Virus record (IMG/VR): IMGVR_UViG_3300006033_000087
Location: 1-29,155 of that record
DNA length: 29,155 bases
Reading direction: 5' to 3' (one strand)
Source: a virus
Part shown: one piece after another, positions 1 to 29,155 of the stretch
Layout of the letters: every line of letters begins with the position of its first letter
How positions within the stretch are numbered: the first letter of the stretch is position 1
Program-made: the position numbers and the translations under genes
The notes under the pieces: generated by a model
Told to the model about the DNA's origin: nothing
Databases searched by the model: none
The model's input: the letters and a program-made list of their open reading frames with translations, nothing else

Positions 1-2
1 TC

Positions 3-461
3 AATTTTTTTCAATTTATAGAAATTGATAACATTTTGACAATTCCGAGGCAAATTTCAGGAGAAATTGGCATAATTTCATTAAAAGATGAAAAGGAGTG
101 GTTGGCAGGCTATGCGACTCCAAATACTCTTGAGATGAATATCACACCCCAGGAAGATGATCATGGGACCATCTATAATATAGTACTTTCAGGCGAATAT
201 CCAAGCCCGGGTGCTGCAATGTTAGAGATATTCAGAAGTATGCTGAATAAAAAATATATGGTTTTGGCAAAGAATTCTTCAGGGAAAACGCGTGCCTTAG
301 GATCTGATGAAGAGCCGCTTCAATTCAGTTTTTCAGAGAAATCAGGCAAGGTAGCCAGTGACCGGCCAGCCGTTGCATTCTCATTCACAGGTAAGTCAAT
401 GGTGGCTCCTTATTATTATGGTGTGGAGATATCGCTACCGGTGGCGCCTGTCCTTGAATAA
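3..461 (+). CDS. Phage structural protein, 5' end outside window (paralog of gene at 2964)
   Basis: The reading frame is open to the first base of the window, so the gene most likely starts upstream; a TTG at 36 is the only start-like codon near the edge and I do not trust it. The visible 152 residues have no recognised catalytic motif. The sequence aligns along its length with the C-terminal two thirds of the product of 2964-3644. Both contain a GKVA(S/A)DR motif followed by an alternating hydrophobic strand and an aromatic run (APYYYGV here, PFAFYNG there), so they are paralogs. Position directly before the prohead protease suggests a virion protein such as a decoration, tail or head-completion subunit. 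The family relation is seen in the sequence; the virion role is inferred from position. Confidence 0.7.
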   Translation, partial: NFFQFIEIDNILTIPRQISGEIGIISLKDEKEWLAGYATPNTLEMNITPQEDDHGTIYNIVLSGEYPSPGAAMLEIFRSMLNKKYMVLAKNSSGKTRALGSDEEPLQFSFSEKSGKVASDRPAVAFSFTGKSMVAPYYYGVEISLPVAPVLE

Positions 462-499
462 CCTTTAGTGCCCAAAGTAATATTGCAGAAAAAAGCTGC

Positions 500-1810
500 A
501 TGTCGTACAAATTACTTTCGGCTATTCTTAAATCACCCTGGTTTATAGATCCCGGATATGTGGAAAGCCACATGCCTATTATTGTTGATATTCTCGATAA
601 GAAGAATATCACTGCCGGTACACCAAAAGGTAAGGAGCTTATTGAGGATGAATCAATACAGCCATATCTTTTAGTTGGTGGAAATTTAATTGAGGTTCAG
701 GGATCCTTAAGAAGAGGAATAGATTATAGCCAGGCTCCCAAAGGTTCTGTTGCAGTTATTCCGGTGAAAGGTCCCCTCATGAAAGATGATGAGGACGATT
801 GCGGTTATTTTACTGCAGGCACTACCACCTTAGGTAAAAGAATCAGGGAAGCAGATGAACACCAGAATATATCAGGTGTCATCCTTCATTTTGATACTCC
901 TGGTGGAACCGTTGATGGCATACAGGCATTTGCTGATAAAATCAAAGGCACTAAAAAACCTATTGTAGGCTTTATTGATGGCATGTGCGCATCAGCCGGT
1001 TATTATGCCGCAAGTTCATGCGATTATATCATTGGCCAGGATATTACTGCTGAAGCAGGATCCATTGGTGTAATGATGGCTTTTGCTGATACCAAACCTT
1101 ACTATGAGAAGATGGGTATCAAGTTCCATGAAATTTATTCCACTTTATCACCTGATAAGAATAAGCACTGGCGGGAAGCCAGGGAAGGTAATTACGATCT
1201 AATCCAAAAAGAAGGATTGGATCCTTATGCCAAGATATTCCAGAACCAGGTTAAATCAAACAGGCCTCAGGTAGAAGCTTCAACCATGACAGGTAAGATG
1301 TATATGGCTGAAGATGCTTTGAAGGTTGGCCTTATTGATGAGATTGGTGGAATCGGAGTTGCTGTAAACAAAGTAAATGAGCTGGCTGATGCTCAGGCAA
1401 AAGCCTCTATTAATAAACAAAAAAAGGAGATGAAACAATTCGCAAAATTAAATGCTCTCCTTGGCATTGAGCTGCTTGAGTCATCAGATGAAGGCGCTTA
1501 CTTAAATGAAGAGCAGCTTCAGATGATCGAAGCCGCCATTGAGGCCAGGGAAACAGCAGAAGCCGAACTGGCAACTGCTCAAACGAATCTCACCACCGCT
1601 CAGGCTGATCTTGAAAAAGCAAACGGCCAGATTACCGAGCGCGATAACACTATTGCAGGCTTAAGGCAGGCCCCGGCTGCAAGTACATCAAAAGCAATTA
1701 AGGCAACTGACAAGAATGCTGAAAGTGACACTGAAAGCGACCTGATCAACGCATGTGAATCAGGAACTTTAGCAGGCATTGAAGCTCTGAAAAAAGAAGG
1801 CCTTATTTAA
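500..1810 (+). CDS. S49-type prohead protease with C-terminal coiled-coil (scaffold-like) region
   Basis: A 436-residue SppA/S49-family serine peptidase of the kind that matures phage proheads. The core shows the DTPGG oxyanion segment (residues 132-136), the nucleophile context CASAGYY with Ser165, and AGSIGVM (186-192). Residues about 205-300 complete the S49 fold. From about residue 311 the protein changes to an acidic, Ala/Glu/Gln-rich predicted coiled coil followed by a low-complexity linker and a short C-terminal helix, which resembles phage scaffold sequence. An in-frame ATG at 1430 follows AGGAG with no spacer, so an independent scaffold product is possible but the spacing is poor. 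It lies immediately before the major capsid gene, as expected for a protease-scaffold unit. Start ATG 500 is the first Met in the frame. Confidence 0.9.
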   Translation: MSYKLLSAILKSPWFIDPGYVESHMPIIVDILDKKNITAGTPKGKELIEDESIQPYLLVGGNLIEVQGSLRRGIDYSQAPKGSVAVIPVKGPLMKDDEDDCGYFTAGTTTLGKRIREADEHQNISGVILHFDTPGGTVDGIQAFADKIKGTKKPIVGFIDGMCASAGYYAASSCDYIIGQDITAEAGSIGVMMAFADTKPYYEKMGIKFHEIYSTLSPDKNKHWREAREGNYDLIQKEGLDPYAKIFQNQVKSNRPQVEASTMTGKMYMAEDALKVGLIDEIGGIGVAVNKVNELADAQAKASINKQKKEMKQFAKLNALLGIELLESSDEGAYLNEEQLQMIEAAIEARETAEAELATAQTNLTTAQADLEKANGQITERDNTIAGLRQAPAASTSKAIKATDKNAESDTESDLINACESGTLAGIEALKKEGLI

Positions 1811-1836
1811 TCGACACCCAAACACCTATCAAGGAA

Positions 1837-2877
1837 ATGACTAAAGTAATAAACACCGATCTATTGAACAGGGCCTCAACACAGTGGGATCCCGTTCTTA
1901 AAACCATGCCCTTTGCAGTTCTGAATGATATTCTCAGAGAAATGGGAATCAACATTATGGAAGTTGTAGGTGGTAAGGATACATTTGTAACCTTCAACCG
2001 TCAGGGCGGAGTCTCTAAACCTTACGCATCAGGTACCATTGATTATGGTAACCTTGGTAAGGCAACTGAAAGGACTCTTGAAGTAGTTAAATCATATGCT
2101 GCTTTGAAAGAGCATATTGAAAACTACAAAGGAAAACTTCTTACCACCAACATGCCTGAAAAGGAAAAGGTGGACAACCAGAGCAAGAAGCACCCGCTTG
2201 AATTCCTCATTTTAAGCGAAATCGTAAAGACGATTTCTGAGGATATCATTGATGCTCTCTTCTTTGCTGAACGTGACGTTACCGATAAAAGCCCTCTGGG
2301 TATGTTTGATGGTTTCTGCAAAAAAATCACTGATGAAGTTTCAGCTGGTGAGATTGCAGTTGCTAAAGGCAACATGTATAACACAGGAAGTATTGTTGCA
2401 CCAGCCAACGCTTCTGACGTGACTGCTTACACTCAGTTGGTTGCTTTTGTGCGCGCCGCTAATCCTTTCCTTAGGAAAAAGCCGGTACTGTATATCAGTA
2501 ACACCACCCTCTTCCATGCACAGGATGCTCTCGGAAATAAACTTGTAAACAAGGATGTTCTCGAGTTTGACGTATTCCTTCAGCATCTCCGTGGATCAAC
2601 TGCTTGTCCGAACCTTTCAATCGTCAGCAACCATGCTCTCGGTACAGGTGACCAATTAATCCTTACTGTTGACAGGAATCTTGATTTCGGTCTCAACACC
2701 AAGGGTGATCATGCATTCGTACAGGTTAGGAATCCTTACGAGGATCCTAATGAGGTTCAGTTCTGGAGCCAGTGGGATGCCGGCACCAGGATCAGGTCAA
2801 TTCATCCGAAAATGTTCCTCGTAAATGACGGTGTTGCCGCTGGCCAGCAGCTGAGTGGTGACTACGTTGTAAGCTAA
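1837..2877 (+). CDS. Major capsid protein (HK97-fold type)
   Basis: A 346-residue protein placed right after the protease/scaffold gene and before a strong terminator, the classic position for the major capsid protein. The sequence has an N-terminal helical part, a long charged segment at about 75-115 that could be the E-loop/spine region, and a C-terminal beta-rich part with an aromatic SQWD motif and a short tail ending in YVVS. No signal peptide or enzyme motif is seen. The start ATG at 1837 follows AAGGAA at a short distance. The HK97-fold assignment rests on order, length and general character, not on a detected signature, and is likely but not proven. Confidence 0.82.
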   Translation: MTKVINTDLLNRASTQWDPVLKTMPFAVLNDILREMGINIMEVVGGKDTFVTFNRQGGVSKPYASGTIDYGNLGKATERTLEVVKSYAALKEHIENYKGKLLTTNMPEKEKVDNQSKKHPLEFLILSEIVKTISEDIIDALFFAERDVTDKSPLGMFDGFCKKITDEVSAGEIAVAKGNMYNTGSIVAPANASDVTAYTQLVAFVRAANPFLRKKPVLYISNTTLFHAQDALGNKLVNKDVLEFDVFLQHLRGSTACPNLSIVSNHALGTGDQLILTVDRNLDFGLNTKGDHAFVQVRNPYEDPNEVQFWSQWDAGTRIRSIHPKMFLVNDGVAAGQQLSGDYVVS

Positions 2878-2894
2878 ATGAGCAATCCCGGCTG

Positions 2895-2934
2895 AAAGGG
2901 GGATACCACTCTCCTCATCCCCCTTTCTTTTTTT
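2895..2934 (+). terminator. Intrinsic terminator after the major capsid gene
   Basis: AAAGGGGGAT (2895-2904) pairs perfectly with ATCCCCCTTT (2917-2926) across a 12-nt loop and is followed by CTTTTTTT. It is the strongest terminator in the first half of the window and would raise capsid transcript over the genes behind it. Confidence 0.9.
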
Positions 2935-2963
2935 AACCATAAGTAAAACACAGAAAAAGGCAA

Positions 2964-3644
2964 ATGAAAACATCCAATAAAATAATGAGGACCTTAATGG
3001 GGTTGCTCAGTTTAGTATTCCTACTGTTTACGGTAGTGACTTTTATTTCAGGGGCCGGCTTTGATCCAACATCAGCAAGTTTATCAATGGCTTTTGCCTT
3101 TGGTGATTTGACATTTGAAGATGAGCCTGAAAATATGGGAGGTATGACCTCTGATGCTTATCTTGGGTTTGTTCAAGATATAGCGACATGGCCAACTCTT
3201 AAAGATAATCCGACAACTGCATCTGAGGCGGTTATACTGGAAGGCTCATTTACAATGAAGGATACTAAGAAGTTTACCAAGGTTTATACGACTCCTGATA
3301 CTTTTAGTTTAGATTCAGAGAACCAGGGCGAAATTGATGGCCAGAGCTTTAAGCAGAAAGGTGAATTCTTCTACCCGGGTACCAGTGTTGAAGCAGCTGC
3401 ATTTTGCAGGAAACTCAATAATGCACGTGGTGTCCTGATTGGGATTAACCCAAATACCGGCGAGCGCATGGTTGTAGGTTCAAAGGAAAAACCTTGTTAT
3501 TTCAAACCTTCAGTTACTACTGGTAAGGTAGCTGCTGACAGGCGTGGAGTGAAAATTGAATTTTCAGCTGACAGCTTCGTTCCTTTCGCTTTCTACAATG
3601 GAGCTATTCCATTAACTGAAGGTGATATTCCTGCAGTTAGCTAA
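2964..3644 (+). CDS. Phage structural protein with hydrophobic N-terminus (paralog of gene at window start)
   Basis: A 226-residue protein of unrecognised family. Residues about 10-30 form a strong hydrophobic segment after a basic start (MKTSNKIMR), like a signal anchor, followed by a Gly/Ala/Phe-rich stretch. Residues about 90-220 are homologous to the truncated protein at 3-461, sharing GKVAADR and the aromatic end. A hydrophobic leader on a virion protein is unusual, although from memory I associate similar N-termini with some Bacteroidetes phage structural proteins. The start could alternatively be an internal Met near residue 58 (MGGMTSD), which would remove the hydrophobic part. Candidate roles are major tail or head-decoration subunit; I cannot choose between them. 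It follows the capsid terminator, so it has either read-through or separate expression. Confidence 0.65.
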   Translation: MKTSNKIMRTLMGLLSLVFLLFTVVTFISGAGFDPTSASLSMAFAFGDLTFEDEPENMGGMTSDAYLGFVQDIATWPTLKDNPTTASEAVILEGSFTMKDTKKFTKVYTTPDTFSLDSENQGEIDGQSFKQKGEFFYPGTSVEAAAFCRKLNNARGVLIGINPNTGERMVVGSKEKPCYFKPSVTTGKVAADRRGVKIEFSADSFVPFAFYNGAIPLTEGDIPAVS

Positions 3645-3649
3645 GTGCC

Positions 3650-3886
3650 ATGAGTAAGCTATTCTACCTGAACGGCATTAAGCCCCCTGGCAGGGTCAAC
3701 CTCAGAGGCCTTGGCGAAGTAAACCTTGAAGATCTCTCAGATGAGCAAGCTTTGAAGGTTTACAAAGATGGCTGCCCTTTCCTGGTACCATCACCTGAAG
3801 GCTATAAATTACTTTACCCTGATGCGAAGCCAATAGAGGTTTCGGAGATACCCAAGCCTGCAGGCAGGAAAAAAAGGAAAAAATAA
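3650..3886 (+). CDS. Small basic-tailed phage protein, unknown function
   Basis: A 78-residue protein starting 6 nt after the preceding stop codon. It has a short beta-like N-terminus, an ALKVYKDG helix, a PSPEGYKLLYPDAKP segment and a strongly basic C-terminus (GRKKRKK). It looks like a small head or head-tail joining accessory protein co-transcribed with the structural gene before it. No known motif was recognised. The hairpin behind it (3906-3936) closes this small unit. Confidence 0.6.
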   Translation: MSKLFYLNGIKPPGRVNLRGLGEVNLEDLSDEQALKVYKDGCPFLVPSPEGYKLLYPDAKPIEVSEIPKPAGRKKRKK

Positions 3887-3905
3887 CCTAACAATTAAAA
3901 CCAAG

Positions 3906-3941
3906 AGATCCCGCTGCAGAAAATGTAGCGGGATCTTCATT
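3906..3941 (+). terminator. Hairpin, probable weak terminator
   Basis: AGATCCCGCT (3906-3915) pairs perfectly with AGCGGGATCT (3927-3936) over an 11-nt loop. Only a short broken T-tract (TCATTT) follows, so termination may be partial. It separates the capsid module from the glycosyltransferase. Confidence 0.6.
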
Positions 3942-3949
3942 TAAAGACT

Positions 3950-4660
3950 ATGGATAAGATCTCGTTTCACATGGCCAGCTTTCCGCCCAGAGAAAGATCA
4001 CTTGAAGAGACTGTTAACACTATTTTACCACAGTGTGATGAGCTTCACATTTATTTAAACGGTTACAAACAAGTGCCAAAGTTTCTTTTACACCCTAAAA
4101 TAACGGTTTACCGAAGCCAGCAAGAAATTGGTGATCTTGGAGATGTGGGTAAGTTCTATAATTGTGAAAACTGGGAAGGTTATTGCTTCACTGTAGATGA
4201 TAAGATCCTTTATCCAAAGGATTATGTTAAAACAATGATTGATGCCATAGAAAAGTATGGCCGAAGAGCTGTGATCAGCCTCCATGGGCGCATAGTTAAA
4301 CCAAAATGCACTTCTTATTATCATGATTTTAAGAAAGCCTTCAGGTGTTTAGATACTGTTATGCAGAATGAATTTACGCACGTTGTAGGAACTGGTGTTT
4401 TAGCCTGGCACTCTGATACTTTCAAACTTGATTTTTCCACTTTTGAGACATCAAATATGAGCGATATCTGGTTCTCAATTGCGTTACAAAAGGAGATGAT
4501 ACCCGGCGTAATATTAAAACATCGTGCCAGATGGATTAAATTAAGTAATCTGCAGGACAACAGGGTAAGTATATCAGCAGCCTGCAGTAATAACGATCAG
4601 GTACAAACTGATATCGTTAATTCCATAGATTGGATATTATCCTGTCCTTTTAAGTTGTAG
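3950..4660 (+). CDS. Glycosyltransferase, GT2/GT-A-like
   Basis: A 236-residue protein with the layout of a small GT-A fold glycosyltransferase. A beta-alpha start (ISFHMASFPPRE) leads to LEETVNTILPQCDELHIYLNG, typical of the nucleotide-sugar binding half. A DD pair in FTVDDKILYP (Asp83-Asp84) stands where the metal-binding DxD motif of GT2 enzymes is expected. A later acceptor-side segment contains MSDIWFS. There is no transmembrane segment or signal peptide, so the enzyme should be cytoplasmic. It lies between capsid and packaging genes, so it may glycosylate a virion protein or modify host surface precursors; the target is not shown by the sequence. Family is likely, substrate unknown. Confidence 0.75.
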   Translation: MDKISFHMASFPPRERSLEETVNTILPQCDELHIYLNGYKQVPKFLLHPKITVYRSQQEIGDLGDVGKFYNCENWEGYCFTVDDKILYPKDYVKTMIDAIEKYGRRAVISLHGRIVKPKCTSYYHDFKKAFRCLDTVMQNEFTHVVGTGVLAWHSDTFKLDFSTFETSNMSDIWFSIALQKEMIPGVILKHRARWIKLSNLQDNRVSISAACSNNDQVQTDIVNSIDWILSCPFKL

Positions 4661-4712
4661 CTACACTTATTAATGTTGCTGCGCATTCAATCATTAATTA
4701 AAAACAAAAGCC

Positions 4713-5441
4713 ATGCGCAGTGTTCATGAATGGTTAAGGGATTCAAAGAAATCCTATGCCGAAGGGGTTGCCATATTGAAAGAGGCCCGCCCAAAAGATT
4801 CAGCTTTCTTTGAAAAAGTAAGCAATGCAGCTACTGATAGCTATCATTTCAGGATGCTTATCAGTAAGCTTCAAAATGTTGCCAGGATACAGTTGCAAAA
4901 TCCTGTGAAGAAAGAAACAGCCATTAAATCGACTGTTAAAGTTGTGGATATTAAAAAAGCTACAACCAACAAAGCTACAACCAACAAAACTCCAACCAAG
5001 GGCAAGAATGATTCCGTCAGAATCACCAGTAATCCAACAGTTGATTTTAAACTTCTGCCTGAAGATCTGCAGGAAAAATACCTGAGGAATAAGGATATTG
5101 TGAAGGAGATGGCACAAAATCAAGTTGAAATGAAAGCCGCTGATACTGACGAGAAGCGTAAATCATTCATGGATAAGCTTACAGCACTTGAGACTGAGAA
5201 AAAAGAGAACTGGAAAGACATTGATGAGTGGTGGGCTGGAAATAAACCCGAAGAAAAAGTTCTCACTGATGAAGAGAAGATTGCTCAGAAGGTTCTTGAG
5301 AAATCAAGAAGGATTGAAACCCTGAAGATCAATATTTCGAGGGGAAAGAAGGAGCTGGATAAGCTTCAACCTGAAAAAAGGGCCAAGAAAGAAGAAAAGA
5401 TTGCTTCCTGGGAAAAAGAATTAAGCGACTTGCAAAAATAA
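4713..5441 (+). CDS. Lysine/glutamate-rich coiled-coil protein, unknown function
   Basis: A 242-residue protein with three parts: a helical N-terminus (1-70), a Lys/Thr/Asn linker that includes the near-perfect repeat KATTN KATTN KTPTK (about residues 82-96, encoded by a 15-nt tandem repeat), and a long charged helical C-terminus (about 115-242) with heptad-like Leu/Ile spacing predicted to form a coiled coil. No enzyme motif, signal peptide or membrane segment is visible. It sits just before the terminase genes, where phages often encode packaging or head-assembly helpers, but there is no specific evidence for this role. Confidence 0.65.
   Translation: MRSVHEWLRDSKKSYAEGVAILKEARPKDSAFFEKVSNAATDSYHFRMLISKLQNVARIQLQNPVKKETAIKSTVKVVDIKKATTNKATTNKTPTKGKNDSVRITSNPTVDFKLLPEDLQEKYLRNKDIVKEMAQNQVEMKAADTDEKRKSFMDKLTALETEKKENWKDIDEWWAGNKPEEKVLTDEEKIAQKVLEKSRRIETLKINISRGKKELDKLQPEKRAKKEEKIASWEKELSDLQK
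4956..5000 (+). repeat. 15-nt tandem repeat inside coding sequence
   Basis: AAAGCTACAACCAAC occurs twice exactly (4956-4970, 4971-4985), followed by a third diverged unit (4986-5000, three mismatches). It is in frame, adding five residues per unit to the linker, and could vary in copy number by slippage. Confidence 0.9.
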
Positions 5442-5467
5442 AAAGTCAGTTTAAAACTTTTCCTTTC

Positions 5468-5515
5468 ACTTATATCCATTACATCCGGTACAGCCTCAAT
5501 GTAATGGATATAAGT
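5468..5515. repeat. Perfect 17-bp inverted repeat before the terminase genes
   Basis: ACTTATATCCATTACAT (5468-5484) is the exact reverse complement of ATGTAATGGATATAAGT (5499-5515), with a 14-nt loop, 25 nt before the small terminase start. The 3' T-tract is only TTT, so it is not a convincing intrinsic terminator. It could be a weak terminator, a repressor operator, or a packaging (pac/cos-type) recognition site, given its place next to the small terminase gene. Confidence 0.85.
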
Positions 5516-5540
5516 TTAAGTGATTTTAAAAAGCTATAAT

Positions 5541-6098
5541 ATGGATGAAACTACCCGATTTGATAAGATACAGCGAAGTCTTTATGATGAGACAGCTTTA
5601 AACTCGCTTACTCCAAAGGAACTTGAACTCAGGATAAGGTACAAGCATATTTTTACCATCTGGCTCGATAATCCTTGGTGGAGTGATAAGGAAATGGTAA
5701 GATACATCCGTCAGGAACTTGGAATACAAAAAACTCAGGCCTATGAAGATCTTCAAAAGGTAAAATTAATCTTGGGGAATGTTGCCAATGCAAATAAGGA
5801 GTGGCATAGGTATTCAGTAATTGAAATGGCTAAAGAGACTTATAATTTGGCTAAAAAACGCGGGGATCTCAAAGCCATGGCCATGGCACTGGATAAACTT
5901 GGTAAATACACCAGATTAGATCAGAAAGATGTTGATGAAATTCCTTGGGACCAGCTTATTCCACCTGAATTTGAAACCACTAATGATGTTGGTGTACTTA
6001 AGATTATCCGCCCAGCTGATTTTGACAAGAAAGTTAAAGCTGCAAAGAAAAGGTATTTAGGTGCTGATTTAGAGATTGAGGAAGCTGAGTATGAATGA
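5541..6098 (+). CDS. Terminase small subunit (probable)
   Basis: A 185-residue protein whose stop codon overlaps the start of the large terminase gene (ATGAATGA), a typical small/large terminase arrangement. A helical N-terminal half contains a helix-turn-helix-like region around residues 45-75 (WWSDKEMVRYIRQELG, then QAYEDLQKVKLIL), suited to recognise packaging-site DNA. The middle is helical (EMAKETYNLAKKRGDLKAMAMALDKLGKY), and the acidic C-terminus could contact the large subunit. The ATG at 5541 is preferred to a GTG at 5520 because it fits the start of the conserved-looking part and lies clear of the inverted repeat. Assigned mainly by context and the HTH-like region. Confidence 0.78.
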   Translation: MDETTRFDKIQRSLYDETALNSLTPKELELRIRYKHIFTIWLDNPWWSDKEMVRYIRQELGIQKTQAYEDLQKVKLILGNVANANKEWHRYSVIEMAKETYNLAKKRGDLKAMAMALDKLGKYTRLDQKDVDEIPWDQLIPPEFETTNDVGVLKIIRPADFDKKVKAAKKRYLGADLEIEEAEYE

Positions 6099-7707
6099 GA
6101 CCAGGCCAAAACAAAAGATTTATTTAAATGATGCACAACAACGGGTTTTGGATGTTGGCGCAAAAAATACATACATTGTTGCAAGCCGTGGCTCTGGTAA
6201 GTCAGAAGGTATTGATGCTCCATACCTACTCCGGAATGTATTTGCAATGCCGAGAAGCGCAGGAGCACTTGTATCTCCTACTTATGGCAAGCTCTTAAGA
6301 AATACTTTGCCTGCAATTTTTCACGCATTCTCAAGGTGGGGATATATCCGAGGGGTGCATTATTTTGTTGGCAGGCATCCAGATAAGAACCTGAATTTTA
6401 AAAAACCATATATTGACCCGGTTGATTACAAATATGTCATCATCTGGTTTAATGGGAGTATCCAGCATCTGATATCCTTTGACATGCCAATGTCTGCAAA
6501 CTCAATGAGCTTGGACTATATTGCAGGCTTTGAAGCTAAGTTTCTTGATTTTGATAAAGTTAAAAATGAGGTCCTTCCGGCTAATCGAGGCAATACTAAT
6601 TACTTTGCCGGTTGCCCATGGCACCATGGCCAGTTGTATACAACCGACATGCCAACATCAAAGTCAGGCACCTGGATACTTGAGAAAGAAAAGGAGATGG
6701 ATCCTGATCTAATCGAGATAATTCTACAATACAAGAATGAGATTAAACATTTAAAAGCTTCAAAGAAAAACCCGGCAAAGCTTAAAAAGCTTGAGAAAGA
6801 ATTAAACCTTTTTAGAAAGCACGCCACTTATTATGCAGAGTTCAACGTTTTCGATAACATTGATGTTCTGGGCCTTGACTTTGTTAACGACATGGCCAGA
6901 GATCTTCCACCTCTAATCTTCCAGACTGCCATCCTGAATAAAAAAATGAAGAAAATAGCCAATGGCTTTTATGCTTCATTAAATGAAAAGCTCCATTATT
7001 ATACTGCCTATAACAATAGTTATTTGGAAGACCTTGATTACAATATGGATGCTGTTGGCAAAGAGACATATCTTAAGGATAGTGACGTGGATCCTGAGCT
7101 TCCACTTGAAATAGCCAATGACTACAATGCGGCAATCAATTCCCTGGTATGTGGACAGAAGGTTGATAACATTGCCAGGACATTAAAGTCCTTCTTTGTT
7201 AAGACACCTGAGAAGCTTAAGGAAGTTGTAAACAAATGGGCTGATTATTACTCACTCAGAAGTAATAGGGATGTTATCTACTATTATGATAGTACTGCGA
7301 TATTTGATACACCAACAGATTCAGAAAGCTTTGCTGATGTTGTTATCAACACACTAACATCTAGGGGCTGGTACGTTGAGCCTGTTTATATAGGCAAACC
7401 AGTTAAGCATGCATTGAAGCATCAGTGGTTTGATAATGCTTTCAAGGGAAACCCTGAGTTCCTTTATCCTTTATTTAATGCCGATAACAATGAGTATCTT
7501 TTACTAGCCATGGATCAGACTGGCATCAAGCAAGGCCGTAACGGATTCGAGAAGGATAAGGATCCTGAGAAGAAACAAGACACTGTTGAGAATCCTGATG
7601 AGTTGAAGACTCACATAACTGATGCATGGGATACACTGTATATTGGCATGCAATATTATCATCCTGGTGTAGCTGCAGGTATAGGATCAACACACTTTTC
7701 TAATTAA
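6091..7707 (+). CDS. Terminase large subunit (ATPase/nuclease)
   Basis: A 538-residue DNA-packaging motor. The N-terminal ATPase has a Walker A motif ASRGSGKS (residues 31-38). The Walker B position falls in SLDYIAGFEAKFLD, where Glu148 could be the catalytic carboxylate, but the usual preceding Asp is replaced by Phe. The C-terminal RNase H-like nuclease shows a first metal-binding Asp in VIYYYDSTA (Asp400) and a final acidic pair in ITDAWDTLY (Asp511, Asp514). The start at ATG 6091 overlaps the small subunit stop by the usual few bases; an upstream Met at 6076 would overlap more and adds five unlikely residues. Length and motif order are normal for the family. Confidence 0.93.
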   Translation: MNETRPKQKIYLNDAQQRVLDVGAKNTYIVASRGSGKSEGIDAPYLLRNVFAMPRSAGALVSPTYGKLLRNTLPAIFHAFSRWGYIRGVHYFVGRHPDKNLNFKKPYIDPVDYKYVIIWFNGSIQHLISFDMPMSANSMSLDYIAGFEAKFLDFDKVKNEVLPANRGNTNYFAGCPWHHGQLYTTDMPTSKSGTWILEKEKEMDPDLIEIILQYKNEIKHLKASKKNPAKLKKLEKELNLFRKHATYYAEFNVFDNIDVLGLDFVNDMARDLPPLIFQTAILNKKMKKIANGFYASLNEKLHYYTAYNNSYLEDLDYNMDAVGKETYLKDSDVDPELPLEIANDYNAAINSLVCGQKVDNIARTLKSFFVKTPEKLKEVVNKWADYYSLRSNRDVIYYYDSTAIFDTPTDSESFADVVINTLTSRGWYVEPVYIGKPVKHALKHQWFDNAFKGNPEFLYPLFNADNNEYLLLAMDQTGIKQGRNGFEKDKDPEKKQDTVENPDELKTHITDAWDTLYIGMQYYHPGVAAGIGSTHFSN

Positions 7708-7746
7708 ATAATCCTCTTTATTTCGATTGTAGGAAGGGCCTCAGTA

Positions 7747-7807
7747 CCCTGCCCTGTAGCATATTACAGCATCGGCTTCGGGTTGTAGCTGCATGTTTGC
7801 GGCAGGG
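7747..7807 (+). ncRNA. Candidate structured RNA, GC-rich hairpin region
   Basis: CCCTGCC (7747-7753) pairs with GGCAGGG (7801-7807). Directly inside it, CTGTA (7754-7758) pairs with TACAG (7765-7769), leaving a region with further self-complementarity around CGGCTTCGGG and GTAGCTGC. The sharp GC rise and absence of a coding frame support a structured RNA or a relic of an inserted element. No covariation partner exists in the window, so this is only a candidate. Confidence 0.35.
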
Positions 7808-7868
7808 CGGCGCGAGGGCGTCTAAAGATATATGCGAACTGTAAAAGTTGGCTGTCAGAGATAAGCAC

Positions 7869-8030
7869 ATGAATACCACATTATTAATAGTGAATAAAAG
7901 CGGAAATGCTAAAATATTGAGAAGTAAACGTTTACAAGCCTATACAATTGAATGTAAGCGCATTAACACTTGTATTTACAGAAAAATAGAGGAAAATTTA
8001 AAACAACAATTCCAGGATAGTAAAATTTGA
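7869..8030 (+). CDS. Possible small protein, unknown
   Basis: A 53-residue frame from ATG 7869 (MNTTLLIVNKSGNAKILRS). The product is basic, with two Cys, a beta-like start and a helical end (IEENLKQQFQDS). It has no recognised motif. It stands alone in the terminase-portal gap, with no convincing ribosome binding site. It could be a genuine small phage gene or a chance frame. Confidence 0.3.
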   Translation: MNTTLLIVNKSGNAKILRSKRLQAYTIECKRINTCIYRKIEENLKQQFQDSKI

Positions 8031-8142
8031 GCTGACTGGTTAGTAAGAATCACTGTATAGCATTCTGAAAGAAGCATTGATATTGGTGCATAAAAGAATT
8101 TTGTCCTTTCATTTTAAGCCTGCCACCTCTGATCTTCGTATC

Positions 8143-8394
8143 ATGATTCATTTATCGAAGTTGGTAACATTGATGGAGCTTAAGGGCCGGGACAAAAAAC
8201 CGGTTCCCTTCTCTATGAAATTTATAAAGAGCACCGGTGAGATTGTGACTGTGAAGGAAGCTGTTTGCACCAGTAGTTACCATGGTGGGAATGATGGTGC
8301 AACAGTAAATATCATGTTTCTTCCATCAAAGGAGGTGCGTAAGGTAAAAGTGCTTTCAATTATTGAGTTCAACGGACAAGAAGTTTTCATATAG
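8143..8394 (+). CDS. Small conserved Bacteroidetes-phage protein, unknown function
   Basis: An 83-residue protein. The pattern LVTLMEL..(K)KPVPFSMKFIKSTGEIV, followed by a short loop and EVRKVKVLSIIEFNGQEV, resembles a small protein I have seen repeatedly in Bacteroidetes prophages next to packaging genes. I recall no function for it. It is beta-rich with no membrane segment. The start at ATG 8143 is chosen over 8077 because the recognisable pattern begins there and the upstream 22 residues look unrelated. It is followed after 2 nt by a tiny membrane protein and then the portal gene, probably one transcript. Confidence 0.65.
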   Translation: MIHLSKLVTLMELKGRDKKPVPFSMKFIKSTGEIVTVKEAVCTSSYHGGNDGATVNIMFLPSKEVRKVKVLSIIEFNGQEVFI

Positions 8395-8396
8395 CT

Positions 8397-8549
8397 ATGA
8401 AGGTGATTCCAAATTTATTTGATCATGATGCGGTTTTCTTCTGGTTGATGAAGGCCGGGTGTTTGTTCACGGCACTGAGCTGCATAGCAATGGCAGTACT
8501 GGTAGAGATGGGGATTAACCGTTTGCTTGATTTTTTAAATATTATTTGA
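8397..8549 (+). CDS. 50-residue single-span membrane protein
   Basis: A short frame starting MKVIPNLFDHDAVFFW, 2 nt after the stop of the preceding gene and ending 1 nt before the portal start, so it fills the gap exactly. Residues about 14-38 form one hydrophobic helix (FFWLMKAGCLFTALSCIAMA), followed by a short charged tail ending LLDFLNII. Tight packing between two genes argues it is real. Function is unknown; a membrane or holin-like accessory is possible but not supported by any motif. Confidence 0.6.
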   Translation: MKVIPNLFDHDAVFFWLMKAGCLFTALSCIAMAVLVEMGINRLLDFLNII

Positions 8550-8550
8550 G

Positions 8551-9963
8551 ATGGGAAAAAAGAAAGAATCGGCACCAGTTGGTGAGATCATTATACTTGA
8601 TGAGCTTGGATCGGCTTATTTGGGTGGCCAGAAGGTTGCTATCACAGTATTAAGGCAATCAAGGGATTTTATGGCTGATCCTGAGCGGACTCCACAGGCA
8701 TTTCAGATAAAAGATAAGCAGTATCGTGGTGAAGTTCCATGGGGTGAGAATAATGATTTACCTGCAGTAACTATCGGGAAGATATATAAGAATCCTGTGG
8801 TTTCTTCAGGTATCAAGTTTTCTATTGATACGCTTTATGGTGATGGAATAAAGTATGGGCGAATTATTGATAAGGATGGGGAAAAGGTATTCCAGGAAGC
8901 AAATGATATTGACGCAATAAATGAGTTTTTTGAGAATAACGATATAAACGGTTATCACTTGCAGTGTAGCAGTGATATGACGACTTTCTACAACGTGTTT
9001 GTGGAGATCATCTTCAACAGGAATAAAGAGATTGTGGCTTTAAGTGCAAAGGAAGCAGCTTTCTCAAGACTCGAAGAAATGGATCCCCAAACAGCCAGAG
9101 TAATGCATCATTTTTATTCTGCCAAATGGGGAACTTCCAATCTTGACCGGAATAAGGACATTGATGTTACCAGGGTGCTTGATTCACGCTGGCCACTGAG
9201 AGATTTGAAGATGATCATGGGGCAGTTACCGGGTCCGGATGGTGAGGATCCTAAGGATAGCATGACTGAAGAAAAGCTGTACCGGTTTATTATCCTGGTT
9301 AATTATCCGACTCCCGGAAGGCCATATTACCAGAAACCTTACTGGTTTTCAATATTTGAATCAGGGTGGTATGATTTTGCCTGTAAGATCCCTGAGTTTA
9401 AGAATGCCCTGATGGATAACCAGATGCAGATAAAGTACCACATCGAGTTATCTGAAGATTATTTCCCATCCATTTTCCGCAGTGAAGGGATCACTGATCA
9501 GGAGAAACAAAAAGCCAGGATTAAAAAAGAATACTCTGACCTTAATAAATTCCTAAGCGATCATAGGAATTCAGGGAAGTCAGTGATTTCATTTGTGAAG
9601 TATTCGCCTGATGGTAAGGAGCTTCGTAAGATGAAAATCAATGTGATTGATGACCAGATGAAGGATGGAAAGTATATTGAGGATTCGGAAGAGGCCAGCA
9701 ATGTAATGTCATACGGTATGAATGTGCATCCTTCGTTGATTGGCTCAAGCCCGGGTAAATCGAAAACTATTAATGGAACTGAGGCAAGGGAACTGTGGAT
9801 CATCAAGCAGAGCCAGATGAAGCCATTCCGTGACCGGCTGTTGATGCCTCTATACCTGATCAAGGCAATTAATAAGTGGCCTAAAGATATAGTTTTTGCC
9901 ATCCCAAACATGGTGCTTACAACCCTTGACAATGGCACTGGCAGTGAGAAGAAAATATCATAA
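8551..9963 (+). CDS. Portal protein (probable)
   Basis: A 470-residue protein following the terminase genes. It starts MGKKKESAPVGE, contains a GEVPWGENNDLP segment and a long central alpha/beta part with a stretch rich in Tyr/Trp/Pro (YYQKPYWFSIFESGWYDFA), and ends in helices. A conserved-looking NVMSYGMNVHPSLIG and GTEAREL(W) pattern (about residues 385-415) matches the region of phage portals that lies near the tunnel loop and late helices. There is no signal peptide. The length fits siphovirus portals (about 430-550). The call rests on place and general resemblance. Confidence 0.82.
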   Translation: MGKKKESAPVGEIIILDELGSAYLGGQKVAITVLRQSRDFMADPERTPQAFQIKDKQYRGEVPWGENNDLPAVTIGKIYKNPVVSSGIKFSIDTLYGDGIKYGRIIDKDGEKVFQEANDIDAINEFFENNDINGYHLQCSSDMTTFYNVFVEIIFNRNKEIVALSAKEAAFSRLEEMDPQTARVMHHFYSAKWGTSNLDRNKDIDVTRVLDSRWPLRDLKMIMGQLPGPDGEDPKDSMTEEKLYRFIILVNYPTPGRPYYQKPYWFSIFESGWYDFACKIPEFKNALMDNQMQIKYHIELSEDYFPSIFRSEGITDQEKQKARIKKEYSDLNKFLSDHRNSGKSVISFVKYSPDGKELRKMKINVIDDQMKDGKYIEDSEEASNVMSYGMNVHPSLIGSSPGKSKTINGTEARELWIIKQSQMKPFRDRLLMPLYLIKAINKWPKDIVFAIPNMVLTTLDNGTGSEKKIS

Positions 9964-9974
9964 AGCAAATTGAG

Positions 9975-10868
9975 ATGAAAGTACTTATAAAGACTATTGA
10001 GGAGTTGCAGAAGTTTCTGAAGGCAGATTCCACATTTCCGGTATCATCCATTGATGCTTACCAGCACGATGCGATTGATGATCAACTTAGGGAGGCTTTA
10101 GGTGATGAGCTTTGTGATGAGTTGATTGATTGGTATGCTGCTGGGGCTGCAACTGAGGAACATGATAATCTGGTTGCTCTGTTGGAATATGCCCAAAGGG
10201 TTGTGGCCAGGTTCGCTTTTATGAAAGCAGCTCCTAACCTTGACCTGAAGTTGATGGATAGTGGATTTGGTGTAGTTAGCACCAGTGATATGGCACCAGC
10301 ATCGAAGGACAGGGTTAACAGGTTTGTGGAGCAGTTGGAATCAGCCGGGTGGGATGCTGTGGAGCAGCTGCTGAGATTCCTGGAAAAGAATAAGGCTAAT
10401 TACCAGAATTGGACTGACAGTGATGCTTATACCATGGCTGTGAGGAACTTTATTAATTCAGCTGAGGAGTTTGATAAGTATGTGAATATAGGGAAGAGCC
10501 GGCTGAAGTTTAAGGAGCTTAGGAATGAGATGGATGTTGTTGAGATGCTGCAGGTGATACCTGTGATGGGAGAGCAGTTGGCTGATGAGATAAAGGATGA
10601 GATGAAAGATGGTTCACTATCAGAGGCAAATAAGAAGTTGCTTCCAATAGTGAAAAGAGCGGTTGCTTTTATTACTGCAGGCAAATTGAACTTAAATGCA
10701 AATGCTGCCAGGAATGGGGAGAGTTTCCTGAGCGAAATAAAGCGATTTCTTGATTCAAATGTGGATGATTATCCGCTTTATAAGGATTCGCTATACCTAG
10801 CTGAGAGAAATTATGAACGCTTTGAAAATAGCACTGATTACGGCTTTTTTGTAGGCGGGCAAGAATAA
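9975..10868 (+). CDS. Head-tail connector-type protein (DUF6712-like)
   Basis: A 297-residue, largely helical acidic protein. The N-terminus (MKVLIKTIEELQKFLKADSTFP) resembles the Bacteroidetes-phage family I recall as DUF6712, normally encoded just after the portal. Residues about 30-150 include YEA-like helical repeats and an EYAQRVVARFAFMKAAPNLDLKL segment. The second half is a further helical domain. In other phages this position holds the connector (adaptor) that binds the portal ring. The family name is from memory and needs a profile search. Confidence 0.6.
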   Translation: MKVLIKTIEELQKFLKADSTFPVSSIDAYQHDAIDDQLREALGDELCDELIDWYAAGAATEEHDNLVALLEYAQRVVARFAFMKAAPNLDLKLMDSGFGVVSTSDMAPASKDRVNRFVEQLESAGWDAVEQLLRFLEKNKANYQNWTDSDAYTMAVRNFINSAEEFDKYVNIGKSRLKFKELRNEMDVVEMLQVIPVMGEQLADEIKDEMKDGSLSEANKKLLPIVKRAVAFITAGKLNLNANAARNGESFLSEIKRFLDSNVDDYPLYKDSLYLAERNYERFENSTDYGFFVGGQE

Positions 10869-10891
10869 AAATCCCCAATACCTAACCAACC

Positions 10892-11299
10892 ATGGAAGAT
10901 CTTTTAAATTATTTACTCCCGTCACTTGGCTCTGGTGCCCTGATGACTTATGTTACGCATTTCCTGACAAAAAAAAAATATGCTCAGGAAGTAAACATGG
11001 CCCGCGCTGAGGCCAGAGGCAAAGAGCTTGACAATGTTGAAAAAGCAGCCACGATATGGAGGCAGCTTAGTGAGCAGATGAAAGCAACATTTGATGCAGA
11101 AATAGTGAGCTTACGTAACACGGTTACTGACCTGAATGCACAGGTATCCTCACTTAGCAAGCAGCTTGATAATACGAAAAAGGAGCTTGAAGAGACAAAG
11201 AAGGCTCTGAATGCATCAAGAAAAGAAAATGAACGCTTCAGTGAACAGTTAAAAATATTCAATAAAAACTTCAGCCATGAGAGCGCCAGTAAAGGGTAG
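10892..11299 (+). CDS. Membrane-anchored coiled-coil protein, lysis-cluster type
   Basis: A 135-residue protein with a short hydrophobic N-terminus (about residues 4-25, LLNYLLPSLGSGALMTYV), a basic KKK stop-transfer and a long charged coiled coil (about 45-130) with clear heptads. The last bases overlap the start of the M23 peptidase gene, so the two are probably translationally coupled. The layout fits a holin/spanin-like partner of the endolysin, in which a membrane anchor and coiled coil would span or act on the envelope. There is only one hydrophobic stretch, so a classical multi-span holin is not supported. The role is inferred from neighbours. Confidence 0.6.
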   Translation: MEDLLNYLLPSLGSGALMTYVTHFLTKKKYAQEVNMARAEARGKELDNVEKAATIWRQLSEQMKATFDAEIVSLRNTVTDLNAQVSSLSKQLDNTKKELEETKKALNASRKENERFSEQLKIFNKNFSHESASKG

Positions 11300-11657
11300 G
11301 ATTACCAGCGGATTCGGGGATCGAATTCACCCGATAACAAAGAAAAAAAGCTTCCATAATGGGATTGATATTGCTGTACCAGTTGGAACACCGGTGTTGG
11401 CTCCTGAGAATGGCAGGATAACTGAGGTGTGGGACCATCTGAAAGGCGGGGTTTGCCTGGCCATGGTTTCTTCATCAGGAACCAGGTATGGATTTGCGCA
11501 CCTGAGTCGCCGTTTAAGGAAGATTAATGAACGAGTGATTGAAGGGGAAGAGATTGCCCTCTCAGGGACCACAGGAGCCAGCACAGGGCCTCATTTACAT
11601 TTTACGGTAAAGAAGGGCGGGCAATGGCAAGACCCGGATAAATACTTTATTTTTTAG
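11277..11657 (+). CDS. M23-family peptidoglycan endopeptidase (endolysin candidate)
   Basis: A 126-residue LytM/M23 zinc metallopeptidase, essentially just the catalytic domain. Zinc ligands are visible as His27 and Asp31 in HNGID and His108 in the PHLHF motif (His106-x-His108), with His75 (FAHL) as the extra catalytic His. The sequence begins RAPVKGRITSGFGDRIHP, the usual first strand of the domain. No signal peptide is present, so export would depend on a holin or on delivery from the virion. It starts inside the 3' end of the upstream coiled-coil gene. It should cleave peptide cross-links in the cell wall during lysis. Confidence 0.92.
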   Translation: MRAPVKGRITSGFGDRIHPITKKKSFHNGIDIAVPVGTPVLAPENGRITEVWDHLKGGVCLAMVSSSGTRYGFAHLSRRLRKINERVIEGEEIALSGTTGASTGPHLHFTVKKGGQWQDPDKYFIF

Positions 11658-11661
11658 AGAC

Positions 11662-12249
11662 ATGAAAAATTTAATAGCTTATGTGATAATTGGGGTGCTG
11701 CTGGCTACTTTGTTCTTTACAAGGGAGTGCCAGCGGCCTGAGGATCCTCAGAAACCGGATGTGGTAATTGATACCATTATTGATACTGTTTATGTTGATA
11801 CGGTGGTTGAAAAGCCTGTGCCTTATTATATACATGATTCTTTTCCTGTGATATTACCCATTGATACTTCGCAGGTTGTTGATGACTACTATAAGTATAA
11901 GGTTTATAAAGTGATGCTAAAGAATGATTCAACTGCAAAGCTTGAGCTTGAGGCATCGGTATATAAAAATGAGTTGGACAGGGTTAAGCTATCAGGTACT
12001 ATCCATAATAGGGTAATCATCAGGACTGAGACAATTGAGAAGATTATTCCTGAAAGGCGAAAAAAGGTATTTGTGGGTGCTCAAGTAAGTTCTCAGTTTG
12101 AGGTTCTTGATTCGGAGTTAAAGATTAATCCAGGGTTAGCGATCGGGCTGATGTATCAATCAAAGAAAGATCATGCTTATTCAATAGGATACGATCCATT
12201 TAATAAGGCCGTTTACGGGACTGTTTGGTATAAGATTTCGTTTAAGTGA
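11662..12249 (+). CDS. Membrane-anchored periplasmic protein (DUF6808-like), lysis cluster
   Basis: A 195-residue protein with an N-terminal hydrophobic anchor (about residues 4-20, IAYVIIGVLLATLFF), then a Cys and a Pro-rich, Thr/Asp/Val-rich segment with repeated DTxxDTVYVDTVVEKP, a coiled middle (about 80-130) and a beta-rich end (KVFVGAQVSSQFEVLDSEL to the end). The order anchor, DT repeats and terminal beta hairpins matches the small Bacteroidetes-phage family that I recall as DUF6808. It starts 4 nt after the endopeptidase gene. A spanin-like role in the last step of lysis is an inference from position only. Confidence 0.55.
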   Translation: MKNLIAYVIIGVLLATLFFTRECQRPEDPQKPDVVIDTIIDTVYVDTVVEKPVPYYIHDSFPVILPIDTSQVVDDYYKYKVYKVMLKNDSTAKLELEASVYKNELDRVKLSGTIHNRVIIRTETIEKIIPERRKKVFVGAQVSSQFEVLDSELKINPGLAIGLMYQSKKDHAYSIGYDPFNKAVYGTVWYKISFK

Positions 12250-12256
12250 CCACATC

Positions 12257-13129
12257 ATGAAAGTATTGACTATAAATGCGGAGAAGTTTCATTTGCCGGG
12301 TAGCTGGAACGAGCTTACACCGGATGCGTTATTAAGAGTTGCCCAACTGGCCGGTGATGAAAGATCTGTTGCTGATTTTAAGCTTAAGGCGTTGCTTAAG
12401 ATCACAGGTTTGAGGTTAGTTGAACGTAATCCGGTGGTTGTAGATGGGGAACTGCATTATTACCTGAGGACTCCCGGTAAAAATGTTTACCTGGTAACAG
12501 TGGATGAGATTAATGATGTGATTGATTATCTTGATTTCATGTTTGATTATGAGGAAAAGAAAGGGCAAGTGACGTGCGTATTGTCATCAAAACTGACAAA
12601 GAATTTGATTGGAGCTGTAAGGGTTGGTGATGAAATATGGCATGGACCGGCAGATGGATTGTCAAACCTGAAGACCGGGGAATATATCAGGGCTGAGACT
12701 TGTTTGCATCACTTCAATACAAGAAAGAATATTAACTACTTGTTTATGCTTTTTGCCACGTTATGGCGGCCAGCTGCAGAGAAGCCTATTTCGACAGATA
12801 TCAGAGAGCCTTTTGATGACGGACTGGTTGAAGACAGGGCAATGAAAGTTAAAAAAGTGCCTCATGATGTTTTACTTGCTTCCCTGCTATTTTTTTCCGG
12901 ATGCAGGAAAATGCTAAGTGAGAAGTTTGAGCATGCCTCAAGTGGGAAGAAAGGTGGCAAGGAAGATGTTTTTATGAGTTTTATGCGGATGGTTAACGGG
13001 CTTGCAAATAACGATGTTACCAAACATGAGGCTGTTAGGCAGAGTTATCTTATGGAGATGATGGTTACCATTGATGAGATGGCAAGGCAAGCAGAGGAAA
13101 TGGAAAAGAAACTTAAAAAAAATAAGTAA
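12257..13129 (+). CDS. Phage neck/tail-region protein, unknown function
   Basis: A 290-residue protein without a recognised domain. It starts with a beta-rich portion (MKVLTINAEKFHLPGSWNELTP), then a helical middle with a Trp/His-rich patch (GEYIRAETCLHHFNTR) and a hydrophobic LFMLFATLWRP segment, and ends in a Lys/Glu-rich helix. I have seen similar proteins between the lysis-type cluster and tail-completion genes in Bacteroidetes prophages, always of unknown function. The TAATG junction with the next gene shows translational coupling. A tail-assembly or connector role is possible. Confidence 0.6.
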   Translation: MKVLTINAEKFHLPGSWNELTPDALLRVAQLAGDERSVADFKLKALLKITGLRLVERNPVVVDGELHYYLRTPGKNVYLVTVDEINDVIDYLDFMFDYEEKKGQVTCVLSSKLTKNLIGAVRVGDEIWHGPADGLSNLKTGEYIRAETCLHHFNTRKNINYLFMLFATLWRPAAEKPISTDIREPFDDGLVEDRAMKVKKVPHDVLLASLLFFSGCRKMLSEKFEHASSGKKGGKEDVFMSFMRMVNGLANNDVTKHEAVRQSYLMEMMVTIDEMARQAEEMEKKLKKNK

Positions 13130-13647
13130 TGTTTGATTTTGCAGGGTATTTTGAAAATATAGCAAGGAAGTTAAAGGCTATTGGCCATACCGATAGTCAG
13201 AAGCATTTCTTCAGGTCAACTCAGGCTGTTCATCCGGAAGAGTTACTTAAGCAGGGATCAGTTGCCCGGTATCCTGCCCTTGTAATTATTGAGAGGGCTG
13301 ATGGAAGGATGATTGACAGGGACTCGGATAATTTACTCACTAAAGAGCTGTATGCCTTCCAGATCCTGATGCCGGCCGCTGATCAGGCACCCGATGCCAT
13401 TGAAACGGTAATGGGACAGTGTAAAGAGATCTATAAGAAGATTGTGGCCAAGATGATCAGGGATAAAAAGGCTGATATGAAGGTTGCAATAACTATGCAG
13501 CAAACAGGATTGCGAAACCTTGAAACAGCTGATATAAGTTACCAGCAGATAGGGCCAATGGGTGATAATTTATATGGGCTTTATGTAAGCTTCTCGATTG
13601 TGGATCCTGCAGGCGTTAAGTTTAATCAGGATGACTGGATTGAATAA
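13129..13647 (+). CDS. Tail-completion/neck-type protein (probable)
   Basis: A 172-residue protein starting within the stop codon of the upstream gene (TAATG). The mixed alpha/beta layout contains YPALVIIE, then ELYAFQILMPA, a helical middle and a last part ending LYGLYVSFSIVDPAG. This beta-sheet plus helix pattern is typical of siphovirus tail-terminator/completion proteins, which cap the tail tube below the head, but no signature was detected. The following gene begins 3 nt later, and together they form the expected neck-protein pair before the tail genes. Confidence 0.58.
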   Translation: MFDFAGYFENIARKLKAIGHTDSQKHFFRSTQAVHPEELLKQGSVARYPALVIIERADGRMIDRDSDNLLTKELYAFQILMPAADQAPDAIETVMGQCKEIYKKIVAKMIRDKKADMKVAITMQQTGLRNLETADISYQQIGPMGDNLYGLYVSFSIVDPAGVKFNQDDWIE

Positions 13648-13650
13648 GCT

Positions 13651-14157
13651 ATGGGTGCTGAAAATCTTGATATCAATAAAACACTTGAGGCATGGGCTGA
13701 TATTGTGTTAAAAATTTGGCTGGAAAAAATGCTTGATCTTAAGATAGGTCTCACTTACCAATTAGCCGACTCATTAGAACAGCATGTTATTTCGGAAGCC
13801 AATGGAGATATTGCAAGGATTGAGTTTGCCTTTAAGTATTACGGAAAGTTTGTTGACATGGGGGTTGGTAATGGCGTTGGTATAGCCAGTGATTATGTTT
13901 TGACCCGCAAACGCAGATTTACCGGTGAAGGAGTTGGCACCAAGAGAGTAGCGAAACCGTGGTACAATAAACCATTATGGTCAGAGACCAGTAAGTTGAT
14001 TGAAATACTTGCAAAGAAATATGCTCTTTCTGGAATGATAACAATAGTTGAAAATGTTGATGATAATGCCAAGTACTGGGAAAAGACCTGGAAACAGGGT
14101 TATGTTTCTCCTAATGTTGCTGATGGTACATTTAGTGATATGGCTAACAGTTATTGA
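13651..14157 (+). CDS. HK97 gp10-like/neck protein (probable)
   Basis: A 168-residue protein with a helical N-terminus, a central FKYYGKFVDMGVGNGVG motif and a RRFTG...KPWYNKPLW segment. The YG-x-FVDMGVG pattern with downstream basic-aromatic PWYNK is familiar from gp10-type tail-completion proteins of Bacteroidetes prophages, where the first strand and helix of the fold carry it. It is adjacent to another neck-type gene and is the last gene before the accessory region. No signal peptide or membrane segment is present. Function as a head-tail joining subunit is likely but assigned by pattern memory. Confidence 0.6.
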   Translation: MGAENLDINKTLEAWADIVLKIWLEKMLDLKIGLTYQLADSLEQHVISEANGDIARIEFAFKYYGKFVDMGVGNGVGIASDYVLTRKRRFTGEGVGTKRVAKPWYNKPLWSETSKLIEILAKKYALSGMITIVENVDDNAKYWEKTWKQGYVSPNVADGTFSDMANSY

Positions 14158-14268
14158 TTACTCCAGTATTTGCAGTTAAAGAGTGAATCCTAAGAAAGTT
14201 ATCAACAATGTATTTTTTCTCATAAAATAGTATTTACTTGTAGTTACTAACTAAAAAAAAGTAAAACT

Positions 14269-14802
14269 ATGGAAAGTGCATTATTAAGATTTGCTAAAGT
14301 GACCAGGTATTCTGGTTTGAACTTTCAATCATCAGACATAGACCGCATAGCTGGCTATATCTTAAGCGAAATGAAGGATATAAATATTATGTATCCAGGA
14401 AAACAAAGTTTAAAGGATCTGAACGATGAGGAAAAGAAAAAATTACATGATGTTGTAAATGAGCAATTAGTTCACTGGTCAGAACTACAAAAACAGGAAT
14501 TTATTAACACTGAGCAGGGAGTTAAGTTAATTCCGGAGGGATACCAAGTTATTATTCATAGTGCCAGTTGGTTAAATAAGGAAGTTGATTTTAGTTTTAT
14601 TCCTTACTCGCGAGAGTATTATTGTGTTATTACAAATAATAAGTACCTCGTTTCTATTGAACAGTATACTGATGTAACGGAATCCAGCATTGTGGCTTTT
14701 CAAAGTGTTGTGTTAAATCAGGGAGAGTGGATTTGGTCAATAGGAATTGATGCCAACAAATCAGTGATTAAAAATGTGTCCTTTCGAAATAATAGGTTAT
14801 AA
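14269..14802 (+). CDS. Accessory (moron-like) protein, unknown function
   Basis: A 177-residue cytoplasmic protein with no recognised domain. The N-terminal half is helical and charged (LKDLNDEEKKKLHDVVNEQL); the C-terminal half is beta-rich with several Tyr and Trp (VIIHSASWLNKEVDFSFIPYS). It is separated from the neck genes by a 111-nt AT-rich gap and followed by another isolated gene, unlike the tightly packed structural genes. That spacing suggests an independently acquired gene. A role in superinfection exclusion or host interaction is only a guess. Confidence 0.55.
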   Translation: MESALLRFAKVTRYSGLNFQSSDIDRIAGYILSEMKDINIMYPGKQSLKDLNDEEKKKLHDVVNEQLVHWSELQKQEFINTEQGVKLIPEGYQVIIHSASWLNKEVDFSFIPYSREYYCVITNNKYLVSIEQYTDVTESSIVAFQSVVLNQGEWIWSIGIDANKSVIKNVSFRNNRL

Positions 14803-14809
14803 TGGACAT

Positions 14810-14841
14810 TTGAGTCTCTTTTTATTACACTTTATTGTTTC
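14810..14841 (+). promoter_or_regulatory. Possible Bacteroidetes-type promoter, imperfect
   Basis: TTTG (14810-14813) lies 20 nt before TATTGTTT (14834-14841), which matches TAnnTTTG imperfectly. It would place a start just ahead of the secreted-protein gene at 14857. It is a weaker match than the promoter at 15345. Confidence 0.3.
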
Positions 14842-14856
14842 ACAAAAATTAAGAGC

Positions 14857-15276
14857 ATGAAAAAGCTGATTATGCTGATGATCCTGATGGCAGGATTTGT
14901 GGTATGCCAGGCGATGGAGAAGCATCCGCCCGGCGAGCCTCAGAATGTGGTAACGCAAACTTTGAATGACCTCGTTGTTCCTGATGGTTCAATGTTGTTC
15001 AATGTAGTTCAAAGCTACGCGTTCAATGTTGTTGAAGATTATGTTTTCCTGCAGGAGTTTAGCAATAGCTTAACTTCTATGAAGGAGGAAAGATTAACTG
15101 CTTATTGCGCTAACCTTGAGAGGTGGTATCCATTGTCAGCCGGCGGCATTGCTTATGCGGATAGCAAGGGCCCGTTAAAATGTAATAGCTACACTCAGAA
15201 TTTGATTCAATACTACCCGGATGGATTAATTGAAGAGGCACTATGGTTGAAAAACGAGTGTATAAGACAGTGTTAG
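14857..15276 (+). CDS. Secreted accessory protein with signal peptide
   Basis: A 139-residue protein with a clear signal peptide (MKKLIMLMILMAGFVVCQA, with cleavage likely after VCQA). A lipobox is not convincing because the residues before the Cys do not fit the usual pattern. The mature part has three Cys near the end (AYCANLERW, KCNSYTQ, NECIRQC), suggesting disulphides outside the cytoplasm. It is followed by a strong terminator (15304-15333). An exported phage accessory protein beside an isolated promoter and terminator is typical of a moron expressed in the lysogen, for instance to alter the cell surface, but no domain identifies its action. Confidence 0.65.
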   Translation: MKKLIMLMILMAGFVVCQAMEKHPPGEPQNVVTQTLNDLVVPDGSMLFNVVQSYAFNVVEDYVFLQEFSNSLTSMKEERLTAYCANLERWYPLSAGGIAYADSKGPLKCNSYTQNLIQYYPDGLIEEALWLKNECIRQC

Positions 15277-15303
15277 TTTCATGATTGATGGTTATATTGG
15301 TTT

Positions 15304-15333
15304 AAGCCCCTGCTTCGTCAGGGGCTTTTTTTT
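15304..15333 (+). terminator. Intrinsic terminator (first of a near-identical pair)
   Basis: AAGCCCCTG (15304-15312) pairs with CAGGGGCTT (15319-15327) over CTTCGT, followed by an unbroken run of T (15326-15333). Almost the same hairpin recurs at 15849-15878. Confidence 0.93.
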
Positions 15334-15344
15334 GTGAAAATAAA

Positions 15345-15375
15345 TTTGACTTTCGTGTATTAGTGTGTATATTTG
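15345..15375 (+). promoter_or_regulatory. Bacteroidetes-type promoter (TTTG / TAnnTTTG)
   Basis: TTTG (15345-15348) is followed after 19 nt by TATATTTG (15368-15375), an exact fit to the Bacteroidetes -33/-7 consensus and its usual 19-21 nt spacing. It lies just behind a terminator, so it should start a new transcript near 15382 that carries RNA element A as its leader. Confidence 0.75.
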
Positions 15376-15397
15376 TAGTGTAAAAAATCATCAATCA

Positions 15398-15520
15398 ATG
15401 AATTTCCTAAGAACTTATATAGGGCGAAGCCCTGAGTGTCCAGATTCCGTGAGGTTTCTGGCGGTATTGATGATACCGTTACAACACTCAGGGCTTCGCT
15501 TTTTAGGAGATCTTTTATGA
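15398..15520 (+). CDS. Possible leader peptide crossing RNA element A
   Basis: A 40-residue frame (MNFLRTYIGRSPECPDSV...) whose TGA stop overlaps the ATG of the next gene as ATGA. It runs through the whole structured element, so its translation would unfold the RNA and could couple to the gene behind. Its frame is not conserved through the second copy of the element (one base difference between 15442 and 15450 shifts the frame), so the RNA, not the peptide, appears to be what is conserved. Confidence 0.3.
   Translation: MNFLRTYIGRSPECPDSVRFLAVLMIPLQHSGLRFLGDLL
15424..15499 (+). ncRNA. Structured leader RNA, element A (three-way junction)
   Basis: P1: GCGAAGCCCTGAGTGT (15424-15439) pairs over all 16 positions with 15484-15499. 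P2: CCAGA (15440-15444) pairs with TCTGG (15457-15461), and an inner CC/GG closes a GTGA tetraloop (15449-15452) across a UU/UU internal loop. P3: CGGTAT (15462-15467) pairs with ATACCG (15473-15478). The linker from P3 to P1 is TTACA. A homologous copy at 22332-22407 keeps every helix with compensatory changes. It begins about 40 nt after the predicted transcription start and ends 17 nt before the start codon at 15517. A TTTTT run follows P1, so attenuation is also possible. No named RNA family is recognised. Confidence 0.82.
15505..15509 (+). promoter_or_regulatory. Shine-Dalgarno AGGAG deciding the start at 15517
   Basis: AGGAG with 7 nt to ATG 15517, between the 3' strand of the RNA element and the gene. 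It supports this start over an in-frame ATG at 15436 that lies inside the RNA structure. Such strong sites are uncommon in this window. Confidence 0.7.
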
Positions 15521-15828
15521 AGAAAAGTGAAATGATTGACAAGGTTATTCTTGTTGATTTTGAGAATGGGCAGGCGTGGGACTTAACCCAGTTTGCAAAT
15601 GAAATGAAGGATTTGTCGGAAGACCCCTCGACGGATCTTATCAGCCTTATTAAAAACAACATTCATGAGGTTGGCTTTAACCTGTTCAGGATAATGAACG
15701 GAACGACAGCCGGCTACCTGAGTGAAGTTTTTGATGATATTGATTATAACCTGAGTTTACTGGCCGGCATTGCCGAGGCAGAAAAGAGTGAAAGTATTTA
15801 CGAAAAAGCGAAGGAGGGACTTATGTAA
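15517..15828 (+). CDS. 103-residue protein controlled by RNA element A, unknown function
   Basis: A small acidic protein beginning MKKSEMIDKVILVDFENGQ. An N-terminal beta hairpin (VILVDFENGQAWDL) is followed by helices, including LISLIKNNIHEVGFNLFRIM and a C-terminal AEAEKSESIYEKAKEGLM. No motif is recognised. It lies alone between two near-identical terminators with its own promoter and a structured leader, directly before the tape measure gene. Tail-assembly chaperones occupy that place in many siphoviruses, so this is one option, but its separate transcription and the terminator behind it fit an independent moron better. No frameshift product into a second frame is supported, because a terminator intervenes. 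Confidence 0.6.
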   Translation: MKKSEMIDKVILVDFENGQAWDLTQFANEMKDLSEDPSTDLISLIKNNIHEVGFNLFRIMNGTTAGYLSEVFDDIDYNLSLLAGIAEAEKSESIYEKAKEGLM

Positions 15829-15848
15829 TTTAAGACTGCTTCACCTTC

Positions 15849-15878
15849 AAAGCCCCTGCTTCGGTAGGGGCTTTTTTT
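15849..15878 (+). terminator. Intrinsic terminator (second of a near-identical pair)
   Basis: AAAGCCCCT (15849-15857) pairs with AGGGGCTTT (15866-15874) over GCTTCGGT, followed by seven T. It shares stem and most of the loop with the hairpin at 15304-15333, so the two bracket the 15345-15828 cassette. Confidence 0.93.
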
Positions 15879-15882
15879 GTCC

Positions 15883-15914
15883 TTTGGTGCCGGGTGGTGG
15901 TGGATGTTTCTTTG
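15883..15914 (+). promoter_or_regulatory. Probable promoter for the tape measure and tail genes
   Basis: TTTG (15883-15886), then 20 nt, then TTTCTTTG (15907-15914), one mismatch from TAnnTTTG. It is placed right behind a terminator and 16 nt before the tape measure start, where a new promoter would be needed. Confidence 0.45.
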
Positions 15915-15930
15915 TGGAAAAACATTCAAA

Positions 15931-18900
15931 ATGGCATCAAATACAGAAGTTGCAAAAGCGGTTATTGATATTGATGGTAAAGTTGCCGGCCAAAAGCTTA
16001 GGGAGTTGGCTAAGGAAGCCAGAAAGCTAAAGCAGGAAATGGAATCGGCAAAGATTAAGGGCGATAAGGCTTCGTATGATAAACTGAAGGAGCAACTGGC
16101 GGGAGTTACCAAAGAAACGGATAAACTGAAACGGTCAACCTTTGATTTGAATAAGGTTTTAGCGGATCTGTCGAGAAAGGAAATGAACCTAAGCAAGACT
16201 GCAAGTCAAAGCTTTGGAAGCCAGATGACGGGCGCTTTGAATAAGTTATTTTTAGCTGCTACAGCAACTATAGCCAGTTTTACAGGCCTCATCATGGGTG
16301 CCAGGAAAGCAATCACAACGTTTGCAGAATGGGATGACAAATTAGCTGACGTAATGAAAACTACGCAGCTTACAAGAAATGAAGTTCTCTGGTTAAATGA
16401 AGGCTTGAAAAAAATCGATACAAGATCTTCGCAACTGGAGCTTCTGGACCTTGCCAGGGTTGCCGGTAAATTAGGTATTGAAGGCAAAGAGAATGTTTTA
16501 GGATTTGTTAAAGCAGCTGACCAGATAAAGGTTGCCCTGAGTGAAGATCTTGGTGGGGATGTTGAGGAAAGTATCAACCAGATTGGTAAACTGACTGACA
16601 TTTTTAAGCTTCAGCAGGAAATGGGGTATGAAGAAGCCATGATCAAAACAGGTTCAGCTATTAATGCACTTGGTGCTGCTTCAACAGCCAATGAAGCTTA
16701 CTTGGTTGAATTTTCTAAGAGGGTGGCCGGTGTGGCTCCTTCTGCAAAAATGACAATTGCACAAATACTTGGTTTAGGTGCTACCCTTGATCAATTAGGA
16801 CAGGCCTCAGAAGTTTCATCAACTGTATTTGCACAGGTTATTCCTGACATGTTTTCAAATACTGCCGAATATGCAAAAGTGGCCGGGATGAGTGTTAAGG
16901 ACTTTAGTAAATTACTTAATGAAGATGCCAATGAGGCATTTATAAGAATGCTTCAGGGCCTTAACGGTAATAATGCCGGAATGGAGCATCTGGTTAAGAT
17001 GCTTGATGCTTTGGGTGTTGATGGCAAAAGGTCAATTTCAGTACTGGGAGTGTTATCATCAAACGTTGAAACGCTAAGGAACCAGCAAGCTTTGGCAAAT
17101 ATTGAGTTTGAGCGGGGAACTTCATTGACCAATGAGTTCAATACTAAGAATGAGACCATGCAAGCCAAACTTGACAAGGCTCAAAAGAAGCTTTATAACT
17201 ACACAGTGGAATTAGGCCAGCGGCTTGCTCCTGCCTTAATTTTCTCAAATAATTCAATGAGCTTTCTTGTAAAGGGAATGAGTGGTGCCATTGAAACTAT
17301 AAGAATTCTCACCTTCCAAACCGGATCGGCCACAGAAGCATTCAGTAAACAGGTTGACAAGGTTTACGAATTAAAAACCGAGATAGAGCCATTATTAAGC
17401 CGATATGATGATTTGGCAACCAAGGCAAACAGATCAAAAGAAGAGAATGATGAGCTTAATACGATTATTAAAAATGTAGCTGAAAGTATTCCAAGTGCAG
17501 TTACCCAGTTTAATGAATACGGTGAAGCTGTTTCTATTTCAACCACCAGGGTAAGGGAATTTATTAATACTGAGATGGACCGGTTAAAGGTTGTAAATGC
17601 CGAGGCAATTAAGGAAAATGAAAAGTATTTGCGCCTGACTGAGCAACAGCTGAGGGGCAGCCAAAGCAGAATTGATGAAATTACATCGAAAGGATTTTTT
17701 ACAGTAACCGAAACTCAGACTACAGGAACTTCAGGATTTACTACTACCCGCAAAGCTACTGCTGATGAAATAAGACTTGAAACAGAAAAGTACCAAACCT
17801 TATTGAGTAAGAGAAGAGGCTATGAGGCTGAGATAAAGCGGTTAAATGGTGATGCCCTTAAGGATGAATTGAAGAAACGAGAAGATGAAAGAAAGCTGGC
17901 AGAGCAGAAAGAGAAAGAGCTTGCAGATCTCAAAAAGAAAGAAGAAGAAGCTGCCAAGGCTGCTGCTGCTATGGCTGCTGCTGCCTTAGAAGCGGCCAAA
18001 ACCCAGTACGAAAAGTTAACTGAGAATATTGATAAAATAAAGGCTAAAATTCAGGAACTCACCTTAAGCGGGAATTTATCTGAAGCAATGAAGCTTGCTG
18101 AGTCATTGAAGCAGATGGAGGATCTGAAGCGGGCTGTTGATTATTTTGTGCAATCAGGTGGTAATGTTGAGGCTGTTGTAGATAAAATAAGGATTGAACA
18201 GAGTGATAAGGGTATTGATAGTATAAAAGACGGAGAGCCTCTTGATAATGAATTTGCTCCAAATCCTCAATATATTCCCATCAATAAAAAGCCGATAAAG
18301 CAGAGTGGCTTTGCCGGGATGAGCAAGGATGAAAAGGGAGATTATGCGATTGAGCAAGCTGAGACTGTTGCCAATGCTACATTGGATATTTGGATGTCCA
18401 GGGCAGATGCAAGATTTGATCATGAGATGAGTTTACTGGATGCCCAGATGAATAAGGAGCTATCAAACAGTAAGCTTACTGAAGAGCAGAAAGATAAAAT
18501 CAGGGCAAAGTATGCTGCCAAGGAAAGGAAGCTGAAGCAGGAGCAATTTAAAAAGCAGAAAGGTGCTGATATTATTCAATCATTGATTAACACCTCCCTG
18601 GCTGTAGTTAAAGCTTTGCCCAATATTCCGCTTGCGATTGCTGCGGGGATTGCCGGAGCAGCACAGACCGCAGTTATAGCAGCACAACCGGTTCCTCAGT
18701 TTTATACAGGTGGTCCCACCGGAGCAGGATTAGGTTTTAGTGATGATAAGGCGCCAGTGGCAGGGGTTGTTCATGCCAATGAGTATGTGATACCTGAGTG
18801 GATGAGAAGGATTCCACAGGTTATTGGATTTGAGCGTGTGATGGAAGGTATAAGGACAGGGAGAGGTTATGCAGACGGTGGGGTTGCTTCTCCTGTATCT

Positions 18901-19071
18901 CAAGGCTCAAACACCAGTATTCAACGGGCTGCTTCAGATGAGCTTTTAACCAGGGTATTGATGAGACTTGAAAACAGGTTAAACAAAGGTGTTTATGCCA
19001 AAATGGTTTACCAGGATTTTGAGAGGTTTGAAGAGAAGAATCAGAATATTGAGAGGTTATCAGGTTTCTAA
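15931..19071 (+). CDS. Tail tape measure protein
   Basis: The largest complete gene but one-directional in style: 1046 residues, a Lys/Glu-rich helical N-terminus, then a TP901-like domain (about residues 105-300) beginning with the hydrophobic segment LFLAATATIASFTGLIMGA and containing FAEWDDKLADVMKTT and LARVAGKLGIEG. Long coiled coils follow, including an Ala/Glu/Lys run at about 640-710. A second hydrophobic segment (LAIAAGIAGAAQTAVIAA, about 890-915) precedes a Gly-rich tail ending YADGGV and a short helix. It sets tail length and may help DNA cross the inner membrane. ATG 15931 is preferred over an upstream in-frame start at 15877, which lies in the terminator. A size near 1050 residues implies a tail of roughly 150 nm by the usual rule. 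Confidence 0.92.
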   Translation: MASNTEVAKAVIDIDGKVAGQKLRELAKEARKLKQEMESAKIKGDKASYDKLKEQLAGVTKETDKLKRSTFDLNKVLADLSRKEMNLSKTASQSFGSQMTGALNKLFLAATATIASFTGLIMGARKAITTFAEWDDKLADVMKTTQLTRNEVLWLNEGLKKIDTRSSQLELLDLARVAGKLGIEGKENVLGFVKAADQIKVALSEDLGGDVEESINQIGKLTDIFKLQQEMGYEEAMIKTGSAINALGAASTANEAYLVEFSKRVAGVAPSAKMTIAQILGLGATLDQLGQASEVSSTVFAQVIPDMFSNTAEYAKVAGMSVKDFSKLLNEDANEAFIRMLQGLNGNNAGMEHLVKMLDALGVDGKRSISVLGVLSSNVETLRNQQALANIEFERGTSLTNEFNTKNETMQAKLDKAQKKLYNYTVELGQRLAPALIFSNNSMSFLVKGMSGAIETIRILTFQTGSATEAFSKQVDKVYELKTEIEPLLSRYDDLATKANRSKEENDELNTIIKNVAESIPSAVTQFNEYGEAVSISTTRVREFINTEMDRLKVVNAEAIKENEKYLRLTEQQLRGSQSRIDEITSKGFFTVTETQTTGTSGFTTTRKATADEIRLETEKYQTLLSKRRGYEAEIKRLNGDALKDELKKREDERKLAEQKEKELADLKKKEEEAAKAAAAMAAAALEAAKTQYEKLTENIDKIKAKIQELTLSGNLSEAMKLAESLKQMEDLKRAVDYFVQSGGNVEAVVDKIRIEQSDKGIDSIKDGEPLDNEFAPNPQYIPINKKPIKQSGFAGMSKDEKGDYAIEQAETVANATLDIWMSRADARFDHEMSLLDAQMNKELSNSKLTEEQKDKIRAKYAAKERKLKQEQFKKQKGADIIQSLINTSLAVVKALPNIPLAIAAGIAGAAQTAVIAAQPVPQFYTGGPTGAGLGFSDDKAPVAGVVHANEYVIPEWMRRIPQVIGFERVMEGIRTGRGYADGGVASPVSQGSNTSIQRAASDELLTRVLMRLENRLNKGVYAKMVYQDFERFEEKNQNIERLSGF

Positions 19072-19136
19072 GTTTTTGTCCTTTCAATTTGGGGGATAGA
19101 TAGGATAATTTCGAATTATAATTAAAAACACAAGAG

Positions 19137-19373
19137 ATGGATTTTGTAGCAAAAGTTTCCCATGGTGAAGAACCACAGAAAATTGACAGTTCAGCAGAAA
19201 ATACAACCTATGTTGGTTATCCTCAGTCAGGGGCTGCAGATGCAGATGCAAAATGGGCTATCAAGAAGATTGCAGTCGCTGCCGGTGTAACCAGTGTGAC
19301 CTGGGCAGGTGGTTCAATTGAAAAGAAACATAAATGGACTGAGAGAGCAGCTCTACAGTATTCACACATTTAA
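19137..19373 (+). CDS. Small tail-associated protein
   Basis: A 78-residue protein between tape measure and receptor-binding candidate. The pattern TTYVGYPQSG...AKWAIKKIAV...SVTWAGGS...HKWTERAALQYS resembles a small beta-sheet protein found in phage tail modules, where WxIKRI and TWADG-type strands end with W..RA.L.YS. I know it only as an uncharacterised tail or fibre-attachment component. It has no signal peptide or membrane span. Only 9 nt separate it from the next gene, so it is likely part of the tail-tip operon. Confidence 0.62.
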   Translation: MDFVAKVSHGEEPQKIDSSAENTTYVGYPQSGAADADAKWAIKKIAVAAGVTSVTWAGGSIEKKHKWTERAALQYSHI

Positions 19374-19382
19374 TTCCAGAAT

Positions 19383-21644
19383 ATGGGAAAGATAGTGCCT
19401 ATTTATGATCCATTACTGGATAAGCTGAGGCTTGAGGACTCAGGGAGTGATCCACTATTAAAGTATGACCCATTTATTGGAGAGTTCAGAATAAAGGATG
19501 ATAGCTCTGAGGTGAGTTATGATGCGTTTTCAGGAAAGCTTCGTCAGGGGAAAATAAAGGATCCTGTTATCTCTGGTGCCACTGCTGTGGCAGAAGATGA
19601 TTCAGTTGTTTTCAGTGGTGCTGTAAATCCGAATTTATATTCAACAGTTGTAACCCTTCTGTGGGGTACGACTGAGAATGATCTTAACCATACTATTGCC
19701 GCAGGTACATTTACTGCTTCAGGTAATATTAACCTGACTGTTTTGAATGAAGTATTTGGTGATAGTGAGAATATATACTGGAGATTTAAGGCAGTTAATG
19801 CCTCAGGGAAGGAAGTATTTTCCTCCGTTCTAGGCACAGAGGTGAACGTTTTGTTCACCCAATATAAGACAAGGGTTTTAGCTGATTCAGGTGCATTAAG
19901 ATCTGAAACATTTACTAAAGACTATATTAATTTCCTACGTTCACAGGGTAGAATTAATAATGTTAAGCTACTTGTTACTCCTGAAATGGGTATTAAGACA
20001 AGGACTGTTGGGATTAATAAATATGTTAGTAAGGCATATAGCCCTCAACTACCTACTAATGATGCGGTACAAGCCACAGAACTTAGTCAACCATTCTTAG
20101 CAGGTAATATAGCGCCAAATAGTAAGTATGCATTACAAAACCCTAATGGCGGTACTAGGCTTCTAACACATCCTAATATATCATTTGCGGCTAATGAGGC
20201 ATGGAGTATTACATCTCTAGTTAATGACAATTGGGGTCCTGAAGTATTTGCTGGCTGTATTTTTTCGGAGGGAAGCTCAAATGCTAAAACAAACTTTTAC
20301 ACTAAGCCAAACAATACCACTTATGGGTTTAATAATGAATCAGGCGCCTCACAACAATTTGGCTGCTCATCCTTACCTAATATTGGTAAAAACACAATAA
20401 TCACCCTCGTCGCTAATGGAGGTGGAACACTAAAGCTATATACAAACGGTACTTTAAAAAGCACAATAAATATAGCAACTAATGTTTCTATAAATAGATA
20501 TATGCAGGGTATTGGCCGGTACTTTAACGGTAGGCTTCAATCACATCTTATTCAATCAGGTGCATTAACAGATGCACAAGTTCTTGCTGAATATAATCTA
20601 TTACGTTCATGGATTCCTGAAATTGAGAATGTTACTATTGGCGCTCAACAATGGGCTACAAGTAATCTTGACGTAGTTTGTACACCACAAGGTAATGTTA
20701 TTAATGAAGTACAGATCAATAGTAACACTGAACGTGTAGTTAATGGGGGATTTACTACTAACTTATCAGGTTGGAATTTAGTTCAATCTGCTCCAAATGC
20801 AACTATAACACAAGCGGGTGGACAATGTATAATACATTCTGATGGTACAGGTGTAAATCTTAATCAAGCGTGTTTAACTATAGGTAAATGGTATAAACTT
20901 AGTCTTAATGTAGTGTCTATTTCAGGCACATTAAAAGTGGGAGATAACGGAACTACTCTAGATAATTTAATACCGGCTATCTCAAGTACTGGCATAAAAA
21001 CTGTTTATTTTAAAGCTAGTACTACTACTATTTACATCGTCAGAGTTACTGCCGTAGATGCGGTCATAGATGATGTTTCTTGTTTAGAAGTTGGTTGGGC
21101 TAACTCACAGGAATTATACGATGCCATTTATGCCGCAACCGCTGGAACCGCTGAGCAGAAAACATATGCTGCGCTGAAGGCCGCCGCCATGTGGAGCTAT
21201 TATAATAATGACCCTGTAGCGGGAAGTGTTTATGGTAAACTATATAATTGGTTTGCCGCTAAGCTACTTCAAATCGATATTGACGCTTATAATACGGCTA
21301 ATCCTACTAGTGTTTGGGGATGGAAAGTACCATTAGTTGCACACTTTAATACTCTTATTTCTTACCTTACCCCTTCTGGTAGTAAGTTACGTGAATCAAG
21401 TAATTTGTATTGGTTTGGAGCGCCTGTTGGAACTAATAGTAGTGGTTTTACAGCAATACCTGGCGGTAGAAGAAACGCAGATGGTACATTTTCGCAATTA
21501 ACAGCTATATGTAGATTTGCAATTAGTGAAGAGCACTCTGCAACATTTCAAAAATATGCGGCATTAGGCTATAATGATGCGGAGCTTAGTATAAATACTG
21601 TTGAAAAAACATTAGGTGTGTCTATTAGACTTATAAAATCATAA
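19383..21644 (+). CDS. Receptor-binding/tail fibre candidate: repeats, Fn3-like, LamG-like, split FISUMP domain
   Basis: A 753-residue mosaic protein. Residues 8-56 hold three repeats of the form YDPxxxKLRLxD (IYDPLLDKLRLED, KYDPFIGEFRIKD, SYDAFSGKLRQG). Residues about 60-157 look like a Bacteroidetes Fn3-type domain (GAVNPNLYSTVVTLLWGTT, FKAVNASGKEV). Residues about 200-415 look like a LamG/concanavalin-type lectin (FNGRLQSHLIQSGALTDAQ). From 417 a FISUMP (Fib_succ_major) domain starts with VTIGAQQWATSNLD, is interrupted at about 450-570 by a jelly-roll-like carbohydrate-binding module (VVNGGFTTNLSGWNLV...DDVSCLEV), and resumes with WSYYNNDP, YGKLYNWFAA, WKVPLVAHF, SGFTAIPGGRRNADG and a final VSIRLIKS. 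Such domain sets bind carbohydrate receptors. Codons after residue 157 look more AT-rich than before it. Confidence 0.75.
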   Translation: MGKIVPIYDPLLDKLRLEDSGSDPLLKYDPFIGEFRIKDDSSEVSYDAFSGKLRQGKIKDPVISGATAVAEDDSVVFSGAVNPNLYSTVVTLLWGTTENDLNHTIAAGTFTASGNINLTVLNEVFGDSENIYWRFKAVNASGKEVFSSVLGTEVNVLFTQYKTRVLADSGALRSETFTKDYINFLRSQGRINNVKLLVTPEMGIKTRTVGINKYVSKAYSPQLPTNDAVQATELSQPFLAGNIAPNSKYALQNPNGGTRLLTHPNISFAANEAWSITSLVNDNWGPEVFAGCIFSEGSSNAKTNFYTKPNNTTYGFNNESGASQQFGCSSLPNIGKNTIITLVANGGGTLKLYTNGTLKSTINIATNVSINRYMQGIGRYFNGRLQSHLIQSGALTDAQVLAEYNLLRSWIPEIENVTIGAQQWATSNLDVVCTPQGNVINEVQINSNTERVVNGGFTTNLSGWNLVQSAPNATITQAGGQCIIHSDGTGVNLNQACLTIGKWYKLSLNVVSISGTLKVGDNGTTLDNLIPAISSTGIKTVYFKASTTTIYIVRVTAVDAVIDDVSCLEVGWANSQELYDAIYAATAGTAEQKTYAALKAAAMWSYYNNDPVAGSVYGKLYNWFAAKLLQIDIDAYNTANPTSVWGWKVPLVAHFNTLISYLTPSGSKLRESSNLYWFGAPVGTNSSGFTAIPGGRRNADGTFSQLTAICRFAISEEHSATFQKYAALGYNDAELSINTVEKTLGVSIRLIKS
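19841..19859. repeat. Short palindrome at the Fn3/lectin domain border
   Basis: GGTGAAC (19841-19847) and GTTCACC (19853-19859) form a perfect 7-bp inverted repeat around GTTTT, inside the receptor-binding gene at the end of the Fn3-like domain. GTTCACC recurs at 22194-22200, just after the AT-rich segment ends. Chance occurrence of a 7-mer is easy; only the placement is suggestive. Confidence 0.5.
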
Positions 21645-21646
21645 CT

Positions 21647-21883
21647 ATGAACTATATAAAACTTACAACAATTGAGGAATATAACCAGTTGAATGATGCC
21701 ATAAGCCTGTCTCGCGGCTACCCTGACACTTTAACTGGCACTGCCCGCTATGCCCCAGAGGACCCCGAGCCAGTTGAGGTAAAGGATGAAAACGATGTTG
21801 TTATTGAGAGTTATTACGAGTTTCCATTAACGGAAGATATAATGACAATAGTACAACTCATGTCAAATAAGGAGATTATTTAA
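21647..21883 (+). CDS. Small protein downstream of receptor-binding gene
   Basis: A 78-residue acidic protein starting 2 nt after the fibre gene. It has an N-terminal helical ITIEEY-type stretch, then LSRGYPDTLTGTARYAPEDPEPVE, then a beta-like YEFPLTEDI and a helical end. The RGYPDxxTGTxRYAPExP motif is one I associate with small proteins following fibre genes in Bacteroidetes prophages. A fibre chaperone or fibre-tip role is plausible by position, but unproven. Its TAATG end overlaps the next start by one base, indicating coupling. Confidence 0.58.
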   Translation: MNYIKLTTIEEYNQLNDAISLSRGYPDTLTGTARYAPEDPEPVEVKDENDVVIESYYEFPLTEDIMTIVQLMSNKEII

Positions 21884-22194
21884 TGATAACGGCAATAATC
21901 ATATCCTTAATCCTATTAACAGCCCTATGGAATGGCTTAGTTATTCAATGGTATTTAACTAAAGATCAACGCTATTCTAAATATTGGCACGCTGTAGGAT
22001 TTATCATAAGGGGTTTATTAGTGTTGCTGATTTACTTACATACAAAGGATCATTTATTGACAGGAATAACAGCCTTTATCAGTTGGATTCCCTATAATAT
22101 GATTATTAATATTTGCATGAAACAACCTATATTTTATATTGGTCGGACTTCAACTATTGATAAGTTTATCAGAAAAATATTAGGATTAATTTAG
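21883..22194 (+). CDS. Three-span membrane protein, paralog 1
   Basis: A 103-residue protein with three hydrophobic helices: about residues 2-24 (AIIISLILLTALWNGLVIQW), 36-54 (AVGFIIRGLLVLLIYLH) and 58-79 (LLTGITAFISWIPYNMIINI). It shares WHAVGFIIR-GLLV, WIPYNMIIN, FYIGRT and an IDK near the C-terminus with the gene at 23410, so the two are paralogs at clearly diverged levels. The coding sequence is AT-richer than its paralog. It is translationally coupled to the preceding gene. Function is unknown; an envelope-interacting or holin-like role cannot be distinguished. Confidence 0.62.
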   Translation: MITAIIISLILLTALWNGLVIQWYLTKDQRYSKYWHAVGFIIRGLLVLLIYLHTKDHLLTGITAFISWIPYNMIINICMKQPIFYIGRTSTIDKFIRKILGLI

Positions 22195-22331
22195 TTCACC
22201 TCAGATACAATTTCAATGAAAAGAACGATGCAAATAAATAAGTGTATATACCTATTGATCTCGATGGGCTTTATGCTTATTTTTACATCGTTCAAATTCT
22301 ATAGTGAAAATATTTCTTCCGATAAATCAAG

Positions 22332-22407
22332 GTATGGCCTTGAGTGTCCAACTGTCCGTGAGGCTTTTGGCGGTTCTATAGAGCCGGAACAACACTCAGG
22401 GCCATGC
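22332..22407 (+). ncRNA. Structured leader RNA, element B (three-way junction)
   Basis: Homolog of element A. P1: GTATGGCCTTGAGTGT (22332-22347) pairs with 22392-22407 at all 16 positions, with two G-U pairs. P2: CCAA (22348-22351) pairs with TTGG (22367-22370), with inner CC/GG around GTGA (22358-22361). P3: CGGTTC (22371-22376) pairs with GAGCCG (22381-22386), one G-U. The linker is GAACA. Helix lengths, junction spacing (0, 0, 5 nt) and the GTGA loop equal those of A, while six base pairs differ by double compensatory changes. It ends 18 nt before the recombinase start codon. Confidence 0.82.
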
Positions 22408-22415
22408 TTTTCCAC

Positions 22416-22421
22416 AGGAGG
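22416..22421 (+). promoter_or_regulatory. Shine-Dalgarno AGGAGG deciding the recombinase start
   Basis: AGGAGG followed by AAAA and ATG 22426. It supports a start at 22426 and not at the in-frame ATG 22216, and lies between the RNA element and the gene in the same way as at 15505. Confidence 0.75.
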
Positions 22422-22425
22422 AAAA

Positions 22426-23403
22426 ATGAATGCAGCTTTAAAATTGGTTGATCAACCAAAGAAAGATTACATCAACCGCTACTTATCTTCACAACCAAAG
22501 GAAGGTGTCCTATTTAGTGATTTCATAAGGACCACTGCGACAAGGAAAGCAAAGAGAATGAGTGCTACTTACTTAAACACTTATACTACTTTGATATCGC
22601 ACCTTGAAAAGTTCTCTAAACAAAATGATGTATCACTCTACACCAACTCAATTAACGAGGAATTCCTTGAGGACTTTATTACTTACCTGAATGATCTTGA
22701 CCTGAAGCAGTCTTATGTCAAAAGTGTGGTTGAGCATACTAAGGCAATGGTACGCAAGGCCGGTACTTACGGTTATGCAGTTGATCCTTCTTATGATGAT
22801 GTGGTAATAGAGGAAGATGATCCATTTGCCATTTACCTTTCAATGAATGACATTTCCCGGATATACTTTTATGATGATTTAAGCAAAATACAGAAACAGC
22901 AAAAAGACCTGTTTGTAGTTGGATGTTTAACGGCTTTAAGGTATTCTGACTATTCCACATTATCACCCAGGGACTTTCAAGGCAACTTCATTATAAAGAC
23001 TACCAAGAAAACAGGTAAGAGAGTTGTCATACCGGTTCATGATTTTATTAAGCAGATTTATGACCGGTATAATGGCGAAATATCAAGAGGTACAACAGTT
23101 CAGCAATTTGACCGGATACTGAAGGTGATAATGCAGAAGATCGGGTTTAACGATCAGGTAACATACACCTACACCAGGGGAGGTAAACTTATTACTGAAA
23201 CAAAACAGAAATGGGAATTGATATCGAGTCACACAGCCAGGCGATCAGCTGCCACTAACATGTATTTGACAGGAAGGATGAAAACTTTTGAGATTATGGC
23301 AATAACCGGCCATACAACGGAAAAGTCCTTCTTCAGATATATCAGGATTACGAATGATGATATAAGTAAGCAACTGGCGGGTGATATTTATTTTAAAGCA
23401 TAA
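22426..23403 (+). CDS. Tyrosine recombinase/integrase
   Basis: A 325-residue site-specific recombinase with a SAM-like core-binding domain (about residues 25-115, MSATYLNTYTTLISHLEKF) and a catalytic domain carrying all expected residues: Arg172 (TALRYSD), a Lys in the KTTKKTGKR beta hairpin (190-199), His269-x-x-Arg272 (HTARR), His296 (ITGHT) and nucleophile Tyr305 (FFRYIR). It should cut and rejoin DNA through a 3'-phosphotyrosine. It resembles Bacteroidetes mobile-element and phage integrases. It is unusual in lying inside the late tail operon, between two paralogous membrane-protein genes, with no excisionase or repressor nearby. It may integrate the phage, be an inserted mobile cassette, or rearrange neighbouring fibre genes; the window does not decide. 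Confidence 0.93.
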   Translation: MNAALKLVDQPKKDYINRYLSSQPKEGVLFSDFIRTTATRKAKRMSATYLNTYTTLISHLEKFSKQNDVSLYTNSINEEFLEDFITYLNDLDLKQSYVKSVVEHTKAMVRKAGTYGYAVDPSYDDVVIEEDDPFAIYLSMNDISRIYFYDDLSKIQKQQKDLFVVGCLTALRYSDYSTLSPRDFQGNFIIKTTKKTGKRVVIPVHDFIKQIYDRYNGEISRGTTVQQFDRILKVIMQKIGFNDQVTYTYTRGGKLITETKQKWELISSHTARRSAATNMYLTGRMKTFEIMAITGHTTEKSFFRYIRITNDDISKQLAGDIYFKA

Positions 23404-23409
23404 AGAGTC

Positions 23410-23727
23410 ATGGTAACAACAATGCTTATAGCTGTAATATTAATTCTAACCGCCATCAGGGAGGGATTAATAAACAGGTGGGGATTAGAGCCTAACAAAG
23501 CCAGGGTGCGGAAGATAAGCCGGGTATGGCATGCATTAGGCTTCCTTATCCGGGCATTGCTTGTTGTTATCATTTTCCTGATATCAGGAAATTGGTATAT
23601 CACAGGTGCTGCAGCTTTCTTTTGTTGGTTGCCATACAATATGATTATTAACTGGTGCAATGGCTGGCCTACATTCTATTTTGGAAAGACAAGCTGGATT
23701 GATAAGCTGATAAATAAACTGCTATAA
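23410..23727 (+). CDS. Three-span membrane protein, paralog 2
   Basis: A 105-residue protein with three hydrophobic helices (about residues 3-22, 40-60 and 62-82). It shares WHALGFLIRALLV, WLPYNMIIN, FYFGKT and WIDK-LINK with the gene at 21883, and a 14-nt identical stretch inside the IPYNMIIN region. It starts 6 nt after the recombinase stop codon. The two copies flank the recombinase, which points either to insertion of the recombinase cassette between duplicated genes or to two recombined tail-tip segments. Function is unknown. Confidence 0.62.
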   Translation: MVTTMLIAVILILTAIREGLINRWGLEPNKARVRKISRVWHALGFLIRALLVVIIFLISGNWYITGAAAFFCWLPYNMIINWCNGWPTFYFGKTSWIDKLINKLL

Positions 23728-23738
23728 TAAAAGCGAAG

Positions 23739-24413
23739 ATGAAGATACAAGGTATAAGATCACACAGGTTCCTGCCGCTGGCCATCCAGTTTTATATGTG
23801 GCTCTGGGTTCCTCTTGAAAACAGCCGAAGGTTTAAATACAATCTTTTGCATAAGGATAAAAAGCCTTACGTGAAATTTCAGAAGACAAACAATCACTGG
23901 TCTTTACGTAGTGTGCGCCTTGGTCTTGAGTGGGAAGCTTTATGGCCAAAGATTGTGGAACGTCCTTTTATTCTCAACCATCATGAGGTTTCGGAATGGG
24001 ACAGAACTTGCTCAATTGAAAAGGAGAATGAGATAGTTGCATTTTTACGTGAGCAGGTTGATAAGCATTACGAAACCTTCAACTTCTGGTGGCATATAGT
24101 TAAAGTATTTACCGGGAAATGGTATGGTCCAACCGGTGACAGTCAGCACTCCTGTGTGGAGATTATTAATAAGGTACTCATGATGCTTGGTGAGCCAGTG
24201 ACAATGGATTTTAATCCTTTTGAAACACAGGAATATCTTGGCAAACCTGATTTTCATTACCATGCAGACAACCAGTCAACCATTCAGAAGTTTGTTTCCT
24301 GGTTACTCGATCGGTCAACATACATCACTATTGGAATCATTGTAATAGTGATATTGTATCTGGCCATCACTGGTGGGCTATTTAAGGATATTATTATTAG
24401 GTCTTACTTTTAA
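23739..24413 (+). CDS. Possible permuted papain-like (NlpC/P60-type) protein with C-terminal membrane span
   Basis: A 224-residue protein. The QHSCVEIINKVLMMLGEP segment (Cys near residue 138) looks like the CSELV-type nucleophile helix of permuted NlpC/P60 (YiiX-like) enzymes, followed by the usual Asp/Pro-rich segment. The N-terminal IRSHRFLPLAIQFYMWLW resembles the first helix of that fold, and several His residues in between could serve as partner, but I cannot fix the catalytic His. Residues about 194-214 form a hydrophobic helix (ITIGIIVIVILYLAITGG). In tails such enzymes often open the cell wall for DNA entry. The family call is tentative. Confidence 0.45.
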   Translation: MKIQGIRSHRFLPLAIQFYMWLWVPLENSRRFKYNLLHKDKKPYVKFQKTNNHWSLRSVRLGLEWEALWPKIVERPFILNHHEVSEWDRTCSIEKENEIVAFLREQVDKHYETFNFWWHIVKVFTGKWYGPTGDSQHSCVEIINKVLMMLGEPVTMDFNPFETQEYLGKPDFHYHADNQSTIQKFVSWLLDRSTYITIGIIVIVILYLAITGGLFKDIIIRSYF

Positions 24414-24430
24414 TTGAACGGGAAATAGAA

Positions 24431-25633
24431 ATGGCTGTAACGATAACAAAAAAACCTCCGGTAGTTGCATTGTGTGATAATGTGATGCTTTTTGAGTTTA
24501 CTACAGATCTTCTTCAGGGCACTGAAAATGTTTATCTGTTAGTTCAGCCTATCTATACAGATGGCGAGATTTTGACCGGGACAGATAAGCTTTACCCAGA
24601 GGTGCCAGGCTCTATTCAAGCAGATTTAAGCGAATATTTAAGAAGCGGGTTGCAGAGCTTAAAACAGTTTGTTTATCCTGAGCAAGGAAATGCTCCATGG
24701 AATGACAGGACAGACTTGGTAAAAGAGTACAAAATAAAGGTTCAAGAGTGTTATACCGATGGAAATGGTGATGAAGTCATTATTACCAGCACTCCTTTAG
24801 AAAACCGGTTTGCATTGAGGGGGAAGATCCCAAGGTGGTTAAAGCAAAAATTTTATGCTGAGAATAATAATTATCTGGCACATCTGATTAATAATAAGGC
24901 ATTCTTAACCTTTGCTCCCAAAACAAGATTCACAACTACATCAATGATGCAGAAGCTTGGCTTTTTGGTTACATGGGTGCCAGAGGCAGGTGAGAAGCTT
25001 AAGCTGAAGATTGATCTTGTATTTACGGATGGCTCAACTGCCAGTTATACAACAACCCAGGAGAGTGCTGTTTTGTCAGTTTATTCATTGATTGAATTTA
25101 GTGTGGGATATGCGCCGCTGGCCATTGCTACTTATGTGGATAATAACTATCCATTGAAAACGGTGGATAGTTATTCACTAACCGTTATGCTGGGAGAGGT
25201 GGTTAAGAGTGAAAAAAGGACCTTCGTTATTGACCGTACTTCACATAAAGGTGACCATTGTTTCATATTTGCTAACTCAGCAGGCTATTATGACACATGG
25301 CTAGCAAAAGGATCATCAGATCTTTCATCATCCTTTGAATATGATGTTGTGAACCAGCAGCGAGTTGGTGTTACGAATAACCAGGAGGAAGCTGTGGCTG
25401 ATGTATCCAGTGCTGATGTGATTACCTGCAGGAGCGGTTACTTTAATCAAGAATTTGCAGAGTATTTGGCAGAGTTCTTTGAAAGTCGCGAAATATATGA
25501 GGACATGGGCACTTATTTGGTACCTGTGGTAATCAATAATGCCAGGATCCTAAGGAAAAAGGATTCAGAAACATTCTATTCAGTGGAATTCGAATACAGG
25601 CCACTTAATACTCATAAAGTTGAATTAGGATAG
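24431..25633 (+). CDS. Tail-tip structural protein, unknown family
   Basis: A 400-residue, beta-rich protein starting MAVTITKKPPVVALCDNVMLFEF. It has an N-terminal beta-sandwich-like part with repeated polar strands (about 1-130), a linker with PRWLKQKFYAENNNYLAHLI, and a second half with further beta strands (SYTTTQESAVLSVYSLIEFSV) ending in FYSVEFEYRPLNTHKVELG. The first strands and the YEDMGTYLVPVVINN-type segment near the end look like a phage baseplate component I have seen in Bacteroidetes prophages. No enzyme motif is visible. It is placed between the papain-like gene and fibre genes, so a distal-tail or baseplate role is likely by position. Confidence 0.58.
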   Translation: MAVTITKKPPVVALCDNVMLFEFTTDLLQGTENVYLLVQPIYTDGEILTGTDKLYPEVPGSIQADLSEYLRSGLQSLKQFVYPEQGNAPWNDRTDLVKEYKIKVQECYTDGNGDEVIITSTPLENRFALRGKIPRWLKQKFYAENNNYLAHLINNKAFLTFAPKTRFTTTSMMQKLGFLVTWVPEAGEKLKLKIDLVFTDGSTASYTTTQESAVLSVYSLIEFSVGYAPLAIATYVDNNYPLKTVDSYSLTVMLGEVVKSEKRTFVIDRTSHKGDHCFIFANSAGYYDTWLAKGSSDLSSSFEYDVVNQQRVGVTNNQEEAVADVSSADVITCRSGYFNQEFAEYLAEFFESREIYEDMGTYLVPVVINNARILRKKDSETFYSVEFEYRPLNTHKVELG

Positions 25634-25636
25634 CAA

Positions 25637-26320
25637 ATGGGGTTCTGGAAGTACATATTAAGTAAGGTTTCGGGAAGAGTTCCTTCAGTTAATTCTATGG
25701 ATCCGCAAACACTGGCATGGAATGTACGTGATGGCAAGCTATATGGGTGCAAAGAGGATGCTAACGGGGTGCGATCAGTGGTGGAGATCACAGGTGATGG
25801 AGGAAGCCAGCCTCCTGTGGATTTGACCCATTATTGTTACATAGCATGGAGGGATGCGCCAGGAGATGGGTTTACATTGGATCCGGATAACATCCTTAAT
25901 TATGAAGCTATTTTATTTACACATACTGAAATACCCGAACCAAGGGAAGAAGACTTTGACGGACTTTGGAGGTTCAGGGTTACTGAGAATGCTCTTATTG
26001 ATGATATAAGTTTTGAGTACAGAGATCTTGCTGATGGTAATTTGACTTACATACTTGATGTTAAGGCCAGTTTTCAGTATGTAATTCAGGCAGGTGTTTT
26101 TGTGGTAGATACAGGGACTCTTGCCGGTATTATCGTAAAGATAAACGGGACTGCTGTAACCGGCTTAAACGGTGTTGATGCTGATAATACAATTCAAGAA
26201 TTTACTGCTACTGCAGCAAATGCTGTTGCTGTTGGTAATATAGTGACATTACATATTACAGGAGCAAAGTCATCAGGAACTACAACATTGGTAGGAAAGA
26301 TTAAAATACTTAGGAACTGA
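25637..26320 (+). CDS. Tail-tip/fibre-associated protein
   Basis: A 227-residue protein. A short amphipathic start (MGFWKYILSKVSGRVPSVN) leads to a small structural part (DPQTLAWNVRDGKLYGCKED). The remainder is beta-rich with Thr/Val/Gly repeats (TATAANAVAVGNIVTLHITG), typical of tail fibre or baseplate wing proteins. It starts 3 nt after the upstream gene and its TGA overlaps the ATG of the FISUMP gene by one base, so it is translationally coupled to that gene and may attach it. No known domain was recognised. Confidence 0.55.
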   Translation: MGFWKYILSKVSGRVPSVNSMDPQTLAWNVRDGKLYGCKEDANGVRSVVEITGDGGSQPPVDLTHYCYIAWRDAPGDGFTLDPDNILNYEAILFTHTEIPEPREEDFDGLWRFRVTENALIDDISFEYRDLADGNLTYILDVKASFQYVIQAGVFVVDTGTLAGIIVKINGTAVTGLNGVDADNTIQEFTATAANAVAVGNIVTLHITGAKSSGTTTLVGKIKILRN

Positions 26321-27012
26321 TGGGAAAGATATTGTTTATTCCTAGACAAAGAATTGTTGAACCACCACTTACAGTAATCAACTACGGATTATTATACAAT
26401 TGGTATGTTGTTGGTGATGTAAGAAATATTGCTAATTCAGGCTGGCATGTTCCTACACGTACGGAGGCTCAAACCCTTGGAGCATATTTAGGAGGATTGG
26501 CAGTAGCTGGTGGAGCTATGAAGGAAGAAGGATTTACTTACTGGAATTCTCCAAATACAGGTGCAACGAATTCATCAAAATTTAATGGAAGGGGTAATGG
26601 TGATAGGTCAAGCTCGGGAGGATTTGTAGGATTTAAAAGTGCATATTGGTCATGGACAACAACACCTTTATCAACAACATATTATAGTATCAATTTAGTT
26701 GTTGGGGGAGCTAACCTTCAAATCTTAGGCCATGCACTTAAAACTGGTGATGGAATAAGGCTTATTAAAGATTCTACTACCTTAAGTCATGGAGAAGAAG
26801 GTAGATACACCGGTAATGATGGTAAAGTATATAGAACAATATGCATAGGTACTCAGGAATGGCTGGCTGATAACTTAGCGGAGACAAAATTTAGAAACGG
26901 TGATACTATTCCTTTTGCCGGATCAAATGGAATTAATTATACAAATGCTGAATGGGCTGCTTTAACAACACCAGCCTTATGCCCTCATAATAATGACTGG
27001 ACCAATGTTTAA
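26320..27012 (+). CDS. FISUMP-domain tail protein with swapped half-domains
   Basis: A 230-residue protein. After a short N-terminus (MGKILFIPRQRIVEPP) it enters a FISUMP (Fib_succ_major) domain in the middle: YGLLYNWYVV, GWHVPTRTEA, YWNSPNTGATN and finally DGIRLIKD (about residues 22-149). It then begins a second domain with the usual first half (GNDGKVYRTICIGTQEWLADNLAE, WAALTTPALCPHNND) and stops where YNWY should follow. The half-domains are thus in the order C-half, N-half. The first 12 bases, ATGGGAAAGATA, equal those of the fibre gene at 19383. Likely a receptor-binding or fibre-tip protein; the permuted order may be natural or a recombination product. Confidence 0.7.
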   Translation: MGKILFIPRQRIVEPPLTVINYGLLYNWYVVGDVRNIANSGWHVPTRTEAQTLGAYLGGLAVAGGAMKEEGFTYWNSPNTGATNSSKFNGRGNGDRSSSGGFVGFKSAYWSWTTTPLSTTYYSINLVVGGANLQILGHALKTGDGIRLIKDSTTLSHGEEGRYTGNDGKVYRTICIGTQEWLADNLAETKFRNGDTIPFAGSNGINYTNAEWAALTTPALCPHNNDWTNV

Positions 27013-27015
27013 AAT

Positions 27016-29155
27016 ATGAAACTTAAGATACAAATTGGTAATACACTGGTTGACTACAGGGATGATATTGATGTTCCGGTTGTGTTGAGATCTCCGTTGT
27101 TCTCAGAAGGCAAGGGAAGCTTTATTTTTAATTTTACTTTGCCGGCGACAGAGTCGTTGAAGAAAGAGCTTGGCCATTTCCACAGGCCCGGGAGATCGGG
27201 AGACAGGCATATATCCAAGGATATGGTTGCTGAGTTTGGACCGCTAAAGTTTAAAGGGACAGCTTCCATCTCAGAAGCTAATGAGTTCAGTTATGAGGTA
27301 AGCTGCCCTGTAAATAACGGTGATCTTGCCAGCATTTTGAAACAAGCAAAGTTAACAGGTCTTGATTTAGGTGGTGAAAGACAGATGATATCTGATCAGG
27401 TTGTTGCCACTATGGAAGATCCGATTACTTATTATGATTTCGGACAGAATCCTATAGCTGATACTGTTGTTCCTGCATTCACAAATATCCTCGCTAATAG
27501 CGGATTGTTGAATGTGGCTGGAGACAATTTAACGGTGAGCCAGTCGCAATCAATCAGGGTTAGCTTTGATTTCAGGGCGGTTGTAAACGCCGGCATTATG
27601 ACCTTTAAACTTTATGTTGATGATGTGCTTCATGATGAGTATTCCATAACCGGGAATTCTGTTAAGGTTTGGCAGTTTAATGACTTTACAGGCGTTATTA
27701 CATGGGAGTTATATATACAGAATTCAGAAAGCGCCAATCCTGGTTACTATGAGCTGGATGCAGTACTGAGCGGAAACTCAACGCTGGTTGTATTACCTGT
27801 GACCCCTTACACTGAATACCTAAACAGGTATCCGGATTCTGATTGCGTGCTTTTCCCTATCGAGAATGAGAAGATGATGGAGAAGGTACCGGATGATGTT
27901 TATGCGGTGGATCACATGAGCATGAAGGAAGCTTATGCTAAATATTTCCCTGTGCTTAACTATTATAATGGTGGATTTCCTCCTATCATGCAAGGTGTTG
28001 CAGAAGAAGATGAGTATATTACCGTATTTAACCTGATGAACCCGTTTGTTTATCTGGCTTATGTTATAAAAGCTATTGCAAAGCATTTTAACTTTTCAAT
28101 AGACAATAACCTATTCGAGGATGATGACCTCAGGCAGTTGGTAATTTTCTCTCTATTTGCTGAGAATAACTTTGTGAGTGCAGATAAAGTTGGCCCTGTT
28201 GAATCGTTTGACCTTAAAAATCATGTTCCTGATGTGGTTATTGCAGATTATTTTGCAGAGATCTGCAAGTTTTTGGGTATAGCCTATGATTTTGATGGCT
28301 ACAGGAGAAACCTGAGATTGAAATACCTGAAGGATATTGCCACAGACACCAGTTACAATGCTTTACCAGGTAAGATTATGGCACAGCCTCAACTTAGATC
28401 AGAGCCTTATAATGGATATAGGTTTGTGCTTTCGCCTTCAGGTGATAGTTACGTTACAAACAAATTCAGAGATCTTGAAGGCCTGAATTATAAAGGAACG
28501 CTTCAATATAAACACCAGTTGGGAGGTATAACTGCCCAGAAGATAAATGATTGCTGGTATATTGAGGAGCTTGAGGAGTACTGGGTGTGGAACTATGACA
28601 ATGAGACCGGACAAGTGGCATGGATATTCCATTCAAAGGATTATTTCTTTGAATATTCTGACACTGACACGACCATCAGTGAAAGCGCTTATGAGATTGC
28701 TCCAAAGATTTCACCAATCATGATGAAAACGAGAAGCGAGCCTGATCCAGTGCTTGGTGCGGATGAAGGAAGATACTGGCTTATACCTAAAACTGATCAA
28801 CCAGGAAACTTTGCCGGCCTTCCAAAGCAGTTTAAGAGTGATTACAGTAACAGCCTGCTTTTATACCTTGGAATGAGGTATGACGGTCTTTACGGGAAGG
28901 AAGCTTTATATCCACTGGGGAGTAATGATGTGGTTGATTTTGATGGCAACCCATGTGTTTTTGACGGTACTAACGGTTTTACTCCGGGACTGGCATTAAG
29001 ATGGAACGGACCAAATGGCCTATATGAAAAGCGTTTCAAGCATTGGATTAACCTGATGATAAGTTCAAGAGGCACATGGAAGATGCCTGTTAAAATGAGT
29101 GCCTTGGAATTGTCGCAAATTGATTTTATGAAATGGTATACCAACGGTGAATATC
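27016..29155 (+). CDS. Large tail/baseplate protein, 3' end outside window
   Basis: A frame open from ATG 27016 (MKLKIQIGNTLVDYRDDIDV) to the last base, giving 713 residues so far. It has an N-terminal beta-rich part of about 140 residues, a jelly-roll-like insert around 165-255 (FDFRAVVNAGIMTFKLYVDD), then a mixed region with MKEAYAKYFPVLNYYNGG and VPDVVIADYFAEICKFLGIAYDFDG, the latter like the domain found in baseplate-hub or distal-tail proteins of Bacteroidetes phages. Two cysteines at about 276 and 416 are isolated. No enzyme motif has appeared yet. Position at the end of the tail operon supports a tail-tip hub or central fibre. Length and end are unknown. Confidence 0.72.
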   Translation, partial: MKLKIQIGNTLVDYRDDIDVPVVLRSPLFSEGKGSFIFNFTLPATESLKKELGHFHRPGRSGDRHISKDMVAEFGPLKFKGTASISEANEFSYEVSCPVNNGDLASILKQAKLTGLDLGGERQMISDQVVATMEDPITYYDFGQNPIADTVVPAFTNILANSGLLNVAGDNLTVSQSQSIRVSFDFRAVVNAGIMTFKLYVDDVLHDEYSITGNSVKVWQFNDFTGVITWELYIQNSESANPGYYELDAVLSGNSTLVVLPVTPYTEYLNRYPDSDCVLFPIENEKMMEKVPDDVYAVDHMSMKEAYAKYFPVLNYYNGGFPPIMQGVAEEDEYITVFNLMNPFVYLAYVIKAIAKHFNFSIDNNLFEDDDLRQLVIFSLFAENNFVSADKVGPVESFDLKNHVPDVVIADYFAEICKFLGIAYDFDGYRRNLRLKYLKDIATDTSYNALPGKIMAQPQLRSEPYNGYRFVLSPSGDSYVTNKFRDLEGLNYKGTLQYKHQLGGITAQKINDCWYIEELEEYWVWNYDNETGQVAWIFHSKDYFFEYSDTDTTISESAYEIAPKISPIMMKTRSEPDPVLGADEGRYWLIPKTDQPGNFAGLPKQFKSDYSNSLLLYLGMRYDGLYGKEALYPLGSNDVVDFDGNPCVFDGTNGFTPGLALRWNGPNGLYEKRFKHWINLMISSRGTWKMPVKMSALELSQIDFMKWYTNGEY

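Follow-up and report, generated by a model that had tools for sequence, protein, structure and literature searches.

Three-way-junction RNAs in phage gene leaders: a family with a two-part antisense code and probable C4-type function

The locus analyzed here raises the question of why a virus should carry two homologous structured RNAs in front of unrelated genes, and of what such RNAs might control. Our analysis was based on a window of 29,155 nucleotides (the whole stretch of DNA considered), which is a 29-kb IMG/VR virus record. A first-pass annotation had described two 76-nt elements, referred to here as copy 1 and copy 2, and both are present on the + strand (Table 1). The three-way junction that it claimed is the minimum free energy (MFE) fold computed for each element (copy 1, -47.2 kcal/mol, z -8.3; copy 2, -39.5 kcal/mol, z -5.8), and in neither case did any of 200 shuffles do as well. 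The anatomy that it gave, namely a P1 of 16 bp, a P2 with a GUGA tetraloop, a P3 of 6 bp and junction spacers of 0, 0 and 5 nt (TTACA in copy 1, GAACA in copy 2), agrees with our fold in every part, and the six base pairs changed on both strands and the three single changes to G-U are all found in the sequence. In P2, a stem of 4-5 bp leads through an internal loop to a CC-GUGA-GG cap. The genes that follow are indeed unrelated, one being an ORF of 103 aa without a known family and the other a tyrosine integrase. It is also true that no named family applies, as the elements have no Rfam match at the gathering threshold and Rfam 15 holds no matching family.

For copy 1, nothing credible was found in Rfam at E<=10, and BLAST of the element against annotated phages returned no homolog. 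Rfam searches at gathering and E-value thresholds gave only chance matches to miRNA-, sar- or RybB-like stems, which were rejected. The idea of a DNA repeat was rejected as well, as the copies diverge with compensatory changes and each tracks its own target, so that there is no identical repeat.

The virus host is probably a member of Bacteroidota. This assignment, made by sequence comparison, is based on the relatives of the integrase (22426), which belong to phages of Porphyromonas, Cellulophaga and Bacteroides, on those of the tape-measure protein, which include Flavobacterium phages, and on the copy 1 promoter, whose form (TTTG-19-TATATTTG) is that of Bacteroidota. Two paralogous small membrane proteins (21883-22194 and 23410-23727, 48% identical) flank the copy 2 cassette and the integrase, an arrangement that looks as if a tandem duplication in the tail module enclosed the cassette. 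Fib_succ_major domains (PF09603) are found in two window proteins (19383-21644 and 26320-27012), which are likely tail or adhesion proteins.

The search for further copies started from degenerate patterns derived from the two window copies. These revealed homologs in IMG/VR (L005, L012, L017 and L019), in one Desulfobulbaceae genome and in two Nitrospirae genomes (L027, L028 and L031). A covariance model built from nine sequences and a second built from 34 each gave further copies. Model matches were found in 25 of 395 genomes from the phylum of the Desulfobulbaceae genome and in 9 of 198 from that of the Nitrospirae genome, while none of the 296 Actinomycetota genomes had a match. The family now counts 61 copies, distributed over the window, 15 other viral records and genomes of Desulfobacterota and Nitrospirota. 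Pattern matches that fold differently were dropped (the 158-kb phages L011, L013 and others, as well as L001-L004, L015, L020, L026, L029 and L030). As to surroundings, the L012 copy (7284-7350) sits between two convergent DNA methyltransferase genes, and in L031 a group II intron (150-381) begins about 80 nt beyond the copy (13-68).

Computed covariation was already clear with nine sequences. In the alignment of 34 copies, 92.8% of the cells are paired and 186 cells present changes on both sides. Shuffled controls gave 52 such cells, and sliding the register never gave more than 56. The covariance model fitted this alignment to the structure, so that these figures lean upward, and some of the copies are related. 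The P2 tetraloop is GUGA or GCGA in all 34 copies, its closing pair also switches (C-G to G-C), and the junction-proximal part of P1 is mostly GAGUGU/ACACUC. The elements are a real RNA family, and the earlier claim of conserved RNA structure is much strengthened by the 61 copies and by the strong covariation.

The first-pass interpretation of a structured, conserved RNA thus stands; it proposed no function, as only the fold was seen and the unpaired antisense parts were missed. The P3 loops vary among copies, yet each fits sequence flanking its own element. When P3 loops (a') were compared with the 130 nt upstream, the match to the copy's own flank was 19.0 as opposed to an expected 13.7 (z=11.8), and for the 55 nt downstream z was 7.4. 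The 27 later-found copies gave z=9.5 upstream and 6.2 downstream, with 0 of 20000 permutations as good in each case. The junction strand J3/1 (b') is, in turn, complementary to a site b of 4-6 nt that lies mostly 3 nt (usually AAA) 5' of site a. This holds for the bases 5' of the upstream site (site A; z=15.7, n=49, 0/20000) and for the downstream site (site B; z=9.6, n=30, 0/20000). Together, the matches of J3/1 and of the P3 loop therefore describe a bipartite target, b-AAA-a, to which the P3 loop and then J3/1 match in antiparallel order. The copy was the unit of permutation, and as related copies make the shuffled controls more alike, the test is conservative.

The positions computed for these sites fall at promoters and at Shine-Dalgarno (SD) sequences. 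In most non-Bacteroidota copies, site B overlaps the SD of the next gene. Among the P3 loops that fit their own flanks, the L079 loop CUCAAAG pairs with ACUUUGAGGAGG at the SD, the L083 loop CUUCCGUAAG with CUUACGGAGG and the L088 loop CUACAGAG with CUCUGUAG. The sites and the antisense parts share one transcript, 20-110 nt apart. The two window copies make 9 and 7 contiguous Watson-Crick pairs with their own site and only 4 and 2 with that of the other, and no cross-talk is therefore expected between the two circuits. The copy 1 target a is the sole exact match to its loop within the window, and no further exact target of either copy was found elsewhere in the window. A site B at the SD was searched for in both window copies and not found, and is likewise absent from the other Bacteroidota-type copies, L017, L113 and L114. 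As the sites for the P3 loop and J3/1 lie beyond the originally quoted element, the feature has to be taken as reaching from the promoter, about 80 bases upstream, as far as the start codon on the other side (Table 1).

Table 1. Positions in the window of the two cassettes and their parts.
Feature	Position	Strand	Details
Intrinsic terminator of preceding unit	15305..15333	+	AAGCCCCTG-CTTCGT-CAGGGGCTT, then T-run; cassette 1 begins after it
Cassette 1 promoter	15345..15375	+	TTTG (15345-15348), 19 nt, TATATTTG (15368-15375); Bacteroidota type
Copy 1 target b, TGTAA	15379..15383	+	complementary to J3/1 (TTACA)
Copy 1 AAA spacer between b and a	15384-15386		
Copy 1 target a, ATCATCAAT	15387..15395	+	9-nt complementarity to P3 loop (ATTGATGAT)
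Possible leader ORF, 40 codons	15398..15520	+	reading frame; runs through the three-way junction
Copy 1 anti-SD, ATTTCCTAA	15402..15410	+	pairs TTAGGAGAT (15503-15511), encloses the three-way junction; predicted leader MFE fold
Copy 1 three-way-junction RNA	15424..15499	+	fold, covariation
Copy 1 P1	15424-15439/15484-15499		
Copy 1 P2	15440-15461		GUGA loop
Copy 1 P3	15462-15478		antisense loop a'
Copy 1 J3/1	15479-15483		b'
Copy 1 T5 tract after P1, then SD AGGAG	15500..15511	+	sequence; tract terminator-like
Regulated gene 1 (proposed)	15517..15828	+	103-aa protein without known family; just before tape-measure gene
Cassette 2 promoter (probable, degenerate)	22255..22285	+	TTG (22255-22257), 20 nt, TATTTTTA (22278-22285)
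Copy 2 target, GTTC-AAA-TTCTATAG	22290..22304	+	complementary to J3/1 (GAACA) and P3 loop
Copy 2 anti-SD, TTTCTTCC	22313..22320	+	pairs GGAGGAAA (22417-22424), encloses the three-way junction; predicted leader MFE fold
Copy 2 three-way-junction RNA	22332..22407	+	fold, covariation
Copy 2 P1	22332-22347/22392-22407		
Copy 2 P2	22348-22370		
Copy 2 P3	22371-22386		a'
Copy 2 J3/1	22387-22391		b'
Integrase SD, AGGAGG	22416..22421	+	sequestered in predicted leader fold
Regulated gene 2 (proposed)	22426..23403	+	tyrosine integrase, 325 aa, Phage_int_SAM_5 / Phage_integrase

The leaders show a recurrent arrangement. The cassette 1 promoter can alternatively be read as TTGACT-16-TATATT, and the distance from the -7 box to site a is 11 nt in copy 1, copy 2 and L017. 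Within 70 nt upstream of site a, a TTGAC (-35 box) is found in 40 of 49 copies (background 9%), mostly at 40-48 nt, and the transcript start is therefore expected at about site b. Between site A and the three-way junction, 34 of the 40 copies with room contain a T-tract (background 12%), often after a hairpin. When site A was forced unpaired in silico, this upstream hairpin became likelier in 11 of 34 copies and less likely in 4, which suggests a modest effect as an attenuator switch in this model. A U-tract follows P1 in 47 of 61 copies (background 5.5%), the tracts being weak in copy 2 and L017. The possible leader ORF of copy 1 starts 2 nt past site a and terminates in a TGA that lies within the ATGA at which the 103-aa gene begins; a comparable leader frame, ending at the SD, is seen in L113 and L114, and in copy 2 such an ORF has only a GTG start and a stop inside P3. 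The computed anti-SD:SD helix around the three-way junction is also predicted in L113 and L114 and, more weakly, in L017.

The genes that follow the elements are diverse. Among 50 next genes, eight are of antirepressor type (AntA 3, Bro-N 3, Rha 1 and ORF6N 1), four are tyrosine integrases, one is a resolvase and one encodes an HNH protein, in agreement with PHROGs, while most of the remainder are small proteins without a known family. Many of the next-gene proteins, of 65-110 aa (L064, L111, L027, L082, L116 and others), have no credible Pfam match and are alike in length and pattern by eye; they are perhaps one unnamed family. A scan of IMG/VR with the 103-aa protein as query revealed no relatives. 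The notion that the element is tied to the integrase gene was ruled out by its absence from the loci of two 50%-identical integrases (MT840060 and MT835681). As related integrases thus occur without it, the element behaves like a module found in front of various genes and not like a part of any one of them.

We consider it likely that the elements are antisense RNAs of the C4 type known from phages, each carried in the 5' leader of the gene that it controls. The RNA started at the promoter would have the bipartite site b-AAA-a as its first ~20 nt. The long P1 and the U-tract would then terminate part of the transcripts and release a small RNA, the P3 loop and J3/1 of which could bind sites a and b of further transcript molecules. 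From the terminators, together with the C4 and CI precedent, we infer such a free RNA, its action in trans and the direction of that action, repression. In most phages of the family, we likewise infer attenuation, with pairing favouring the hairpin between site A and the three-way junction, while pairing at the second b-a site would cover the SD of the next gene, so that the antirepressor, integrase or small phage protein would be kept off. The window copies would have to work somewhat differently, since site A immediately precedes the start of the possible leader ORF and the anti-SD 5' of the three-way junction is predicted to pair with the SD of the gene. Most likely, the antisense RNA would block translation of the leader, the anti-SD:SD helix would not open and the gene behind it, for the 103-aa protein in copy 1 and for the integrase in copy 2, would be silent. 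This leader-coupled translation is a hypothesis resting on few sequences.

Several points weigh against the proposed mechanism: the Bacteroidota-type copies have no site B at the SD, the computed effect on the attenuator hairpin is modest, leader ORFs occur in few sequences, the U-tracts of copy 2 and L017 are weak, and all of the pairings could also form in cis. A purely cis-acting riboregulator would pair its P3 loop and J3/1 with site A or B of the same molecule, as a pseudoknot, and would switch SD access or termination without any free small RNA. The short distances between sites and antisense parts on one transcript would suit such a device, as would the window leaders, which fold with the SD locked in cis. 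We nonetheless consider it improbable. In most non-Bacteroidota copies two sites compete for one loop, which better fits an RNA acting on several molecules, the U-tract after P1 predicts a terminated RNA, and P1 C4 and P4 CI, which have the same layout, act as separate RNAs (PMC5320573, PMC4825925). Since most copies have a U-tract behind a GC-rich P1, the element could also be read as nothing more than an intrinsic terminator with added structure, located between transcription units of the phage. This is very improbable, as the element comes after a promoter and before its own gene, as the GYGA loop, the three-way junction and the two-part complementarity at promoter and SD would be left unexplained, and as the complementarity of J3/1 to sites A and B already contradicts it. 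It is scarcely credible that the elements are metabolite riboswitches or protein-binding leaders: a conserved junction and tetraloop and a sequestered SD would be in keeping with this, but, in contrast to a ligand pocket, J3/1 and the P3 loop differ among copies and change together with the target, and one phage carries two copies with different loops.

A different matter is whether the elements are ordinary, divergent members of the Rfam C4 family (RF01695), homologous by descent. This would affect classification only and is compatible with the antisense mechanism that we propose. The three-way junction is indeed the same, with 0-nt P1-P2 and P2-P3 spacers and an unpaired J3/1, a' is in the P3 loop and b' in J3/1, b precedes a, and there are sites upstream and, in most non-Bacteroidota copies, downstream. 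Yet the C4 model, with a curated threshold of 45 bits and positive controls of 68.8 bits for P1 c4 and 74.9 bits for P4 CI, had no match in the window, in L079 at E<=10 or in L039-L053 at E<=0.1, and gave none in three genomes that carry the family; the family models, in turn, had no match on P1 or P4 C4. The P2 tetraloop is GYGA in the new family and UUCG in C4, J3/1 is 4-6 nt as opposed to 7 nt, the b-a spacing is usually 3 nt as opposed to at least 6 nt in P1 and P4, and the inner part of P1 is GAGUGU/ACACUC in the new family. As neither model finds the RNAs of the other and as tetraloop, spacing and J3/1 differ, the elements are not C4 members by the Rfam criterion, and we consider membership by descent rather unlikely. 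The broader opposite proposal can be made only tentatively, namely a separate, widespread class of antisense RNAs independent of C4, formed by movable promoter-target-junction-gene cassettes, with several per phage and orthogonal codes, and with a Bacteroidota branch in which leader-ORF coupling and the anti-SD lock replaced the downstream target.

In the open-access literature, to which our search was confined (subscription journals being outside its scope), we found no prior description of this family, and current RNA databases draw no connection between it and the P1 and P4 immunity RNAs. C4/CI antisense immunity is a classic yet narrow story from P1, P7 and P4, and the proposed function would extend it to Desulfobacterota, Nitrospirota and, probably, Bacteroidota, in whose phages and prophages the same logic would apply. 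The code by which the P3 loop and J3/1 read b-AAA-a names a target from sequence alone, and here one phage carries two copies with non-matching specificities. RNA-based control of lysogeny genes thus becomes testable in phages without a known repressor circuit, and the family could be a source of short, orthogonal antisense/target pairs.

Of the known systems, the C4 RNA of P1 and P7, with its targets in c4-a1b1 (RF03163), is close in design. C4 is processed by RNase P to an active RNA of ~77 nt and represses its target in trans. C4 and the new elements share a size of ~76-87 nt, a long P1, a tetraloop on P2, an antisense P3 loop a', a junction b' and a target in which b precedes a; the Rfam consensus for C4 likewise presents the same junction, with a J3/1 and a P3 that has a pyrimidine-rich loop. 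In P1, a' and b' loops are described, with b' at the RBS (PMC5320573), and it should be noted that this lettering may differ from ours. Its sites lie upstream and at the RBS of the antirepressor operon, while the window copies have the upstream site only, and the U-tract of the new family suggests an intrinsic 3' end, unlike C4. The ranges differ too, as C4 is on record from Proteobacteria and their phages (PMC2864571) and the new family is found in Desulfobacterota, Nitrospirota and Bacteroidota-type phages.

The CI RNA of the satellite phage P4 pairs with seqA, which lies upstream and is followed by a terminator hairpin, and with seqC, at the downstream SD, thereby providing antisense-controlled termination (PMC4825925). 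The new family resembles it in this, except that neither an attenuator nor a downstream site is present in the Bacteroidota copies, and CI also differs from the family in the ways that C4 does. When applied to C4 (P1) and CI (P4), our site search recovered a and b sites upstream and downstream of each. IsrK of Gifsy-1 (RF01394) is a phage small RNA that arises by termination in a leader, the read-through transcript being its target (PMC4825925), and is alike in this respect, while its fold differs; the isrK model had no match in the window. The same model matches the leader upstream of C4 in P4 (L092, 1696-1773), where it spans seqA and the terminator, and in genome G124 (L094, 1606-1691), and the two kinds of leader, isrK and C4, may belong to a single system. 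G124, from the phylum of the Desulfobulbaceae genome, contains a genuine C4 by the Rfam model, preceded by an isrK-like leader (L094, contig 54), as well as two copies of the new family. As the junction and the layout of the a and b sites are the same as those found for P1 and P4, the elements would, by analogy, work like C4, and our best reading is that the family represents a new variant within the C4 type of phage antisense RNAs.
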